From Bacillota bacterium (GTDB taxonomy: Bacteria > Bacillota > Sulfobacillia > Sulfobacillales > Sulfobacillaceae): a DNA stretch of 64,000 nt. Numbering within the stretch: the stretch's first letter is position 1; each line of letters begins with the position of its first letter. The DNA is taken from contig JAJYHT010000091.1 of assembly GCA_021784595.1 (NCBI GenBank), positions 1 to 64,000 of the forward strand, in the 5' to 3' direction. The position numbers and the translations under genes were made by a program. Positions 1 to 64,000 of the stretch are shown one piece after another. The notes under the pieces were generated by a model that had not been told where the DNA came from, searched no databases, and worked only from the letters and a program-made list of their open reading frames with translations.

Positions 1-127
1 GGGAATTTCCCCAGGGATTTTGGCTGTCGTTTTTGGGGAATTTAAGCTACCGTTTTTGGGGAAATTGAGTTGTCGTTTGTGAGGAATTTAAGCTACCGTT
101 TTTGGGGAATTTAAGTTGTCCTTGACA
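1..127. repeat. 23-bp tandem direct repeats, possible IS21-type element end
   Basis: Four consecutive 23-bp units lie at 24-46, 47-69, 70-92 and 93-115, sharing the core GTTTTTGGGGAATTTAAG with a few changes; a degenerate fifth unit precedes them. Read on the minus strand the block would begin with TGTCAAGG at 127, and IS21-family elements start with TG and carry several internal direct repeats near their ends. The neighbouring minus-strand gene runs into the block, so its last codons would come from the inserted DNA. The rest of such an element would lie left of the window. Alternative: iterons of a plasmid origin, since a ParM-like gene is next door. The repeat is certain; its identity is inferred. 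Confidence 0.6.
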
Positions 128-477
128 ATGTAGCGCCATCCCGATGCGTCCACGGCATCGGGCACCCGGGGCGGATCAGTCCAGACATAGCGGTTAAGCC
201 AATCGCACAGATCGGCGGGCCATTGTCCTTCCGGTTGTGTCAGCCATCGATTGGTGCGACACCACGCATAGTACGATCCCGCCTCCACCGTCATCATGGC
301 GTCGGTGCGCTGCACCGCGTACCACTGGGGTCCATCCCAGATCGGACCGAACGTGGTGTGCAAGAGGGTGTCTGCCAGATCCCCGGGATCCGGTGCCAAG
401 ACGCCCTGCACGACCTGCCATTGCGCAGGCACGGAAAACGGCCGCACACGACGGAGGGAATCTCCCGCCGTCCTCAT
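88..477 (-). CDS. hypothetical protein downstream of ParM-like actin, 3' end probably altered
   Basis: A 129-residue reading frame. Its ATG (477-475) overlaps the TGA of the ParM-like gene as ATGA, a strong sign of translational coupling and of this start rather than an upstream one. It is rich in Trp and Pro with no motif I recognise, and it does not look like a typical ParR with a ribbon-helix-helix. Its position after a plasmid-type actin would suit an adaptor or accessory partition protein. The last dozen codons lie in the 23-bp repeat block, so the native C terminus may have been replaced by an insertion near position 127. The function is unknown. Confidence 0.6.
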   Translation of the reverse strand: MRTAGDSLRRVRPFSVPAQWQVVQGVLAPDPGDLADTLLHTTFGPIWDGPQWYAVQRTDAMMTVEAGSYYAWCRTNRWLTQPEGQWPADLCDWLNRYVWTDPPRVPDAVDASGWRYIVKDNLNSPKTVA

Positions 478-1439
478 CCTTGGGCCCCCACGGACCGGAC
501 ACGCAACCGATCCGCCGCCATCACAGCAGCCAGATATCCTTGCGCATTGGCCCATTGGGGGTCAGGCGGTTGAATCACGTGGGGAATGGTCTCCGCGAGC
601 AAGCGGCTGCCGCCGCCGACAGCGATGAGCCCCAGCACTTGATCCATTTGCGCGTCCAGCTTTTCCAACAGTGACTTGACCACGAATTGGGCGACGCGGG
701 TGGCTTGGACGGCCCGTTGGGAGGTAATGTCTACGGATTCTCCGCGCACCACCACCTGCGGGGTGCCCGCGACTTGCGCTGCCGTAAAGGGGATCTGGTA
801 CGTCGTGGTCATCACTTCCGCCAAGGCTACGTCGACCGCATGCATCCCGCGTTCAATCGAGCCGGCGGCAAGAGGATCAAACGTGAGCACCCCATCGTCG
901 TGTTTGGTCACGATCAGAAAGTCGGTGGTGCGATACCCAATATCGGCCAGGAGATAGGGGCCGGGACGATATTGAGGCGCATCCAGCACAGGCCCCGCCG
1001 CCGCAATGCCTTGCGGCAAGACCAGCACCGATTCGAACCAGAGGCGCTGCGGCGCCGCGTCGGGTAAACGCACCGTCGCGCCAAATCCTAAGAGCGCTGT
1101 TTTGAACGCCTGGTGTTGGGATCCCCACCAGGCCAGAGGCAACCCTGTCGCTAAGGTGACGGGCCCAGAGGCTCCGCATTGAGCCGCCGCGGTGACCATC
1201 AACCGCAAGGTATCCTCGTCTAGGGCTTTATTACGGGCCCAAACCGGTGCGGCAAATCGGCGGGCGACATCCCCAATCACAAAAGCTTGGCCGTCAATCA
1301 GCGTGACAGGCAGTTGAGCAAATGTTCCAAGGTCCATCGCTTGCGGAGCAGGATGCAACAGGGCGGGAAAGAGCGCTTGGTGCCCTCGTGACGACAACGC
1401 TTTAACATATCCATGACCAACATCAATAGCTAACTGCAT
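474..1439 (-). CDS. ParM/StbA-like plasmid segregation actin
   Basis: A 321-residue actin-fold ATPase of the ParM/Alp type, which forms filaments that push plasmid copies apart. Phosphate-1 motif DVGHGYVK is near residue 6, phosphate-2 motif DIGYRTTDF near 166, and an adenosine-loop-like VGGGSRLL near 275. The start ATG at 1439 has AAGGAGGA 8 bases upstream; the longer frame from 1475 lacks this. A second gene is coupled to its end by an ATGA overlap. Such genes sit on plasmids and integrative elements, in line with the recombinases nearby. No recognisable parR or centromere other than the 23-bp repeats is seen. Family assignment is good, the exact subfamily open. Confidence 0.8.
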   Translation of the reverse strand: MQLAIDVGHGYVKALSSRGHQALFPALLHPAPQAMDLGTFAQLPVTLIDGQAFVIGDVARRFAAPVWARNKALDEDTLRLMVTAAAQCGASGPVTLATGLPLAWWGSQHQAFKTALLGFGATVRLPDAAPQRLWFESVLVLPQGIAAAGPVLDAPQYRPGPYLLADIGYRTTDFLIVTKHDDGVLTFDPLAAGSIERGMHAVDVALAEVMTTTYQIPFTAAQVAGTPQVVVRGESVDITSQRAVQATRVAQFVVKSLLEKLDAQMDQVLGLIAVGGGSRLLAETIPHVIQPPDPQWANAQGYLAAVMAADRLRVRSVGAQG

Positions 1440-1576
1440 GACAAATTCCTCCTTAATGGTGCCGTACAGGATCAAAGCGATAAACGATACCCGATCGATG
1501 ACGCAGATGTCCCAAGGAATGCCTGGGAGGAGAAGACTTAGGAGACTCTGTGCGGAAAAAAGCCAGGCTAAGATAT

Positions 1577-1595
1577 GGCGGGCCAGCGGCCCGCC
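1577..1595. terminator. perfect 8-bp GC hairpin
   Basis: GGCGGGCC, a three-base loop AGC, then GGCCCGCC. It lies between the ParM-like gene and the small minus-strand frames upstream of it. There is no clear T run on either side, so it is a possible terminator or operator rather than a certain one. Confidence 0.4.
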
Positions 1596-1631
1596 TAAAT
1601 GGCTTACTCGGAGTACGAAAGAACGGAAGGT

Positions 1632-1838
1632 CTAGACCGGATCGGTCAATTCGAAAATCCAATCCAGCCATCGCCGAATCGTTTGGGCTCGCCGCCTGTA
1701 GGTCGTGTCCGCATGGATTCCCCTGGCCCCGGTGCGTCGCATAATCGTTACGAGATCATCCGTCGTCGGTGGACTGACATTTCTAAGGTAGTGATCAAAT
1801 GCTTCCCAAAAGGGCTGCAAATAAAAAAATAGTGGCAT
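1632..1838 (-). CDS. small hypothetical protein or C-terminal remnant
   Basis: A 68-residue frame with a basic, helical-looking tail (RRRAQTIRRWLDWIFEL) that resembles the end of a longer protein. I see no ribosome binding site before the ATG, so this may be the leftover 3' end of a truncated gene in the mobile region. No function can be assigned. Confidence 0.3.
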   Translation of the reverse strand: MPLFFYLQPFWEAFDHYLRNVSPPTTDDLVTIMRRTGARGIHADTTYRRRAQTIRRWLDWIFELTDPV

Positions 1839-1871
1839 GACGAATCATAGTGTTTTTAAGGCCTCCGTGTC

Positions 1872-2084
1872 CTATTTCGAGCGTGGGCTTGTCCCCACGA
1901 GGCTCCTCGTGTTCGAGGCGTGCAACGCCGCCTGACAGGCTTGGGCAATGCGCCACCAGACCCACCGCATCGGATCGGGTGGCGCCTCTAAATAGTCCGT
2001 GCAGAGATGGAGCATCTCTTCGACATCCTCAGGCCGTAGCTGGATCGTGACGGTGGATGGCATGCCCTCTTGCCGCCGCGCCAT
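1872..2084 (-). CDS. small hypothetical protein coupled to AbrB-domain gene
   Basis: A 70-residue frame whose ATG (2084-2082) overlaps the TGA of the upstream AbrB-domain gene as ATGA, so the two are probably translated as a pair. A second Met at residue 8 is an alternative start. The sequence contains RPEDVEEMLHLC and WWRIAQACQAAL stretches, likely helical. A small partner encoded after an AbrB/MazE-like gene could be part of a toxin-antitoxin or plasmid maintenance unit, but I recognise no toxin fold here. Confidence 0.55.
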   Translation of the reverse strand: MARRQEGMPSTVTIQLRPEDVEEMLHLCTDYLEAPPDPMRWVWWRIAQACQAALHASNTRSLVGTSPRSK

Positions 2085-2683
2085 CAGGGCGCCTCCGTGA
2101 CTGCGGCGGCACCGACGGGGGTGGCTCCCGTGGGGATCGCCTCCGATGTGGTTTCCGCATTGCGCACCTGCCAGACCACGTCACTCCATGCCTGATCCGA
2201 CTGACCCCATACCGTACAGACCGTCAGCCAAAACGTGCGGTCGGGCAACTCCACGCCGGGCCAGGCACAGACGGCCTGGAGATAATCCGCCTGATCCGTG
2301 CGGGACCGGTCCGGGAAGACCCGGGCCATCTGATCGGCCCAAGCCCCGACAATCGTGGGATCACACCGCCGCGTTTGCATGCCGCGACTAAGCGCTTGCC
2401 AGATTGGTCGCCAGGGACTGGCGACATCGTGTTGAGCGTGCCAGAGCGCCGGAGCGGGAATCCAGGCCCCGACAGTGGCGGGCACGGCCTCGCCGGGTGA
2501 TACGCGCTCGGCGTCCGCATACCGCGTGAAGAGGGTCTCGGCATCGGGAATCGCGCGCAGGCGCAACGTATCGGGCGGTTCCACCGTGGATAAGAGCAGT
2601 TGCCCTTCCTCCCACGCGAGGGTCGCGCGATCGGCTTGCGGAACGGTCAGCGCCCCGCGTTTTTGGAGTGTGGTAAGGGCCAT
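2084..2683 (-). CDS. AbrB/SpoVT-type DNA-binding domain protein
   Basis: A 199-residue protein. Residues 1-45 (TTLQKRGALTVPQ, then a WEEGQLLLSTVE strand region, then TLRLRAI) match the swapped-hairpin AbrB/MazE DNA-binding fold; the remaining 150 residues are Trp-rich and unrecognised. I place the start at ATG 2683, about 11 bases after AAAGGA; an upstream ATG at 2695 is also open, while the much longer open frame to 2902 has no support. AbrB-domain proteins act as antitoxins or transition-state regulators. It is first in a two-gene minus-strand unit. Confidence 0.6.
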   Translation of the reverse strand: MALTTLQKRGALTVPQADRATLAWEEGQLLLSTVEPPDTLRLRAIPDAETLFTRYADAERVSPGEAVPATVGAWIPAPALWHAQHDVASPWRPIWQALSRGMQTRRCDPTIVGAWADQMARVFPDRSRTDQADYLQAVCAWPGVELPDRTFWLTVCTVWGQSDQAWSDVVWQVRNAETTSEAIPTGATPVGAAAVTEAP

Positions 2684-3096
2684 CGGCACATCCATCCTTT
2701 TGCCAGAAGATGGTCCGAGTATAGCACAAGGTCGCCGCGATTGGCGAGAGGGGACCGTGCAGGACGTGGTCCCGAACCACAACGGCAAGACCGCAGAGAT
2801 CCGGGGTTCCATGCCTTCAGCCAGGATGCTATGTGTCAATCCCGCAAGACATGAGGCAGCGACGTAAGCAGGGAAGAGGAGCGGTATCCGACAGAAGGGC
2901 ATTCTGTCCGATTCGTACTCGATGGCCGAACAAACCGCAAAGTCTTAAGGGATAAAGACTGGAGGGGCGGAGCAGAGGCTCCGCCCACGACCTCGGTGTG
3001 GCCGCACCGTCACGAATCCGTTATAATGGCAGGCAGAGTCTGGCTTTAGCGGATACCGTCTCATGACAGGCGATCCCACGTGAAAGGAGTATCCCT
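2684..3096 (+). promoter_or_regulatory. intergenic region with possible integrase promoter
   Basis: No convincing gene in these 413 bases. A TATAAT at 3022-3027 lies about 70 bases before the recombinase start and could be its -10 box; I do not see a good -35. A GAAAGGAG ribosome site is at 3082-3089. Confidence 0.35.
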
Positions 3097-3666
3097 GTGA
3101 ATATGGTCGAACCGCTGCGCGACAAAAAACACATCGACGCCATCCGCAAGATTCTGGTGGCACAAAATCTCCGCGATGCGGCGTGGTTCACGTTGGGCAT
3201 CAACAGCGGTTTGCGGATTGATGACTTGTTGCACATGACGGTCGGCGATGTGCGGACCTCCTCGCACCAGTGGCGGGAGCGGTTGCACATCACCGAACGC
3301 AAGACGGGAAAGGCGAAAGACTTTCCCTTAAGTGCGAGTGCGAAGAAGATGCTGGCCGCCTATCTATCAACACGGCCCAACGCCCAAGCGACGGATCCCT
3401 TATTTCCCTCGCGCAAACACGGGCGGCCTCTCCAGCGCGGGCAAGCCTGGCAGATCTTGCGGGATGCCGCACAGGCGGTCGGCGTGACCGATCCCATTGG
3501 GACACACTCAATGCGCAAAACGTTTGGATACTGGGCGTTCCGTTCCGGCGTCGATCTTACCATCATTCAGCAAATCCTGAATCACAGTAGTCCGGGAACA
3601 ACCCTGGCGTACATTGGGATTCGCCGGGAGGAGCGGGATGCGGTGTATTTGGGACTGAATTTGTGA
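3097..3666 (+). CDS. short tyrosine recombinase (catalytic domain only)
   Basis: A 189-residue phage-type integrase made almost only of the catalytic domain. The expected residues are present: Arg40 in SGLRIDDLL, Lys in the beta-hairpin ERKTGKAK, His137 and Arg140 in THSMRKTFGYW, His163 in LNHSS, and Tyr172 in AYIGI. The N-terminal core-binding domain of a normal 300-residue XerC/D is missing. The GTG start at 3097 follows AAAGGAG with a 7-base gap. Short recombinases of this kind occur on plasmids and integrative elements and may act as resolvases. All catalytic residues being present suggests it is active. Confidence 0.85.
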   Translation: MNMVEPLRDKKHIDAIRKILVAQNLRDAAWFTLGINSGLRIDDLLHMTVGDVRTSSHQWRERLHITERKTGKAKDFPLSASAKKMLAAYLSTRPNAQATDPLFPSRKHGRPLQRGQAWQILRDAAQAVGVTDPIGTHSMRKTFGYWAFRSGVDLTIIQQILNHSSPGTTLAYIGIRREERDAVYLGLNL

Positions 3667-3681
3667 GAACCAAAAGGTATC

Positions 3682-4173
3682 GTGATAAGGGCCGAACGCG
3701 GGGGTATCGTGAAGTTTACCGACTATATGAATGCGCTCGCGGCGGCCTATGTGAATCTCGTGCCCCTCGCGAATGTGACCGGGGATTTTAATACGGCGGC
3801 CACGTGGGTCGAAAACGGGGATTACCTGGTGATTGCCGTGGGCCACCCCGCCAATTTAGCGCCGTTTTGGAATCCCTGTGGGTGGAATACCTCGGCGTAT
3901 TCCCTGACCAGCTATCCCGCGTGTCAGACCCCGTTTGATTATTACAGTATTCCGTATGACGGGGCGATTGTCGCCGGCCTGTTCGAAAGCGCCGACGGCG
4001 TGACTGCACGCGATAGTTTGCAATTGGCGATGATGTTGGGACATTATGCCATTCATGGAGAGTATCCGACCGATATGACGACGCTGCCGCCGGTTCAGGA
4101 GTTATCCGGGCAAACCTGCAGCACATCCACCTGTGCCGGGAGCTCCAGTAATACGTGTCCGGCCACGTCATGA
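3682..4173 (+). CDS. hypothetical protein, tandem paralogue of the lysin N-terminal domain
   Basis: A 163-residue protein. From about residue 22 on it is nearly identical, in DNA and protein, to residues 25-150 of the next gene, with a 541-bp offset (compare 3771-4050 and 4312-4590). Shared features are PLANVTGDFNTAATW, several Cys, and a Ser/Cys-rich tail. No signal peptide is visible. GTG 3682 (after AAAAGG) and GTG 3709 are both possible starts; the alignment with the paralogue favours 3682. The domain itself is not one I recognise. The pair looks like a recent local duplication in which the second copy gained, or this copy lost, a lytic domain. Confidence 0.7.
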   Translation: MIRAERGGIVKFTDYMNALAAAYVNLVPLANVTGDFNTAATWVENGDYLVIAVGHPANLAPFWNPCGWNTSAYSLTSYPACQTPFDYYSIPYDGAIVAGLFESADGVTARDSLQLAMMLGHYAIHGEYPTDMTTLPPVQELSGQTCSTSTCAGSSSNTCPATS

Positions 4174-4213
4174 GCGGGAGACTGCAGAAATTTACTGTAA
4201 AGGAGTGAGACGG

Positions 4214-5341
4214 ATGACAGTCGCTGCGAATCAAGTCGCGTTTTATGGGGCGGCCAGATCGGATTATGCGAGCGCGGTCTCGGCCGCCGAAGCGAATGGC
4301 GTTCCCCTGGCGAATGTGACCGGGGATTTTAATACGGCCGCGACGTGGGTCGAAAATGGGGATTACTTGGTGATTGCCGTGGGCCACCCCGCCAATTTAG
4401 CGTTGTTTTGGAATCCCTGTGGCTGGAACACCTCGGCGTATTCTATGACCAGCTATCCCGCGTGTCAGACCCCGTTTGATTATTACAGTATCCCGTATGA
4501 CGGGGGGATTGTCGCTGGCCTGTTCGAAAGTGCCGATGGCGTGACCGCCCGCGATAGTTTGCAATTGGCGATGATGTTGGGCCATTATGCGATTTATGGG
4601 GCGTACCCCCAATATCTATCGACGTTGCCTACCGATCGGACGTTGTCGGGGCAGACCTGTAGTACAGCGGATTGCACGGGATCGTTTTCAAATACGTGTC
4701 CTACAACCAGTACATGTAATTTTCCGTCGACGCCTCCTAGTGTGTGTGATAGTAATCAGGTAGCTTTTATCAATGACTATTTAAGCTATGCTGAAACAGC
4801 ATCTCGACAAACGGGGTTGCCTGTGAGTTTCATTTTAGGGCATTGGGGTATTGAAACAGGATGGGGCGCTGCGGGAGGATTGTGCGGCACGTGTAATAAT
4901 CCAGGAAACTTAGGGACTAGTGGATGTTCATGCGCCCCTGTTGCTGCTTATAGTACGATTACAGATGGCGTAAATGCCTACATTAGCGCTATGAACAACA
5001 CTTATCCTTATGTCAAGTGGGCATACGATCATTATGGGCTAAAAGAGGCATGTATGGCGATTGGCGCAGGATGTGAACCGGGAGCATGGTATAACTCTGT
5101 CATCTATGCTACAGGTCGCTATAATGGAGTCAATTGTAGCGGAACCGCAATTTCTAACAATTGCTACATGAGCTCTACCATTGCTGGAAACGGGGAAGCA
5201 TATAGTGTCTGTGGAAACGAGGGAGTTACAACTCCAAGCTGTTTTAATGTGGATGGATGTAACGGGTGTGGATACGTCGGATGCAGTCTTTATGAGACCG
5301 TGACCACTTCCTGTTTATCTCCGTACAACTGTGTGTATTAG
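4214..5341 (+). CDS. two-domain protein with glucosaminidase/lysozyme-like C-terminal domain
   Basis: A 375-residue protein. ATG 4214 is chosen because AAAGGAG lies just upstream; the frame is open back to 4133, within the previous gene. Residues 1-150 duplicate the neighbouring gene. Residues 180-330 resemble a peptidoglycan-cleaving glucosaminidase: SRQTGLPVSFILGHWGIETGWG carries the typical E-T-G-W, followed by NNPGNLG and a TDGVNAYISAM segment. Many cysteines occur, especially in the tail, which suggests an exported disulfide protein, yet no signal peptide is seen. The first half is GC-rich and the second half after about 4700 is visibly more AT-rich, which suggests a fusion of two sources. 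On a mobile element such lysins may help DNA transfer through the wall. Confidence 0.75.
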   Translation: MTVAANQVAFYGAARSDYASAVSAAEANGVPLANVTGDFNTAATWVENGDYLVIAVGHPANLALFWNPCGWNTSAYSMTSYPACQTPFDYYSIPYDGGIVAGLFESADGVTARDSLQLAMMLGHYAIYGAYPQYLSTLPTDRTLSGQTCSTADCTGSFSNTCPTTSTCNFPSTPPSVCDSNQVAFINDYLSYAETASRQTGLPVSFILGHWGIETGWGAAGGLCGTCNNPGNLGTSGCSCAPVAAYSTITDGVNAYISAMNNTYPYVKWAYDHYGLKEACMAIGAGCEPGAWYNSVIYATGRYNGVNCSGTAISNNCYMSSTIAGNGEAYSVCGNEGVTTPSCFNVDGCNGCGYVGCSLYETVTTSCLSPYNCVY

Positions 5342-5344
5342 GGT

Positions 5345-5383
5345 AATAAAAGATAAAGCCCCTAAGGGGCTTTATCTTTTATT
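5345..5383 (+). terminator. rho-independent terminator after the lysin gene
   Basis: A perfect 18-bp inverted repeat (AATAAAAGATAAAGCCCC at 5345-5362, loop TAA, complement at 5366-5383) with a T-rich 3' arm, directly after the stop codon at 5341. Confidence 0.9.
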
Positions 5384-5386
5384 ATA

Positions 5387-5813
5387 GGGGTCCCGCCAAC
5401 AAAATGCGGATTTCCCCCGGAGTAATTGGCTAATTTTGGATCACTAGGGCGGGGAGGGATCCTCTTGGCGACAATGATGATAGAACCGCCGCCATGGCGA
5501 CGCTGGTCTCCCGGTGGATAGGAAAATGGCATCGGTCCCGCGGGATCTTATCGACGCGGTGCCCACCGAGGAACCGCACACAAGAGCCTTGTGTGCGGTT
5601 CAGAATGCCGTCCTATCAACACTTTAAGCCCCCACACCTGATTGTGAACCGCACAAAACATGATGAAGAGGGCTACAGTGTGGCATTGACGAAGGGTGGA
5701 CCCCATCAGGGAAATGAAACACATTCATGCGTGCGGTAGCCAGAATAGATGAATTAAATACCATATTAACCCAATTCTACCGGGGGAAATCCGCATTTTG
5801 TTGGCGGGACCCC
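5387..5813. mobile_element. Tn3-like miniature inverted-repeat element (TIME/MITE), 427 bp
   Basis: Perfect 34-bp terminal inverted repeats at 5387-5420 and 5780-5813, beginning GGGGTCCCGCCAACA, are flanked on both sides by the 5-bp direct repeat TTATA (5382-5386 and 5814-5818). Ends starting with GGGG and 5-bp A/T-rich target duplications are hallmarks of Tn3-family transposons; from memory the Tn4430 end starts GGGGTACCGCCAGCA, close to this. The interior has no transposase. Its only long frame (5494-5739) shows no family motif. It therefore needs a transposase supplied from elsewhere. The right-hand target copy supplies the TAA stop of the adjacent lipoprotein gene. Confidence 0.88.
5571..5601. 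repeat. perfect 14-bp hairpin inside the miniature element
   Basis: GAACCGCACACAAG at 5571-5584, loop AGC, and its exact complement at 5588-5601. Further partial copies of the GTGCGGT/ACCGCAC word occur at about 5646 and 5731 in the same element. It could be a transcription stop, a resolution-site remnant, or a structure needed for mobility. Confidence 0.7.
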
Positions 5814-6836
5814 TTATAGACTTTGTTTTATAGGTGTTATCCAAGTTGGCCAATGGTTATTCGACGGCCACCAGAAGTCACGGTTGCCTGATGGCAGTTG
5901 ATCTCGTTGGAAGGACCAGCCCGGCAATGAGGAAACCTTCACTAAAGTCTTGTTAGACGGTATAATGCGGCCCCGATATTGTTGAATTGCTTTAATCAAT
6001 GTGGCATCTAGACTAGCATCACGTTGCGGCACATACGGTAACATCGCTAGTGATACCTGATATTTCCAATGTCGAACCGCTTGTTGAATCGCTGTCGGCG
6101 GAAAAATAGGGCCTACGGAGCGATAGCTGAGCGTCGCATAAATCTCTTCCAAATCCGATAAGGGAAATACCCATGTCGTCGATTGCGACGGGGATAATGA
6201 AAATGAACGGGATACCACACTAACCATCGATGACCAATGGTTCTTGTCGATCGCAGGATACGCGATGGAGAGCACATCCATATTAGTGGACCCAATGAAT
6301 TCTTTGATGTAATAGATTTGGGAGCCATGGGTTCCTGACACGACGAGCCAATCGGATCCATGGGCCTGATACGAAGGGTGCTTCTGATGGTCCAAAGTGC
6401 TCAACGCAGACGCGACTGTTTCCATGGAGCCCAGTGCGTTGCGATGTTCCCCGTACACGGCAATATTGACCGAGTCGGAGCTCCATGACCTTCCATCCCG
6501 ATCTTCTACGGGTCCAGATTCGGTAAACGTTTGGGGCACGGCTAAAGAATATCCCCAAATTTTGTTGTGATAGGTCACGTACGACAACGATGGGGACGCG
6601 GGTGTTGAAGGACTCTGCGCGGAAGTTGAAGACGTTGGGGAAGATAACGTGGTCACAGAACTGGATGATGGCGTTGTGGAGGATGTCAAAGGGGATGCGG
6701 CAGGCGATGGACTCACCGTGTGTGAATGATGAGTGGGAGCACCGGCTATGGGATGCGCGGCAGTGCCGCAGCCGATGAGGACCATCCCGCCCAAAAGAAT
6801 GGCTGCGCCGAATACCCCTTGTTTTCGTTTGATCAT
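5814..6836 (-). CDS. lipoprotein, Ser/Thr-rich linker, unknown domain
   Basis: A 340-residue exported protein with a lipoprotein signal (basic start, hydrophobic stretch, lipobox LIGCG near residue 23). A Ser/Thr/Pro linker follows to about residue 85, then a globular part beginning VTYHNKIWGYSLAVPQTF, a strand pattern seen in many surface lipoproteins of unknown role. GGAGG lies about 10 bases before the ATG. The TAA stop (5816-5814) is part of the TTATA target duplication of the miniature element, so the insertion landed exactly at the gene end and may also have replaced the native terminator. It should be anchored on the outer face of the membrane. Confidence 0.75.
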   Translation of the reverse strand: MIKRKQGVFGAAILLGGMVLIGCGTAAHPIAGAPTHHSHTVSPSPAASPLTSSTTPSSSSVTTLSSPTSSTSAQSPSTPASPSLSYVTYHNKIWGYSLAVPQTFTESGPVEDRDGRSWSSDSVNIAVYGEHRNALGSMETVASALSTLDHQKHPSYQAHGSDWLVVSGTHGSQIYYIKEFIGSTNMDVLSIAYPAIDKNHWSSMVSVVSRSFSLSPSQSTTWVFPLSDLEEIYATLSYRSVGPIFPPTAIQQAVRHWKYQVSLAMLPYVPQRDASLDATLIKAIQQYRGRIIPSNKTLVKVSSLPGWSFQRDQLPSGNRDFWWPSNNHWPTWITPIKQSL

Positions 6837-7191
6837 GTGATGAGACCTCCGTGGGTGTGAAAAAGTTTGTGGTGATCCGCATGCGCGACATGGCGCCGTG
6901 CGACTGTGGCGAATACATTACGGCCCTTGCCTATTCCGTGAGGGCTTGGCGAATAAATCTGTCATCATGATAACGCGGTCGATTCTCGGTAAGTTACTGG
7001 GAATCACTGACATCTGCTGCGGTTCTCTCCATAGACCTGCCGATGCAAGACACGGTTGTGGAGATGGGCGGAGCTGACGGTCTCAGATGGGTACACCCCG
7101 TTGAGACGGGGTGCCAGGGACGGGTTGTCGCCGTTTCCAGCGTATCGTATGCTTGTGTCATTAATCATACCGGAACGGGAGCGAAAACCCC
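6837..7191. other. intergenic region between lipoprotein and resolvase
   Basis: No convincing gene in 355 bases. It should hold the divergent promoters of the two flanking genes. An 8-bp perfect hairpin, CACCCCGT-TGAG-ACGGGGTG at 7094-7113, lies about 80 bases before the resolvase and may be regulatory or part of a resolution site. Confidence 0.4.
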
Positions 7192-7770
7192 ATGATTTAC
7201 GGTTATGCCCGAGTGAGTTCCACCACCCAAAACCTGGACACGCAAGTCGCGCAATTGACCGCTTACGGCTGCCAGAAAATTTTTCAAGAAAAGCTGTCGG
7301 GGCGCTCGCTGAAACATCGCGCCCAATTTTCGGCGCTCCTCGATCAGGTCACCATGGGCGACACTGTGGTGGTCACCAAACTCGACCGCTTTGCCCGCAG
7401 CACGCAGGATGCCCTCAATACGATGGCCGCATTGACCGAACGAGGGGTGGCCCTCGCCGTCCTGAATATGGGGGGCGATGTGGTGGATACGTCGACCGCG
7501 GTTGGCAAGCTCCTGATCACGGTCTTGGCGGGAATTGCCGAATTTGAGGCGGACCTCATCAAAGAGCGCCAGATCGAGGGTATTGCCGCGGCCAAAGCGC
7601 GCGGGGTCTACCAGGGACGTCCCCGGACTTACACCGTGCATCACAAAGGCCTCGCCCATGCGTTAGAACTCTTGGCGTCCCGGGACACGAATCATCTCAC
7701 GGTTTGCGCCATGACGCACGTCAGCCGAGCCACTCTCTACCGCGTAGTGCGGCAGCGTGGCAATAAATAG
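7192..7770 (+). CDS. serine recombinase, resolvase/invertase family
   Basis: A 192-residue small serine recombinase. The catalytic Ser9 is in YGYARVSS with Arg7 next to it; the KLDRFARS motif and the E-helix region AEFEADLIKERQ are intact, and the short C-terminal HTH ends near SRATLYRVV. Size and order match Tn3-type resolvases and DNA invertases. It acts by double-strand exchange at short res-like sites. No tnpA lies beside it. The Tn3-like miniature element 1.4 kb to the left makes an origin from a lost Tn3-type transposon plausible but unproven. Confidence 0.9.
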   Translation: MIYGYARVSSTTQNLDTQVAQLTAYGCQKIFQEKLSGRSLKHRAQFSALLDQVTMGDTVVVTKLDRFARSTQDALNTMAALTERGVALAVLNMGGDVVDTSTAVGKLLITVLAGIAEFEADLIKERQIEGIAAAKARGVYQGRPRTYTVHHKGLAHALELLASRDTNHLTVCAMTHVSRATLYRVVRQRGNK

Positions 7771-7906
7771 CGTGAAGGCAAATCTGACGCGCCGGGTCCG
7801 CGTAGCTCTCCGGCATTTATGGGATGCTGACTTGCGGGTTATACCTGTTCTCCTAATCGGACGCTATGTTCGCAAAGGTAAATAAATTCCATCCCCTCCT
7901 AGCATG

Positions 7907-7942
7907 GTGAATTGATCTCGCTTTCGTTAAGAATCAATTCAC
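7907..7942. promoter_or_regulatory. 10-bp inverted repeat upstream of secreted-protein operon
   Basis: GTGAATTGAT at 7907-7916 and its exact complement ATCAATTCAC at 7933-7942, separated by 16 bases, about 95 bases before the ATG of the secreted-protein gene. Placement suits an operator or leader hairpin. The rest of 7771-8037 shows no gene. Confidence 0.45.
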
Positions 7943-8037
7943 AAATAGGCAGGAAATAACCCCAATCATGGCGAATATTGGTAATCGGGAACCACTCCAA
8001 AAAACGACCATACGGTCACATGAGAGGAAGATGCGTT

Positions 8038-8799
8038 ATGAATAAGGTTCTACGTGTTGTTGGTGTTGCTGGTGTCGTATCGATTGCGGGCCTTCTGCCA
8101 ACGACCCTGACCTTTGCAGCGACTCGGACTGCAACCCCCGCTGCTAACTCAAGAGCAACGGCTAACTCAGAGGCGACCGTCCTAGTAGCACAAGGTTCCG
8201 GATACACGGTGTATGAAGCTCCCGCCAATGCTCCAAAACCAATAGCCCCCCCTCAAATGGCACAGGGACCAAAATCACCAAATTCCGGGGCAAATGGTTC
8301 AGGTACCTATAACGCACTTACCAACGAAACTGGAAAGTACAATTCTACCCAAAGCTGGGATACTGATAGCACGTACAGTTACAACGGTTCATACTTAGAG
8401 ACCGAATCGAAGCTAACATTGTCCGACGCTCATAAATCATGGCCATGGCAACCTGACTATCTGACGGCCAACGGTGCTGTTTATGGATATTGGTGGGGAA
8501 TCTCACCTTATGATGCAAACAATATAACACTTCAACCAAGCGAAAATGTGACCGCCACCAACACTGTGACCTCAGTTAGCATTCCTGCCGGTGTGTCCGT
8601 GAGTTCATCGAGCAACACAGTGTACTTGACTTGGCCAGCAGTGGCAAACCCCAATACGTGGGATGCCAGTTACACGTGGGGCAAGTGGGAAGTCCAATCC
8701 TCGGGCACCATTTCGAATGCACAAGCCAACGATATTGCAACATTCACGTTTGGCTCAAATTCTTATGGGGTCCTAAACACAATAAACGTCAACTATTAA
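8038..8799 (+). CDS. secreted protein of unknown function
   Basis: A 253-residue protein with a clear Sec signal peptide (MNKVLRVVGV..., hydrophobic to about residue 25, likely cleavage after TFA-A). A Thr/Ala/Asn-rich spacer and a Pro-rich segment follow, then a beta-rich part heavy in Tyr, Trp, Asn and Ser. GAGGAAG lies 7 bases before the chosen ATG; an upstream in-frame start at 7978 has no ribosome site. Few charged residues and many aromatics suggest an extracellular beta-sandwich or surface-layer-like domain. It is the first gene of a three-gene exported set. No family recognised. Confidence 0.75.
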   Translation: MNKVLRVVGVAGVVSIAGLLPTTLTFAATRTATPAANSRATANSEATVLVAQGSGYTVYEAPANAPKPIAPPQMAQGPKSPNSGANGSGTYNALTNETGKYNSTQSWDTDSTYSYNGSYLETESKLTLSDAHKSWPWQPDYLTANGAVYGYWWGISPYDANNITLQPSENVTATNTVTSVSIPAGVSVSSSSNTVYLTWPAVANPNTWDASYTWGKWEVQSSGTISNAQANDIATFTFGSNSYGVLNTINVNY

Positions 8800-8821
8800 T
8801 GGGAAATGCAGGGATATGCAT

Positions 8822-8859
8822 GAGGATGACTACCTATCGTCCGATGGGTAGTTATCCTC
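8822..8859 (+). promoter_or_regulatory. 17-bp intercistronic hairpin
   Basis: Two 17-base arms (8822-8838 and 8843-8859) pair fully with two G-U wobbles and a GTCC loop. There is no T run after it. It ends about 20 bases before the next start codon (8879), so it may lower expression of the downstream genes relative to the first, protect the upstream mRNA end, or act as a weak terminator. Confidence 0.6.
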
Positions 8860-8878
8860 CCTTGCTGGGGGAACTTAA

Positions 8879-10561
8879 ATGAACCGTTCAATGGGAATAA
8901 AGCTAATCGCGAGTTCTGTCGCGTTAGTTTTGCTTACCATCATGGCTGGTGCTATAACAGTACCCACTCAGAGAAACCGTAATTGGAATATGGAAACCAT
9001 CCACTTGATCCTAAATTCCCAAAATGTTGATGGTGGGTTTGGATTGTTAACCGATCAGCGGCCGGTGTCCTTATACGACACGTATTACAATTTATTGTTA
9101 TTGCGAGCATTAAGAAAACGGATTCCCATGCGCAAACGGATGATATCCGCGTTGGCGAATCTGCAAAAACAGCCTGTACACCTTACGTCAAGTTCTTCCC
9201 TTCTTAACTTATGGTATCAAATCGGTTCAGATCGTCTTATCGGAGTCCCCTTTCATAGCGCTTTCCGCTCAAAGATAGAGAAAGCCCTCAACTCTCTGCC
9301 GACAAGTCATGGATTGGTGGTGGACACGCAGGCTAAGGAACTGCCTGTATTTAGCGACCTTTTAATGACTCAAGCATATGCGACCATCTCCCGAGATTTG
9401 TCATTACCTGTACGGCTAAATATTGACCAATCATGGCTATTGGGTATTTTGAGTCATCCGATGTATCAAAATGATCCATACCTGCCGTCGGCGTATGCAT
9501 CGTTCGCAGCGATCGAGCCTGACTCGAAGGGGCCGATGAACACAATGCTCCATCAAGTCGTGGCTCAACAACACGTAACCAACACGTTTTCTAAATCCTT
9601 AGGTAGCGTTCCGCAGGTCTTAATCGCCATCTCATGGGCTACCCTCCTGCGAGACGAGTCGATACCGTTCCGCAAAACAACGGCGTTCACACGATCGTTG
9701 GAACACCTCGCCACTGAAACAGGGGGATATAACATATTCTCGAATGTCGTCATGGACCCTCAGATAACGTATCAATTGCGAACTTTGTTCAATCTCCAAT
9801 CAGGAATGCGTAAGGTGCCCCAAGACATTATAAGATCTCAACTACCTGGAGGACTTTTCGGTTGGAACGATCCAGCTCCTTCCGATCCTATGGACAGTTA
9901 CTGGGCTCTCCGAATTGTGCAGGCTCTAAACGATCCCCTCCCTATTTCACTACGCCGGTATTTTGAGGAATATAAGTTGCCTATTGATACCCAAGGGGCT
10001 ATCACGGACGCCTTGTATTTGGATGACGCACGTAAATCGCTAAAATTATCATTGGCTCCTCAAACACTAGCACGCGTTACTGGGTTGACGAATAAACTGA
10101 TACGACTTCGCATATTCTCGCTAAGTTCCGCCACATATCAGATAGCGAGAAAAGATTTGAAGTCCTCCGTGGCCCTATTAGCAATGCCGAATCACCTGGC
10201 ATTACAGAACATTTTCTTGATACTCAGGTCAGTTAACGCGTTACATTATCCTTTACCTACGACGCTAAAAATGCGAGTGGTGTCCTTTATCCAAGGCTTG
10301 CAAAAACCGGATGGAGGCTATGGTCCGCCGATGCTGAATACCGGAGACCTACAAGATACGTATTATTGTGTAGCAACTCTTAGAGATTTAGGTGCCAAAC
10401 CCCGAAACACTAAAGGGTTGCTGTTATTTCTTCGCACTCACCAGAACCGCTATGGAGGATATGCAGCTTCGGGGGCCGGTAGCCCCAGTGATTTGTCAAA
10501 TACGTTCTATGGCGTTGAAACGCAGTTGATGTTGTCGCATAATAACAAAGGGGCACGATAA
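8879..10561 (+). CDS. exported protein with prenyltransferase/squalene-cyclase-like repeats
   Basis: A 560-residue protein with an N-terminal hydrophobic signal or anchor (residues 7-27). It carries QNxDGGFG-type repeats: SQNVDGGFGLL with YDTYYNLLLLRAL near the start, and QKPDGGYGPP with QDTYYCVATLRDLG plus HQNRYGGYA with SNTFYGVETQLML near the end. This pattern (Q-x-x-D-G-G-[FY]-G followed by an aromatic helix) marks the alpha/alpha toroid of prenyltransferases, squalene cyclases and alpha-2-macroglobulin-like domains. No cyclase DxDD catalytic motif is seen, so a binding rather than enzymatic role outside the membrane is likely. The next gene starts 3 bases after the stop. Confidence 0.7.
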   Translation: MNRSMGIKLIASSVALVLLTIMAGAITVPTQRNRNWNMETIHLILNSQNVDGGFGLLTDQRPVSLYDTYYNLLLLRALRKRIPMRKRMISALANLQKQPVHLTSSSSLLNLWYQIGSDRLIGVPFHSAFRSKIEKALNSLPTSHGLVVDTQAKELPVFSDLLMTQAYATISRDLSLPVRLNIDQSWLLGILSHPMYQNDPYLPSAYASFAAIEPDSKGPMNTMLHQVVAQQHVTNTFSKSLGSVPQVLIAISWATLLRDESIPFRKTTAFTRSLEHLATETGGYNIFSNVVMDPQITYQLRTLFNLQSGMRKVPQDIIRSQLPGGLFGWNDPAPSDPMDSYWALRIVQALNDPLPISLRRYFEEYKLPIDTQGAITDALYLDDARKSLKLSLAPQTLARVTGLTNKLIRLRIFSLSSATYQIARKDLKSSVALLAMPNHLALQNIFLILRSVNALHYPLPTTLKMRVVSFIQGLQKPDGGYGPPMLNTGDLQDTYYCVATLRDLGAKPRNTKGLLLFLRTHQNRYGGYAASGAGSPSDLSNTFYGVETQLMLSHNNKGAR

Positions 10562-10563
10562 CC

Positions 10564-11007
10564 ATGACAAACTTTATACGCTTTTCACTACTTGGGCTTT
10601 TTTTCACTGGACTAGTGGCAGGATGCGGAATGCAAGCCTCCGAGGTACCTGCATCCTCGTCAAGTGTTATTGCGACACGGATGGACCAGCAAGACATGAA
10701 ATCGTGGCAAGTCCAACTCATTCCAACGCCTCTCATGTTTCAAGCTACGTATCTGGGCCGACAAGCCATCAATCCGGCGATGACCATTTATACTAAAAAG
10801 ACTCCTCAATCCAGCTGGCATTACGTACTATCTAGTTCATCGAATTCGAAACTTACTCACGATGGGCGGCCACTTGTCGTGAAGTGGCCGGAAGATACAC
10901 CGCAGTTTTATGGCAGAATAAAAGTCGTTTTACGTTGGTACGTAGAGGGACAACAACACATTGGATACGTGGTGTATAACATAAAATCATCCACAAATCA
11001 ATCCTAA
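10564..11007 (+). CDS. small lipoprotein
   Basis: A 147-residue protein with a signal peptide and lipobox (LVAGCG, Cys near residue 21), then a Ser-rich spacer and a small beta-rich domain of about 100 residues. Its ATG lies 2 bases after the stop of the toroid-protein gene, so both are on one mRNA. It is probably a membrane-anchored partner of the two exported proteins. No family recognised. Confidence 0.7.
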   Translation: MTNFIRFSLLGLFFTGLVAGCGMQASEVPASSSSVIATRMDQQDMKSWQVQLIPTPLMFQATYLGRQAINPAMTIYTKKTPQSSWHYVLSSSSNSKLTHDGRPLVVKWPEDTPQFYGRIKVVLRWYVEGQQHIGYVVYNIKSSTNQS

Positions 11008-11206
11008 ATACACCACCAAGGATTTGTCGGTTTGTGAGGTTGTGCAGCTTGCAAATTTAATCTATTGCCATTTTCGTTCCATTGCTACAGAAACCCCTAA
11101 TAGCAAGGACGAGGGGGGCGATTGAAGGGCTGTTGGGCCGCGTTGACCGCGCCCTGCGCTATTGCGTTGCGGTATTAGTAAGTTTCGGATTGATTCCGGC
11201 GCCTTG

Positions 11207-11353
11207 CTACAAAAAGCATCCGGTAAAATGCGCCTGGGCTTCGCGTACGAATTGTGTCAGGCATTGTGTGCCGCCGGAATTTGTTTCGTGAATGATGACC
11301 ACTGGCCGATTCACAGCAAGAATTGGTGAGGTATTGAGGTGAATTTTTGTCAT
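11207..11353 (-). CDS. possible 48-residue protein
   Basis: A short frame starting at ATG 11353 with AAAGGGGA about a dozen bases upstream. The sequence (TSPILAVNRPVVIIHE, then a Cys) looks plausible for a protein but is too short to judge. It may be a remnant. Confidence 0.3.
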   Translation of the reverse strand: MTKIHLNTSPILAVNRPVVIIHETNSGGTQCLTQFVREAQAHFTGCFL

Positions 11354-11785
11354 GGTTCTCTCGTCCCCTTTGCAAATGTTATAGGCCTTCATAGAACTGT
11401 GTTCCCCTCAGTTGGCGTGAATACCGTATGACCTCGTTTTTGACTGCTGGCAGACAATCACCAGCAGGCCCTTCACTCAACTGAGTGAAGGGCCCTCCAG
11501 CGATTCCTCACGGCTAGGGAGATTCATAAGCACTAGCGCAAGAGTTTGTGTGTTAATGGTTGAAAGCTACGGAAATGAAGCCCATAGCTACAACCGCTAA
11601 ACCTGCTCCCACCAGGCCTTAAAGCCGAAGTGTTCGGGGCAAGTCTGCTATTGGCGGGTATGCCTTTGAACTTAATTCGCTCACACCGACCACGCCATAC
11701 TAATCATGAAACGCATCAAAGATCGCGGCGCCCGGATTCGGTCGGGATCATCGCAAATCATTACGGTGCAGACTTTTGTTTAATG

Positions 11786-12041
11786 AAAATAATTACCGAG
11801 ACTGGCGTTATGCGTTTTTCTGATGGTTTCGTGGCCACCAATGCCAAGCCGATCTGGCAACGCCTGAACTGGGGAACCTCAGAGGCCACAAACCTCTGAG
11901 AAATGGTGCAAATAATTACCTAGACTAGCAACGCCGTAACCGGGGGAATGGCGTTATATAGGATCCTCTCATGCAGGGAAGATCCACCAGAATATGGGCA
12001 GCGGGTATAGATGATTATTTTCCAGTCTAGCTAATTATTGT
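11786..12041. repeat. three copies of an AATAATTACC-AGACT repeat, one inverted
   Basis: Copy A at 11786-11809 (AATAATTACCGAGACTGGC), copy B at 11908-11930 (AATAATTACCTAGACTAGC) and an inverted copy C at 12018-12041 (complement reads AATAATTAGCTAGACTGG). B and C could be the ends of a 134-bp miniature element; A and C would delimit 256 bp. No target duplication was found by eye. Confidence 0.55.
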
Positions 12042-12148
12042 TCAGTTAACGTAATTTTTGTCACTGAACACCAATTGGGAGATGAGGGATTCGTTAAATG
12101 GCTTGTCAAAAAAACCACCTCTCCAAAGAATGATAGATGATCTTGCGT

Positions 12149-12346
12149 TTAAGGCCAATGCCAGATGGCTATGGTAATAGCTAAGCTAAGAATGGATCCG
12201 CCAATAAAAAACACACCGCCGATCACTAACTGAGTCGCGGCTTCACGCTTATTGATGATTCGAGAATCGGTATTTGGTGTATTTAGAACGACGAATAGTC
12301 CGACTAACAAGCCAAACCAGATGAGATTAAATATTAGTAAAGACAT
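12149..12346 (-). CDS. small membrane protein
   Basis: A 65-residue protein starting at ATG 12346, which overlaps the end of the upstream gene by 13 bases. Two hydrophobic segments are seen (LLIFNLIWFGLLVGLFVVL and LVIGGVFFIGGSILSLAITIAIW), so it is probably a two-pass membrane protein. Coupled to the gene before it. Function unknown. Confidence 0.55.
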   Translation of the reverse strand: MSLLIFNLIWFGLLVGLFVVLNTPNTDSRIINKREAATQLVIGGVFFIGGSILSLAITIAIWHWP

Positions 12347-12633
12347 GAGGAACTCGATCCCATTCGAAAAATACCGACTAAGCCAAACGAGAGAAGGGTG
12401 CTTAAAGGAACCACAAGGGCAAAGGCCCAAGGATGTGAAGAAGCATGAATCGCAGTGACGAGGAACGCCATCCACCCGATTAAAGCGAATAGCATCATTA
12501 TTGTTGTTCTCAGGGAGCGCATAGGCATCAGAGGTTTAGAGTGATTACGATTGAGGAAAACGGAAATGATCCAAATTCCCAATAATGTTGCCCAGTCAAT
12601 TGACGCCAACCCGATTGCGTCAAACCATGGCAT
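12334..12633 (-). CDS. small membrane protein
   Basis: A 99-residue protein with about three hydrophobic segments. Its start ATG 12633 is preceded by GAAGGGA in the context GAAAGAAGGGA, the same leader word as before the FtsH-like gene at 14991. This suggests both belonged to one element with shared expression signals. No family recognised. Confidence 0.6.
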   Translation of the reverse strand: MPWFDAIGLASIDWATLLGIWIISVFLNRNHSKPLMPMRSLRTTIMMLFALIGWMAFLVTAIHASSHPWAFALVVPLSTLLSFGLVGIFRMGSSSSCLY

Positions 12634-12810
12634 AGTATTCCCTTCTTTCGTATCCGTGTTCATCAATCGCAATTCTCAGGTCTCGCAACGCCTCGAGTAT
12701 CGAGCAATGTATCGCGCCGATCTTCGGGGTCGTCTAGTCCTATCCCGAACCAGGACGGGCTAGTGTAAAAAAAAGGGGAGTCGTCACATTCCCAGAGAGA
12801 GGCCGGGGTT

Positions 12811-13167
12811 TTACAAGGTTGTATCATCAGGGGAAAACGGAAGTTCCCACTGCCCTTGTCGCAGCATTAAAGCAATAAGGGCGTAATTAAGCAGGTCACG
12901 ATAGCTGTCTTCAACCGATTCGTTTGTGGGATGTTCAGCGTTTATGATGATCTTGCCGTTTTCTTCGCGGCTGATCAGGAGATTTTTCAGTCGTTCTAAT
13001 TTGTCGCTGATGCGCACAAGTACTCCCAGTTCTCCAAATGCATTGATGTTGCCGGGGCCATAATCCGAATGCTTGCGCACCATTAACGCATATTGTTCTT
13101 GAAAAATTTGGCGCACAGCGACGTTCCATGGGGCACTGTGCGGATCTTGTTGTAGGGGGGAATTCAT
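12811..13167 (-). CDS. DUF1599 / nucleotide-modification-associated domain protein
   Basis: A 118-residue protein. The pattern ALMVRKHSDYGPGNI, then LGVLVRISDKLERLKNLL, then ESVEDSYRDLLNYALIALML is that of the DUF1599 family common in phages and mobile elements. It is thought to have a fold related to nucleotide pyrophosphohydrolases and is often linked to modified bases. The start ATG 13167 follows AAGGAAGG; the open frame to 13293 is not supported. It is third in a minus-strand run after the FtsH-like protease and a 43-residue gene. A precise role cannot be given. Confidence 0.7.
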   Translation of the reverse strand: MNSPLQQDPHSAPWNVAVRQIFQEQYALMVRKHSDYGPGNINAFGELGVLVRISDKLERLKNLLISREENGKIIINAEHPTNESVEDSYRDLLNYALIALMLRQGQWELPFSPDDTTL

Positions 13168-13199
13168 ATTAATCCTTCCTTTCGCAGGCGAATATGACA

Positions 13200-13331
13200 T
13201 TATTTCCACAGATTCCGTTGTGGGTCTAAGGGAAGTGATCCTTGACGTTGAGCGCATGGAGGACATTGCCAAAATTGTTTGGTGGGGACCCAAATCCAGC
13301 CGATTTGGGTTGTTTGCGAGGGTTTTGTCAT
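13200..13331 (-). CDS. 43-residue protein with CxxC motif
   Basis: Starts at ATG 13331 with AAAGGAGA 7 bases upstream and ends with TAA at 13202-13200. It contains WQCPPCAQR, a single CPPC pair that could bind half a zinc site or act in redox. It lies 53 bases after the FtsH-like gene and 33 bases before the DUF1599 gene, probably in the same operon. Confidence 0.6.
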   Translation of the reverse strand: MTKPSQTTQIGWIWVPTKQFWQCPPCAQRQGSLPLDPQRNLWK

Positions 13332-13383
13332 AGCACAGTCTCCTTTACACGACTTAGAATACGACGATCGTTTGCTGTACCCA

Positions 13384-14991
13384 TTACTGTGTGGCCTTGG
13401 AAGACAGTGCTGTCGCAGGCGATGTTGAATAAAAAGTCCAGGCATTGGGATCCGGAAACGGGGGTAAGGTGCCTTGCGGGATCGCTTGCCAGCAGGCTTG
13501 CATTTCTGCCCATAACAGCGTTTCCTGGGCCAGCAGGCGTTCGGCCACCTGCGTGACTTCGTGCTGATAGCGCGCTACCCACTCGCACGCCACCGCCATG
13601 CCCTGATCTACAATGCGCGAGACCGGTTCGTGGATCGCATTCCAGTCCAGATCGGGGATCATGGCCAGTCCCCAGGACGTGAGATTGTACCGATGAATCA
13701 TGTCTTTCACCAATTGCGCCGCTTTCTCAAAATCGTCGGAAGCTCCGGTACTGGCGCTCCCGAAAAACACGAGTTCCGCCGCGCGTCCGCCCAACATCCC
13801 CAGCAGACGATGCCAGAGGTCATCCGCGGTCGCGATATACCGTTCGTCTTTGGGCACCGGCAGGGCATAGCCCAAGGCCCGGCCATGCGGAATAATGGTG
13901 ATTTTCTCGACAATCACCTGATTGTTGAGCCAGGACAACAAGGCATGCCCGGTTTCGTGATAGGCGACGCGCCGACGGTCGTCGGGATGCACGACGCGAT
14001 GGGAGACCAGTCCCGCCACCTGCCGATCCAGGGCATAGGCAAAATCCTCGACGGTAATATGGGGCCGATCGACTCGCGCTGCGGCAATCGCGGCCTCATT
14101 GCAGAGATTTTCCAAATCGGCGCCCGAGAGGCCAATCGTGCGCTGCGCCAGCACATCCAACGAGACCTCTGGGGCAAGCGGTTTCGTGACCGTATGCGTC
14201 GCGAGAATTGTGCGGCGGCCTTGCACATCCGGCAAGTCGACGGCGATGTGCCGATCAAAGCGTCCCGGCCGTAAGATCGCCGGATCGAGGGTGTCCAAAC
14301 GGTTCGTGGCCGCCATAATCACGATGGGGTACGGATGCGCAGCCGTTTCAAAGCCATCCATTTCGACCAGCAGTTGATTCAGGGTCTGATCGGCTTCGGG
14401 GTGATGCGGCCCCCGTTTTTTTGCTACGGCGTCGACTTCATCAATAAAGAGAATCGCGGGGCTGCGCACTTTGCGAATGGCGGCGAAGACTTCCCGAATC
14501 CGCTTGGCCCCGACCCCGACATACGTATCCACAAAGGAGGATCCGCTGGTGGTAAAAAATGCGGTGGCCGATTCTCCGGCGACCGCCTTCGCCAACAAGG
14601 TTTTCCCCGTTCCAGGTGGTCCATAGAGCAAAAACCCGCGCGGGATGCGGGCTCCGAGCCGATGATACTTCTCCGGGTGCCGCAGAAAATCAATCACTTC
14701 TTGGACCTCGCGTTTCGCTTCATCGATTCCGGCGACATGGTCTAGACGAGTCGCGACGACGCCCGGGGGGATTTCTTGATAAAAGCCATGCTGAGCCACG
14801 ACGGGACCATCTGGAGCGGTTTGCCGGGCCGATCGAGACAGTCCGCTTTCGGCTCCATGTTCTGTCGTGCGATACCACCAGAGAAAGGCCCCCAGGGCAA
14901 ACACGATAAATGCACTGAACAACCCCCATTGGATAGGAGAGAGTGGAGTAGCGGCTAGAGAATGCGATGCCGCCACGACATGATGGATCAT
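13384..14991 (-). CDS. compact FtsH-like AAA+ zinc protease
   Basis: A 535-residue membrane-bound ATP-dependent protease. One N-terminal membrane segment (about 21-40) replaces the two segments and extracytoplasmic domain of housekeeping FtsH. Then come Walker A GPPGTGKT (124-131), Walker B FIDEVD (182-187), the second region of homology with RPGRFDR (241-247), and the peptidase motif HETGH (345-349). Start ATG 14991 follows GAAGGGA; the frame to 15042 is less likely. All catalytic residues are present, so it should degrade membrane or regulatory proteins, perhaps to modify host physiology in favour of the element. It heads a run with two small genes downstream. The mobile setting and the missing outer domain mark it as an accessory copy. 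Confidence 0.85.
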   Translation of the reverse strand: MIHHVVAASHSLAATPLSPIQWGLFSAFIVFALGAFLWWYRTTEHGAESGLSRSARQTAPDGPVVAQHGFYQEIPPGVVATRLDHVAGIDEAKREVQEVIDFLRHPEKYHRLGARIPRGFLLYGPPGTGKTLLAKAVAGESATAFFTTSGSSFVDTYVGVGAKRIREVFAAIRKVRSPAILFIDEVDAVAKKRGPHHPEADQTLNQLLVEMDGFETAAHPYPIVIMAATNRLDTLDPAILRPGRFDRHIAVDLPDVQGRRTILATHTVTKPLAPEVSLDVLAQRTIGLSGADLENLCNEAAIAAARVDRPHITVEDFAYALDRQVAGLVSHRVVHPDDRRRVAYHETGHALLSWLNNQVIVEKITIIPHGRALGYALPVPKDERYIATADDLWHRLLGMLGGRAAELVFFGSASTGASDDFEKAAQLVKDMIHRYNLTSWGLAMIPDLDWNAIHEPVSRIVDQGMAVACEWVARYQHEVTQVAERLLAQETLLWAEMQACWQAIPQGTLPPFPDPNAWTFYSTSPATALSSKATQ

Positions 14992-15040
14992 GAACAGTCC
15001 CTTCTTTCGTAAAATGGCATAATCGACAAACGGTGCCCAC

Positions 15041-15066
15041 AAAAAATCCCCCTCGGAGAGGGGGAT
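15041..15066 (-). terminator. rho-independent terminator on the minus strand
   Basis: A 9-bp GC-rich stem (15046-15054 with 15058-15066, loop GGA) followed on the minus strand by a run of T (AAAAAA at 15041-15046 on the plus strand). It would stop transcription of the minus-strand genes at 15205-15843 before the FtsH-like gene. Confidence 0.85.
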
Positions 15067-15204
15067 ACGCGACGGTCATGATGACGAGGATGTGCCCTAA
15101 TGGCAACGTATGCAATCACCAATCATCCCGGCTGAAGGGTCGTGAGGGTGGATTGACGCGATTACTCGAACACATGGTGGTTCGGTGCGGATAAAAAAAT
15201 TGTT

Positions 15205-15558
15205 CTATTGAGGTTCCGTAGTCACCTTGTCCGGGTACTGCGTAGCTTGGAGAAAGTCGAACCCACTATAGTTTGTGAGTGCCTCGGGTAGATTCTTTAA
15301 AAGTTCTACATTGCTAGGACGAAACCAAACAATGGCCGTTTTGCCCGCGAATAAACGCGAGGTGACCCATGATTTTAAGGTTTGCCGCTCAGCTAACGCC
15401 GCATTTCCGCCGTCGGCCGGAATATTTAAGTTTAGGCAAATATTTTTAAGGTCGTCTTTTAATAAGTGGGGCAAATCACTCGGCAATATAAGATCTTCTA
15501 ATCCGTTCAATTTTCCACGATCCCCAGAGCGAAAATTTTTTATACATAATTTTACCAT
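15205..15558 (-). CDS. hypothetical protein
   Basis: A 117-residue frame of moderate AT content with segments such as LKDDLKNICLNLNIP and KTAIVWFRPSNVELLKNLPEAL. I do not recognise a family. Its ATG (15558-15556) sits at the inner edge of one arm of a perfect 15-bp inverted repeat, so initiation may be controlled by an mRNA hairpin or a bound protein. It is followed by a terminator at 15041-15066 and preceded by another small gene on the same strand. Confidence 0.5.
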   Translation of the reverse strand: MVKLCIKNFRSGDRGKLNGLEDLILPSDLPHLLKDDLKNICLNLNIPADGGNAALAERQTLKSWVTSRLFAGKTAIVWFRPSNVELLKNLPEALTNYSGFDFLQATQYPDKVTTEPQ

Positions 15559-15586
15559 TAATATGAGCGTGATGGTAAAATTATGT
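15544..15586. promoter_or_regulatory. 15-bp inverted repeat over a start codon
   Basis: ACATAATTTTACCAT at 15544-15558 and its exact complement at 15572-15586, spacer 13 bases. The left arm includes the start codon of the 15205-15558 gene. It may be an operator, an mRNA hairpin that blocks initiation, or a terminator for the gene at 15604-15843. Confidence 0.7.
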
Positions 15587-15603
15587 GTGGAAATCTAATC
15601 ACA

Positions 15604-15843
15604 TTATTTTGGTGTTGTCATCGAGGCTTCCGTCTCCACAAAACGGGAAAATGCCTGAATGATTTCCACCGATTTCGAATACCTTTTTCTCAACTGATAC
15701 TCTTTTGTGGAACGAGCTAAGTCTCGCGCATACAGTTCTAACTGGTGCTCACAGGCCCCTGCCTGTCGTAGTGATGTAAGCCACCGATCGATTAGCATTC
15801 CCATTTCGGCGCTGTCGGGATGTGGTAATTTTGCTATCGCCAT
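15604..15843 (-). CDS. small hypothetical protein, recombinase-SAM-like
   Basis: A 79-residue, largely helical protein. MGMLIDRWLTSLRQAG...HQLELYARDLARSTKEYQ resembles the N-terminal core-binding region of tyrosine recombinases, but there is no catalytic domain after it. It could be a remnant or an independent small helical protein. It is the first gene of a two-gene minus-strand unit ending in a terminator. Confidence 0.45.
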   Translation of the reverse strand: MAIAKLPHPDSAEMGMLIDRWLTSLRQAGACEHQLELYARDLARSTKEYQLRKRYSKSVEIIQAFSRFVETEASMTTPK

Positions 15844-16470
15844 TCCCCCTCATGGATTCAGTGTAGCACCAAATTGTGACAGGAATCCTGCCCCAGTATC
15901 GTCAGCATTCGGCAGAACCGCGGCGGCTTCTCGTTTTTTTGAGAAGACAGCGGTTATCACCTAGATGGGCTGAAGGGAAGAAGTATGTATATGTCGTTCT
16001 GACCGTACTCTCTCCATCGCACGATCTGCGTAACCATTGAGCGGCTTGATTTAGCGACACTGTCGAGGCTACTGACGCGGCGTCCATCACCAACTTTCAA
16101 TAACATTTTGGCCCCAGCATGGCTCTCCGATTCTGGAGTTTTCTGTGTTCTGTCTTGTGTGCTGCGCCCGTGGTAGTCGGACGCCTTGTTATTGTCAGCC
16201 GTTTTCACGCCATGACTTTTTATAGGGAGGTTGTTCATTATGGCCGAATCGTTTTCTATCTGTGACCGTGATTTGTACTAACCACCTCACCGCTGAGCAG
16301 GATCAGATGCATGGGATTCTCTTCTCCGAGATGTGCTGCTTCGCCGTGTACTCCGGGACATGTCCATGCCGGCACCAGAAACCGATGAGACTGCGGTTCG
16401 CCAGCGAGAATTGCCTTGATCCGCTGCACAGAACAAGAGAGAATAAATTCTGTGAGAGGTGAGGCTAATC
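15844..16470. other. 627-bp stretch without a reliable gene
   Basis: A 93-codon frame (15957-16238, minus) and a 66-codon frame (16262-16462, plus) are open, but neither has a ribosome site or recognisable content. I see no strong hairpin. It probably includes the promoter of the gene starting at 16471 and remnant DNA. Confidence 0.4.
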
Positions 16471-17391
16471 ATGCGTGTCCCGGAGGTTGGACCTATAATC
16501 TCGCTTCGTCCATTTTCGCCGGACCATATTATACATGCCGTCGCACACGGAGGTCATTTACCTGTTAACGAGGCCACTCTTATAGCCGGTCTTGGCGGAG
16601 CAATTGTGGGTGCCGTGATCGGATTTATTGCATCACGAGTTTCAGCCTTGTTGGATGATCGGAAACAACGTCACCAATTTCTCAACGGTCTCATGCGAGA
16701 TGTAGAACGATGCCAAACAATTGACTTAAGTATGACATCGGATTCGCTCCAATTACTTAATCCCATTAGCTTCCCATTCATCCGGCAAATCGCCCAAGGT
16801 CAATACATGCATCTTTTAGATTCGACAGAGGTCACAGCTTTACTCAAAATCTTTTACTTGATCGAAAACTTCTTACGGTATCAAGAGCCTGAAATGCAGA
16901 TACTATTGGACTGGATTCGCAATCCCGACGACGATCGAAGGGCCGTTCAGTTAGAAGCCCTACGAAATCACGCTATAGCTCCCTTAGAAGCTGCACTTCG
17001 TGATGAAGCACACCGCGCCTATGAATTGCTAAAATGCCATCGGCACATTCGCCTTACGGTTAAGGGTAATCATAATGAATGCTCTCACAACGAATTAGAT
17101 ATAGACCAGAGGGAGCTTGTGCTTGTTACTTCCCAGTTTAAAGTTTTTCACGATTGCTTGACCGAAAAAATGAAAACGAGCCGTTTTCCCGCGCCAGGCT
17201 ATACTCCCTGGTGGAATTCCGATAACAAAACCTTGATTTTTGAGTTCCATGAGAAACTGACTATCACTAACGTGCCCGAAGATCTTCTTCAACAACCAGC
17301 CGAAGGAGATGTTGAAAAGATATATCAAACAATGCTGAGGTGGGCACAATCCGGAGGAGGCGTCCAAACCGCAGATTTCAAAGAACCTTAA
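16471..17391 (+). CDS. single-pass membrane protein of unknown function
   Basis: A 306-residue protein. After a short N-terminal tail there is one membrane segment (IAGLGGAIVGAVIGFIASRVSALL, about residues 38-61), then a helical cytoplasmic domain of about 240 residues. Start ATG 16471 follows GTGAGG; an in-frame GTG at 16459 is an alternative. The layout (N-terminal anchor, long helical body, no enzyme motif) recalls proteins next to integrases in accessory regions, some of which act in phage defence, but there is no direct evidence for that here. Confidence 0.6.
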   Translation: MRVPEVGPIISLRPFSPDHIIHAVAHGGHLPVNEATLIAGLGGAIVGAVIGFIASRVSALLDDRKQRHQFLNGLMRDVERCQTIDLSMTSDSLQLLNPISFPFIRQIAQGQYMHLLDSTEVTALLKIFYLIENFLRYQEPEMQILLDWIRNPDDDRRAVQLEALRNHAIAPLEAALRDEAHRAYELLKCHRHIRLTVKGNHNECSHNELDIDQRELVLVTSQFKVFHDCLTEKMKTSRFPAPGYTPWWNSDNKTLIFEFHEKLTITNVPEDLLQQPAEGDVEKIYQTMLRWAQSGGGVQTADFKEP

Positions 17392-17627
17392 GAGGATCGA
17401 TTTGTTATTGTTTCCAATTCGCGAGATGGTGTTACCCGTTCTTCACCAAATGGTTACCACTAAGACGCAATCGTCGTCGTGCTAATAATTGTTCTGATGC
17501 TCGCTCCGATAGATAATCTTTGGCATGAGCTCCAATTGCGATCCGTATCCATGTAACGTATCGTAGCATTGTAGAATGCCCTGAAAAACCGCAGTGTACC
17601 AATGTAAACAAGGAGGAAGGCCTTAGA

Positions 17628-18179
17628 ATGCCTGAAAACCCTGAATCCCTCAGCCCGTCCGAATGGAAACTGCTTCAGCGGGGAATGGACATCTACTTGG
17701 ATTTATTGCTAGATGATTTGTGTAGTGTCCTGAGTGGCGAGGCGCTGAAGGACACGATGGTGCTTGGGGATGTGTTACCGTCACAGTTTACGTCGTGGTA
17801 TACACCGCTATTTTTGAAGCAGTTCGTAGTCTGTGGCATTCACCTAGTCGCCAAAATAGATAATTGGGAAGGCGATCCTCTTGCTGCGTGTACGGCGGAA
17901 GAACTGGCATTTCGAGGTCTTATTGAGTGGGTACCGACACTCAGTGAACCGGACATCACGTCGGATACGATCGAACACCTTCAGGATTTTCGGGAAGAAG
18001 TCATGCCTGACTTTGATGTGGACATGCTGTTCAATTTGGCCTTGGATGGGATCGAAGACGATGAGGTCATCGGTACTAGATTGGGACTAGACTCGTTACG
18101 GCCAGAAAACTGGTTCCAGCCATTTACTGGGCTTCGGGTTCACCCGTACTGTCGTGACGATGAAACAGATTCGGAATGA
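17628..18179 (+). CDS. acidic hypothetical protein
   Basis: A 183-residue acidic protein with AAGGAGGAAGG upstream of the ATG. Segments such as MDIYLDLLLDDLCSVLSGEAL and DFDVDMLFNLALDGIEDDEV give it a strongly negative, helical character. No family recognised. It stands alone between a membrane protein and the integrase, 236 bases and 94 bases away. Acidic small proteins on mobile elements sometimes mimic DNA (anti-restriction); that is only a possibility. Confidence 0.6.
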   Translation: MPENPESLSPSEWKLLQRGMDIYLDLLLDDLCSVLSGEALKDTMVLGDVLPSQFTSWYTPLFLKQFVVCGIHLVAKIDNWEGDPLAACTAEELAFRGLIEWVPTLSEPDITSDTIEHLQDFREEVMPDFDVDMLFNLALDGIEDDEVIGTRLGLDSLRPENWFQPFTGLRVHPYCRDDETDSE

Positions 18180-18273
18180 ACCTGGCCGCGTTCTGCAAGT
18201 GCTAACCAAAAAACAGTAATTGAAAATCGAGCAATGTGCCCGGATTCTGAAGCAAAATCGAGAGGATGAGAAC

Positions 18274-19458
18274 ATGCCAAATCGCCCGAAAGAACCCCAT
18301 GCGAAAGATCCCCGCAAACTGGATTCGGGCCGCTGGCAGGCCCGGGTGACCTACTACGACCCTGATACCGGGAAGCGGCGGGAGACCAGTCAGACGTTTG
18401 CGACCGAGCGCGAAGCGAAGAAGTGGAGTCGCGAGCAGGAAATGGCCTATCGCGAAGACCCGAACCGCAAGCCGCCGAGCGTTCAAACGTTAACGGAGTT
18501 TTTCCCCGAATGGCTGAAGACCGTCGAGGCCCAAGGACTGGCCGCCAAAACCGTCCGGGATTACCGCCAGATGGCCGCGCACCCCCTGAACGCTTTCGGC
18601 CACAAAGCCTTGAAAAGTATTACGACCTGGGATATCCAGCAACTCTACACGGCGATGGCCGAAACCCACAGTTCTCGGACCGTCAATTATGTCCATACGG
18701 TGTTGAATCGGGCGCTTTCGGACGCCGTGGACTGGGGCCTAATATCCGTCAACCCCGCGGCGAAGGCGAAAGCCCCACGCGGACAGCGAAAGCCTGTGGT
18801 GATTTTGACGCCAAGCGAAGCGCGTCATTTTCTGGAAGTGACGCAGGGCACCCGGTGGTATACGCTTTGGGCACTCATGCTCCATACGGGATTACGGCCA
18901 GGGGAGGCGATTGCGGTACGATGGCAAGATATCCATTGGGATACAAACACGCTGCACGTCATGCAGGCCGTGAGCGGAGATGGCAGTCGGAAGGTGGTAG
19001 GACCCACGAAAACCGAACGGAGTACACGGCCCATTGCGTTAGGTCCACACATTTTGCAGCTACTCCGATCTCGCCAGATGGAACAACAGAACGAACAAGC
19101 CGCCGGTGCCCGTTGGGAAGACCATGATCTGGTATTCGCGACCTACGAAGGGAAACTGCTCAGTCCGCGCAACGTGGCTCGCAACTTTCAGAGGGATCGC
19201 CAACGTGCGGGATTGCCCGATACCATTCACCCACATTGTTTGCGACACACGATGGCCTCCCATTGGTTAGCCGCAGGGCAGTCCATCAAGGTGGTGAGTG
19301 AACGTCTGGGACACACCAGCGTTGCCTTTACCTTGCAAACCTATGCACACCTCTTGCCCAATCAGCAGGCTGACGCTGCCGCAACCATGGATCATGCGCT
19401 GTTCTCCCGCACCCCCAATCCACCAAATCCATCCCCACTTCATCCCCACGAACTTTGA
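18274..19458 (+). CDS. tyrosine integrase of an integrative element
   Basis: A 394-residue phage/ICE-type integrase with three domains: an N-terminal AP2-like arm-binding domain (SGRWQARVTYYDPDTGKRR with TFATEREAKKW), a core-binding domain from about residue 70, and a catalytic domain with Arg in TGLRPGEA, Lys in GPTKTERSTR, HCLRHT (His and Arg), LGHTS (His) and TYAHL (Tyr). Start ATG 18274 follows GAGGATG; the frame to 18220 is unsupported. Its 3' end lies 115 bases from a tRNA-Lys 3' fragment, the normal place for an integrase that uses that tRNA as attachment site. It appears intact and should catalyse integration and excision of the left-hand element. Confidence 0.92.
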   Translation: MPNRPKEPHAKDPRKLDSGRWQARVTYYDPDTGKRRETSQTFATEREAKKWSREQEMAYREDPNRKPPSVQTLTEFFPEWLKTVEAQGLAAKTVRDYRQMAAHPLNAFGHKALKSITTWDIQQLYTAMAETHSSRTVNYVHTVLNRALSDAVDWGLISVNPAAKAKAPRGQRKPVVILTPSEARHFLEVTQGTRWYTLWALMLHTGLRPGEAIAVRWQDIHWDTNTLHVMQAVSGDGSRKVVGPTKTERSTRPIALGPHILQLLRSRQMEQQNEQAAGARWEDHDLVFATYEGKLLSPRNVARNFQRDRQRAGLPDTIHPHCLRHTMASHWLAAGQSIKVVSERLGHTSVAFTLQTYAHLLPNQQADAAATMDHALFSRTPNPPNPSPLHPHEL

Positions 19459-19526
19459 AAAGTGGGAATACGGGAGCGTACGCCAGCAGTTTGCGTAATC
19501 AAAAAACCGCACAACCACGCCATTTA

Positions 19527-19554
19527 TTGATTGCCTAGCACACGCTGGTATACT
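19527..19554 (+). promoter_or_regulatory. possible promoter reading into the tRNA-Lys fragment
   Basis: TTGATT at 19527-19532, a 16-base spacer, and TATACT at 19549-19554. It points at the attachment-site fragment and could transcribe it or sequences to the right. Strength is unknown. Confidence 0.35.
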
Positions 19555-19573
19555 GTAGAAACTCGCTCTCTGA

Positions 19574-19621
19574 TGACTCTTAATCAGCGGGTCCACGGTT
19601 CGAGCCCGTGCTCGCCCACCA
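19574..19621 (+). other. attachment site: 3' fragment of tRNA-Lys(CTT)
   Basis: These 48 bases match the 3' part of a tRNA: anticodon loop CTCTTAA (anticodon CTT, Lys), 3' anticodon stem TCAG, variable loop, T-arm with CACGG-TTCGAGC-CCGTG pairing, acceptor strand CTCGCCC, discriminator A and encoded CCA. The 5' half (it should begin GGGCGAG) is missing, so it is not a working tRNA. It is the duplicated att sequence left by integration at the 3' end of a tRNA-Lys gene; the intact gene is not in the window and is expected to the left. Confidence 0.88.
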
Positions 19622-19636
19622 CCTCAAACTCTTACA

Positions 19637-19666
19637 CCGTCTGGCTTTCCGGAGACGGCTTTTTTG
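19637..19666 (+). terminator. terminator after the tRNA-Lys fragment
   Basis: CCGTCT at 19637-19642 pairs with AGACGG at 19653-19658, the loop GGCTTTCCGG can extend the stem, and TTTTTT follows. It is the kind of terminator found directly after tRNA genes. Confidence 0.75.
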
Positions 19667-19710
19667 TGGCCACGCGGCCGTGACACCCAAAATGTGGCCA
19701 TTTTGTGGCC
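19665..19710. repeat. three TGTGGCC direct repeats next to the att site
   Basis: TGTGGCCA at 19665-19672 and 19693-19700, and TGTGGCC at 19704-19710. Short direct repeats between an att core and the end of an integrase gene are typical arm-type integrase binding sites, so these may belong to the decayed right-hand element. Confidence 0.5.
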
Positions 19711-19713
19711 GCG

Positions 19714-19829
19714 CTATGTTTTTCGTGACCCCATGATGTTTTGGCCAAGAGCTTCGGCGGCAGAGCGTTGCCGTTCCGTGCGGGCATGGACGTAAATCTG
19801 CATCGTAAAACTGATCTGGCCATGACCGC
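19714..19829 (-). pseudogene. 3' remnant of a tyrosine recombinase
   Basis: Read on the minus strand, codons ending at TAG 19716-19714 give GHGQISFTMQIYVHA followed by an Arg/Glu/Gln-rich helix, which matches the end of a phage-type integrase: the LGH-x-x-I-x-x-T motif and the catalytic Tyr in QIYVHA. Just upstream an in-frame TGA breaks the frame, and no R or HxxR box is found. The tail converges on the tRNA-Lys fragment from the opposite side to the intact integrase, so it belonged to a second element at the same site. Confidence 0.75.
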
Positions 19830-20044
19830 ATCCCACTCAATCATGAAATATCACGGAATTGGACCAAATGAGCGGATTATCCTTTTTTGTCAGTTAACTT
19901 TATTCGATCTGATCAACTAATTACCGACATTAAGAAATGCTTTACGCATCACTGCAATCGACAGAGATCGAAAATGTTTGCCGGAGTCCTAACATCGCTG
20001 ATCCATCATAAAATCCTGATACCCTAATAAAGGAGAGACCAGCC

Positions 20045-20389
20045 ACGTCCACCATCGACCCGAAACGATTGACGCCCATCCCGGGCAACGCCATGTTTGA
20101 TCCGTTGAGCGAAGATGTAAACCAAGCGCTGAAAGGCGACATCGCCGAGCGCGGATTACTCAACCCCATCCTCTGCACTCCCGACTACACAGTCATTGCT
20201 CGGCATCACCGGCTCAAAGCCGCGTTGAAGCTTGGTTTGCAGAGTTTTCGTTGGCGCTTTATGCGCGGCAACCGACCGCTTGGCAATTTCCTGCGTGATA
20301 CCTTCGACGATAGGCGAGCGAACCCCCGCCCACGTGAGACTCCAAAGCACGTTCTTTGGCCCGATATTCTTCCGCAAACTGCTTTCTAA
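20045..20389 (+). pseudogene. ParB/Srx-domain protein remnant with ACG in place of the start codon
   Basis: The frame reads TSTIDPKRLTPIPGN, then LKGDIAERGLLNPILCTP and TVIARHHRLKAALKLGL, which matches the N-terminal ParB/sulfiredoxin-like domain (usual motif xVIAGxHRxxAA; here G is R). AAAGGAGA at 20029-20036 is ideally spaced from an ACG at 20045 where an ATG would be expected; the first usable start is TTG 20069. After about residue 70 the family pattern stops and the frame ends at 20389. Most likely a broken plasmid-partition or mobile-element gene. Confidence 0.6.
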
Positions 20390-21103
20390 TTGTAGTGATT
20401 GGATTTTTGTAGGATGTTTGCTAAGCTAAAGACGCAAAATGGTGATGGGTCGCTTCTATAGATCGGGGAGTAACGGGGACTCGTAATTTGGAAGCTGTGG
20501 CGGGAGCGTTGATGGTCGTGGACTTGACACATTGCACAGCCTTGAATATTGGTCTGTCTCACAGTATCAAATTATCCTCTGCCTCCCGACCGAAAGCGGA
20601 GAAAAATATCCACCAAGAACAATGGCATATGTTTGGCCAGGAACGGAAGGCTTTTGTCACGGAAAAATTCTCTGACAGGCGTCTCAGTTTTCTTATGGCA
20701 CTACGCAGGCTCGCAATTAGTCGTCACATGGTCATCTCTTCCGCCAGTGGAGGCTCCTGCATAATCGGGGCTTTACGCTATCTACGGAATGATGCGGCGT
20801 TAAAACAACGTGGCGTTGCTTCCGCTGGGAAACAACGGGCCAATGATGCGGTTGAGACTACGGTGGTTATGTTTCCCTTGCATAAGTACCCATTAAAAAA
20901 TCGACTCCCTCTACTTTAGATTTCGACCGGGAATTAAGGCTGCGGGATGACCGAGACGGAATGATATGGGCAGCCACAGGAAACATCTGCACCTTATGGC
21001 CAAGGGAGGGCAACCAGGTCCCCAAGTGCCAATCAACCCATTTCTCCGTACTTACTCAGCGAGGTGAAACTTCAGGTGTTCACGGGAAAAGAGGGGACTG
21101 TAC
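20390..21103. other. 714-bp stretch without a reliable gene
   Basis: A 143-codon frame is open at 20488-20919, but it has no good ribosome site and reads like rearranged DNA. I see no clear hairpin or tRNA. It lies between the ParB remnant and the STAND gene, in a region full of broken mobile genes. Confidence 0.4.
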
Positions 21104-23098
21104 ATGCGGCCGATGTCAACGGCAGTCACTGACGAACGGATTAAGCTGTTCGTGGGTCGCGTACGTGAGTGTGATGCATTAAGTGCCTGGTTAACCAATC
21201 CGGATGCTCCCACTCGGATCATTGCGTTGACCGGCATGGGAGGCATTGGCAAATCGACACTCTTAATCCGTTTATTGCAATTAGCCCAAGAACAGGAGGC
21301 TGTTGCCGCTTGGGTGGATGCCCGCACATGCTACCGGACACCACGGGGATTTGAAGAAGCACTGCCCGACTCATACCGACAATGGTTAACACAAACGTCC
21401 CCACGCCCCAAGTTAGTGATTGGAATCGACAATTTTGAAGAACTCCAAGTGCTCGAAGGATGGTTGCGCGAAGTCTTTATGGGTAGTTTGCCGGATAGAA
21501 ATGTATTGCTCCTTGTCGCTTCACGCACCGACGTAATGCAGGTCTGGCACACGGATCCGGTATGGCGCCCCTTCATTGAGGTGTGGCCCTTAAGCGGTTT
21601 TTCCAACGTGGAGGTCGATGAGTTTTTGACCCGGCGGTCGATTTCCGATGCTACCCAAATTCGAAACGTCCTTGGTCCTGCCGCCAATCACCCGTTAGCG
21701 GTAGCGTTGGTCAGTGATGCCATGGACAGTTATCACGGCGGGGATCTTTCGCAAATCCAAAATTTGGTTGCAGAAACTTTAAGTGGACGGTTCATTCGGG
21801 AAATTGCCAATGAAGAGTTGCATCCGTTAATTGATATCTTGACCTTGCTAGCCGAATCCAACCAAGACCTGTTGCAACGAGTGTTGCAACACCGAGTGCC
21901 CGTGGGACACTACCGTAAGTTAATGGAATTATCTTTCGTACGGCGCACCCGTCTTGGGATTGGACTGCATGATATGGCGCAAACGGCATTGTTTCGAGAC
22001 TTCAGAACGCGGGACCCCGGGGGCCTGGCCGAGCTTCGCCGACGCATTGCCCAAGTGCTGCTATCCGATCTAAAGGCTGCAACACCAGAACAGCGGGGGC
22101 CGATAGTGCAACAACTGTTATGGATTTGCCGCGACATTTTTTCCCCGCCACGTACTTATGTTGATTTGGTAGGAGCTCCCTCGGAGTTAATATCTACCGG
22201 ATTCCAACCCCAGGACGCTCCTCGCCTGCGGCAATTTATCACGGAATGGAGACGGCAAAGTTTTCCCCTCGCTAACGAGCAACGTCTACACCTCTTGGAT
22301 GAGTTGATGGCTAATTTTTCCGGTGTCATCCGGGTGGTTCGCGACACATCCGGCGTACCCCAGGCCATGTTTTGCAACGTTCCTCTGTACAATAAAACAA
22401 TCGCAATGATGGAAGGGTATCATCCGGTAGTGGTCAAAAAACTGTTGGCTGAAGATTTCGGGGTTACCCGATGCCCTGTTGAGGAGTCCGTTGCCAGTTA
22501 TGTTGTCTTGGTCGGTGTCAATGGACACCATCCCCGCTACACGCCTCAAGAACTCTTCGGTGTCATGGTTCTCGATCAGTTTGCTCTCAATGCCGGGCTC
22601 ATTTCAATGCTGTTAGTAACCGGCGACGATTTGAAAGAGTTCGTCCGTTCTCTGGGATTTGTCAGCCAACCCTTCTCGATTAGCGATCCCCATGAGGAGT
22701 TATTTATGATCGACATGCGCCATAAGCATTTTAGTGTGTGGTTGACCAATCTGCTGGGAATTGGATCTACATCCTCGACCATCGCAGTTACCGAACTGCA
22801 AGAGGCGTTGTCAAGCCTTCATGAATCGCGAGTATTGTCACAATCTCCCGTCGCCATCTCATTAGGTTTGGATGGGCACTCGCTTTCACAATCCATTCAA
22901 AATGAGCTTAAGGCAGAGTGGCCCATACCGCCGCTGACGGCCCGCGACTGTCAAGTTTTACGTGTCACATATTTTGCTCACCGTTTGTCCGCCGCCCAAT
23001 GTGCGGAACATTTGCACATTAGTCGTGCCACTTATTACCGTTATCTCAATAAGGCTTTGACCCACCTTGGTCAGCGTCTGCAGCAAGCCGTCAATTGA
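21104..23098 (+). CDS. STAND-type NTPase with C-terminal HTH
   Basis: A 664-residue protein. A P-loop GMGGIGKST (44-52), a Walker-B-like VIGIDNFEEL near 110 and an ASRTD sensor near 140 identify a STAND/NACHT-like signalling ATPase. Helical middle domains follow, a possible small-molecule or acetyltransferase-like region lies around 400-540, and the C terminus (LTARDCQVLRVTYF...AEHLHISRATYYRYL) is a helix-turn-helix. The order resembles MalT/AfsR-type regulators that bind DNA when a ligand switches the ATPase. ATG 21104 is used, with ATG 21113 possible. Its stop is followed at once by an IS fragment, so downstream partner genes may have been lost. Regulator is most likely; defence is possible. 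Confidence 0.75.
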   Translation: MRPMSTAVTDERIKLFVGRVRECDALSAWLTNPDAPTRIIALTGMGGIGKSTLLIRLLQLAQEQEAVAAWVDARTCYRTPRGFEEALPDSYRQWLTQTSPRPKLVIGIDNFEELQVLEGWLREVFMGSLPDRNVLLLVASRTDVMQVWHTDPVWRPFIEVWPLSGFSNVEVDEFLTRRSISDATQIRNVLGPAANHPLAVALVSDAMDSYHGGDLSQIQNLVAETLSGRFIREIANEELHPLIDILTLLAESNQDLLQRVLQHRVPVGHYRKLMELSFVRRTRLGIGLHDMAQTALFRDFRTRDPGGLAELRRRIAQVLLSDLKAATPEQRGPIVQQLLWICRDIFSPPRTYVDLVGAPSELISTGFQPQDAPRLRQFITEWRRQSFPLANEQRLHLLDELMANFSGVIRVVRDTSGVPQAMFCNVPLYNKTIAMMEGYHPVVVKKLLAEDFGVTRCPVEESVASYVVLVGVNGHHPRYTPQELFGVMVLDQFALNAGLISMLLVTGDDLKEFVRSLGFVSQPFSISDPHEELFMIDMRHKHFSVWLTNLLGIGSTSSTIAVTELQEALSSLHESRVLSQSPVAISLGLDGHSLSQSIQNELKAEWPIPPLTARDCQVLRVTYFAHRLSAAQCAEHLHISRATYYRYLNKALTHLGQRLQQAVN

Positions 23099-23586
23099 GC
23101 AAAGGGAATGTGCGCGTGCGATGGCTCCTCTTAAGCCTCTTGGGCAAGCAACGGCCCCTCCAGGTAGACGGCGTCGTCCAGTATGGCCAAAAAGCTGCTG
23201 GGGGATCCTATACCGGACGCCTCGTGGTCTACGCTGACAGCGCCCATTCTGATCCCTGGTTCCTGCTCGTGTCGCCCGGCTTAGCGGATTATCCCTGGGG
23301 CCACATCGTAGCCGCCTATGGACAACGGTTTACCTGCGAAGAGTCCTACAAGGATCAGAAAAACGACCCCGGCGCGGGGTTTCATCGCGACTGCGTCAAA
23401 CTTGGGACCGCGGATCGGTGGGTTCGCCTATGGCTCATCTTTGCCTGGGCCTATTATTGGCTCAACGTCGTCGGATGGGACATCATTGGCAAAAACTGGG
23501 GATCACTCAGCTCCACTCCCCGAACGCCCGCAGAAAACCTTGACACAACAACCAGAACCCTTTATTTTCTACATAGGTCTCCGTGA
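23095..23586 (+). pseudogene. IS4-family transposase C-terminal fragment
   Basis: The frame carries the IS4-family YREK signature, Y-2-R-3-E-6-K, in YGQRFTCEESYKDQK, followed by the usual hydrophobic RLWLIFAWAYYWLN segment. The N-terminal half with the first two catalytic Asp residues is gone, so it cannot transpose. The fragment begins where the STAND gene ends. The last codons run into the PadR promoter. Confidence 0.8.
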
Positions 23587-23593
23587 CCTATGT
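23540..23593 (+). promoter_or_regulatory. promoter and palindromic operator of the padR operon
   Basis: TTGACA (23540-23545), a 17-base spacer and TATTTT (23563-23568) form a good promoter. Directly after the -10 lies a perfect palindrome, ACATAGGTC-N5-GACCTATGT (23571-23593), over the likely transcription start. Its position 22 bases before the padR ATG is that expected for PadR self-repression. Confidence 0.75.
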
Positions 23594-23614
23594 CACAATA
23601 ACCTATGGTGAGAC

Positions 23615-24145
23615 ATGTACACAGAAATTTTGATTTTGGGATTTCTTCGCCGCGGCGCTCAACATGGTTATGCCATCAAGCAATCGATGGAGCAGGTTTT
23701 GGGCGGATCCCGCGTCACTAACAGCCAACTCTACCCAGCGCTGAAGCACTTCGAAGAAATGGGCGCGGTCACCGCTGAAGTTATTCGTCAGACCGGGAAA
23801 CCCGACCGCCACCTCTATCAGTTGTTGCCACTCGGCGAAGAAATTCTGCACGACCTTATCGTCGATATCGCGTCGACACCTATGACGAGCGACCGAGAAT
23901 TCTATGTTCGCGTCGGCCACTTTGACCTCCTAACACCAACCGAGCGTCTCGTCATTCTGGAAGCCAGGAAAGGCGCCCTGGCGCGCCGAAAAGAACGCAT
24001 AGCCACGTGGTCTTCCGCCGCCTGGGCCACCCGCGTAGCTCACTTGAGAACCCATCTCCTCGATCAGGAGATCACCGTTCTCCAAGAGTGGATTCGTGAA
24101 TCCGAAGATCAAAAGGGAGGAACCACCGATGAACCGTGCATCTAA
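23615..24145 (+). CDS. PadR-family transcriptional regulator
   Basis: A 176-residue regulator. The N-terminal winged helix (ILGFLRRGAQHGYAIKQSM, then SQLYPALKHFEEMGAV, then the wing GKPDRHLYQLLPLGEE) is typical of PadR, and the C-terminal helical region (residues 95-165) matches the PadR/Vir-type dimerisation domain. PadR proteins repress neighbouring transporter or detoxification genes until a small molecule binds. A perfect palindrome overlaps its promoter. The next gene, a DUF998 membrane protein, overlaps its end by 17 bases, so they form an operon. Confidence 0.88.
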   Translation: MYTEILILGFLRRGAQHGYAIKQSMEQVLGGSRVTNSQLYPALKHFEEMGAVTAEVIRQTGKPDRHLYQLLPLGEEILHDLIVDIASTPMTSDREFYVRVGHFDLLTPTERLVILEARKGALARRKERIATWSSAAWATRVAHLRTHLLDQEITVLQEWIRESEDQKGGTTDEPCI

Positions 24146-24824
24146 TCCTGAGAGGGTCCACATGATTAGCCGTCTCATTATCGCAGCCATCATCGTCTAC
24201 GTGATTCTCGACATCGTGGCTCAGGCGCTGCCCCCGCATTACAGCCCCATTCGCCAAGCCGAAAGCGACCTGGCAGTCGGTCCCTATGGATTCATCATGC
24301 GCGTTAACTTTCTCTTGCGGGGACTTCTGTCTCTCGCCCTGGTGCAGGCGCTCCGGAATGCTCTCCACCCGATACGGGCTCGCTGGGGCCTATCGCTCTT
24401 CGGAATCTGGGGAGCCGCATCATTTCTGTTGGCCTTTTTCAACACAGACATCTTGGACGACCCCCATTTGGTGCCACATCCCCATCTCACATGGCCTGGA
24501 GAGTTGCACTTGGGATTAGCTCTGATTGGATTCATCGTCGCTCCCATCGGTGCCATCCTCTTGGCCCGGGCTTTCCAGCATTCTGACCTCTGGCGGCCCG
24601 CGGCTCGGCTCTCCATGCTTCTCGCTCTCATCGACCTCGCCGCCCTGCTGGCCCTTAAACCGTTCGCCAGTCATCACGAGGGCGGTCTCGGCGAGCGCAT
24701 TTTTCTCGCCGTTACATTGCTATGGACTGGACACACCGCTATGTGGCTGGGACGGGTGGACCCGCGACGACAATCGATGTGCTGGTCTGTTACAGGGCGG
24801 CGATCCGAGGAATCCCGCGAGTGA
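24129..24824 (+). CDS. DUF998-family membrane protein
   Basis: A 231-residue protein with about six membrane segments. ISRLIIAAIIVYVILDIVAQALPPHYSPIRQAESDLA followed by a G-x-I-M-x-x-N-F pattern is characteristic of DUF998, and the FFNTDILDD segment lies in the loop where this family has conserved acidic residues. Start ATG 24129 follows GGGAGG inside the padR 3' end. The function of the family is not known; control by PadR suggests a response to a toxic or membrane-active compound. Confidence 0.8.
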   Translation: MNRASNPERVHMISRLIIAAIIVYVILDIVAQALPPHYSPIRQAESDLAVGPYGFIMRVNFLLRGLLSLALVQALRNALHPIRARWGLSLFGIWGAASFLLAFFNTDILDDPHLVPHPHLTWPGELHLGLALIGFIVAPIGAILLARAFQHSDLWRPAARLSMLLALIDLAALLALKPFASHHEGGLGERIFLAVTLLWTGHTAMWLGRVDPRRQSMCWSVTGRRSEESRE

Positions 24825-24848
24825 CTCACTGACCAGGAGGGATATCGT

Positions 24849-25064
24849 ATGGCGTTCGTGCGCTGGCGCGGCAATTGCGCCCAATTACTCACCACGATCA
24901 CGGTCGACGGTCGCCCGCGGCATCGACTGCTCGCCAATCTGCACGGGGGGTTCGCCACCATGCCCACCTTATGGGGCTACACCAGCGCGGGTGATGCATT
25001 GACTGACGACGCTATGCAGTGTCGGCGGCAGGGACCACTGGTGCGGTGTGCCAGAGAAAAATAG
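24849..25064 (+). CDS. 5' part of a small protein gene, probably truncated
   Basis: AGGAGGG precedes the ATG by 8 bases, and the first 35 codons (FVRWRGNCAQLLTT with GRPRHRLLANLHGG) look like a genuine N terminus. From about 24955 on, the same DNA in the opposite direction is the 3' part of a broken tyrosine recombinase, so the last 35 codons are probably accidental. I read this as a real gene cut by a recombination junction. Function unknown. Confidence 0.45.
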   Translation: MAFVRWRGNCAQLLTTITVDGRPRHRLLANLHGGFATMPTLWGYTSAGDALTDDAMQCRRQGPLVRCAREK

Positions 25065-25563
25065 TCGGGCAATCCACGGATGGTCTCTCGTATTTGAGGT
25101 ATTCGATGACTGCTGTGCCCACCTTCGCCAAGAGCGGTAAGGTGAGAGGTTGTCCCGCCTTTTGCTGGGTGATTACGAGGGTGTTTGTATCTCAGTGGAA
25201 GCTATCAAATATAAGGCGACAAATGTCCGAGGCCCGAAGTCCCAAGCGAGCCGCAAGGAGGAGCATCGCATAGTCTCGTCGCCCTTTGGGGTTGGCGCGA
25301 TCGACGTCAGCCAATAGGCGGGTAATATCGTCGGCCGTATAAGGGGTTTGGGTAGTAATCGACCGAAAAGTGCAGTAGAACCCGAACCTCAAGCCTAGTG
25401 CAGGATTCACCGAAGCGATAGAGATCCCCCTTTTTGACCGTTCATTCCAAAATCGCTCACGCAGGGCGTCCAAGCGGGTTTTCTGGGGCATTTCATGACT
25501 TTTCAAGGCGTCTATGATCGCTAATGCAGTTTGCGTTCTGTTACTACTCGAGCATTTCCGCAC
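25015..25563 (-). pseudogene. tyrosine recombinase with premature stop and frameshift
   Basis: The first 123 codons (25563-25195) end in the catalytic box RLGLRASDICRL and FDSFH, then TGA at 25194-25192. The same frame then continues with family-typical sequence: DTNTLVITQQKAGQPLTLPLL and VIEYLKYERPS, to about 25015. The stop sits where a Trp (TGG) would be expected, as in loops reading D-W-x-x-N-T-L. After 25015 a +1 shift gives LHSVVSQCITRAGVAP before homology is lost. The HxxR and Tyr boxes are not found. It is dead, and part of the insertion history of this region. Confidence 0.8.
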
Positions 25564-25578
25564 GAGTTGAGTGTCGTT

Positions 25579-25596
25579 GCGTTTATTGCGTTTATT
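25579..25596. repeat. 9-bp tandem duplication at a junction
   Basis: GCGTTTATT occurs twice in a row (25579-25587, 25588-25596) between the recombinase pseudogene and the shortened end of the HAD gene. It may mark the joint where foreign DNA was inserted. Confidence 0.5.
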
Positions 25597-25598
25597 TC

Positions 25599-26312
25599 TT
25601 ATAATACAGGTGCACAGAGATCATACGGAATCGTGATTGCATGAAATAGTCCCAAATCATTGTAATAATCGCCGAAAACCATAACGTTTTCAGAAATTAC
25701 CCCCATATCGTTTAACACCCACTGGACAACGTCTTCTTTCGATGCTGACTTGTCCATTATTTGTACCAGTGCCCCTCCGTCCGTTGCGATAACGTTAACT
25801 GCGTCTCCAAATTGTTCAATGATGTCTTCCCAACTGTTGCAGCCTAAAACAAGAATTTTGGTCGGTGAGAGAGAATTGATAAAATCGTTATCGACCAACT
25901 CTGGTTTGGGATCATGCGGACGGATCCCGTAATGGATACACTCAGAGTCAGGAATCACAGTACTTGTGTACCAACAGTCGTTAACCTCATACGATATAAA
26001 CGATTGCGGTGCTTCCATTGCTATGAATTTTGATATCTTTTCATTGACATCCATCGGGATTCCAAAGTGTCTCTGGATTTGCTTAGATTCGCATGTCACT
26101 AGTGCCCCGTTGTAGAACAATATGTAATCCACAAATGGCATCTGTTCTATAAATTGGCGAGCGACTCTGGGTGGGCGTGCAGTAGCAACAATAATATGAA
26201 CTCCAGAATTAAAACAGCTTTTCACAGCCTCATAATTTCTCGGCGATAAAGTTTTGTCACTTCTCAGTAATGTTCCATCCAAGTCCAATACAATTGCATC
26301 TATTTTCGACAT
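25599..26312 (-). CDS. HAD-superfamily Cof-type phosphatase, C-terminally shortened
   Basis: A 237-residue hydrolase. Motif I DLDGTLLRSD near residue 10, motif II ATARP near 43, a Cof-type cap domain (about 80-185), and motif IV FGDYYND near 218 with the required GDxxND. Such enzymes dephosphorylate sugar phosphates or cofactors. GGAGG precedes the ATG. Normal Cof proteins run about 30-40 residues beyond GDxxND with AMGNA; here the end is ITIPYDLCAPVL and stop, next to the recombinase pseudogene, so the 3' end was probably replaced. Activity is uncertain. Confidence 0.75.
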   Translation of the reverse strand: MSKIDAIVLDLDGTLLRSDKTLSPRNYEAVKSCFNSGVHIIVATARPPRVARQFIEQMPFVDYILFYNGALVTCESKQIQRHFGIPMDVNEKISKFIAMEAPQSFISYEVNDCWYTSTVIPDSECIHYGIRPHDPKPELVDNDFINSLSPTKILVLGCNSWEDIIEQFGDAVNVIATDGGALVQIMDKSASKEDVVQWVLNDMGVISENVMVFGDYYNDLGLFHAITIPYDLCAPVL

Positions 26313-26438
26313 CGGAGTGCCTCCAAACTCTAGCTTTAATCAGTCTTTCCCTCAAATCATAACTTACTCCAAACTGCGCCGATAGGGTTACTATTGCGCT
26401 AACCTGCCCGTTAGTCCATCAACAACTATCCGATTATA

Positions 26439-27350
26439 GTGTACACGACTGCTATCAGCTACGCTCCAATTCACGCAGAACTCCCCACTATGGGCGCGGT
26501 GATCAACCACGCAATACGATCCATACACTTGACCATCACGTTGAATCAATCACACAATGCGATTTTGCATCCGCATGATCACCACGGCGAAAACCGTCTG
26601 ATCCACCACGAAATGCGTATACCCATTATTTCCAACTCGGTCTGCCTACCCATGATTATTGCGTCAGTGTTCTCAGTCTTTGGTTTTCCACCGCTGTTCT
26701 ATCACTTCGGCCCCAAACGGGCTGCATCGAGAAGCGATATTATTCTTATCGGTGCCAGCCACTGGACGCACACGATAACCACTGACTGCGCTGCCCGAGG
26801 GCAGCGGGTCTATATCTACCCAGAGGTTAGTCAAGCTATGAGCCAGGCTGCAATCCATTTGCAAACTGTACGCGTGGTAGCCCTCATCGGGTCAACGGAA
26901 TGGGAAAATCACATCCGTTGGGGAAAACAGATTGCCACTGCGATGCAACCCTGGCGAGTAATTGTCGAGGTACCGGCCAAAGCGTGTCAAGACGCTTTGG
27001 ACGCCGGATTGATTCCCTTTGTGGCCTCAGTGGCGCCCATACAGATGTTGGAGACCATGATCGGGTCTGCCCTGTCATACCAAACCTCAAAGGTCGAGGG
27101 GCTATCTGTCTTGGAGACAACGGTAACCCGCCCAGAATGCCCGGAAATAGCATTGGGCGATATCCTTCTAAGAAAGGATATGTTAGTGATTGACATCGCC
27201 CGCGGGCTGGATCACCTGGTGCCATGCAGTCACACGGTGCTTAAGTTCGGCGATCTGCTCACCATTTTTTGCTCCCGCTCCCAACACCGTGAGATTCGAG
27301 ACCTATTCGAAGGGACATTGGCATCGGAGCCAAATCCTGATGGATATTAG
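26439..27350 (+). CDS. RCK (TrkA-type) domain protein, possibly a truncated K+/cation transporter
   Basis: A 303-residue frame. A hydrophobic segment (SVCLPMIIASVFSVFGFPPLFYHFG) near residue 75 is followed by a Rossmann-like region (SDIILIGASHW to YIYPEV), and residues 225-290 match TrkA-C (EIALGDILLRKDMLVIDIARG, then FGDLLTIFCS). In whole CPA2/Kef-type antiporters many membrane helices precede such a module; here only one is present and the first 60 residues are His-rich and odd. No ribosome site is seen at the GTG 26439; ATG 26490, 26613 and 26652 are alternatives. Either a small RCK subunit or the 3' remnant of an antiporter. Confidence 0.55.
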   Translation: MYTTAISYAPIHAELPTMGAVINHAIRSIHLTITLNQSHNAILHPHDHHGENRLIHHEMRIPIISNSVCLPMIIASVFSVFGFPPLFYHFGPKRAASRSDIILIGASHWTHTITTDCAARGQRVYIYPEVSQAMSQAAIHLQTVRVVALIGSTEWENHIRWGKQIATAMQPWRVIVEVPAKACQDALDAGLIPFVASVAPIQMLETMIGSALSYQTSKVEGLSVLETTVTRPECPEIALGDILLRKDMLVIDIARGLDHLVPCSHTVLKFGDLLTIFCSRSQHREIRDLFEGTLASEPNPDGY

Positions 27351-27402
27351 CCAAAAGCGCCGTGCTTAATCCGTCACGTTTTTCATCTTATCACAAGAGA
27401 GT

Positions 27403-28098
27403 TCAATGGATGGTAGTGTGGGGAGGATTTGCCGATGTTCCGGGAGGTCCTTCAGAGAACGCTTGGTAGCCGATGTCAAAGAGTATGGAACCACTTCCTT
27501 TGCTGATGCGAAAGCCCAACGGCACCGCATACTCTGCCTGAAACCAATAAGTCACGGTGTAATGGTGGGGATTGCGGCGGGGAACCAAGGTCACTCGGTA
27601 TAACGGGATCACTTGGCTAGGCTCTGGATAAACACTCACGCGGAACATGTCTGGGTTCCACCCCTTATTAAATATCCAGGGCAGTCGCCAACTGTTTTTT
27701 TGCAGTGAAAAACGCATCCAGGTGGGCGGGGTCACTATCGTCATGGTCTTCCCTTGGCGGGCTACCACGCGATCAATGAATCCCGACTGCGACTCATTTT
27801 CAAACTTCCATTGGTTTTCGTCCGCTTCATAAAAATTCATGTCCCGGCCTTTGCTGGTCCAAATCCAGGGAGCCGGCGCCAAGGGGAGTAAGGCCAACAA
27901 CGAATTGCTTGAGGCGTTTTTAAGTCGCCAGGTGACCACAAAATTTCCCCCGTCCAACGTCTGGGTCGCTCGACGGATCAATTGCACTGCCGATGCCCCA
28001 GGCAGCTGCGGCTTGGATGCCATGCCCCGAGTACCCAGTATTACCAATGCCCCGATCAAGGCTAACACTGCCCCCACCCTAAACGTCTCAGACCTCAT
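27403..28098 (-). CDS. exported protein, possible RseB/LolA-like fold
   Basis: A 231-residue protein with an N-terminal hydrophobic signal (VGAVLALIGALVILGTRGM). The mature part begins SAVQLIRRATQTLDGGNFVVTWRLK, like the first helix and strand of the MucB/RseB and LolA-type half-barrel that binds lipid or a signalling peptide. Later strands are Trp/Tyr-rich. The fold suggestion is weak; no partner sigma factor or anti-sigma gene is beside it. It converges with the RCK gene. Confidence 0.55.
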   Translation of the reverse strand: MRSETFRVGAVLALIGALVILGTRGMASKPQLPGASAVQLIRRATQTLDGGNFVVTWRLKNASSNSLLALLPLAPAPWIWTSKGRDMNFYEADENQWKFENESQSGFIDRVVARQGKTMTIVTPPTWMRFSLQKNSWRLPWIFNKGWNPDMFRVSVYPEPSQVIPLYRVTLVPRRNPHHYTVTYWFQAEYAVPLGFRISKGSGSILFDIGYQAFSEGPPGTSANPPHTTIH

Positions 28099-28210
28099 CG
28101 ATTTCTCCCCCAGATTGGCAATGCTGAATTTCTACCAAACAGTGTACCCTAGTTGACATGTTTGGTTGCGGAGCATGATATACTGAGGCCATTTAAGGAG
28201 GGCTTCTGGC

Positions 28211-28831
28211 TTGGCGGCAACAATTGCGTTTGTGGCGCTATGGATTGGACGGATTGGCTATGGGGCAGTTTTTGCGGTCCTCTTCATTGAAAGCGTGGGG
28301 GTCCCAAGCCCTTCGGAAATCATTTTGTTGTTTTCCGGCTACCTGGTCTACAAAGGCACTTTCAGCTACCCGCTGGTTGTGCTGTTCGGCGCTGCCGGCA
28401 GTATCAGTGGAGCCACCGTCGCATATTGGATTGCCCGATTGGGCGGGCGTCCCTTGATTCTCAAACGTCTTTCTTTTATTTTCAAAAGTGAATCACGTCT
28501 ACAATATTGGGAGAATTATTTCCGGCGCCAAGGCGACCGCGTTATTCTCATTGGACGCATCATTTCCGGTGTGCGCATGGTTATCTCCTATCCTGCTGGT
28601 CTGTTCGAAATGCCGTTTTGGCGATTTTTCACCTACACGGTGATTGGTTCGATTCTGTGGCCGTTGATTGCGGTGACCGCGGGCGTCATACTGGGCCCCC
28701 ACGTTAAGACTGGACTGGAGGCTATGCACCGCTATGAACTGCCCGCGGTCATTGTTATTGCTTTCTTGATTGCCGCCTGGTGGTTTTGGGATCGCCGCCG
28801 AAAGCGGCAGCGCTACGCCAGCGGGAAGTAG
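28211..28831 (+). CDS. DedA-family membrane protein
   Basis: A 206-residue polytopic membrane protein. GYGAVFAVLFIESVGVPSPSEIILLFSGYL is the DedA signature with the conserved E and P, followed by a G-x-x-x-G-x-x-x-x-Y-x-I-A-x-x-GG pattern and the GRIISGVRMVISYPAG basic box. DedA proteins are implicated in lipid scrambling (undecaprenyl phosphate or phospholipid) and membrane homeostasis. TTG 28211 is the start, with AAGGAGGG about 9 bases before it. It converges on dapF with 9 bases between the stops. Confidence 0.88.
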   Translation: MAATIAFVALWIGRIGYGAVFAVLFIESVGVPSPSEIILLFSGYLVYKGTFSYPLVVLFGAAGSISGATVAYWIARLGGRPLILKRLSFIFKSESRLQYWENYFRRQGDRVILIGRIISGVRMVISYPAGLFEMPFWRFFTYTVIGSILWPLIAVTAGVILGPHVKTGLEAMHRYELPAVIVIAFLIAAWWFWDRRRKRQRYASGK

Positions 28832-28840
28832 CCAGTGGGG

Positions 28841-29698
28841 TCAGCGCGGATCGTATTGGCCTTGAAACACTTCTTGCGCCGTGCCGGTCAAAAAGACCGC
28901 TCCGCTCGATTCATCCCACTCGGCCACCAGTTCTCCGCCAGGTACCTCGACAGTGGCTCGACGGGAAACGCCTTGGGTTAATATGGCGGCTACTAAAGCA
29001 GCGGACACTCCGGTGCCGCATGCTAAAGTCAGCCCAGCTCCGCGCTCCCAATGCCGCATACGCATGTGGTCGGGCCCTAAAATCTCTACCGAATGCACAT
29101 TGGTGCGGTTTTGAAAGACTGGATGGTTCTCAATTTGAGGGCCTCGGTGAGCCATGGTCTCCACGTCCCACAGTGGTCCAAAAATCATGGCATGGGGATT
29201 CCCCATCGAGACGCAGGACATTGACACGGTAGCGCCGTCAATGTCCAGCCATTCGTTGAAACACGACGCATCAGGTTGACCAAGCATCGCCATCGCCGCG
29301 CGGGTTAATCGGGGCTGACCCATATTGACGCGGATGCGGTGTGCCCTGCCCGCCCGCGTTTCTAAAATTTCTGGATATAGAACCCCGGCCCCGGTTTCAA
29401 TTCCGGCCTCTTGCTGCCATTGTCCCCGGTCGTAGAGCCATTTGGCCATCGCCCGCAATCCATTTCCACACATTTCGGATTCTGACCCGTCACTGTTAAA
29501 AATCCGCATTTTGGCCAAAGCAGCCTCAGTATTGGGATTATCAATGAGAATGATGCCGTCCGAACCCACCCCAAAATGGCGGTCGCTCATGATGGAAGCC
29601 AGTTCGGACCACTCGCTGTCGTCGCGCTGGGCCTGGCCCCGAATGTCGATAAACAAATAATCGTTGCCCAATCCGTGCATTTTGGTAAAGTCCACCAT
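28841..29698 (-). CDS. dapF: diaminopimelate epimerase
   Basis: A 285-residue enzyme converting LL- to meso-diaminopimelate in lysine and peptidoglycan synthesis. FTKMHGLGNDYLFID at the N terminus, the first catalytic Cys77 in EMCGNGLR, the second Cys227 in LACGTGVSA, and Glu in WERG before it are all in place. The length is normal. It is alone on its strand here, with the chromate-transporter pair upstream and DedA converging. A core gene, so this part of the window is native chromosome. Confidence 0.95.
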   Translation of the reverse strand: MVDFTKMHGLGNDYLFIDIRGQAQRDDSEWSELASIMSDRHFGVGSDGIILIDNPNTEAALAKMRIFNSDGSESEMCGNGLRAMAKWLYDRGQWQQEAGIETGAGVLYPEILETRAGRAHRIRVNMGQPRLTRAAMAMLGQPDASCFNEWLDIDGATVSMSCVSMGNPHAMIFGPLWDVETMAHRGPQIENHPVFQNRTNVHSVEILGPDHMRMRHWERGAGLTLACGTGVSAALVAAILTQGVSRRATVEVPGGELVAEWDESSGAVFLTGTAQEVFQGQYDPR

Positions 29699-29791
29699 TG
29701 AAGAATCCCGCCTTTCTGCGTCGTGATAACCATCTCATGACTAGCATATAGTTTGTCAAGTTTATTGTGACAACCGCACCCATTTTTGTCA

Positions 29792-30418
29792 TCAGGACGA
29801 TGTGGGACCGTGGTCGCTTTTGGGAGGCACTAACGGTTTTTTGCGCACCAGGAAATCGAGCACGCCTACTGCCGCCACCACCAGAATAATGAGGGCGGGG
29901 TTGATATCCAGTAAGGAAGCCGCCACAGCTACCAGGGCTAAACCACCCGTCAACCAGCTTTTGGGCACATCGTGCCACAGCGTGAACACCACGTCCACCA
30001 AGAGGCCAATCACTGCCAGTTCAATGCCCCTTAGAACTCCGACCATCCAGACGCTATGGAGCAAGCGGGTAAGCTTGGACAGCGCCAAGATTAACAAAAA
30101 TGAGGGCCACAGCACAGCCACCGTGCCCAGCACGAGTCCTTGCCATCCTAACAAGCGATAGGCAATAGCCGCCATCACATTGGTCGTGGTGGGACCAGGC
30201 GCAAACGAGGTCATCTCCACCACGTGGTCGAATTGCTCCTCGGTGAGCCAGTGATGCCGAGTCACCACCTCGCTGCGGATAAACGACAGCACGGCAAAGC
30301 CTCCGCCAAACCCTAAAATGCCGATTTTTCCGTACACCTGCAGTAAAGTCTTGAGCGAAGGCTTTTCACCGCCAAATGAATTCGGGCTGCCCGTCTTGAT
30401 GCCAGTGTCATGACCCAC
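29792..30418 (-). CDS. chromate transporter, second half (ChrA domain)
   Basis: A 209-residue membrane protein with the ChrA signature: FGKIG-like start (YGKIGILGFGGGFAVLSFI) and FAPGPTTTNVMAAI. With the gene before it, it makes a short-chain CHR pair, in which two single-domain proteins of opposite topology form the transporter. The GTG at 30418 is the best start, overlapping the upstream gene by 11 bases with GGGGCGG before it; the open frame to 30493 lies inside the upstream gene. Substrate chromate is by family; sulfate-like anions are possible. Confidence 0.85.
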   Translation of the reverse strand: MGHDTGIKTGSPNSFGGEKPSLKTLLQVYGKIGILGFGGGFAVLSFIRSEVVTRHHWLTEEQFDHVVEMTSFAPGPTTTNVMAAIAYRLLGWQGLVLGTVAVLWPSFLLILALSKLTRLLHSVWMVGVLRGIELAVIGLLVDVVFTLWHDVPKSWLTGGLALVAVAASLLDINPALIILVVAAVGVLDFLVRKKPLVPPKSDHGPTSS

Positions 30419-30935
30419 GTAAAAACACCGCCCCGGCCAAGCCAGCACACATGATAATTGCCCAATAGGGCAGTTTGTAACGCCCGGCCACAAGGGCTAC
30501 CGCTACAAACACCCCGCCGATAATATTGTGAATAATGCTCTGACCGAGCATGATGGTCACTCCAGCGATAAGACCAACTACTCCTGCCAATGTCGCATAG
30601 AGAACATTTTGGACTCCCGGCACTTTTTTTAATTTTGTGTACCAATGCGTTAAGGCCACAATGAGCAAAACGGGCGGAGTAAACACCCCGACGGTGGCCA
30701 CCAACGCCCCTAAGGTTCCCGCTACGCGATCACCAATGAAGGTGGCGCTGATGGCTACAGGACCTGGCGTAATTTGCCCCATTGCGATGGCTTCATTGAA
30801 TTCGGATACACTAAGCCAGTGGTGGCTCAAAGTGACCGTCTTCATTAGAGGAATCATGCCAAATCCCCCACCAAACCCTAGAGCGCCCACCCACAAGAAA
30901 TGCCATAATAGAGATCCAAGAGACTTCAAGAACAT
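30408..30935 (-). CDS. chromate transporter, first half (ChrA domain)
   Basis: A 175-residue membrane protein: FLWVGALGFGGGFGMIPLM, then ITPGPVAISATFIG, are the two CHR motifs. Start ATG 30935 follows AAAGGAC; the frame to 30977 is not supported. It overlaps the second half gene, so both are made together. It would export chromate or a similar oxyanion, which suits a metal-rich habitat. Confidence 0.85.
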   Translation of the reverse strand: MFLKSLGSLLWHFLWVGALGFGGGFGMIPLMKTVTLSHHWLSVSEFNEAIAMGQITPGPVAISATFIGDRVAGTLGALVATVGVFTPPVLLIVALTHWYTKLKKVPGVQNVLYATLAGVVGLIAGVTIMLGQSIIHNIIGGVFVAVALVAGRYKLPYWAIIMCAGLAGAVFLRGS

Positions 30936-31103
30936 CGCATAACGTCCTTTGTTAGATTTTCCTGTCTTGCCGATCATGACCTACTTGAAGGGAGAAACGC
31001 AAGAGGTTATGCGGGATGAGCTGATGCTATTTGTCGGTTACGGTGCCTCGGCAACGGATCATGCTGGCATGCCAGGTCCAAAAGCGGAGTAGATGGACAC
31101 GAA

Positions 31104-31138
31104 AGTGGCGCCCCCTAAAAAAGTGCGGGCGCGCCACT
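31104..31138. terminator. probable bidirectional hairpin between operons
   Basis: AGTGGCGC at 31104-31111 pairs with GCGCCACT at 31131-31138. An A/T run lies in the loop and T-rich DNA follows on the plus side. It is positioned after the acyl-CoA ligase gene and before the region upstream of the chromate pair. Confidence 0.5.
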
Positions 31139-31156
31139 GAAAACTTTCTTTCCCTG

Positions 31157-32731
31157 CTATCCCAAATCGCTAGACGAAACCGAACCCATTTGGCGCAGGG
31201 CCGCTTTATGAATCTTGCCCGCACTAGTGAGGGGCATGGATTCGATAAAGCGAATGCTGTCTGGAATCCAAAATTTGGCCAAACGTCCGCGGGCCACAGC
31301 AGCATCGAGATGTTGGCGGATGTTCTCCCTGGTTGTCGTCGATTGGGCTTCTACGATGGCAATCGGGCGTTCGCCCCAGGCAGGATCAGGCTGGCCAATC
31401 ACAGCTACCGCTTTTACTCCGGGCACTTCGGAGATCACCGACTCGATTACGCTACTGGCAATCCATTCGCCACCGCTTTTGATGGCATCCTTTAACCGGT
31501 CCATGACATAAAAGCTGCCATCGGGATATCTTACCGCCAAGTCCCCGCTTTTGAACCATCCATCAAAGAATGCGCGCTTAGATTCCTCTGGGTTGTCAAC
31601 ATACCCGTTGGGAATCCACGGGCTTTGCACCCAGACTTCGCCCATCTCTTGGCCATCGGAGTCCACGCTTGTCCCGAATTGGTTGCGCACCTCGACCCGC
31701 ACATAGGGAAAGGCTGTCATGTGCGTGGACAACCGCACTAGGCGCGCGGCTCCATCAAGACCAGGGGCTACTGATATGGCTGTGCCCAATTGGTCAGAGC
31801 CCCCATAAATCAGGGAAAAAGTGACTCCCGCCCGGTGCGCTTGTTCCGCTAGACCTGTGGAAAGGGAACTTCCTCCGGTCAGCACCTTAAGGGGTACGTG
31901 GGCTAAGTTGGGATCTTTGCTTCCGGCTTGCTGGAGCAACATGAACAGTTGGGTAGGCACCATGTTGCTCCAGGTCACGCGATGTTCTTCGATCAAGGTC
32001 AGTTGCTCGGCTGGACCTCGCTGTTCAGCTAACACCAGGGGTGCCCCTAAATAAGGGGCGATAAACGGAACACCCCATCCGTGAATGTGAAAAAAGGGGA
32101 TCAGCGGCATCATGACATCGTCGGCCCGCAACCAGGCTCCGGTATCGTGCAGACCCAAATGATGGGCAATTTGCATCGAACCGGTAAGCATTTGACAATG
32201 ACTGTATGAAATTCCTTTTGGTACGCCGGTGGTGCCCGTGATGTAAAAAATTGAGTAAGCATCCGTCTCTTCCACTGAGCAGGCTGCTTGGGGCAATTCT
32301 GAATGGCCGGCCGTGATGAAATCTTCATATCCCGCACCTCGGTCAGAGCCCATCCAAACCACCTGGGGAACTTCTTGGGCGATGCGACTGGCCAACTCCC
32401 CAAATCCATCCCACACAAACAGCCACTGATCATGGGCATGTTTAACGGTGAAAACCAGGTCATCCCAGGGTAAACGAAAGTTAATGGTATGAATGACAGC
32501 TCCCAACATGGAGAGCGCATATTTTAACTCCAGATAGCGGTGGCTGTTGACATCCATTACGCCTACCACCGTGCCTTTGCCAATCCCTTGCCGACTTAAA
32601 CTATTGGCCAGCCTGAGGCTTCGATCATAGAGACTGGCGTAGGTAAACCGTTCCGAACCGCTAATCACCGGCACGCTCGCGTGCGAAAGTGCCGCGTCGG
32701 CTAATATTTCATGGATCACCCATTTACGCAT
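31157..32731 (-). CDS. fatty-acid-type acyl-CoA synthetase (AMP-binding)
   Basis: A 524-residue adenylate-forming enzyme that activates a carboxylic acid to its CoA ester. The P-loop ITGTTGVPKG (near 170), YGGSDQLGT, the SGDLAVRYPDG and DRLKDAIKSGGEWI hinge region, and the C-terminal Lys in SAGKIHKAAL are intact. The start ATG 32731 overlaps the stop of the dehydrogenase gene by 8 bases; the frame to 32788 lies inside that gene. It follows an acyl-CoA dehydrogenase and a MerR regulator, so it feeds a fatty or branched-chain acid into oxidation. Medium- to long-chain acids are likely by family. Confidence 0.88.
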   Translation of the reverse strand: MRKWVIHEILADAALSHASVPVISGSERFTYASLYDRSLRLANSLSRQGIGKGTVVGVMDVNSHRYLELKYALSMLGAVIHTINFRLPWDDLVFTVKHAHDQWLFVWDGFGELASRIAQEVPQVVWMGSDRGAGYEDFITAGHSELPQAACSVEETDAYSIFYITGTTGVPKGISYSHCQMLTGSMQIAHHLGLHDTGAWLRADDVMMPLIPFFHIHGWGVPFIAPYLGAPLVLAEQRGPAEQLTLIEEHRVTWSNMVPTQLFMLLQQAGSKDPNLAHVPLKVLTGGSSLSTGLAEQAHRAGVTFSLIYGGSDQLGTAISVAPGLDGAARLVRLSTHMTAFPYVRVEVRNQFGTSVDSDGQEMGEVWVQSPWIPNGYVDNPEESKRAFFDGWFKSGDLAVRYPDGSFYVMDRLKDAIKSGGEWIASSVIESVISEVPGVKAVAVIGQPDPAWGERPIAIVEAQSTTTRENIRQHLDAAVARGRLAKFWIPDSIRFIESMPLTSAGKIHKAALRQMGSVSSSDLG

Positions 32732-34337
32732 TGGGTGCGCCCCCCCATATTTGGCGTTCTCCGTCCGCCCAACTGGGATATTCTTCATGGGTCAAAAACC
32801 GTATGGCATATAATTCTGCCAATTTCGCCCAGCGCTCGCCCTGATCCTCCGCCATCTCGTACAGCAAGGCCACTTGAGTTGCATCCGCCACCATCTTAAG
32901 GTCGTGCTTGGCGTACCACTCTGCCTCTCTTCCCGACAAGGTCTCTAAATGGTGCAAGGCCTTCTCCATGGTAGTCTGGGCCTGACGGGCGCTAGCCGTG
33001 CCCACTCTTTCCAGCAGCGGCACCATCTCTTGGAGAAATCCCAGATGGGCTTTTTGACGTTTGACCGTCTCGAGAAAGTCCAAAGCCTGAATGTTGCTCG
33101 GCCCCTCCCAGATAGGTGTAATGAGGGCTTCCCGATGCCATCGCGCTACCCCATACTCCTCTAAAAATCCTAGTCCTCCGAACAATTCCATGCCCATGGC
33201 GGTCATCGCCGCGGCATGCTCGGCAGTTCGATTTTTGGCCACATGGGTAATAAACCGGGCCAAGTGGTAACGAGCTGTGTAAGGTGGCCGGTCAAGCCAG
33301 GCACCGTCGAATTTTTTCACTCCATAAAACGCCAGGGCCAGGCCTGCGGCTGACCGCACCGCGAGGTCGGTCAAATCCCGGCGAATCAGCGGATGATCTT
33401 GCAATATCTGGCCAAAACTCTTGCGGTGAGTGACCCGCGCCAGCACCTCCAAATGAGCTTTTTTGCCCGTGGCCATTGCCACCACGGCATTGGCCAATCG
33501 CGACACCGTCAAGTTTTCCAGTGTATAGTAAATGCCTTCCTCGGCCTTGCCAATTAAATAAGCCTCGCTGCGGTTCAGTTCCACTTCTCCCGAAGGCACC
33601 GCCCTGGTGGCACTTTTGTCCTTCAGTCGGCGCACATAGTAGTTCAATTCGCCGGCGCGATTAAGGCGCGGCAACAAGAACAGGGCCAGCCCTTTGGGCC
33701 CATCAGGCCTACCCACCGGCCGCGCCGTGGTAATCGCGTAGTCAGTCAGACCGGCACCGCTGGCGAAATACTTATCGCCGGTGAGAAGCCATACATCGTT
33801 CTCTGGGATGGCCACGGTTTGATTGGCCCCGAGATCACTCCCGCCTTGTGATTCGGTCATCCAAGTGGCGCCAAAGGCCTGGCCGCTCAAAAGGTCCTCT
33901 TTAATCCGCGCTGCACTGTGGATGGCATCCTGACCATATTTGTGCAGGGCATACACGGTTTGACCTGTAATGGTCAAGACGCACCCAAGTCCCGGGTCAC
34001 CCAACAGGTAAAGCAAAGCATAGTGATAGGGCCATCCTTGTCCTTCGTAGGGCGGCCTGGTTATCCAGGCTGTTTTTTTCAAAATTTGGGTTTCCGACGG
34101 ACTCAAACGGGCACGGTCCACTCGATTGCCGTCGAGATCATGCGCCACCAACACCGGTCTTGCGTCGTGGTCAATATGGTATACCGCTTCATAGACTTCT
34201 TGGCCCGCTAACGCGCCAAAATCCTTGAGGTCGGGCCAATAGGTTTCGTGTTCAGGCCAAAAATGGCGCAGTACGGCTTGCAATTCCGGATCAGCGTCAA
34301 AATGATTGGTGCCGTAGGCATAGGAAATCTGGTTCAT
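32724..34337 (-). CDS. acyl-CoA dehydrogenase, AidB-like
   Basis: A 537-residue flavoprotein, longer than the usual 380, as in the AidB/ACAD-like group. WMTESQGGSDLGAN (FAD and substrate loop), GDKYFASGAGLTDY, the helical C domain with RTAEHAAAM and MELFGGLGFLEEYGV, and TPIWEGPSNIQ near 420 where the catalytic base lies in this group. ATG 34337 overlaps the MerR stop as TGATG with AGGAGGG 6 bases before; an in-frame TTG at 34340 is less likely. It acts in the cytoplasm with the acyl-CoA ligase that follows. AidB proteins are also linked to DNA-alkylation stress, but the operon favours acid catabolism. Confidence 0.85.
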   Translation of the reverse strand: MNQISYAYGTNHFDADPELQAVLRHFWPEHETYWPDLKDFGALAGQEVYEAVYHIDHDARPVLVAHDLDGNRVDRARLSPSETQILKKTAWITRPPYEGQGWPYHYALLYLLGDPGLGCVLTITGQTVYALHKYGQDAIHSAARIKEDLLSGQAFGATWMTESQGGSDLGANQTVAIPENDVWLLTGDKYFASGAGLTDYAITTARPVGRPDGPKGLALFLLPRLNRAGELNYYVRRLKDKSATRAVPSGEVELNRSEAYLIGKAEEGIYYTLENLTVSRLANAVVAMATGKKAHLEVLARVTHRKSFGQILQDHPLIRRDLTDLAVRSAAGLALAFYGVKKFDGAWLDRPPYTARYHLARFITHVAKNRTAEHAAAMTAMGMELFGGLGFLEEYGVARWHREALITPIWEGPSNIQALDFLETVKRQKAHLGFLQEMVPLLERVGTASARQAQTTMEKALHHLETLSGREAEWYAKHDLKMVADATQVALLYEMAEDQGERWAKLAELYAIRFLTHEEYPSWADGERQIWGGAPNA

Positions 34338-34759
34338 CAAAGTCCCTCCTGGGTCAATATGATGTCGAGACGGTGTTGCATTTTAGCTCGCAGTTCCAGC
34401 AACTCCTGGATGGTCGTTTGCAGTTCGTCTACCTGTTCTTGCAGTTCCGCCAATTTGGCGTCGCCCCTTTTAATGACGTCTTGCAATTGGGTGACTTCGC
34501 TTGGGTCGGCGTCATAGAGGTCGAGCATGTCGTGAATTTCAGGCAGACTAAACCCGAGCCGGCGCCCGCGCAAAATCAATTGGAGTCGCACTCGGTCGCG
34601 TTCCCGATATAGGCGTTGGCTGCCGCGGCGCAAAGGTGCTAACATTCCGACATCTTCGTAGTGCCGCAATGTGCGTGCGGTAATGTCAAAGGCTGCGCTT
34701 AAGTCGTTGATGGTATACCACGTTTCGTGGTTTAGGCCTGGTTGCCCCTCCAATGCCAT
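34337..34759 (-). CDS. MerR-family regulator of the acyl-CoA operon
   Basis: A 140-residue regulator with an N-terminal MerR HTH (YTINDLSAAFDITARTLRHYEDVGML and the RLYRERDRVRLQLIL wing) and a long C-terminal coiled coil (about 85-135) without metal-binding Cys. Metal-free MerR proteins in front of acyl-CoA genes, such as the LiuR group, respond to acyl-CoA-type ligands. The annotated ATG lies only one base after GGGAGGA, so the TTG two codons further in may be the true start. A 12-bp palindrome is upstream. First gene of a coupled three-gene operon. Confidence 0.85.
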   Translation of the reverse strand: MALEGQPGLNHETWYTINDLSAAFDITARTLRHYEDVGMLAPLRRGSQRLYRERDRVRLQLILRGRRLGFSLPEIHDMLDLYDADPSEVTQLQDVIKRGDAKLAELQEQVDELQTTIQELLELRAKMQHRLDIILTQEGL

Positions 34760-34794
34760 CTCCTCCCTGTAGTGTGAATATAACGCAACTTTCC

Positions 34795-34806
34795 GTTTAC
34801 GTAAAC
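34795..34806. promoter_or_regulatory. 12-bp palindrome upstream of merR operon
   Basis: GTTTACGTAAAC, a perfect palindrome about 36 bases before the MerR start. Sites rich in TTTACGTAAA are known from regulators of acyl-CoA catabolism of the LiuR type, so it is a good candidate operator for self-regulation. Confidence 0.65.
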
Positions 34807-34826
34807 AGCGGTTTTTGCATGGTGAA

Positions 34827-34861
34827 CGTAGGCCCGGTCTCGAATAGCCGGAACCTACGTA
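34827..34861. terminator. imperfect hairpin after the P-type ATPase gene
   Basis: ACGTAGG pairs with CCTACGT and the interior CCGG/CCGG can extend it. It lies between the ATPase stop (34880) and the merR promoter on the same strand. No strong T run, so termination is only probable. Confidence 0.4.
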
Positions 34862-34879
34862 TTTGTCAGCGGAGGGGTC

Positions 34880-37573
34880 CTATTTAGAAGCCGAGGGAAG
34901 AATGCGGCGCATTGGACGCAAGAACAGTTCTCGTATTGCGGCGGCCAGTTGAATGAATCCAGATGCTAAAATTACCAAAGTCCAATCCGCCCAACCCAGT
35001 GGATCCGTCTTGAACAGTTCGGCCAAGCTCGGTACGTACACTATGCTTAACAACATGAAAATGGAGGACAATACCGCACCTACCACCCACCAGTTGGAAA
35101 ACAGCCCGACTTCTAAAAAGCTTTGCTCTTCCGTTCGCGCGTCAAAGACATGAAACAATTGGCTCATAATTAAAGTGGCTAAAGCCATCGTGCGCGCTTC
35201 CCGCAAGCCCATGCCCAATGGTCCCGTGGAGACCACAAACACCACTAGCGTACTGACGCCAATTAAAATACCCCGAAATCCAATTTTGAACCCCAATCCT
35301 CTAGCAAATATGCTCTCTTTAGGGTGTCGCGGTGGACGGTCCATGACTCCCGGAGCGGCGGGGTCCACCCCTAGCGCCATGGCTGGCAGGCCGTCGGTCA
35401 CCAGATTGACAAAGAGGATTTGAATGGGCAGCAATGGCAGCGGAAGACCCAAAAAAGCGGCTAAAAACATCACCAGCACTTCGCCTACATTGCACGATAA
35501 TAAATATCGGATGAATTTTCGGATGTTGTCATAAATGGCCCGACCTTCCCGAATGGCTCGAATAATGGTGGCAAAATTATCATCGGTCAAGATCATCGCG
35601 GAGGCTTCTTTGGTGACGTCGGTCCCGGTAATTCCCATCGCCACCCCGATGTCTGCTTCTTTTACCGCGGGTGCGTCGTTGACCCCATCGCCCGTCATGG
35701 CCACGACTTCCCCGCGGGCTTTCCAGGCACGCACCACCCGCAATTTGTGCGGCGGCGAGACTCTGGCGTATACCCGTATCTTCTCGACTCGCTGCACTAA
35801 TTCCTCATCTGTCAGGGCGTCTAATTCACGGCCGGTCAAGACCTCATCACCGGGCTCCATCATTCCCAACTCTTGGGCAATCGCTCGCGCCGTGTGCGGG
35901 TGGTCCCCCGTTATCATCACCGTACGCACTCCCGCCCTTCGCGCTTGACCGATAGCCTCGATGGCCTCGGGCCGAGGCGGATCCATCATTCCCATCAACC
36001 CTAAAAAGATCAGGCGATCTTCCCAATGAGCACTGCTCTCATGCTCTGAAATCGGCCGATAGGCCACAGCTAACACCCGCAAGGCTTGATCTGCCATTTG
36101 CTCATTCATCTGCGCTACTTCGTGGCGCGTCTTGGCATCTAGCACGATGACTTGGCCATGTTGCTGATACAAGCGGCACAAATTGAGCACCACGTCTGGA
36201 GCTCCTTTGACATAAACCAGCGACTGATTTTGACGGTTCTTGACTCCAACCGCCATACGTTGCCGTTCTGACTCAAATGGGAGTTCATCAAAGCGCTCGA
36301 AACGTGACTCAAGTTCAGAGGGCTTGATGCCCGATTCGACTCCGGCCCACAGCATGGCCAATTCGGTGGGGTCGCCTTGGCCGCTCAGCCCGTCGGTCTT
36401 GGCATCCTCGCTAGCCAAGACCGCATTGTTGCACAACGCGGCTCCCCAAACCAGGTGTTCAAAGTCGAGGCGACTGGTCTCGCTATGCTGTTTTGCTGAC
36501 AAAAAGCCATCCGCGTCCCGATGCCATCGCTCGCCCACCACATACATGTCGGTTACCATCATTCGATTGCGCGTCAAAGTCCCCGTCTTATCAGAACACA
36601 CCACGGTCGTACACCCTAGCGTCTCGACCGCGGGCAAACGACGTACTATGGCGTGGGCCCTAATCATCCGCTGTACGCCCAACGCCAGCGCAATGGTTAC
36701 GATGGCGGGCAGTCCCTCGGGAATGGCTGCCACCGCTAAACTAACCCCAGTTAAGAACATCTGGTAGAGGGGTTCGCCGCGAAACAGACCAGTAATCACC
36801 ACGACGGTTACAATCAACAGGGATAGTATCACCAGGACTTTACCCAGTTGCTCCAGTCGGCGCTGCAATGGGGTCTGATCTTCGACGGCTTCACGGATTA
36901 AATGTGCAATGGTGCCCATTTCCGTCTGCATCCCGGTGTCCACCACTATAGCTCGGCCCCTACCTCGGCTGACAGTGGTGCCCATGTACACCATATTGCG
37001 GCGGTCTCCCAAGGGAAGCTCGGGATCTCCCAGTTCTTGGCTTTGTTTTTTCACCGCCGAGGACTCGCCGGTTAAGGCCGCCTCCTCGCATTCCATGCCG
37101 CGCACTTCAATCAGGCGAGCGTCGGCCGGGATGAGGTCGCCCGGCTCCAAATCGATAAGGTCCCCGGGCACCAGCTCTTTGGCCGGAATCTCAACCAAAC
37201 GGCCTTGCCGGATCACTTTGGCCGATGGCGCAGTCATCGCCTTAAGGGTTTCCACGGATTTTTCAGCCCGAAATTCTTGTACAAATCCCAAAATGGCATT
37301 CATGATGACGATGGCCACAATGGTTATGGCATCTCCCACCTCGCCCAAGAGAAACGAGATAGCCGTAGCCGCTAGTAGTACCAGAACCATGAAATCTTTA
37401 AATTGCGCAAGGAAAATCGTCCATGCTGAAATCGTCTGGGCTTCTGCCAATGCGTTGTAGCCCACCTCTTCCAAGCGGCGGTCGGCCTCTCCCATGGCAA
37501 GTCCCCGCTGGGCGTCGGACCGGCACTGAATGACGACTTCGTCCGCCTTTAATGTATGCCACAAATTGGCCAC
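34880..37573 (-). CDS. Ca2+-type P-type ATPase (P2 family)
   Basis: An 897-residue membrane pump. N-terminal cation-ATPase domain, TGES (168-171) in the actuator, PEGLP (285-289) in M4 typical of Ca2+/Mn2+ pumps, phosphorylation site Asp328 in CSDKTGTLT, MTGDGVNDAPAVKEADIGVAMG hinge, and a full set of C-terminal membrane helices with NLVTDGLPAMALGVDP. Length and order match bacterial SERCA/PMR1-like pumps that export calcium or manganese. It stands alone, preceded by a 190-base gap to the sugar transport operon. Confidence 0.92.
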   Translation of the reverse strand: MANLWHTLKADEVVIQCRSDAQRGLAMGEADRRLEEVGYNALAEAQTISAWTIFLAQFKDFMVLVLLAATAISFLLGEVGDAITIVAIVIMNAILGFVQEFRAEKSVETLKAMTAPSAKVIRQGRLVEIPAKELVPGDLIDLEPGDLIPADARLIEVRGMECEEAALTGESSAVKKQSQELGDPELPLGDRRNMVYMGTTVSRGRGRAIVVDTGMQTEMGTIAHLIREAVEDQTPLQRRLEQLGKVLVILSLLIVTVVVITGLFRGEPLYQMFLTGVSLAVAAIPEGLPAIVTIALALGVQRMIRAHAIVRRLPAVETLGCTTVVCSDKTGTLTRNRMMVTDMYVVGERWHRDADGFLSAKQHSETSRLDFEHLVWGAALCNNAVLASEDAKTDGLSGQGDPTELAMLWAGVESGIKPSELESRFERFDELPFESERQRMAVGVKNRQNQSLVYVKGAPDVVLNLCRLYQQHGQVIVLDAKTRHEVAQMNEQMADQALRVLAVAYRPISEHESSAHWEDRLIFLGLMGMMDPPRPEAIEAIGQARRAGVRTVMITGDHPHTARAIAQELGMMEPGDEVLTGRELDALTDEELVQRVEKIRVYARVSPPHKLRVVRAWKARGEVVAMTGDGVNDAPAVKEADIGVAMGITGTDVTKEASAMILTDDNFATIIRAIREGRAIYDNIRKFIRYLLSCNVGEVLVMFLAAFLGLPLPLLPIQILFVNLVTDGLPAMALGVDPAAPGVMDRPPRHPKESIFARGLGFKIGFRGILIGVSTLVVFVVSTGPLGMGLREARTMALATLIMSQLFHVFDARTEEQSFLEVGLFSNWWVVGAVLSSIFMLLSIVYVPSLAELFKTDPLGWADWTLVILASGFIQLAAAIRELFLRPMRRILPSASK

Positions 37574-37765
37574 TTACGGATCCCTCCCAAGTCCATCCTC
37601 GTCCTATGGGTATGTCCCCATCCCGAGGGACAGAACTGGATAGCGCCCAGAGGCCCCGATCCAATCAGCGGGACAAAAGGAACCCGCACCGGGTACACTC
37701 ACAACCTCTTGTGCGGGCTGAGGGAATATGTTTGATGGGACAGGCGCCACCACCTGTCCCACGCT

Positions 37766-38605
37766 TTATTTGATGCCGGTCGACGCCACTCCTTGGATAA
37801 ACCACTTTTGAAAAAGCAGGTAGACCAGGGCAATCGGCAAGGTGGCGATGACGCCGGCCGCCATTAATAACGGCCAATTGACGAAATACTCCTGCTGAAA
37901 CATGACAATTCCTAGCGGCAGGGTCCATAAATGCGTGCGATTTGCCACCAAAAGAGGCAATAGAAAGTTGTTCCACGATGCTAAAAACATCATCAGCGCC
38001 AATGTAAGCATATTGGGTATCACCATCGGCAGTGAAATTTGAACGAACATCCGCAACCGTCCCGCCCCATCAATGGTCGCGGCATCTTCCATTTCCTGGG
38101 GTATAGTCAAGAAGGCTTGGCGCATCAAAAAAACCCCCATGGCGGAGACTGCCATAGGCAATATCATACCGGCATAGCTGTCCAGTAATCCCAAGGCGCG
38201 TAAAAGAATGTACACAGGCAGCATCACGGATTGAAAGGGCACCATCAACATCGACAGAATTCCGATGAACACGAAGTTCTTGCCTGGAAAGTTAATGCGC
38301 GCCAGAGCATATCCAGCCATCGAATCAAACACCAAATTGAGGACCGTGACAATGCTGGCGACCAAAAAGCTATTGCCAAACCACCGAGCGACGGGCACCA
38401 ATTTCCATATTGAGATAAAGTTCTGCACGTCCACAGGATGCGGCCACCACCGGGGAGGAAAAGCCAACGATTCCGATAACGGTTTCAGAGCCGTCGACAG
38501 ACTCCATAGAAACGGAACAAACATCGTCACGGCACCCAAGATCAAGATCGCCAGATATAGTCCATGGATCAGGTGACGGATCCATTGTGGTTGACTTGAG
38601 ATCAT
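37766..38605 (-). CDS. carbohydrate ABC transporter permease, MalG type
   Basis: A 279-residue inner-membrane permease with six segments and the EAA loop (EMEDAATIDGAGRLRMFVQISLPMVIP) that docks the ATPase. Last gene of the operon LacI-glycosidase fusion / binding protein / MalF-type / MalG-type. No ATPase gene is in the operon; a shared MsiK-like ATPase encoded elsewhere would be needed, as is common in Gram-positive bacteria. AAGGCAGGGA lies before the ATG. Confidence 0.9.
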   Translation of the reverse strand: MISSQPQWIRHLIHGLYLAILILGAVTMFVPFLWSLSTALKPLSESLAFPPRWWPHPVDVQNFISIWKLVPVARWFGNSFLVASIVTVLNLVFDSMAGYALARINFPGKNFVFIGILSMLMVPFQSVMLPVYILLRALGLLDSYAGMILPMAVSAMGVFLMRQAFLTIPQEMEDAATIDGAGRLRMFVQISLPMVIPNMLTLALMMFLASWNNFLLPLLVANRTHLWTLPLGIVMFQQEYFVNWPLLMAAGVIATLPIALVYLLFQKWFIQGVASTGIK

Positions 38606-38645
38606 AGTCGTCCCTGCCTTTCTTCAACGTGATTTCAGATCTGGC

Positions 38646-39587
38646 TCAATAATCGACGGTTTGTCCCAACCATCGATTGGCTGCTAGAGTGACTGCGAGT
38701 ATCAACATGAATAACAAGACGGTTGCCGCCGCTCCCAGTCCCACTTTTCCATAGGAGAAAATGAACTGATACACGAGCAGCACCAATGTGGTCGTGGAAT
38801 GAAGCGGTCCTCCCGTACCCTGGGACAAAATGAATGATTGATCAAACATTTGTAAGGTACCGATAATGCCCATTACCACCACGAAAAATGTGGTAGGCCT
38901 CAGTAAAGGCACGGTAATCCGGCTAAACATACGCCAGCTGCCCGCCCCATCAATCGCAGCAGCTTCATAGAGGCTCACTGGAATCGCTTGCAGTCCGGCC
39001 AGGAATACGACCGTAAAGTATCCCGCGGTGGTCCAAATATTCATCAGCATAATAGCTGAAAGGGCAAATGAAGGGTTCGACAACCAGTCTGGTCCATGGA
39101 TGCCAACCAACAGCAAAAAACTGTTCAACAGCCCAAATTTGTTATAAATCCACATAAAAATGATCGAAATCACGGCTGACGAACTAATCGCCGGAAAGAA
39201 AAAGGCGAGCCGAAAAAAACCTCGGGCGGGTAATTTTTGATTGAGAATGGCGGCGATGCCTAGTGCAATCAAGGTTTGCGTGGGCACTACCACAAACGCG
39301 AATACCACCGAGTTGCGCACTGCAATCCAGAACAAGGGCAATTCCAATAGCTGGGGATAATTGGACAATCCCACAAAGTGCATATGGTTGAGCAAGGACC
39401 ACGAAAAAAAGCTTAAATAGAACGCATAGAATGCGGGTCCTGCGGTAAACAAGGCCAGCAGAATAATCGTGGGCGCAGTAAATAAGTATCCTGTCACCCC
39501 GTTGCGGGACGCTTGAGCGCGTCCCGTCATCGAGGTTCCCAGGGCAAGTCCTTGGTTAGGTTTGTTAAATACCACCTTCACCATCAT
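38646..39587 (-). CDS. carbohydrate ABC transporter permease, MalF/UgpA type
   Basis: A 313-residue permease with six main membrane segments and the EAA loop SLYEAAAIDGAGSWRMFSRITVPLL. It pairs with the MalG-type gene that follows after 40 bases. The first 30 residues are hydrophilic; MTGRAQ at residue 20 could be an internal start, but AGGGGG before ATG 39587 supports the longer form. It transports an oligosaccharide, probably an alpha-glucan product given the fused glycosidase gene. Confidence 0.9.
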   Translation of the reverse strand: MMVKVVFNKPNQGLALGTSMTGRAQASRNGVTGYLFTAPTIILLALFTAGPAFYAFYLSFFSWSLLNHMHFVGLSNYPQLLELPLFWIAVRNSVVFAFVVVPTQTLIALGIAAILNQKLPARGFFRLAFFFPAISSSAVISIIFMWIYNKFGLLNSFLLLVGIHGPDWLSNPSFALSAIMLMNIWTTAGYFTVVFLAGLQAIPVSLYEAAAIDGAGSWRMFSRITVPLLRPTTFFVVVMGIIGTLQMFDQSFILSQGTGGPLHSTTTLVLLVYQFIFSYGKVGLGAAATVLLFMLILAVTLAANRWLGQTVDY

Positions 39588-39596
39588 TCCCCCTGG

Positions 39597-40865
39597 TTAT
39601 TGACCTAATAGCTGGGTCCCATCCTGTTGCATTACCTTTAGCGCCTGTCGCGCACTTTCCCGTCCGTCAATGACAAGAGTGGTTTGGTTCGTCATGGTGG
39701 TCGTCACATATTCCACAAAACCCGGTGGAAAGGTCCAAGCCTGACTTTGCGGCAAATCGGCGATCAATCCCTGCAACACTGGATGCTGAGCGTAATAAGG
39801 CAGGTTGATCAAGGATGGACGAACCGGCAGCGCAAGCCCTAAATTCATCCACTTGGTCATTCCCTGCTTGCTGGTTAAATACCGGATTAGAGTCCACGAC
39901 GCTTGGGGATGCAAAGAATCTTTGGTGATTCCATAGGCTACCGGGAAGGTTAAAGTTTCAGCGTTCACTGGGCCTTTAGGCATGGGCACGATCCCAAATT
40001 GAGTGTGGGGATAGGTTTGATTTAGGAATGGTACCAGCCAGTTGCCGGACACCACCATTCCCGCGTCACCCATTCCAAACGCTTGGCCGCCCCATTGCGC
40101 CCCAACCGTGGGTGGGGTGGTGGCGTAGTGATCGCGATAAAGGTTGACAAAAAACCGATATCCTTGAAGCGATGCGGGACTGGTCAGTGTCATCCGGGTC
40201 ATGGCAGCATTCATCACGCCGCCGCCCGATTCCAAAAGAAATTCTGCCCATCGCGGCTCCTGAACCGAGTTGATGAGCCCGTATTGGTGAAGGGCTGGTT
40301 TGGTCAACGCTTTGGCGTCGGCGGCCAACTCCGCCCACGTCGTGGGCGGCGCGGTGATCCCGGCTTTTTGGAACAACGTCTTATTGTAAAACAGCGCCAA
40401 AGGAGACTGATCTTTTGGAATGCCATAGATTTGTCCGTGTGAAGAAAACAAAGAGAGGGCACTGGAATAAAAGTCTTGAATCGGAAAATGTGAACTCTTG
40501 ATATAATGGTTAAGCGGGATTAAGTCCTTATTCGCGATAAACGTACTGGATTCCCCGCCATTGTTGACATAAATCACGTCAGGCGCGTCGCCGGCGACAA
40601 ATCGAGTTTTTAACAAGGCTTCGTAGTTGCCGGAAATGGGCCGATAATTTACGTGAATCTTGGGATAGGCTTTCTCAAAATATCCCAATTCCTTTGTCAT
40701 TAGTTGGGCTTCCACTGGTGAAGATGTCCATCCTGACAAAGTAATCGTCACAACGCCTGAACTGTTGTTACCTTGAGCGCTGGCTGCCCCACAGCCAGCG
40801 CTCAAGGTGGCGATGGCCAGCACCATGGCGCCTTTGCTCATCAATTTCCAATGTTTCGTGCGCAT
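39597..40865 (-). CDS. extracellular sugar-binding lipoprotein
   Basis: A 422-residue family-1 solute-binding protein with a lipoprotein signal (LSAGCG, Cys near residue 25). VTITLSGW...EAQLMTKELGYFEKAYP near the start, DAPDVIYVNNG in the middle, and the sugar-binding domain pattern throughout match CUT1 binding proteins for oligosaccharides. GGAGG lies upstream of the ATG. It gives ligand to the two permeases encoded next. Confidence 0.92.
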   Translation of the reverse strand: MRTKHWKLMSKGAMVLAIATLSAGCGAASAQGNNSSGVVTITLSGWTSSPVEAQLMTKELGYFEKAYPKIHVNYRPISGNYEALLKTRFVAGDAPDVIYVNNGGESSTFIANKDLIPLNHYIKSSHFPIQDFYSSALSLFSSHGQIYGIPKDQSPLALFYNKTLFQKAGITAPPTTWAELAADAKALTKPALHQYGLINSVQEPRWAEFLLESGGGVMNAAMTRMTLTSPASLQGYRFFVNLYRDHYATTPPTVGAQWGGQAFGMGDAGMVVSGNWLVPFLNQTYPHTQFGIVPMPKGPVNAETLTFPVAYGITKDSLHPQASWTLIRYLTSKQGMTKWMNLGLALPVRPSLINLPYYAQHPVLQGLIADLPQSQAWTFPPGFVEYVTTTMTNQTTLVIDGRESARQALKVMQQDGTQLLGQ

Positions 40866-40885
40866 CGTCTTTAAGCCTCCTTGAT

Positions 40886-43800
40886 TTATTTAGTGGTGTT
40901 CGTAGGTTTGTAGACAGCACGGAAGTCCCACTGATTGGGCAAGTTTATCGCCCGGAGTTTTTTTCCATCAAAGTGCAACGTGAATTTATCCCCCGAACCT
41001 AGAGGAATATCCGTAATGGTTAACGGTGGCAACGATCCTGATAGGTCTGGTCGGCAACGTATGCTGCGTTGTTGCCCGTTAATTTCTAAGCCCAAGAGAA
41101 TCTGCAATAAATATAACGGGGTGCCAGCGGCCCAGGCTTGCGGGGAGCAAGCTTCCGGGTATGGCAAGGGGCCAATGTCTGCCCCTTCCTCGCCCGAAAA
41201 TAGCTCGGGAAGTCGTGATAGGGGGAAACGGCTGGCGGCTTTCATCAAGCCTTTGGCTACGATTTGAGCCGCTTCCAAAGCCCCCATGCGGGCTAGTCCT
41301 GCTGCGATGAGCGAAGTGTCGTGAGGCCACACACTCCCTCGGTGATAGCTGTAAGGGTCGTAGGCTGCCTCGTTTGCTCCCAGCGTCCGTATTCCCCATC
41401 CCGAAAATAAATTGGGGGACAGCAAGTGTTGCGCTACCTCATGGACGGTATTGCGCGGCACTATGCCAGACCATAGGCATTGGCCCGGGTCAGAGGATAT
41501 GGCGTCAACTGCTCGTCCTTGACTGTCTACCGCCAACGCATAGTAGTGACGGTCGGCAAGCCAAAACCTTTGATGAAACCGTTTTTTGAGCCCTTGCGCT
41601 CTCCTCTGCAAGCGCGCGCTTTCCTCCAAACGGCCTGCGGTCTGATAGTAATGCGCCATAGAGCGAAACGCGTTATATACGTATCCTTGCACTTCTGCCA
41701 CCGCGAGCGGCGGCTCTGCATGTTGACCATTGGAAAATACCATGGAATCAGACGAATCCTTCCACGACTGCACGGAGAGACCGCGAGATGAGCGCGGAGA
41801 AAAGTTGAGCAAGCCTAGTCCACTGCTGTCCTGTATCGTCTCTAGCCAACTCAACGCGCGCTCGGCGGCGGGCAGCAATTCGCTCATCAGGCCGTCATCG
41901 CCTGTCCTCTGCCAAGTGTCAACCAACAGGCTTAAGAACAACGGGGTCACATCGACCGATCCATAATACTTGGCAAACGGCACCTCCCCTATTCGCGCCA
42001 TTTCTCCCAAACGAATTTCGTGCACCATTTTGCCTGGCTCTTCTTCGGTTTCCGGGATATCTTGGCGGCCTTGCCAGGCGGCTAAGGTATGCAGCGTATT
42101 TCGAGCCATCTCCGGCACCCATTGCAGCACTTGGTAGGCTGTGATGATGGCATCGCGGCCAAAAAACGTGCCGAACCAGGGAATGCCGGCCATCGGCACG
42201 AGACCGTTCCCGTAGTCCGTGGACAGCATCTGCAGATCGGTTCGAGCCCGCTCGATTACCTGATGCCAGTCTCCCTCCAATAACGTAAATCCAGGAAATT
42301 GCAACATTCTGTCGGAAAGTGCGATACGAGGGACTTCCGGCACCGGATTCATCCAGGATGCGGTAATCGTCAAATGTCCAGTTGGCTCTTGGTCCGAAAA
42401 TTGCCAGTGCCAATGGCCCATCTCGTCAGTGATATAAGGACGGCTCGATTCCACGCGGACTCGGCGGGAAATATGGTCTAGTCCTTCATATTGATAAATG
42501 GATTCTGAGCCTTTATGCAGAACCGTTTTGTTTCCGGCGTGATGGCGCTGGGAACCCCGCAATTCAAAGATGTCTAGAAAATCCGCATCAAATGACAGCG
42601 AGAGTTTCCAATCCGTAGCCGACCCAAATGACTTCCACGTCCAGTGGTCCTCCATGCGGTCACTGTACAGTTTTAATGTTCGGAGCACGTAGCGCGTGGC
42701 ACCAGAATGTTGTGCCACGTAGCGAATTTGCAATGAGTCAGGGGAAGAGGACAATGCCAAAGGTTCTTGAACCTCGTCGTCAATCCGCCACTGATACATT
42801 GACACCATGCGGGTATCATATAAATACACGCCTTGCCGCAGAGAATCTGGCTCAATGCGCCCAGACGTCGAGAACAGCGCGAACGCCGGACCTTTTTTCA
42901 ACACCGGTTCTTCCGGATTCGTCCTGGGCGTGCGGTAAATGGCAGGCACGCCCGTCGAGTCTCTGACCCGTAAGGATGGACGGACCTCCTCATTGGCCAC
43001 TTCTTGGCCCATGATGCGAGCGAGCACCATCTCTGCCAGCCGGTACCCGGCAGCAAACAGATCATGTTCGATAGTGGTCAGCGCGGGACTAATATGCGCG
43101 GAATATCCCGTGTTGCCAAAACCGATAATCGATATTTGACGCGGTACGTGAATTCCCAGATCGCTGGCACATTGAAGGGTGCCGATAGCCATGGCATCAT
43201 TGCTGGCAAAAATGGCCGTAGGCCGGCCCGGTTTTGATAACAATTCATGGGTGCGCTCGTAACCCGAACGAATTGTCATGTCACCCGTAATGACTCGCGA
43301 GTCCAATCCATGGGAGCGTACGACATCCTCATACCCGTGACGGCGCTGTTGTGCAAAGATATATTCCTCGGGCCCTGCCAAATGGGCGATGTGGCGATGA
43401 CCCAAATCCACCAGATGTTGGGTGGCAAGTTTTGCTCCCTCCCGATTGTCCACGTCATACCAGGTCGCCCAATCGGTTTGAGAGCCATAGACTACAAAAG
43501 GCAGATTTTCTTGGAGCAGGACCGCGAGCCGTGAGTCGGATTCGTCGTCGTTGATAAGAACCACACCATCCACCCGCCGCGAACGGGCAATGTCTATCAG
43601 GTAGGCTTGGGTTGAATGGGGTTCGGTGGGGGTTAACAGCATTAAGTGATACCCCGCCTGTTGACAAGCCGCCATTAACCCGGTTAATAGTGCTGGTGGC
43701 ACAGGTTCACGATGCCCCATTGCGCCAGGAACCACGACGCCAATGGTTTCCGATATCCCCTGCACCAAAAAGCGTCCTTGCGAATTCGGACGGTAATGCA

Positions 43801-43954
43801 ATGTTTCGGCCGCTTGGCGCACTCGATCGGCCGTTTCTGGTGAAATATTGCCCCGATTGTTGAGGACGTAGGAAACAGTCGCAATAGAAACGCCTGCTAA
43901 CCGGGCTACTTCGTAGATTCGTGCCGGACGAGAGTGTGAGGACACATTAGTCAC
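40886..43954 (-). CDS. fusion: LacI-family regulator + glycogen-debranching-type glycosidase
   Basis: A 1022-residue single frame. Residues 12-60 are a LacI HTH (RIYEVARLAGVSIATVSYVL), 68-335 a periplasmic-binding-type sensor with SNDAMAIGTL and a normal LacI end. From about 350 a GDE-N-bis domain follows (VLKKGPAFALFSTSG, GVYLYDTRMVSMY) and from 560 an (alpha/alpha)6 amylo-alpha-1,6-glucosidase-like domain: FFGRDAIIT (598-605), SWKDSSD with Asp733, AEVQGYVYNAF with Glu754, SYHRGSVWPHD (869-879). All look intact. Regulator and enzyme in one chain could couple hydrolysis to gene control. The GTG at 43954 lacks a good ribosome site; the GTG three codons in (43945) has GGGGTGA before it. It heads the sugar ABC operon. 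Confidence 0.88.
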   Translation of the reverse strand: MTNVSSHSRPARIYEVARLAGVSIATVSYVLNNRGNISPETADRVRQAAETLHYRPNSQGRFLVQGISETIGVVVPGAMGHREPVPPALLTGLMAACQQAGYHLMLLTPTEPHSTQAYLIDIARSRRVDGVVLINDDESDSRLAVLLQENLPFVVYGSQTDWATWYDVDNREGAKLATQHLVDLGHRHIAHLAGPEEYIFAQQRRHGYEDVVRSHGLDSRVITGDMTIRSGYERTHELLSKPGRPTAIFASNDAMAIGTLQCASDLGIHVPRQISIIGFGNTGYSAHISPALTTIEHDLFAAGYRLAEMVLARIMGQEVANEEVRPSLRVRDSTGVPAIYRTPRTNPEEPVLKKGPAFALFSTSGRIEPDSLRQGVYLYDTRMVSMYQWRIDDEVQEPLALSSSPDSLQIRYVAQHSGATRYVLRTLKLYSDRMEDHWTWKSFGSATDWKLSLSFDADFLDIFELRGSQRHHAGNKTVLHKGSESIYQYEGLDHISRRVRVESSRPYITDEMGHWHWQFSDQEPTGHLTITASWMNPVPEVPRIALSDRMLQFPGFTLLEGDWHQVIERARTDLQMLSTDYGNGLVPMAGIPWFGTFFGRDAIITAYQVLQWVPEMARNTLHTLAAWQGRQDIPETEEEPGKMVHEIRLGEMARIGEVPFAKYYGSVDVTPLFLSLLVDTWQRTGDDGLMSELLPAAERALSWLETIQDSSGLGLLNFSPRSSRGLSVQSWKDSSDSMVFSNGQHAEPPLAVAEVQGYVYNAFRSMAHYYQTAGRLEESARLQRRAQGLKKRFHQRFWLADRHYYALAVDSQGRAVDAISSDPGQCLWSGIVPRNTVHEVAQHLLSPNLFSGWGIRTLGANEAAYDPYSYHRGSVWPHDTSLIAAGLARMGALEAAQIVAKGLMKAASRFPLSRLPELFSGEEGADIGPLPYPEACSPQAWAAGTPLYLLQILLGLEINGQQRSIRCRPDLSGSLPPLTITDIPLGSGDKFTLHFDGKKLRAINLPNQWDFRAVYKPTNTTK

Positions 43955-43964
43955 CCCAAAATAG

Positions 43965-43989
43965 TTAATCGCTTCAGTGAAACGATTAA
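43965..43989. promoter_or_regulatory. palindromic LacI-type operator
   Basis: TTAATCG at 43965-43971 and CGATTAA at 43983-43989 frame an inverted repeat containing TGAAACGATTAA on one strand and TGAAGCGATTAA on the other, each centred on CG as LacI-family sites are. It lies 10-35 bases before the fusion gene start, so it should be where the LacI part represses its own operon. Confidence 0.75.
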
Positions 43990-44227
43990 ATTATAAATCC
44001 AGATGTCACACAATACTAGAACTTTTCTGCATTATTTCAAAAATTTTATTGAGGCGAGTATATCAAGGGCTTCCCAATGCGCTTGCAAAGGGATTGCCGA
44101 ATCCGCGTCGTGGATTGTTCAAGCACCTTAATGTAGGCGGGATCCAAAGCCGTTATCACCGCTAAGTCTCACCAAAGGGATACATTTTCTATTTAAGCCG
44201 TTGTTCTGAACCGTTCTGGCTTCACCG
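43990..44227. other. intergenic, promoter region of the sugar operon
   Basis: AT-rich upstream DNA of the LacI-fusion gene followed by the 3' side of the flippase gene. No gene or clear terminator seen. Confidence 0.4.
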
Positions 44228-45412
44228 TCATGTCGCCTGCTCAACATGTATAAGCCACATCCGCAGTCCTATCGCTAAGACCGCTAGGCCAATTAAGGAG
44301 ACGGCGGTCGCATGCACCAGTCCTGCCAGACTCGGGGCTCGGACAAGCAAACCAATCCACACTGCCAGTCCTCCCAGCGCGAGGACCAACGTAGTCCACC
44401 ACTCCCGCGCAATGGCCTCGGCCAGCAAAATGATGAGAAGTCCCAACGCCAGCATTGCTAGTCCGTACAGAGCGAGCCAATGGCCCACCGACACGAACCG
44501 ATCGCCCAAAGCCCACTGCACTACGACCCGGGGAGCAAGCCAAAACAACAGCTCCACTGCCACCCCTATGGACAGATAGATGGCTAGTGCCGAGTAAAAC
44601 CATCGCGCTCGTTGGACGGGACGGTCCAACATCGCAGTCAACATAACCAAAGCCAGGCTTCCCGCAATAAAAGGCAAAGTTTGTCCCACCGTAGCCAAGC
44701 CGTTGTACAGACCGGCCTGATTGGGCCTAAGCCGGGCTTTGGCGATCACGCCATCGGTCAACATCATAAGACTTTGCGCCATTCCCACACCGGATGACAG
44801 CACTATCGAGCGACTACCCGGCGCCGCTTCCACCTTTAACCCTCGGACCGCGATAGCGCTCAAGCCCCATAGCATCCATAAGACCATGGCTTGCAAAACG
44901 CCCAAGAGCGCGACTCCATCACGCGCCATGACAGCTCCCATGACGGCCGCAACGCTTAGTCCAGACCCAGTGACAGCGAGCCCGCCCAGCCAGGTATAGC
45001 GACGGGCGCGCGCTAAATATCCAAGATTGGCGGCATAATCGATGAGAGGCCATGAAGATAGGCCGAACAACAAGAACAATCCCGGCGCAACATTTAAAGT
45101 CTTGCTTAAAGGGATGGCAGACAGCGCTAGCAAACCCCATAGGGCAATGCCCGAGACGCCGTAACATAAGCGAAGGAATCCTAGCCGTTGAGAAGGTTTG
45201 CCTCGCCTGGTAGACGCCAGAGTCACCACCGAGGCCGGCAAGGTAATAACCGCGACCACGTTATTGAGGGTAATGATGACGCCATATCGGGCAGGACCCA
45301 TGCCATGAGCTAACAGTACCGCATAAAGCCAGTTGAATATGCCAGCCAAAATGGTGGCGCCACCATATGCCGCATTGTCAGCCCAGAACTTTAGAGTGGC
45401 TTCGCTCTTCAT
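44228..45412 (-). CDS. polysaccharide/lipid flippase-like membrane protein
   Basis: A 394-residue protein with about twelve membrane segments. The N terminus (FWADNAAYGGATILAGIFNWLYAVLLAHGMGPARYGVI) is that of Wzx/MATE-type polysaccharide exporters, where G-x-x-x-Y-G follows the first two helices. Start ATG 45412 is used; the frame to 45460 has no support, and the ribosome site is weak. No glycosyltransferase genes are beside it, so it is an isolated flippase, perhaps for a cell-surface glycan. Confidence 0.7.
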   Translation of the reverse strand: MKSEATLKFWADNAAYGGATILAGIFNWLYAVLLAHGMGPARYGVIITLNNVVAVITLPASVVTLASTRRGKPSQRLGFLRLCYGVSGIALWGLLALSAIPLSKTLNVAPGLFLLFGLSSWPLIDYAANLGYLARARRYTWLGGLAVTGSGLSVAAVMGAVMARDGVALLGVLQAMVLWMLWGLSAIAVRGLKVEAAPGSRSIVLSSGVGMAQSLMMLTDGVIAKARLRPNQAGLYNGLATVGQTLPFIAGSLALVMLTAMLDRPVQRARWFYSALAIYLSIGVAVELLFWLAPRVVVQWALGDRFVSVGHWLALYGLAMLALGLLIILLAEAIAREWWTTLVLALGGLAVWIGLLVRAPSLAGLVHATAVSLIGLAVLAIGLRMWLIHVEQAT

Positions 45413-46287
45413 TCGATTTTGACACTGTCGGCCAAGTACACAACAACAGTCCGGTCCCATACGAACTCAAAGGCTGCTCCGAGTCTATCCACAGACGGTC
45501 TCAGGCAACCATGTCTTAGTCAACTGTTGAAGTCCAAGGGTGCACACTCTCATATCGTCATCCTGAATCTCCCCACCGATAAATCCAGGGAGTACTGGTC
45601 TCCCTGTGGCTCTCTCCGATACTCTCGGGTGTTCTGGCAAAGCAATACCGGCGCAGTTTCCTTATGCTCCAAAGCCCGTTTGTGGAAGTGCTTCCACTGC
45701 CGGGGCACAAGACATCCGTTTCAAAAAAGTCTAGCCTAAAGACGGCCAATGTTCAACCTGTTGTCCCTATCAGGCCACCGGGGCTTATTTCCTCCGAGCG
45801 TAACGCCAAGGCTGTGCTCACGATTTAGGCAACAGCCTCACACATCACGTCAACCTGCTCGCTTTGACAGACCATTTCCAAGTCAATGAATCGCATGGCT
45901 AGCTCACCGCCATGGTTTGCTCTTGCGCCATCGCGCCCCCTCAATATGCCAGCGGGATTTCCGGAGCCAATCACCGATGAACAGTCGCGTTACGTTTCCG
46001 ATGGTATGGCAGCGCCAAAAAATTTCCGAGTCTTGGCCTGAAAACCTCGCTGAATATATCTTATATAGTATTATGAAATTGTGTGGGTACAGACCCCTGC
46101 CAAGCCTTATGTGCAAAAGACTGTGAGGGAAGACTGAATACCGAGATATGGGCTCATGCCTCCTGGCAGACGGCTCTGCTATGGAACACCTGGACCGCAT
46201 TGTTGCCAATGAGCGCGCTGTATGACGTCTTGGCCATCACACGGGCTTAGGGCCGACGTGAGAGATCTTCTAAAGGATGTGTTTTGC
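45413..46287. other. 875-bp stretch without a reliable gene
   Basis: Several frames of 50-105 codons are open (for example 45419-45739 plus, 45904-46209 minus and a 48-codon plus frame from 45895), none with a ribosome site. The phrases read like pieces of transposase genes in changing frames, so this is probably decayed insertion DNA. It ends with the ribosome site of the HxlR-type gene. Confidence 0.4.
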
Positions 46288-46674
46288 ATGCAGCAAGATC
46301 TTCTAACGATTGTTTGCCCCATTCAGCGGGCTGCCACACTTGCCGCCGATGTGACGGTAATCGTCATCTTACGGGAATTGCGCAATGGACCCCGTCGATT
46401 TGGGCAGTTGCTGGTGGCTGGGCTTAATCCTCGGACTCTTTCCGAACGGCTCAGACGCCTAACACAGGAGGGAATCCTGGAACGGACGCGCTATGCGGAA
46501 TCTCCGCCCCGTGTCGAATACCAGCTGACTATCAAAGGCCAGGCCTTATTGCCTGTGTTGCAAGCGCTTCAGAATTTTGGAGAGACATGGTTGCCCATCA
46601 ATGCCCCCGGGTCCCCAGATCCTACTAGCCAAGGAATTGCTTGTCCTGAGGATGAATCGACACTGCCTGGATGA
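46288..46674 (+). CDS. HxlR-family transcriptional regulator
   Basis: A 128-residue winged-helix regulator: VTVIVILRELRNGPRRFGQLLVAGLNPRTLSERLRRLTQEGILER followed by the wing PPRVEYQLTIKGQALLPVLQAL is the HxlR/MarR-like pattern. The usual N-terminal Cys is present in IVCPIQRA. ATG 46288 follows AAGGATG; the frame to 46222 has no support. It lies 440 bases before the nucleoside/pseudouridine operon on the same strand and could regulate it. Confidence 0.8.
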   Translation: MQQDLLTIVCPIQRAATLAADVTVIVILRELRNGPRRFGQLLVAGLNPRTLSERLRRLTQEGILERTRYAESPPRVEYQLTIKGQALLPVLQALQNFGETWLPINAPGSPDPTSQGIACPEDESTLPG

Positions 46675-46977
46675 AACCTGAAATTGAGTCCGATGGAGAT
46701 GATCTCCTCATCCAACATCGTCACGTACACTTTTGACCTCAGGGACGCCAGCCATCAACTTGGCCCTTAAAACCTCGGAGCCAGCTATTTATGCCTGCAG
46801 GCTTGTCAAAGACAGTCGCTGAGATCTTGGTCTGCGCCCGGGCATCACAGTGTGCTGTTTTGTCCAACCATCACTATTAGTCCGCTGTTCATATTTATGC
46901 AATATATTTCATATTATTTTCGAATTGATATTTTTTTCCTGTGAAAATTTGCCCAGCAACAAACGTCATATCATACA

Positions 46978-47006
46978 TTGCAAATAGGTCGAAAAACGTC
47001 TAATAT
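46978..47006 (+). promoter_or_regulatory. promoter of the nucleoside ABC-psuGK operon
   Basis: TTGCAA (46978-46983), a 17-base spacer and TAATAT (47001-47006), in an AT-rich stretch, about 110 bases before the BMP-lipoprotein ATG. The rest of 46675-46977 shows no gene. Confidence 0.6.
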
Positions 47007-47015
47007 TGTCACCAC

Positions 47016-47060
47016 AAAACCTCTGAACCTAAGATCTCACCCTGACTCAACAGAGGTTTT
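47016..47060 (+). promoter_or_regulatory. leader hairpin in the psuGK operon
   Basis: AAAACCTCTG at 47016-47025 is exactly complementary to CAGAGGTTTT at 47051-47060, with a 25-base loop, just after the predicted transcription start. A 10-bp stem in the leader could be an operator, an mRNA stability element or part of a larger regulatory RNA. Confidence 0.5.
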
Positions 47061-47115
47061 TGAACCGCATTCTGACCTCGTGGCAATTTGCTAACTACCT
47101 GTAGGAGGGATATTT

Positions 47116-48150
47116 ATGAAGTCAGCCGCATTTGCGCTGACAGCGTCGGTTTTGATGGCGGGAACTTTCTTAGCTGGATGTGGCGCTGCATCGTCTGCTC
47201 CGCCATCGTCTCCAACAGCTTCAAAGGCATCTTCGTATAAGGTAGGTTTAGTCACCGATACCGGCGGGCTGAACGATCATGGATTTAATCATTTGGCCTA
47301 CTTAGGGCTTATGCAAGCTAAAAAAGAATTCGGCGTAACCACCTCAGTAGTGCAATCTCAAACCGCCTCGGATTATGTTCCCTATCTGACCAACTATGCG
47401 CAACAGGGATATAACCTCGTAATCGCGGTCGGCTTTCTTATGCAACAAGCTGTTCAGCAGGTTTCCAAAGAATTCCCGCACACCAAATTCATGATTATTG
47501 ACGACCAGGTAAATGGACCCAACGTCACCTCCTCGCTATTTGAAACCCAGCAGTGCGGTTATTTGGTGGGCGAATTGTCCGGGCTGGTGCAAAAAGAACA
47601 TGCCTTGCCCAATATCAACAATGACAATACGCTCGGTGTAGTTGGCGGCATGTCGATTCCTCCCGTCAACACGTATATCGCTGGATTCTATGCCGGCGTG
47701 CATGCCGTAGATCCCTCCGCAAAAATCCTGCTAAAGTACACTAACGACTTTAACAACCCCAACAATGGACAAATTTATGCGCAATCTGAAATTGCCCAAC
47801 ACGCCGATATAATCTTTCAGGTTGCGGGCGGATCAGGGCTAGGGGTCATTACTGCGGCCGAGCAGTCCCATACCTATGCCATCGGGGTAGATGCCAACCA
47901 AAACTACCTGGCGCCCAACACCGTCATCACAAGTGCGGAAAAAGGTGTGCAAATCGCGACTTTCGATACCATTAAAGAAGGCGTGAAGGGAACCTTGAAA
48001 CCCGGCGTTCAGTATTTTAACCTGAATAACAACGGAGTGGGCATGGCCACGCCCATTTCTGCCATTCCCCAAAGCATTGTGCAGCAGGTTCTGCAGTCTG
48101 AAAAGGAAATTGTTGCAGGCAAGATCGTGCCACCGACCAATATTCCTTAA
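47116..48150 (+). CDS. BMP-family nucleoside-binding lipoprotein
   Basis: A 344-residue lipoprotein (lipobox LAGCG, Cys near 22). KVGLVTDTGGLNDHGFNHLAYLGL is the signature of the BMP/PnrA family, whose members bind purine or pyrimidine nucleosides for ABC import. GTAGGAGGG lies before the ATG. It is followed by one ATPase and two permeases of the same importer type and by psuG and psuK, so its ligand here may be pseudouridine. The binding-pocket residues cannot be judged by eye. Confidence 0.9.
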   Translation: MKSAAFALTASVLMAGTFLAGCGAASSAPPSSPTASKASSYKVGLVTDTGGLNDHGFNHLAYLGLMQAKKEFGVTTSVVQSQTASDYVPYLTNYAQQGYNLVIAVGFLMQQAVQQVSKEFPHTKFMIIDDQVNGPNVTSSLFETQQCGYLVGELSGLVQKEHALPNINNDNTLGVVGGMSIPPVNTYIAGFYAGVHAVDPSAKILLKYTNDFNNPNNGQIYAQSEIAQHADIIFQVAGGSGLGVITAAEQSHTYAIGVDANQNYLAPNTVITSAEKGVQIATFDTIKEGVKGTLKPGVQYFNLNNNGVGMATPISAIPQSIVQQVLQSEKEIVAGKIVPPTNIP

Positions 48151-48227
48151 CACAAGGATCCCTGAGCTCGCGGCGTAACTGGCGCGAGCTCCACTTGCCT
48201 TTCTATCTAGGAGGGAGCAATAAATCG

Positions 48228-49751
48228 ATGGCACAACTTGAAGTGGTCGGCGTTAGCAAACGGTTCGGGAATTTGCGTGCGAACGATAACATTTCCTTTA
48301 GTGTGCGCGGCGGAGAAGTGCTGGCAGTTTTAGGTGAAAACGGCGCTGGCAAGTCCACACTCATGAAAATCGTATCTGGATTTCTTCGACCTGATTCGGG
48401 TCGAGTTGCGGTGGACGGCCAAACAATCCCGATTGGGGATCCACAAGCCGCCATTCGGGCTGGCATCGGCATGATTCATCAACATTTCATGTTGATTCCC
48501 CGTATGACGGTAATGGAAAATTTGATTTTAGGCCGAGAGCCGCGGACGCGTTTGGGGAGCATTGATACCCGCCAAGCTAAGCAGGAAGTGGAAGATCTAT
48601 CCAAGCGTTTTGGCCTGCATGTTGATCCTAATAGCCCAGTGGAATCCCTCAGCGTGGGCGAACAACAGCGGGTAGAGATTCTTAAAGCTTTTTACCGTGG
48701 GGCCAAAATTTTAATTCTCGATGAACCAACCGCTCTCTTAACACCCCAAGAAACCGACCGGTTATTTGGCTCGATTCGTGAATTTGCGCGACAAGGGCTG
48801 AGCGTCGTGTTCATTAGCCACAAACTGGACGAAGTCATGAAGATTTCGGAACGCGTCATGGTGGTTCGGGCTGGCCAGTTAGTAGATACCGTGGATACCG
48901 GGCAAACCGATGCTTTTTCGCTCGCCCGCATGATGGTAGGCAGAGACGTAGACCTTGGCGCATCGCGCACAACCTCCGGATTGGGCAACGTGGTCTTAAC
49001 CGTGGACCATCTGGAGTCACAATTGTCCAAGGGTCAACCTCTGTTGGGGCCGATAAGCTTTACGCTTCGTCATGGGGAAATTCTGGGCGTAGCGGGTGTC
49101 GAGGGAAACGGACAGCAAGAGTTGGCCGAACTTCTCGCAGGAATTCGACTGCCGTCTAGCGGCACCATTCTCTTAGACGATAAACGGGTGGATAGCTTGC
49201 CAATCCGACGCCGGTTGGAATCTGACATCGCCTACGTGCCTGCAGATAGACAAGGTGAAGGCCTGGTTCTTGATTTGAAGATCTGGGAAAACTTTATACT
49301 GCGCGACTACTATCGTCCTCCCTTTCGCAAGGGACTGGGAATTGATGTTAAAGTGGCAAAGGCCCGTACCCAGGCTGCCGTGGACGCTTTTGATATTCGT
49401 CCCAATAACATTGACCTGCCTAGTCGCGCGTTGTCTGGCGGAAATCAACAAAAGCTTCTGTTGGCGCGCGAGATGAGTCGCAATCCCCGGATCATGATTG
49501 TCTCGCAGCCGACACGCGGTTTAGATGTCGGAGCCATCGAGTACGTCCATCATCAACTGATGTCGCTCGCGCAGACCGGCACCGCTATCGTGCTGATTTC
49601 GTTGGAACTAGATGAGTTGATGAAATTATCGGACCGGATCATGGTGCTGTTCCGAGGCCAAATCCAAGGCATTGTGGCGCGCCCGGAATTCCGGCGCGAC
49701 GCCATCGGTCTATGGATGACTGGCCAAAAAGGTCAGGAGGTTCGCCAATGA
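48228..49751 (+). CDS. nucleoside ABC transporter ATP-binding protein (two ATPase domains)
   Basis: A 507-residue protein with tandem ABC domains as in YufO/NupA. First domain: Walker [10 protein letters not shown] (near 38), signature LSVGEQQR, Walker B LILDEPTA. The second domain has GVEGNGQQE in place of a canonical Walker A, signature LSGGNQQK, and IVSQPTRG, so the second site is degenerate as usual in this family. Start ATG 48228 with GGAGGG upstream; the frame to 48195 is not supported. Next gene overlaps as ATGA. Confidence 0.92.
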
Positions 49752-50839
49752 AGAAATGGGCCTTGTCAGCGCTAAAACCGCTTTTGACCGTGGTCTTGGG
49801 CCTCATCGTCAGCGGTCTCATCGGTCAGTTGACAGGATATCCCGCCAGCGCGGTCATGTCGGCTTTATGGCTGGGTTCGGTGGGCACCGTGACTAATTTT
49901 GCCAGCACGCTGGTTATTTTTATTCCGCTCTCCTTGACCGCACTAGGGATTGCCATCGCATTTCGGGCCGGATTGTTCAATATTGGGGCGGAAGGTCAAT
50001 ACTGGATGGGTGCCATTGCTGCAACTTGGGTAGGTGCGATGGGCGGTGCTTGGCCGCCGGGCGTACACCTGCTGGCTGTCATCCTAGCCGCCATTGTGGC
50101 AGGCGGCTTGTACGCGATGATTCCAGGATTGCTCAAAGCATATCGCGGAGCTCACGAAGTGATTACCACCATGATGCTAAGCTATGCCGCGGTGGAGTTT
50201 GGACATTACCTGATAGAAAAGGGTCCTCTCATGCTGCCCGGCGCGATTCCGGAATCCCCGGCGATTGCGCAATCTGCCACTTTGCCTATCTTGGTGCCTA
50301 CGACTGAACTGTCCGCGGGCATCTTTTTGGCCCTTGGTGCCATATTAATCGCAGCCTGGCTCATGACACGCACACGATTGGGGTTTGAAATCACTTTATT
50401 AGGGAAAAATCCCAAGGCAACCCGGCTGGCTGGGGTTTCTGCCCCTAAATTGACTGTCATCAGCATGGTCATTGCGGGGGCGTTCGCGGGATTGGCTGGT
50501 GGGGTGCAAATTAGCGGGGTTTCTCACCAGTTGATGGATTCTTTCGCCAATCAATACGGGTTCACAGCTATCGTCGTAGCTCTTCTAGCACGGAACAATC
50601 CCTGGGGCATAATTCCCTCAGCCTTTTTATTCGCAGCACTCCAAAGTGGTGCAGGGTACATGCAGATGAACGCCAACATCCCGGCTCAAATGGCTTATGT
50701 GATTCAGGGCGCGATTGTATTCATGGTTGCCGCAGATCGCATGTTCGACTGGGCCTGGATTCGGTTCCGCAAGGGGCGTTGGGGACAAATGCCTCCCTCG
50801 GAGACCCCAGCAATTGCCCATGAGGAGGTCTCGTTATGA
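49748..50839 (+). CDS. nucleoside ABC transporter permease (YufP/NupB type)
   Basis: A 363-residue permease with eight to ten membrane segments. FRAGLFNIGAEGQYWMGAIAA is the conserved nucleotide-importer motif in this family. ATG 49748 overlaps the ATPase stop (ATGA), and its own stop overlaps the next ATG in the same way, so the three genes are translated in step. Confidence 0.9.
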   Translation: MKKWALSALKPLLTVVLGLIVSGLIGQLTGYPASAVMSALWLGSVGTVTNFASTLVIFIPLSLTALGIAIAFRAGLFNIGAEGQYWMGAIAATWVGAMGGAWPPGVHLLAVILAAIVAGGLYAMIPGLLKAYRGAHEVITTMMLSYAAVEFGHYLIEKGPLMLPGAIPESPAIAQSATLPILVPTTELSAGIFLALGAILIAAWLMTRTRLGFEITLLGKNPKATRLAGVSAPKLTVISMVIAGAFAGLAGGVQISGVSHQLMDSFANQYGFTAIVVALLARNNPWGIIPSAFLFAALQSGAGYMQMNANIPAQMAYVIQGAIVFMVAADRMFDWAWIRFRKGRWGQMPPSETPAIAHEEVSL

Positions 50840-51759
50840 GCTTTTTCTTGAACCCAGAGCTCTGGGCTCTCACCGTAACGGTGTCTGTACCGTTAATTTA
50901 TGCCTCCTTGGGCGGCATGTTTTCTGAACGCGGAGGGGTCGTCAACATTGCCATGGAGGGCATGATGTTGATGTCGGCCTTTGTGTCGGTGGCGTTCGCG
51001 TATGCTAGCCATAATGCCTGGATTGGACTTTTAGCCGGGGTGGCCAGTGGCGCCGCGATGTCATTGCTGTTTGCATGGGCGACACTAAAACTTCAAGCCG
51101 ACCAAGTCGTGGTGGGAATGGCCATCAACCTTTTGGCCCTAGGCTTGACCGGCTATTTTCTCGATGCCTTCTATGGCTATAACGGCACTCCCATCTCCAC
51201 TCCGTCCTTGCCTACCTGGCATTTGAACGTTTTATCGCATCTTCCCGTCTTGGGTCCCGCTTTGGCCCAAGAAAATGTCCTGACGTATTTATTGATTCCT
51301 ACGTTGTTAGGCGCCCAGTATGCCTTGTTTCGTACTCCCTGGGGTCTAAGGCTGCGCTCTATGGGTGAAAAACCGGAAGCCGGCCGGAGTGCGGGTCTCA
51401 GTGTCCTCCGCTACCGACTCTCCGGAGTCCTGCTGTCGGGCATCTTGTCGGGTATTGCTGGGGCATATCTGTCGATCGGTGTCCTCAACAGCTTTAATGT
51501 CGACATGACTGCGGGTCGAGGATACATCGCATTGGCCGCCATGATCTTTGGGAATTGGAAACCCAAGGGCGCGCTCATGGCCTCCTTGATTTTTGGATTT
51601 CTGTCCGCGGCCAGTATTCAATTGCAGGGCTCCATAATTCCCTCCGACATTGTATTGATGGTCCCCTATCTGTTAACCGTTGTAGCAGTGGCTGGCATTG
51701 TAGGACGTACTACCCCGCCTGCTGCCGACGGTATTCCCTATCAAGAGGAGTCACTTTAA
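50836..51759 (+). CDS. nucleoside ABC transporter permease (YufQ/NupC type)
   Basis: A 307-residue second permease. GGMFSERGGVVNIAMEGMMLMSAF is the family signature, followed by further membrane helices and the TAGRGYIALAAMIFGNWKPKGA motif near the end. ATG 50836 overlaps the previous stop. The next gene, psuG, starts 1-2 bases after its stop, so transport and breakdown are co-transcribed. Confidence 0.9.
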   Translation: MSFFLNPELWALTVTVSVPLIYASLGGMFSERGGVVNIAMEGMMLMSAFVSVAFAYASHNAWIGLLAGVASGAAMSLLFAWATLKLQADQVVVGMAINLLALGLTGYFLDAFYGYNGTPISTPSLPTWHLNVLSHLPVLGPALAQENVLTYLLIPTLLGAQYALFRTPWGLRLRSMGEKPEAGRSAGLSVLRYRLSGVLLSGILSGIAGAYLSIGVLNSFNVDMTAGRGYIALAAMIFGNWKPKGALMASLIFGFLSAASIQLQGSIIPSDIVLMVPYLLTVVAVAGIVGRTTPPAADGIPYQEESL

Positions 51760-51760
51760 T

Positions 51761-52660
51761 ATGGTTGATTATCCGTTTGTTATCCGCCCCGAAGTACATG
51801 ATGCGTTAGAGAGCCACCAACCGTTAGTAGCCCTGGAAACGGCGGTTTTGACGCATGGCTTGCCCTATCCCGACAATATCGAAACCATGACTCACATGGC
51901 TCAAGAGGTGCGAAAGAGCGGCGCCATCCCCGCCGTGATTGGCCTTAAGCAAGGGGAGGTTGTGGTGGGTTTAGAATCCCCCGAATGGGAAGAAATTCTC
52001 ATCGAGCCTGAAAAATGCTCTCTTCGTGATTTAGCTCCTGCCGTGATGCGGGGCAAAAACGGCGGCACCACGGTGGCTTTAACCGCCTATGTGGCACACC
52101 GCGCCGGCATCCGTGCCTTTGCCACAGGCGGCATCGGGGGCGTGCACCGGGGGGCCCAGGACACTTGGGACATTTCAGCCGATTTATATGCCATGCACAC
52201 GTTGCCCGTCATTATTGTGTCCTCCGGTGCCAAGAGCATTTTGGACATACCAAAAACGTTGGAGTTTTTGGAATCTCTGGGTGTTCCGGTGGTGGGCTAC
52301 CGCACGCCCGAAGTGCCCGGGTTTTACGTCAGTACCACCGGACATGCGGTCTCTACCACGGTGCAACATCCAAAGGAAGTGGCTGAGATGCATCGTGTCA
52401 TGCAAAGCGTCGGAATGCAGCAGGCTTTGCTATTGGTTCAACCCGGCCCCCTGCCCGTTGACAGCAGTCTGGTGGAATCTCTGATTGCACAAGCGTTAAA
52501 GGCTGCTGCTCGAGAGCACGTGTCAGGCAAAGCGATGACACCTTTTATGTTGGGATATCTCAATCAGGAAGCTGGCGATATTCTCAAACGCTCCAATATT
52601 GCACTATTGATAGCTAATGCGGCGCTCGCCGGAGAAGTGGCAGTCACGCTTTATGCTTGA
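51761..52660 (+). CDS. psuG: pseudouridine-5'-phosphate glycosidase
   Basis: A 299-residue enzyme that splits pseudouridine 5'-phosphate into uracil and ribose 5-phosphate. ALETAVLTHGLPYPDNIE, GKNGGTTVALTAYVAHRAGI, FATGGIGGVHRGA and SGAKSILDIPKTLEFLESLGVPVVGY are the PsuG motifs, including the catalytic Glu and the Lys of the active site. Normal length. The indigoidine synthase A domain name also applies to this family. It lies between the nucleoside permease gene and a PfkB kinase gene. Confidence 0.93.
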   Translation: MVDYPFVIRPEVHDALESHQPLVALETAVLTHGLPYPDNIETMTHMAQEVRKSGAIPAVIGLKQGEVVVGLESPEWEEILIEPEKCSLRDLAPAVMRGKNGGTTVALTAYVAHRAGIRAFATGGIGGVHRGAQDTWDISADLYAMHTLPVIIVSSGAKSILDIPKTLEFLESLGVPVVGYRTPEVPGFYVSTTGHAVSTTVQHPKEVAEMHRVMQSVGMQQALLLVQPGPLPVDSSLVESLIAQALKAAAREHVSGKAMTPFMLGYLNQEAGDILKRSNIALLIANAALAGEVAVTLYA

Positions 52661-53459
52661 TGTACTGGTGCTTGGCGACAGCGCTTGGGATACGGTCGTG
52701 CGAATTGCAGAACCGCTTCGGTTTAACGGCGACATTGGGGCAGCCATCCAGGGCAGCCCCGGCGGTCAGGGATTAAATGCCGCCACCGCCGCCCGAAAGG
52801 AAGGCGCGACGGTAGGGCTGATTACCCAGTTGGGAACGGATGCTCAGAGCGACGCCCTGTTGCAGAGAATGACCGAGATGGGGATTCATCCACTGGCATT
52901 GACTCGCCAGGATCCCTTGACGCAAGTGGTTGCCATTGTCCGCCCTGACGGCGAGCGAGCGTTGCTGACCGAGGCCGGAAGCGGACCGATGGCTACTCCT
53001 CCCCTTGACATCACGGCTCAAGTCCTAGTGATCTCAGGGTATCTGCTCGATCGTCCCGGTGGCCCACAACGTATGGAAGCATGGGCCTGGTGGGCTCGAT
53101 CCCGACACATGACCGTCATCTGCGATCCCTCCCATCCCCAATTGGCACCGAAACTTTTGCCTGTGCTGCGTCAGGCGCACTGGCTTGTGCCCAACTTATT
53201 GGAATGGCAGGCTCTGGGGCAGACTTTTTCCGGGTCGGTTTTATTAAAGCGTGGGGCTGAAGGTGCAGACCTTATCATCCAGGGAGAGGTACGGCAGATT
53301 CCATCCCCTCCCGGTCCCATTGTTGACACCACTGGGGCAGGCGATGCCGTTTTGGGTTCCTTTGCCGCGCTATTGGCACTCGGACTTCCTCCACTTGAAG
53401 CCGCGCGCCAAGCCGTGGTGCGTGGCTGGTCGGCCTGTGCCCATATGGGTGCCGTGTAG
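52653..53459 (+). CDS. psuK: PfkB-family kinase, probable pseudouridine kinase
   Basis: A 268-residue ribokinase-fold kinase. N-terminal VLGDSAWDTVVRI, GGQGLNAATAARKEGA (ribokinase first signature) and C-terminal DTTGAGDAVLGSFAALLALG with the catalytic Asp. ATG 52653 overlaps the psuG stop by 8 bases. In psuG neighbourhoods such kinases phosphorylate pseudouridine to feed PsuG; in general PfkB proteins act on ribose or other sugars, so the specificity is from context. Somewhat short for PfkB but complete in motifs. Confidence 0.85.
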   Translation: MLDVLVLGDSAWDTVVRIAEPLRFNGDIGAAIQGSPGGQGLNAATAARKEGATVGLITQLGTDAQSDALLQRMTEMGIHPLALTRQDPLTQVVAIVRPDGERALLTEAGSGPMATPPLDITAQVLVISGYLLDRPGGPQRMEAWAWWARSRHMTVICDPSHPQLAPKLLPVLRQAHWLVPNLLEWQALGQTFSGSVLLKRGAEGADLIIQGEVRQIPSPPGPIVDTTGAGDAVLGSFAALLALGLPPLEAARQAVVRGWSACAHMGAV

Positions 53460-53589
53460 ACTAGACGCCACCCTATTGGTCAATTGGGTGTTCAGTAGAG
53501 TAATGAACGGAACTGTATCCGGGGTAGTACACGGGCAATGGGTGTTAACATCCGTGGTCTCGAGTTTTGACACAAACTTCTTCAAGATG

Positions 53590-53607
53590 CCCGCAGGGCA
53601 CTGCGGG
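53590..53607. terminator. hairpin between convergent psuK and VIT genes
   Basis: CCCGCA at 53590-53595 pairs with TGCGGG at 53602-53607 and is followed by TTATT. It lies in the 193-bp gap between two convergent genes and could stop both. Confidence 0.55.
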
Positions 53608-53652
53608 TTATTCCGCCTACCGAAGGGTGGATCGCTTGATTCTGTTTGGTCC

Positions 53653-54372
53653 CTAGAAGCCGACGGCGTGCACTAACTGACCTATGACGGCTGTGATAAA
53701 CATTGCGGCTGCCCCACCCAACAGCAGTCGCAACGCAGGTTTTAACGGGGATGTGCCCGATATCCTGGCACTGAGCAGGCCAGACCCAGCCAATCCTGCC
53801 AAGGTGACAACGACAATCAAAACCAGTCTGGCCGTGCCCGCGCCAGCGAGTGTTCCAAGAAAAGGAATCAGGCCGCCGGTAAAAAAACTAGTGGCTGACG
53901 CTATCGATGCTTGCAGTGGATGTGCAGCGGTGTCCTCGCTTTGCCCCACTTCGTCCCGCAGATGAGCAGCGAGCGGACCTGACGCATGCAATGCCACGGC
54001 CACTTGCTCGGCCAAATCAGGCGTTAATCCGCGGTGTTGATAGATGGCAGTGAGTTCACGCAATTCCCCTTCGGGGTCATCCTTTTGCTCTTGTTGTTCG
54101 CGGGCGCGATCTGCTTGTTCCACGTCAACTTGCGAACTGACGGAAACGTATTCTCCAGCCGCCATCGACATCGCACCGGCCGCCAGTCCGGCTAGTCCCG
54201 CGGTAACCACCGCGGCGGTGCTAGCTCCGCTAGCCGCCACACCCATCATCAGACTAGACACGGATACCAGACCGTCGTCCACTCCGAGCACCGCAGCGCG
54301 CAACCAACCGGTTCGCCCAGTACGATGTTCTTCACGATGCGGTTTTCGCTTGTTGAGCAAATCTTTTAGCAT
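53653..54372 (-). CDS. VIT1/CCC1-family iron/manganese transporter
   Basis: A 239-residue membrane protein. VLGVDDGLVSVSSLMMGVAASG near residue 28 is the VIT family start, with GAMSMAAGEYVSVSSQ in the second helix and a cytoplasmic helical segment with many Glu (EQKDDPEGELRELTAIY) that may bind metal. Three further helices close the protein. It should move ferrous iron or manganese out of the cytoplasm. Its promoter region is the 345-bp gap 54373-54717 shared divergently with the helicase gene, in which I see no other feature. Confidence 0.88.
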   Translation of the reverse strand: MLKDLLNKRKPHREEHRTGRTGWLRAAVLGVDDGLVSVSSLMMGVAASGASTAAVVTAGLAGLAAGAMSMAAGEYVSVSSQVDVEQADRAREQQEQKDDPEGELRELTAIYQHRGLTPDLAEQVAVALHASGPLAAHLRDEVGQSEDTAAHPLQASIASATSFFTGGLIPFLGTLAGAGTARLVLIVVVTLAGLAGSGLLSARISGTSPLKPALRLLLGGAAAMFITAVIGQLVHAVGF

Positions 54373-54717
54373 GCACGTCTCCCGGGTGGGTCCACAATTG
54401 TCTATTGTGAGACTACTACATTATAGAGTACATTTCGAGTTGGAGATTGCCCGACGCCGTCCAACTGAGAATCGCACTCATCTTGCTGTTGAACCGCGTG
54501 TCCAGCACTCCTGGCCGTGAAGCGTCTCCTCGCGCCTAAGTTGGTGTGCCTATTGTGTCACCGTCAGGATAAAAATACACTCTCGCTCATGCGTGCTGAT
54601 ATGATACCCTATCCCTGGTCTCCATTGCCGTCAGCTCCCCCTTTTATTAGACCGGAGGCCAGGTAATCAGACCTCAGAGAAGGTTAAAAACCTCGATTGA
54701 CATAGGGAGGAGCCGAA

Positions 54718-57700
54718 ATGAATTATGGCATTTATGAAAAAGTTATTGACCATCTCATGCAAGCACTGATCCATGGTCTTGATTCTGACCGCAACATCAT
54801 CGAGACATCCCCAATAGACGAGGCGGAATCTCCCGGCCTGCTTTCTCTCTATTTGGAACAAGTGGTTACTGTCGCCCTAAAGCGCCAAGGGGGAGACAAT
54901 GTGCTCGGCCGGCGCATTCAAATCGTCAACGCGCTAGTCAAGAAGCTAGCCGAGGAGACGGCAGATCCAGAGATTCTCACGGCGCAAGTGCATCAAGACG
55001 CCCGAGTTCTTCTCGCGCTGCTTGACAAGCGCAATGCCGCCCGCGTATTCTCCACCAATCCTGATTCGCGCACTGTGCGGCCTGTAACCTCACTATCCCA
55101 AAGCTCTCTCTTCACTGGCGCCCGGCACGAACCGAATATGGTCGGAGAACTTAAACGCGAGATAGTGAGTGCTGACCGCGTAGACCTTTTGGTCTCATTT
55201 ATCAAGTGGAGCGGATTGCGGCTGATGTGGGATGAGCTCAGGCAATTGACCGAATCCGGCAGGACGCTTCGCGTTATCACCACCTCCTACATGGGAGCCA
55301 CGGACATCAAAGCCATTGACGAGCTCATGACTCTTCCGAACACCACAGTACGGGTGTCTTACGATACCCAGCGGACGCGTCTCCATGCAAAAGCATATGT
55401 CTTCCATCGCGACACAGGGTACTCCACCGCTTATATCGGCTCGTCGAACATTTCCGCTGCGGCTCTCTTAGACGGCCTCGAGTGGAATGTGAAGGTGTCG
55501 CGCCAAGATCTTCCCGAGACTTTTGAGAAGATCGCAGGCACATTCGAGGGGTACTGGAATGACGGCGACTTTTTCCATTACGGGGTGGACGAGCGTGACC
55601 GATTGTTTCGGGCTTTAAAAGCTGAACACCGCGCCGGTGATGCCGACGCCTTATGGGTGCCATTCGACATTGCACCATATGGCTTCCAACGCCAAATTCT
55701 GGAGAAGCTCGCGGCGGAGCGTGAAGTACTCGGCCATTTTCGCAACTTGGTGGTGGCGGCAACAGGAACCGGGAAAACCGTTGTGGCCGCGTTCGATTAC
55801 AAGCGCTTCGCCAGCCGAAACCGGGTAAGGCCCCGCCTGCTGTTCGTCGCGCACCGCGAGGAAATTCTGCGGCAGAGTTTGGCGACATTTCGAGCCGTCT
55901 TAAAGGACCAAAATTTTGGCGACCTCTTCGTCGGGGGCCAGGAGCCACGCCAAGTCGGTCATCTTTTCGTCTCCATCCAGACGTTCAATTCCCGGGATCT
56001 GCCCCGGTATACCGGTCCTGACTATTACGACTTTATTGTGGTGGATGAGTTCCACCACGCTGCGGCCCCGAGCTACCAGCGCCTTCTCACCTACTATCAG
56101 CCTCAAGTGCTCCTCGGGCTGACCGCGACTCCCGAGCGGCTCGACGGACAGGATATCACGGAGTACTTCGACCACCGCATCGCGGCGGAAATCAGGCTGC
56201 CCGAGGCCATTGACCGCTGCCTGTTGGCCCCTTTCCACTACTTCGGAGTTTCAGACCTGGTGGACCTGAGAACACTGCGCTGGCAGCGCGGGGGATACGA
56301 CAAGGACCAATTAGACCGAGTCTACACGGGAAATCGCCGGCGGGCCGAGCTGATCATCCAGTCGTTGAGAAAATATGTCACAGACATCAACCAAGTGATT
56401 GGACTGGGATTCTGCGTGTCTGTGGCCCACGCGCAGTTCATGGCGCAGGTCCTCAATGAAGCGGGCATAGCGGCGCTTGCCCTCACGGCCGATTCCCCTG
56501 ATGACGACCGGCAAAACGCCAAACGCAACCTGACTCTCGGCCACCTGAAGTTCATCTTTGTGGTCGACCTCTACAACGAAGGGGTCGACATTCCCGAAGT
56601 CAACACCATTTTGTTCTTGCGGCCAACAGAAAGCCTGACCGTGTTCCTGCAACAGCTGGGAAGGGGGCTGCGTCTGACGGACTCCAAGGAATGTCTCACC
56701 GTCCTCGACTTTATCGGACGCTCCCACACCCGCTACCGTTTTGAGGAAAAATTTCGCGCCCTGTCGGCAACCACACAAAAAAGCGCCCGCCACGAGATCG
56801 AACAGGGCTTCCCCAACGTTCCCCGGGGCTCGTTCATCCAATTGGAAAAGCAAGCTCAATCCTATATCCTTGAAAATATCCGCCATTCCTTGGAGACCAG
56901 ATCTGGCTTGCTCAATCGCATTCAGTCTTTTTCGGAAGATACCGGCCTCGAGGCCACGTTAACCAACTTTTGCAATTACTACCGTCTCACAGCCCGCGAG
57001 TTTTACCGGAGCAACGTGCCGAGTTTTGCGCGGCTGCGCGTGCGGGCCGGGCTCGGCCATAATTGGGATGAACCGGATGAGAAGAGCATCACCCAAGCCC
57101 TCAAGAAGATAAGCGCGATAGACTCGCGGCGCTGGATTGCTTATCTGCTGGCCTGCCTCAACGGCGAGACCGCGGCAGCCCCGCACAACGCCCTCGAACA
57201 CCGCATGCTGCGCATGTTTCACTACACGGTGTGGCCGGCCACGCTGCCTGACCGCGGATTTTCCAATTTGACAGACAGCATCGCTCAAATACGGAAAAAC
57301 AGCCGGCTCACCGCGGAAATCAAAGAGATCTTGACCTTTAACTTAGAGCACCTGGACTTTGTCGATAAGCCCATTCACCTAGGCTTTGACCAGCCTCTCG
57401 ACCTCCATTGTTCCTATAGCCGCGATCAGGTTTTGGCGGGGCTGGACTTCTTCACGGACGATGCCAAGCCCGCGATGCGCGAAGGGGTTGTCTTCTTGGC
57501 CAATAAAAATCTGGACCTGCTCTTTGTGACCCTCAACAAATCCGAGAAGGATTATTCGCCCACCACCATGTACCAGGACCATGCAATTAGCGAGACACTC
57601 TTTCATTGGCAGTCGCAAAGCACCACCTCAGCCCATTCACGCACTGGCCAGCGGTATATCCATCACCGAGCAACCGGAAACCGCATCCTGCTGTTTGTGC

Positions 57701-57864
57701 GCCAGTACAAGACCGGCCCATCTGGCACGCTTCCATATGTGTTATTGGGGACGGTACAATATATGGCGCATGACGGATCGCGCCCCATGAGCATCACCTG
57801 GCGCCTCGACCACCCCATGCCTGCAGCGCTGTTTAAAGACGCCAATACAATGATTGTCAGTTAA
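54718..57864 (+). CDS. PLD-nuclease/SF2 helicase/DUF3427-type protein
   Basis: A 1048-residue protein. A phospholipase-D-like domain (about 135-285) has RLHAKAYVFHRDTGYSTAYIGSSNIS; an SF2 helicase follows with QRQILEKL, ATGTGKT (348-354), DEFHH (443-447), GLTATPER (467-474) and QQLGRGLR near 645; the C-terminal region (about 860-1040: VLAGLDFFTD, REGVVFLANKNLDLLFVTLNKSEKDYSPTTMYQDH, LPYVLLGTVQYM) matches DUF3427. Such single-gene PLD-helicase proteins are often found in defence islands and may cut or displace foreign DNA. ATG 54718 follows GGGAGGAG. It stands alone; no methylase or companion is seen. Confidence 0.85.
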   Translation: MNYGIYEKVIDHLMQALIHGLDSDRNIIETSPIDEAESPGLLSLYLEQVVTVALKRQGGDNVLGRRIQIVNALVKKLAEETADPEILTAQVHQDARVLLALLDKRNAARVFSTNPDSRTVRPVTSLSQSSLFTGARHEPNMVGELKREIVSADRVDLLVSFIKWSGLRLMWDELRQLTESGRTLRVITTSYMGATDIKAIDELMTLPNTTVRVSYDTQRTRLHAKAYVFHRDTGYSTAYIGSSNISAAALLDGLEWNVKVSRQDLPETFEKIAGTFEGYWNDGDFFHYGVDERDRLFRALKAEHRAGDADALWVPFDIAPYGFQRQILEKLAAEREVLGHFRNLVVAATGTGKTVVAAFDYKRFASRNRVRPRLLFVAHREEILRQSLATFRAVLKDQNFGDLFVGGQEPRQVGHLFVSIQTFNSRDLPRYTGPDYYDFIVVDEFHHAAAPSYQRLLTYYQPQVLLGLTATPERLDGQDITEYFDHRIAAEIRLPEAIDRCLLAPFHYFGVSDLVDLRTLRWQRGGYDKDQLDRVYTGNRRRAELIIQSLRKYVTDINQVIGLGFCVSVAHAQFMAQVLNEAGIAALALTADSPDDDRQNAKRNLTLGHLKFIFVVDLYNEGVDIPEVNTILFLRPTESLTVFLQQLGRGLRLTDSKECLTVLDFIGRSHTRYRFEEKFRALSATTQKSARHEIEQGFPNVPRGSFIQLEKQAQSYILENIRHSLETRSGLLNRIQSFSEDTGLEATLTNFCNYYRLTAREFYRSNVPSFARLRVRAGLGHNWDEPDEKSITQALKKISAIDSRRWIAYLLACLNGETAAAPHNALEHRMLRMFHYTVWPATLPDRGFSNLTDSIAQIRKNSRLTAEIKEILTFNLEHLDFVDKPIHLGFDQPLDLHCSYSRDQVLAGLDFFTDDAKPAMREGVVFLANKNLDLLFVTLNKSEKDYSPTTMYQDHAISETLFHWQSQSTTSAHSRTGQRYIHHRATGNRILLFVRQYKTGPSGTLPYVLLGTVQYMAHDGSRPMSITWRLDHPMPAALFKDANTMIVS

Positions 57865-58131
57865 CCCGGCGCCCATCTTTGGAGAAAATCCGCTACGCAC
57901 GGCTCTGACCCAAGTTCATCTGCCATAGACGGATAAAAGGTTTCGGTATCCACATGCTGGATTTGGCGTTGGCTAATTTTTCGGCCAGGGCGGTGCGTTG
58001 GGCGTAAAGCGAGGGCATTTAAGGGGATGACCATATCCCAGCAAACCGGGAACCTGGGGACTCCGGGTCTGGGTTTCGTCGCCAAGAACACGGCTCACCT
58101 CGCGCGGAGTGTCTTTGCACTCGTCATCGAA
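57865..58131. other. gap with a possible gene remnant
   Basis: The minus strand at 57861-58091 has an open frame with protein-like content (QRQIQHVDTETFYPSMADELG). A second frame over the same DNA (PSLYAQRTALAEKLANAK) is also protein-like, so this may be a frameshifted remnant. No ribosome site. Confidence 0.3.
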
Positions 58132-58464
58132 TTAAAGTATGGGAACAGGATTCAGTGTCACTACGACCACCTGCAATCCGACACCGGCCATGGCTACCAC
58201 CAGCGCCACCCCAAACGCGACCCACTGGGTGTTCGGTGAAAGCCCTATGCCAGCGGCAGAGAGGATTCGGCGCTTGAGCCCTACGATTATCATCAACTCA
58301 ATGATAGTGACCAGGAGGCTTATACTTCCAAGGCTCCACAACCTAGGGGTTGGATCCAAAATTTGAGAAGCCCCATTGTGCAATCCGAACACCCATGACA
58401 AGACCGTGACCAGACCAGGTAGTATCCAGTATCGCGGCCACAGTTGTTGGTTTTTCGCTCGCAT
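58132..58464 (-). CDS. small membrane protein
   Basis: A 110-residue protein with three hydrophobic segments (WILPGLVTVLSWVFGL, GSISLLVTIIELMIIVGL, VAFGVALVVAMAGVGLQVVVVTL). Start ATG 58464 is preceded by GAAGGAG; the open frame to 58491 is not needed. Function unknown. Confidence 0.65.
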   Translation of the reverse strand: MRAKNQQLWPRYWILPGLVTVLSWVFGLHNGASQILDPTPRLWSLGSISLLVTIIELMIIVGLKRRILSAAGIGLSPNTQWVAFGVALVVAMAGVGLQVVVVTLNPVPIL

Positions 58465-58916
58465 ATGCCCACTCCTTCCAATCTTGTGCAATCGGAAAGT
58501 TGCGCCCTTTTCCGATGTGCGCCTCAGAGCTTCTTATGATGATCATAACGCTAATCAAGGCCAATTTGTGTCCCTTCTATGAGTTGCCTCAGGAAAAAAG
58601 GGGGAGTGCAACAGTGAGCACCGATCGTCGAAAAACTCCCGGATAATGATGAACAGGGCTATTGATTCAGGCCGACACAGCTTGTAAGCCCGAGGTATAA
58701 GACCTGGCCATCCGCAGGATGCTTTGTCCCCCTCCCCAATCGTCCATCGCCCACCGGACGCGTAATGACAAGAAAGCTGACCAAGAAATCGCTTAAATCG
58801 ATTTCACCATGGCGACAAATCCTTGCAGTTGGGCTTCAATCGCATTTCAACGCGGATTAGCTATCAACTTCCCCCTGACAATCCTGGCGGATGCGACCAT
58901 AATCACTCTGGCCTGC
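58465..58916. other. gap without a gene
   Basis: About 450 bases between the small membrane protein and the end of the oligopeptide operon. I see no convincing frame or strong hairpin. Confidence 0.4.
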
Positions 58917-59921
58917 TCAATGGCCAAGTGCTTCTGACGGCCGGTCATCATACAGGTAGCACGCTGCATCGTGCCTGGCCGCGATGCTTTTGAGTTGCGG
59001 TTGACTGACCTGGCAACGAGCCATGGCGTGGGGGCAACGATCATAAAATACGCAGCCCTGACGATCCAAGAGCAGATTGGGGGCCCCGGTACTGGTTTCG
59101 GGAAGAGGTCCTTCCACTGGAGAACCGGGGGTGGCCGCTAGTAGCAACTGAGTATAGGGATGAGCGGGTTTCTTGACGATCTCCCCACTGTCTCCTGATT
59201 CGACAATGATTCCGCCGTACATGACTAGAATTCGGTCCGCGATGTAATACGCCGATGCTAGATCGTGGGTTATGTATACCATGCTCAGCCCAAAATCATT
59301 TTGCAAGTTTTGCAATAGGTGAAGTATGTCTGCCCGGATGGACACGTCCAGCATGGAAATTGGCTCGTCTGCCACCATAAATTCGGGATTGACGGCCAAG
59401 GCGCGGGCAATGGCGACCCGTTGCCGCTGCCCTCCGGACAACTCATGAGGATATTTGTCGCGAATCTCTTGCACAGGCACCAGCCCCACACGACTAAGCA
59501 ATGACTCTATCTTTTCTGACAGCGTGCCGGGCTCCTGGCTTTGGTGCAGTTGTAACGGCAGGGACAAATGCTGTGATACCGTATGGACGGGATTAAGGGA
59601 TCCATAGGGGTCCTGAAAAATCAGTTGTGCTGACTTGTGATATTGGTGCAATTTTCGTCCAGACCATCGAGCGACATCGGACCCGTTATAGAGAATCTGT
59701 CCACCCCATGGTTTTAATAACCGGACTAACGCTTTGCCAGTGGTGGTCTTGCCGCTGCCTGACTCCCCCACGAGGGCAATCGTTTCCCGCCGCCGCAAGT
59801 CCAAAGCTACGTGATTGACGGGCACAATCCATCGCGCTTTGGAAAACCGGGACGGTGCAGGAAACCGCACTTCTAAATCGCTAACACGTAACAAGACGTC
59901 AGTAATTTTGCTAGATGCCAT
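58917..59921 (-). CDS. oligopeptide ABC transporter ATP-binding protein (OppF type)
   Basis: A 334-residue ATPase: Walker A GESGSGKTTTGKAL, signature LSGGQRQRVAIARAL, Walker B FMVADEPISMLD, and the C-terminal oligopeptide-family tail with CVFYDRCPHAMARC, a four-Cys pattern typical of Opp/Dpp ATPases. ATG 59921 has GGGAGG 8 bases before it and overlaps the OppD-type gene by 11 bases; the frame to 59951 is not supported. Last gene of the operon. Confidence 0.92.
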   Translation of the reverse strand: MASSKITDVLLRVSDLEVRFPAPSRFSKARWIVPVNHVALDLRRRETIALVGESGSGKTTTGKALVRLLKPWGGQILYNGSDVARWSGRKLHQYHKSAQLIFQDPYGSLNPVHTVSQHLSLPLQLHQSQEPGTLSEKIESLLSRVGLVPVQEIRDKYPHELSGGQRQRVAIARALAVNPEFMVADEPISMLDVSIRADILHLLQNLQNDFGLSMVYITHDLASAYYIADRILVMYGGIIVESGDSGEIVKKPAHPYTQLLLAATPGSPVEGPLPETSTGAPNLLLDRQGCVFYDRCPHAMARCQVSQPQLKSIAARHDAACYLYDDRPSEALGH

Positions 59922-60903
59922 ACTGCTTTGCCTCCCGTTGTTGAACCACATGGCAAGCGATAAGCGATGACCCGGTCATGCGCAATTCGGGCGGTTGTTC
60001 CCGGCAGACGCGCTGAACAAGACTGCAGCGATCAGCATAAGCGCATCCTTTGGGAAAATCACGCGGGTCTGGCGGGTTTCCGGGAATGCCTATTGCAGTG
60101 GCCTGGTCGTCGCTTAATCGAGGGACGGCCCGGATTAAACCTTCGGTGTAGGGATGATGCAGCGCCGTAGGGTCATGCAACGTTGCACCTGCGGTGACTT
60201 CCACGATTTTACCGGCGTACATTATGGCCACGCGCTGCGCTAAAGTCGACACCAACTGAAAGTCATGAGAAATAAACAAGATGGCAAAGTGTTGGCGTCG
60301 TTGGATTTCGACGATCTCGTCCAAAATGGTACGCTGTATTACCACATCGAGACCAGTGGTCGGTTCATCCATGATCACTAGTTTGGGGCTCAGTGCGATA
60401 GAAATGGCAATGACCACCCGTTGGCGCATGCCTCCGGATAGTTCATGAGGATAGCGTTGCAATGTGTCCGGGTTCAGCCGCACTAATTGAAGCAGTTCTT
60501 GGGCCCGTTCTATTCCTTCCTCACGAGTCAGCGTTTGGTGGCTTTTTAAGGTGTCTAATATTTGTTCGCCGACGGTCATGACGGGATTTAAGGCATTCAT
60601 CGCCGTTTGAAACGCCATGGAGACTTCCGCCCATCGGAATTGTCGCAACTCTTCGTGTTTCATGGCATAGATATCGCGCCCTGCGATCCGGACACTGCCT
60701 GACGTCATCGAAGCATGTTTTAGTAACCGCATGGCAGTATACGCCAACGTTGATTTTCCCGACCCCGACTCACCAATCAAACCCAGAATTTCTTGGGGAT
60801 AAACATCCAGGAAGACGTTTCTTACCACGGTTACGGGCTCTGGGCCACTATCATATTGCACACTGACATCCTTTAGCGACAGAATCGGCTCTTGCTCAAT
60901 CAA
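59911..60903 (-). CDS. oligopeptide ABC transporter ATP-binding protein (OppD type)
   Basis: A 330-residue ATPase: Walker A GESGSGKSTLAYTAM, signature LSGGMRQRVVIAISIAL, Walker B LVIMDEPTTGLD, H-loop ISHDF, and GCAYADRCSLVQRVC near the C terminus. The start is TTG (60903-60901) overlapping the OppC stop as TTGA, with GGGAGG upstream. It pairs with the OppF-type protein on the two permeases. Confidence 0.92.
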   Translation of the reverse strand: MIEQEPILSLKDVSVQYDSGPEPVTVVRNVFLDVYPQEILGLIGESGSGKSTLAYTAMRLLKHASMTSGSVRIAGRDIYAMKHEELRQFRWAEVSMAFQTAMNALNPVMTVGEQILDTLKSHQTLTREEGIERAQELLQLVRLNPDTLQRYPHELSGGMRQRVVIAISIALSPKLVIMDEPTTGLDVVIQRTILDEIVEIQRRQHFAILFISHDFQLVSTLAQRVAIMYAGKIVEVTAGATLHDPTALHHPYTEGLIRAVPRLSDDQATAIGIPGNPPDPRDFPKGCAYADRCSLVQRVCREQPPELRMTGSSLIACHVVQQREAKQYGI

Positions 60904-61850
60904 TTGTTTGGCCTCCCCTGGTGTGGTTTGCCGAATTGCTTGCTCGCGCGCCGCGCTTGTCTTAACCGAGGATTGGTCAATTCATCCACCCCGAAGTTCA
61001 TCAATGCCATGCTCGCGCCAAAAAGAGCAATCGCCGCTCCCGGTGCCACTAGCCACCACCAAGCCCCATTTAACAGAGCCTGGCCAATCTGGGCCCAAAA
61101 CAACATGGTACCCCATGATATCGAATTAGGGTTGCCTAGTCCCAAAAACTGTAGTGAAGCTGCCGCAAGAACTGCGCCTAGGGTGCCAAACATCAAATTG
61201 GCGATGACGAGGGACAACATATTGGGCAAGATCTCGTGGATTAAAATATGCCAATGAGAGGCTCCCGCCAATCGTGCCGCTACCACAAAATCCCGGCGTA
61301 CATAAGTCAAGGTTTGGGAACGGAGCACCCGCGCCCCCCAAGCCCAGCCAGTTAATCCCATGACCAATGCCAGCGTCCAGGTCTCGGTTTGATGGATGTA
61401 CGCGGTGATGACAATGAGAAGCGGCAAGCCCGGAATTACCAGCATGATGTTGGTCATGGTGTTGAATAGGGTATCGGTCCGTCCTCCCAAATAGGCTGGC
61501 AACATCCCCAATACAATGGCTAAACTGGTGGCCATAATGCCGGCGCTGATACCAATGCCGAGCGAGACCCGGCTGCCTACGATAAGTTGTGATAGCACAT
61601 CCTGTCCAGTGGCAGTGGTGCCAAACCAATGGTGCCAAGAGGGACCCTGAAAAGGAATGAATTGGGTTGCCTGCGGATTATATGGGGCGAGCACGGGAGC
61701 AAACACTGCCATCAATACGAAAACCATAAAAATCCCAAAGCCCAAAGCCGCTTTTTTGTTGCCAAAAAAACCTCGCCATACACTAGGCCGCCGTCCACGC
61801 ACCCGGGGAGTCGGTAAAAGGACCTGATCCACATCGCTGCTTTGTGTCAT
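60900..61850 (-). CDS. oligopeptide ABC transporter permease (OppC type)
   Basis: A 316-residue permease with six segments. The N-terminal extension, FFGNKKAALGFGIFMVFVLMAVFAP, and the GTTATGQDVLSQLIVGSRVSLGIG motif are OppC/DppC features; the EAA loop is VAARLAGASHWHILIHEILPN. ATG 61850 overlaps the OppB stop as ATGA. Confidence 0.92.
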   Translation of the reverse strand: MTQSSDVDQVLLPTPRVRGRRPSVWRGFFGNKKAALGFGIFMVFVLMAVFAPVLAPYNPQATQFIPFQGPSWHHWFGTTATGQDVLSQLIVGSRVSLGIGISAGIMATSLAIVLGMLPAYLGGRTDTLFNTMTNIMLVIPGLPLLIVITAYIHQTETWTLALVMGLTGWAWGARVLRSQTLTYVRRDFVVAARLAGASHWHILIHEILPNMLSLVIANLMFGTLGAVLAAASLQFLGLGNPNSISWGTMLFWAQIGQALLNGAWWWLVAPGAAIALFGASMALMNFGVDELTNPRLRQARRASKQFGKPHQGRPNN

Positions 61851-62842
61851 GAATATGCGCCTCCTTGGCCTTGGCGGGTCCTGGGGTCAAGGCGGCCATA
61901 TAGCATTTCTACTATAAAATTAGCAATTAGGACGGCTAACGCAATCACCAGGAACAATCCTTGCATTAATGGGTAATCCTCGTTTTGCACCGCCACCAAA
62001 AGCTGATAGCCTACTCCTGGATAACTAAATACGACTTCGGTGAGTAAGGCGCCACCTACTACAAATCCGAGCGACATGGCAAAACTGGTGAGACTGGGCA
62101 ATATCGCGTTGCGGGCGGCATATTGAAACATCAAGCGTCGCTTTTTCACGCCCTTGGCTTCGGCAAAAGTAATATAGTCCTCGCCTAAGGTTTGAATCAT
62201 ATTGTTGCGCATCCCAACCATCCATCCGCCCAGAGAGCTTACCACGATGGTAAGGGCGGGCAGCAACGCATGCCGAAGCACATTTAGGATAAAACTCAGA
62301 CTCCAGGCTGGATTAATGCCGGTGGAATAGGCATGCGCTAAGGGAAACCAATGGTACACATAAGCAAGGAAATAGAGTAGCAGCAGCGCCAGCCAAAAAT
62401 AAGGCAAAGCTGCGGTAAACATGGCTACTGTAGACAGCAGGTTATCCCAAAATTGTCCGTGGTTCCAGGCTAAATAGACACCCACCGCCGTTCCCAGAAC
62501 CATGCTAATAATGGTAGCGGTGCCGACCAAGCCCAGAGTCCAAGGTAGACTCTGGGCGATAATTTGGCCGACCGGGATCGGGTAGTAGGTTAAGGATAGG
62601 CCGAGATTGCCGTGCAGCAAATGTCCTAGGTAAATCACGTACTGTTGCCACAAAGGCTGTTTGGTAATACCAAACTGCAACTTTAGAGCATGCAAGGCTT
62701 GGGCTGTAAGCTGGCCTTTATACCGACCCAACATCAAAATCGCGGGATTTCCCGGCATCAGCCGCGGCAACACGAAATTTACGGTTACCGCAGCCCATAA
62801 CGATATGAAGAGAAATCCCAGTCGACTTAATACATATTTCAT
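61847..62842 (-). CDS. oligopeptide ABC transporter permease (OppB type)
   Basis: A 331-residue permease. SLWAAVTVNFVLPRLMPGNP at the start and the EAA loop FAEAKGVKKRRLMFQYAARNAILPSL with the LTEVVFSYPGVGYQLL end mark OppB/DppB. AGGGGAGCG lies before ATG 62842, 8 bases after the binding-protein stop. Confidence 0.92.
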   Translation of the reverse strand: MKYVLSRLGFLFISLWAAVTVNFVLPRLMPGNPAILMLGRYKGQLTAQALHALKLQFGITKQPLWQQYVIYLGHLLHGNLGLSLTYYPIPVGQIIAQSLPWTLGLVGTATIISMVLGTAVGVYLAWNHGQFWDNLLSTVAMFTAALPYFWLALLLLYFLAYVYHWFPLAHAYSTGINPAWSLSFILNVLRHALLPALTIVVSSLGGWMVGMRNNMIQTLGEDYITFAEAKGVKKRRLMFQYAARNAILPSLTSFAMSLGFVVGGALLTEVVFSYPGVGYQLLVAVQNEDYPLMQGLFLVIALAVLIANFIVEMLYGRLDPRTRQGQGGAYS

Positions 62843-62852
62843 GAGCGCTCCC

Positions 62853-64000
62853 CTAGTTTCGCGGTGTTAAGTGAGTGATGACAATGGCTTCGGCCGGGTC
62901 GGTCCAAGGCTGTGGTGCAGCATAGGGATTCGATGCGCTTGGCCACCCAGTGAAGTATTGATCACTATATTCGTACCAATTGACACCATTAAGCAAGGGA
63001 ATAGCCGGTAACTGACGAGCCGTAATTTCTTCAATTTGGTTCATCAATTGATGCTGTTGTTGGGGAGAACTGCTCGTCTTAAAGGCTGCTAACGCATTTT
63101 GGGTTGTCGAATTGCTCCACTGCTCGAAGTTAGCCTGACCTAAGAGTCCCCGGTAAAGGTAATACGGAGTGGCTCCCATGTCGGTCCAAGACATTGCCAA
63201 CTGGTAATTGCCCGTCGACAAGTTGGAGTAGTAGGCACCAAACGCTAATTGCTCTACGGTGGCTTTAATGCCCACGGCTTGCAGTTGGGTAGCCATCAGC
63301 GAGCAATCGGTATCCCAATCAGTCCATCCGGCCGGTACCTCCAAAGTAAATTGCAGCGGTTGGCCAGACGGAGAGACAAAAATTCCTTGAGAGTTTTTGT
63401 GATACCCATTTTTCTCCAAAATACTTATCGCTTTCGACGGGTTATACGAAAGGCTGTCCTTCTTCACTGAAAGATTCTTAGCAAGCCAAGAGTTCTCCAG
63501 CGGCAAAGCCAGTGAGGTCGGCGAGGTTGCAGGCGGTTCGTAGCCATATTCTCCAACTTTCCATAGTTGGGTCCGGTTAATGGCATAACTGATGGCCTGC
63601 CGTACCGCAAGCTGTCCCAAAAGTGGATTCTTAAGATTGGGATACAGCATTAGAGGGCCGGACGGTGAGAACCAATACTTGTTGTAGTTGGCATTCTTGC
63701 TGACAAATACCTTATTGATATTGGGGAGAAACAGTCCGGTCCAGTCGACTTTGCCGGACGTTAAGGCGAGCGTCGCACTTTCATTGCCTGTGTAATCCAA
63801 GAACTCCACAGTTTTAACTTTTGGAGCTCCTCCCCAATAATTCGGATTGACCTTGAACGTCACGGTTTCCGGATTAAACGATTTTAACAGGTACGGACCT
63901 GTTCCCACAGGTGCAGGATTAGTATCTTGGGCAGGGTTGCTCTGCTGTGACCAGATGCTCTTAGGAATGATATAGATCGATCCCAATAGCGTTTCCAAGT
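62853..64000 (-). CDS. oligopeptide-binding protein (family 5), 5' end outside the window
   Basis: At least 382 residues of a family-5 solute-binding protein; the N terminus with its signal lies beyond 64000. APVGTGPYLLKSFNPETVTFKVNPNYWGGAPKVKTVEF is the family-5 signature, and RQAISYAINR a later conserved helix. Secreted or lipid-anchored receptor for the Opp-type importer encoded after it; substrate could be oligopeptides, nickel or oligosaccharides, as the family is broad. Confidence 0.9.
   Translation of the reverse strand, partial: LETLLGSIYIIPKSIWSQQSNPAQDTNPAPVGTGPYLLKSFNPETVTFKVNPNYWGGAPKVKTVEFLDYTGNESATLALTSGKVDWTGLFLPNINKVFVSKNANYNKYWFSPSGPLMLYPNLKNPLLGQLAVRQAISYAINRTQLWKVGEYGYEPPATSPTSLALPLENSWLAKNLSVKKDSLSYNPSKAISILEKNGYHKNSQGIFVSPSGQPLQFTLEVPAGWTDWDTDCSLMATQLQAVGIKATVEQLAFGAYYSNLSTGNYQLAMSWTDMGATPYYLYRGLLGQANFEQWSNSTTQNALAAFKTSSSPQQQHQLMNQIEEITARQLPAIPLLNGVNWYEYSDQYFTGWPSASNPYAAPQPWTDPAEAIVITHLTPRN

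Follow-up and report, generated by a model that had tools for sequence, protein, structure and literature searches.

A conserved family of one-chain LacI repressor–glycosidases at the head of a sugar ABC operon

LacI repressors are the textbook stand-alone switch, and the locus described here raises the question of what it means when such a repressor runs on, in the same chain, into a complete glycosidase. In the window, i.e., the whole 64,000-nucleotide stretch of DNA that was analyzed, a single open frame of 1022 codons extends on the minus strand from a GTG at 43954 to a stop ending at 40886 with no internal stop, and genes for a sugar-binding protein and two permeases lie downstream. The preliminary description had recognized a LacI part and a glycosidase part in one uninterrupted frame at the head of such an operon, and the open frame and Pfam searches bear out both points:

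40886–43954, minus strand: fused LacI–glycosidase gene, 1022 codons, probable true start at GTG 43945 (codon 4)
39597–40865, minus strand: sugar ABC solute-binding protein (SBP_bac_1), downstream of the fused gene, by Pfam
38646–39587, minus strand: ABC permease 1, by Pfam
37766–38605, minus strand: ABC permease 2, by Pfam

By the open reading frames of the window and Pfam, an ATPase gene is absent from this operon. Elsewhere in the window (47116–52660), a nucleoside-type ABC operon contains a binding protein, an ATPase, and two permeases, and the gene after it is one that we take, purely by eye, to encode a pseudouridine-5'-phosphate glycosidase. Because a strong ribosome site is found at the in-frame GTG 43945 (−10.4 kcal/mol) and none at GTG 43954 (−0.5 kcal/mol), the fused protein probably starts three codons after the first GTG and would thus comprise 1019 amino acids.

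In a search of 61 genomes, near-full-length matches in one frame were found in many species of two families of the order, one of them the window's. Public genomes, when scanned, yielded further fused genes, among others from MAGs labelled Actinomycetes, a label taken as it stands, and from two Bacillota MAGs (L091 and L097). In the scan of genome contigs, fused relatives were recovered with an alignment as query and not with a single protein. The holders are Sulfobacillus-like families and some acid-site MAGs, and no record in the plasmid collection spanned 80% of the query. Altogether, separate assemblies yielded 29 full-length fused proteins, all stop-free on translation; the homologue survey proposed in the preliminary description thus returned the same fusion, and a sequencing error that joined two genes, which had been considered there, is ruled out. 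The second doubt raised there was an internal start near codon 345, and more generally, two proteins could be made by an internal start or by processing at the junction. The window does have start-like GTG codons at positions 336 and 351, but their ribosome sites are weak (−2.9 and −4.6 kcal/mol, respectively), the junction of the window's protein and its homologues lacks a conserved start codon preceded by a ribosome site, and a start-like codon is absent there altogether in six homologues (L034, L035, L038, L050, L052, and L086). The internal start is therefore rejected. In eight close homologue pairs, dN/dS was 0.01–0.19 for the HTH, the sensor, the linker, the GDE_N, and the catalytic domain, which indicates that all domains are under purifying selection, and as this includes the linker, we regard the production of two proteins as very improbable. 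The fusion is a real, conserved family of one-chain repressor–glycosidases. In one member, that of Sulfobacillus thermotolerans Kr1 (L083:7740–7840), a frameshift lies within the LacI sensor, and the enzyme part is still an open frame.

The domain search that the preliminary description had suggested found LacI, GDE_N_bis, and GDE_C, all above the gathering cut-offs, as were the other Pfam matches of the protein (LacI 13–57, Peripla_BP_3 179–334, GDE_N_bis 352–518, MGH1-like_GH 671–909, and GDE_C 743–944). The resulting layout is as follows:

43757–43921, minus strand: HTH and hinge, residues 12–66 (Pfam, homologue alignment)
42947–43756, minus strand: LacI sensor core, residues 67–336, with R204 and N252 kept and G280 at the D274-equivalent position
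42905–42946, minus strand: junction, residues 337–350, modeled with low pLDDT; close homologue pairs show purifying selection here, without conserved internal start
42401–42901, minus strand: GDE_N_bis domain, residues 352–518 (Pfam)
41075–42274, minus strand: (alpha/alpha)6-type glycosidase domain, residues 561–960, matching the amylo-alpha-1,6-glucosidase 7VMA
41756–41758, minus strand: codon of Asp733, in WKDS, the predicted general acid
41204–41206, minus strand: codon of Glu917, in PELF, the predicted general base

The predicted structure of the whole protein (pLDDT 79, pTM 0.61) leaves the orientation of the domains uncertain. Its repressor part matches the LacI-family sensor structures of LacI, PurR, and CcpA (Z about 31–32), and its enzyme part matches 7VMA (Z 44.7, 573 residues, rmsd 3.6, 30% identity), with which the FGRD, WKDS, YHRGSVWPHD, and PELF boxes align. 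None of the 29 full-length fused proteins departs from D733 or E917, and the catalytic boxes noted earlier are intact; by analogy with glycogen debranching enzyme (D1241 and E1492 in its glucosidase domain; PMC4837477), these two residues are the predicted acid and base, respectively. As judged from its GDE_N_bis domain and its modeled (alpha/alpha)6 fold, the enzyme part belongs with the archaeal-type amylo-alpha-1,6-glucosidases, of which the Thermococcus enzyme debranches maltodextrin (PMC9142091). The substrates of relatives may be other than alpha-1,6-branched glucans, and a stand-alone homologue of the enzyme part gave a weak match to glucosylglycerate hydrolase.

A palindrome with two CG-centred sites had already been pointed out before the start of the gene, and it is placed as follows:

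43965–43989, no strand assigned: double operator, made up of a pair of TNAANCGNTTNA sites whose centres are 13 bp apart (shuffles, genome scan, clade conservation)
43990–43995, minus strand: TATAAT −10-like element, abutting the operator

None of 100 shuffles gave a match to the palindrome TTAATCGCTTCAGTGAAACGATTAA, which is unique within three mismatches in the 3.79-Mb genome, and a scan of the whole window at the operator threshold returned only 13 sites, two of which are those of 43965–43989. An TNAANCGNTTNA operator occurs within 250 bp upstream in all 31 regions of the main fused clade, perfect in 29 and one short in two, a count in which the motif was derived from the same upstream regions and the mechanically assigned ORF start was shifted downstream for a few genes; 14 of the 31 regions carry two copies exactly 13 bp apart. 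The operator was found in none of the 19 unfused lacI operons, nor upstream of the fused gene in L097. The HTHs of the fused clade have an invariant Tyr29 at the position of LacI R22, where operon-linked unfused repressors mostly have Arg or His. We thus read 43965–43989 as a clade-specific, CG-centred palindromic operator at the gene's own promoter. Across the 61 genomes, the exact doublet sits before fused genes or sugar ABC genes, and a looser pattern is found at few places, namely upstream of fused genes, before a second ABC operon of the window's own genome, and at a triple array in genome G018. In the window's genome, the doublet is present only at the fused gene and before a second sugar ABC operon (contig C3, 33162–33186; L209:8163–8187), which has no fused gene beside it and whose proteins are 75–90% identical to ABC proteins of relatives, in which the corresponding genes lie next to the fused gene in divergent orientation. 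From the doublet and this identity, it appears that the fused regulator probably acts in trans on the C3 operon. In genome G018, three operator sites in 13-bp steps (contig C302; L210:6128–6165) precede an orphan binding-protein gene, whose product is 79% identical to the binding protein of the fused operon.

Two further observations concern promoter regions and operators outside the window's group. Four fused genes of the second family contain, about 2.5 kb into the gene and within the region encoding the catalytic domain, a perfect operator-like site (L044:1941–1952, L045:7609–7620, L046:7825–7836, and L047:4357–4368). The site uses the sole TTA leucine codon of the GC-rich gene (one of two in L045), which points to selection for an auxiliary operator inside the gene, resembling lacO2. 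A conserved AGGAA-N-GAAT promoter-like element, similar to Bacillus sigma-H promoters, is found upstream of the fused genes of L041–L052 and L092. The window's group has TATAAT in this place, whereas most of the remaining fused genes are preceded by the AGGAA-N-GAAT element.

Where did the fusion come from? The unfused gene order lacI, GH, binding protein, permease, permease is found in Alicyclobacillus, Tumebacillus, Alkalicoccus, and relatives, and also in same-genus genomes without the fusion (L053–L057), whose permeases are about 65% identical to those of the window. In these operons, the same partners as in the fused gene are encoded by separate genes, and the fusion therefore probably joined neighboring genes within a sugar operon of this type. 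In a tree of the glycosidases, 31 rows with the fusion cluster in a single supported group, with L091 and L097 placed elsewhere. The large tree calls for two changes, and in an AU test with 44 rows, a single fused clade was not rejected (p 0.615); as this is compatible with one clade, we do not claim an independent second origin for L091/L097. That unfused lacI–GH neighbors are common in the same operon type is also what would be expected if the fusion were a matter of economy only, i.e., if the genes were joined for co-expression at a fixed ratio, with independent domains and a LacI sensor that binds its inducer as usual. This is possible, and about half of the fused proteins would fit it: they have a standard pocket, and their sensor and catalytic domain are equally conserved.

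We nevertheless consider it fairly probable that the protein is a bifunctional, autoregulated repressor–glycosidase of a sugar-uptake regulon, in which hydrolysis is coupled to repression. The single chain, the conserved catalytic residues, the selection on every domain, the clade-specific operator, and the gene context are seen in the sequences; that the protein binds DNA and is catalytically active, what it cuts, and that its domains are coupled is what we infer. A dimer of the LacI type, probably with a second one next to it, would occupy the double operator abutting its own promoter, and would thereby repress the fused gene and the downstream sugar ABC importer and, by the same operator, probably also the second ABC operon elsewhere in the genome. 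The C-terminal domain would be a cytoplasmic, exo-acting alpha-glucosidase, similar to amylo-alpha-1,6-glucosidase, that cuts the imported oligosaccharide. Arrival of the substrate would lift repression and its hydrolysis would bring repression back, so that sensing and removal of the same sugar would be united in one chain at a fixed ratio.

Which site senses the sugar is then the central question. In LacI, the established structures identify R197, N246, and D274 as sugar-pocket residues. In the window's protein, the R197 and N246 equivalents (R204 and N252) are kept, and the D274 equivalent is G280. In the fused group, the R197-equivalent is lost in 11 of 29 proteins and in three independent lineages, whereas it is Arg in all 24 background LacIs and in all 19 operon-linked LacIs, two sets that overlap by two proteins. 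The D274-equivalent was lost four times in the fused group and, as four of the 24 background LacIs also lack it, is no requirement of the LacI family. Counted as independent events, the pocket losses number only three to four, and the other cases are shared by descent. In five proteins of the Sulfobacillus group (L034–L038), the R197, N246/D247, and D274 positions are all changed. The ratio of sensor to catalytic distance is higher in pocket-lost than in pocket-intact pairs (Mann-Whitney p 0.013, six versus six pairs), and this faster change of the sensor, together with the repeated loss of pocket residues, speaks against mere economy. Unlike the pocket residues, the catalytic residues, the HTH, and the operators show no erosion in the fused group. 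These patterns point to a LacI pocket that is dispensable in several fused lineages, and partly so in the window's protein. Three genomes encode two fused paralogues each, one pocket-intact and one not (G007, L041/L051; G016, L042/L049; G029, L035/L050), and these pairs permit a comparison of both states inside one cell.

The preliminary description had suggested, as one of two possibilities, a local removal of the inducer. In this reading, the LacI pocket would sense the substrate and the tethered enzyme would destroy it, for a fast, self-limiting induction. Roughly half of the fused proteins have two sites that look intact, and the one-chain layout is conserved, but lineages that lost the pocket have survived and still have an intact operator and enzyme; moreover, a cytoplasmic sugar diffuses freely, and its removal should gain little from a tethered enzyme. 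We therefore find this idea improbable; the evidence speaks more for a dispensable pocket than for an enzyme that clears inducer from it. It is equally improbable that the pocket-lost proteins are repressors without sugar sensing, constitutive or controlled by a protein partner, to which an enzyme is merely fused: the wholly changed pockets of L034–L038 would agree with this, but the sensor of pocket-lost lineages is under purifying selection (dN/dS 0.07–0.19) and the operator is strictly kept. The LacI sensor of these lineages may bind a different ligand, or none. The pocket erosion is most simply read as a sign that sensing can pass to the fused enzyme domain; in pocket-decayed lineages, and perhaps to some extent in the protein of the window, a substrate bound in the enzyme domain would be the most likely derepressing signal. 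That the active site has altogether replaced the LacI pocket as inducer sensor, with substrate binding freeing the HTH, hydrolysis resetting it, and the LacI core remaining only as a dimerizing and relaying frame, is a tentative extension of the repressor–glycosidase model; if it applies, the catalytic cycle itself would time gene expression. With the pocket still intact in roughly half of the fused proteins, an enzyme acting as sensor need not hold in every one of them.

The fused protein shares with LacI/GalR repressors such as PurR, CcpA, and LacI the complete HTH, the hinge, the periplasmic-binding-like sensor, the CG-centred palindromic operator, and the local sugar operon, but differs from them by a complete glycosidase after the sensor in the same chain and, in several lineages, by the partial or complete loss of the canonical sugar-pocket residues. 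Trigger enzymes, such as PutA, BirA, NadR, and ROK-type regulators, combine catalysis or an enzyme fold with gene control in one protein, and by its architecture, the LacI–glycosidase resembles them, although none of them is, to our knowledge, a fusion of LacI with a glycoside hydrolase. The preliminary description had allowed for many homologues with this fusion being already described; many indeed exist, but no published description was found in the open-access literature, with subscription journals outside this search, and automatic domain databases may list the architecture. BzdR, a catabolic repressor in which an HTH-XRE is fused to a shikimate-kinase-like sensor, likewise has an enzyme-derived domain joined to a DNA-binding part, but no kinase activity was seen for this domain (PMC3602430), whereas the fused protein strictly keeps its catalytic residues and has a whole LacI sensor in between. 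With the archaeal-type amylo-alpha-1,6-glucosidase of Thermococcus gammatolerans (PDB 7VMA; PMC9142091), it shares the two-part layout and the WKDS, PELF/Y, and FGRD boxes; 7VMA is a stand-alone enzyme of 620 residues, and its counterpart is the C-terminal part of a repressor, with a substrate that may differ. The fused family is thus a variant that adds to the known LacI regulators and trigger enzymes. As a long-lived family with a switch and a signal-consuming enzyme in one chain, in which the classical pocket has repeatedly decayed, it would be a natural experiment in how a catalytic site can take over sensing from a binding protein.
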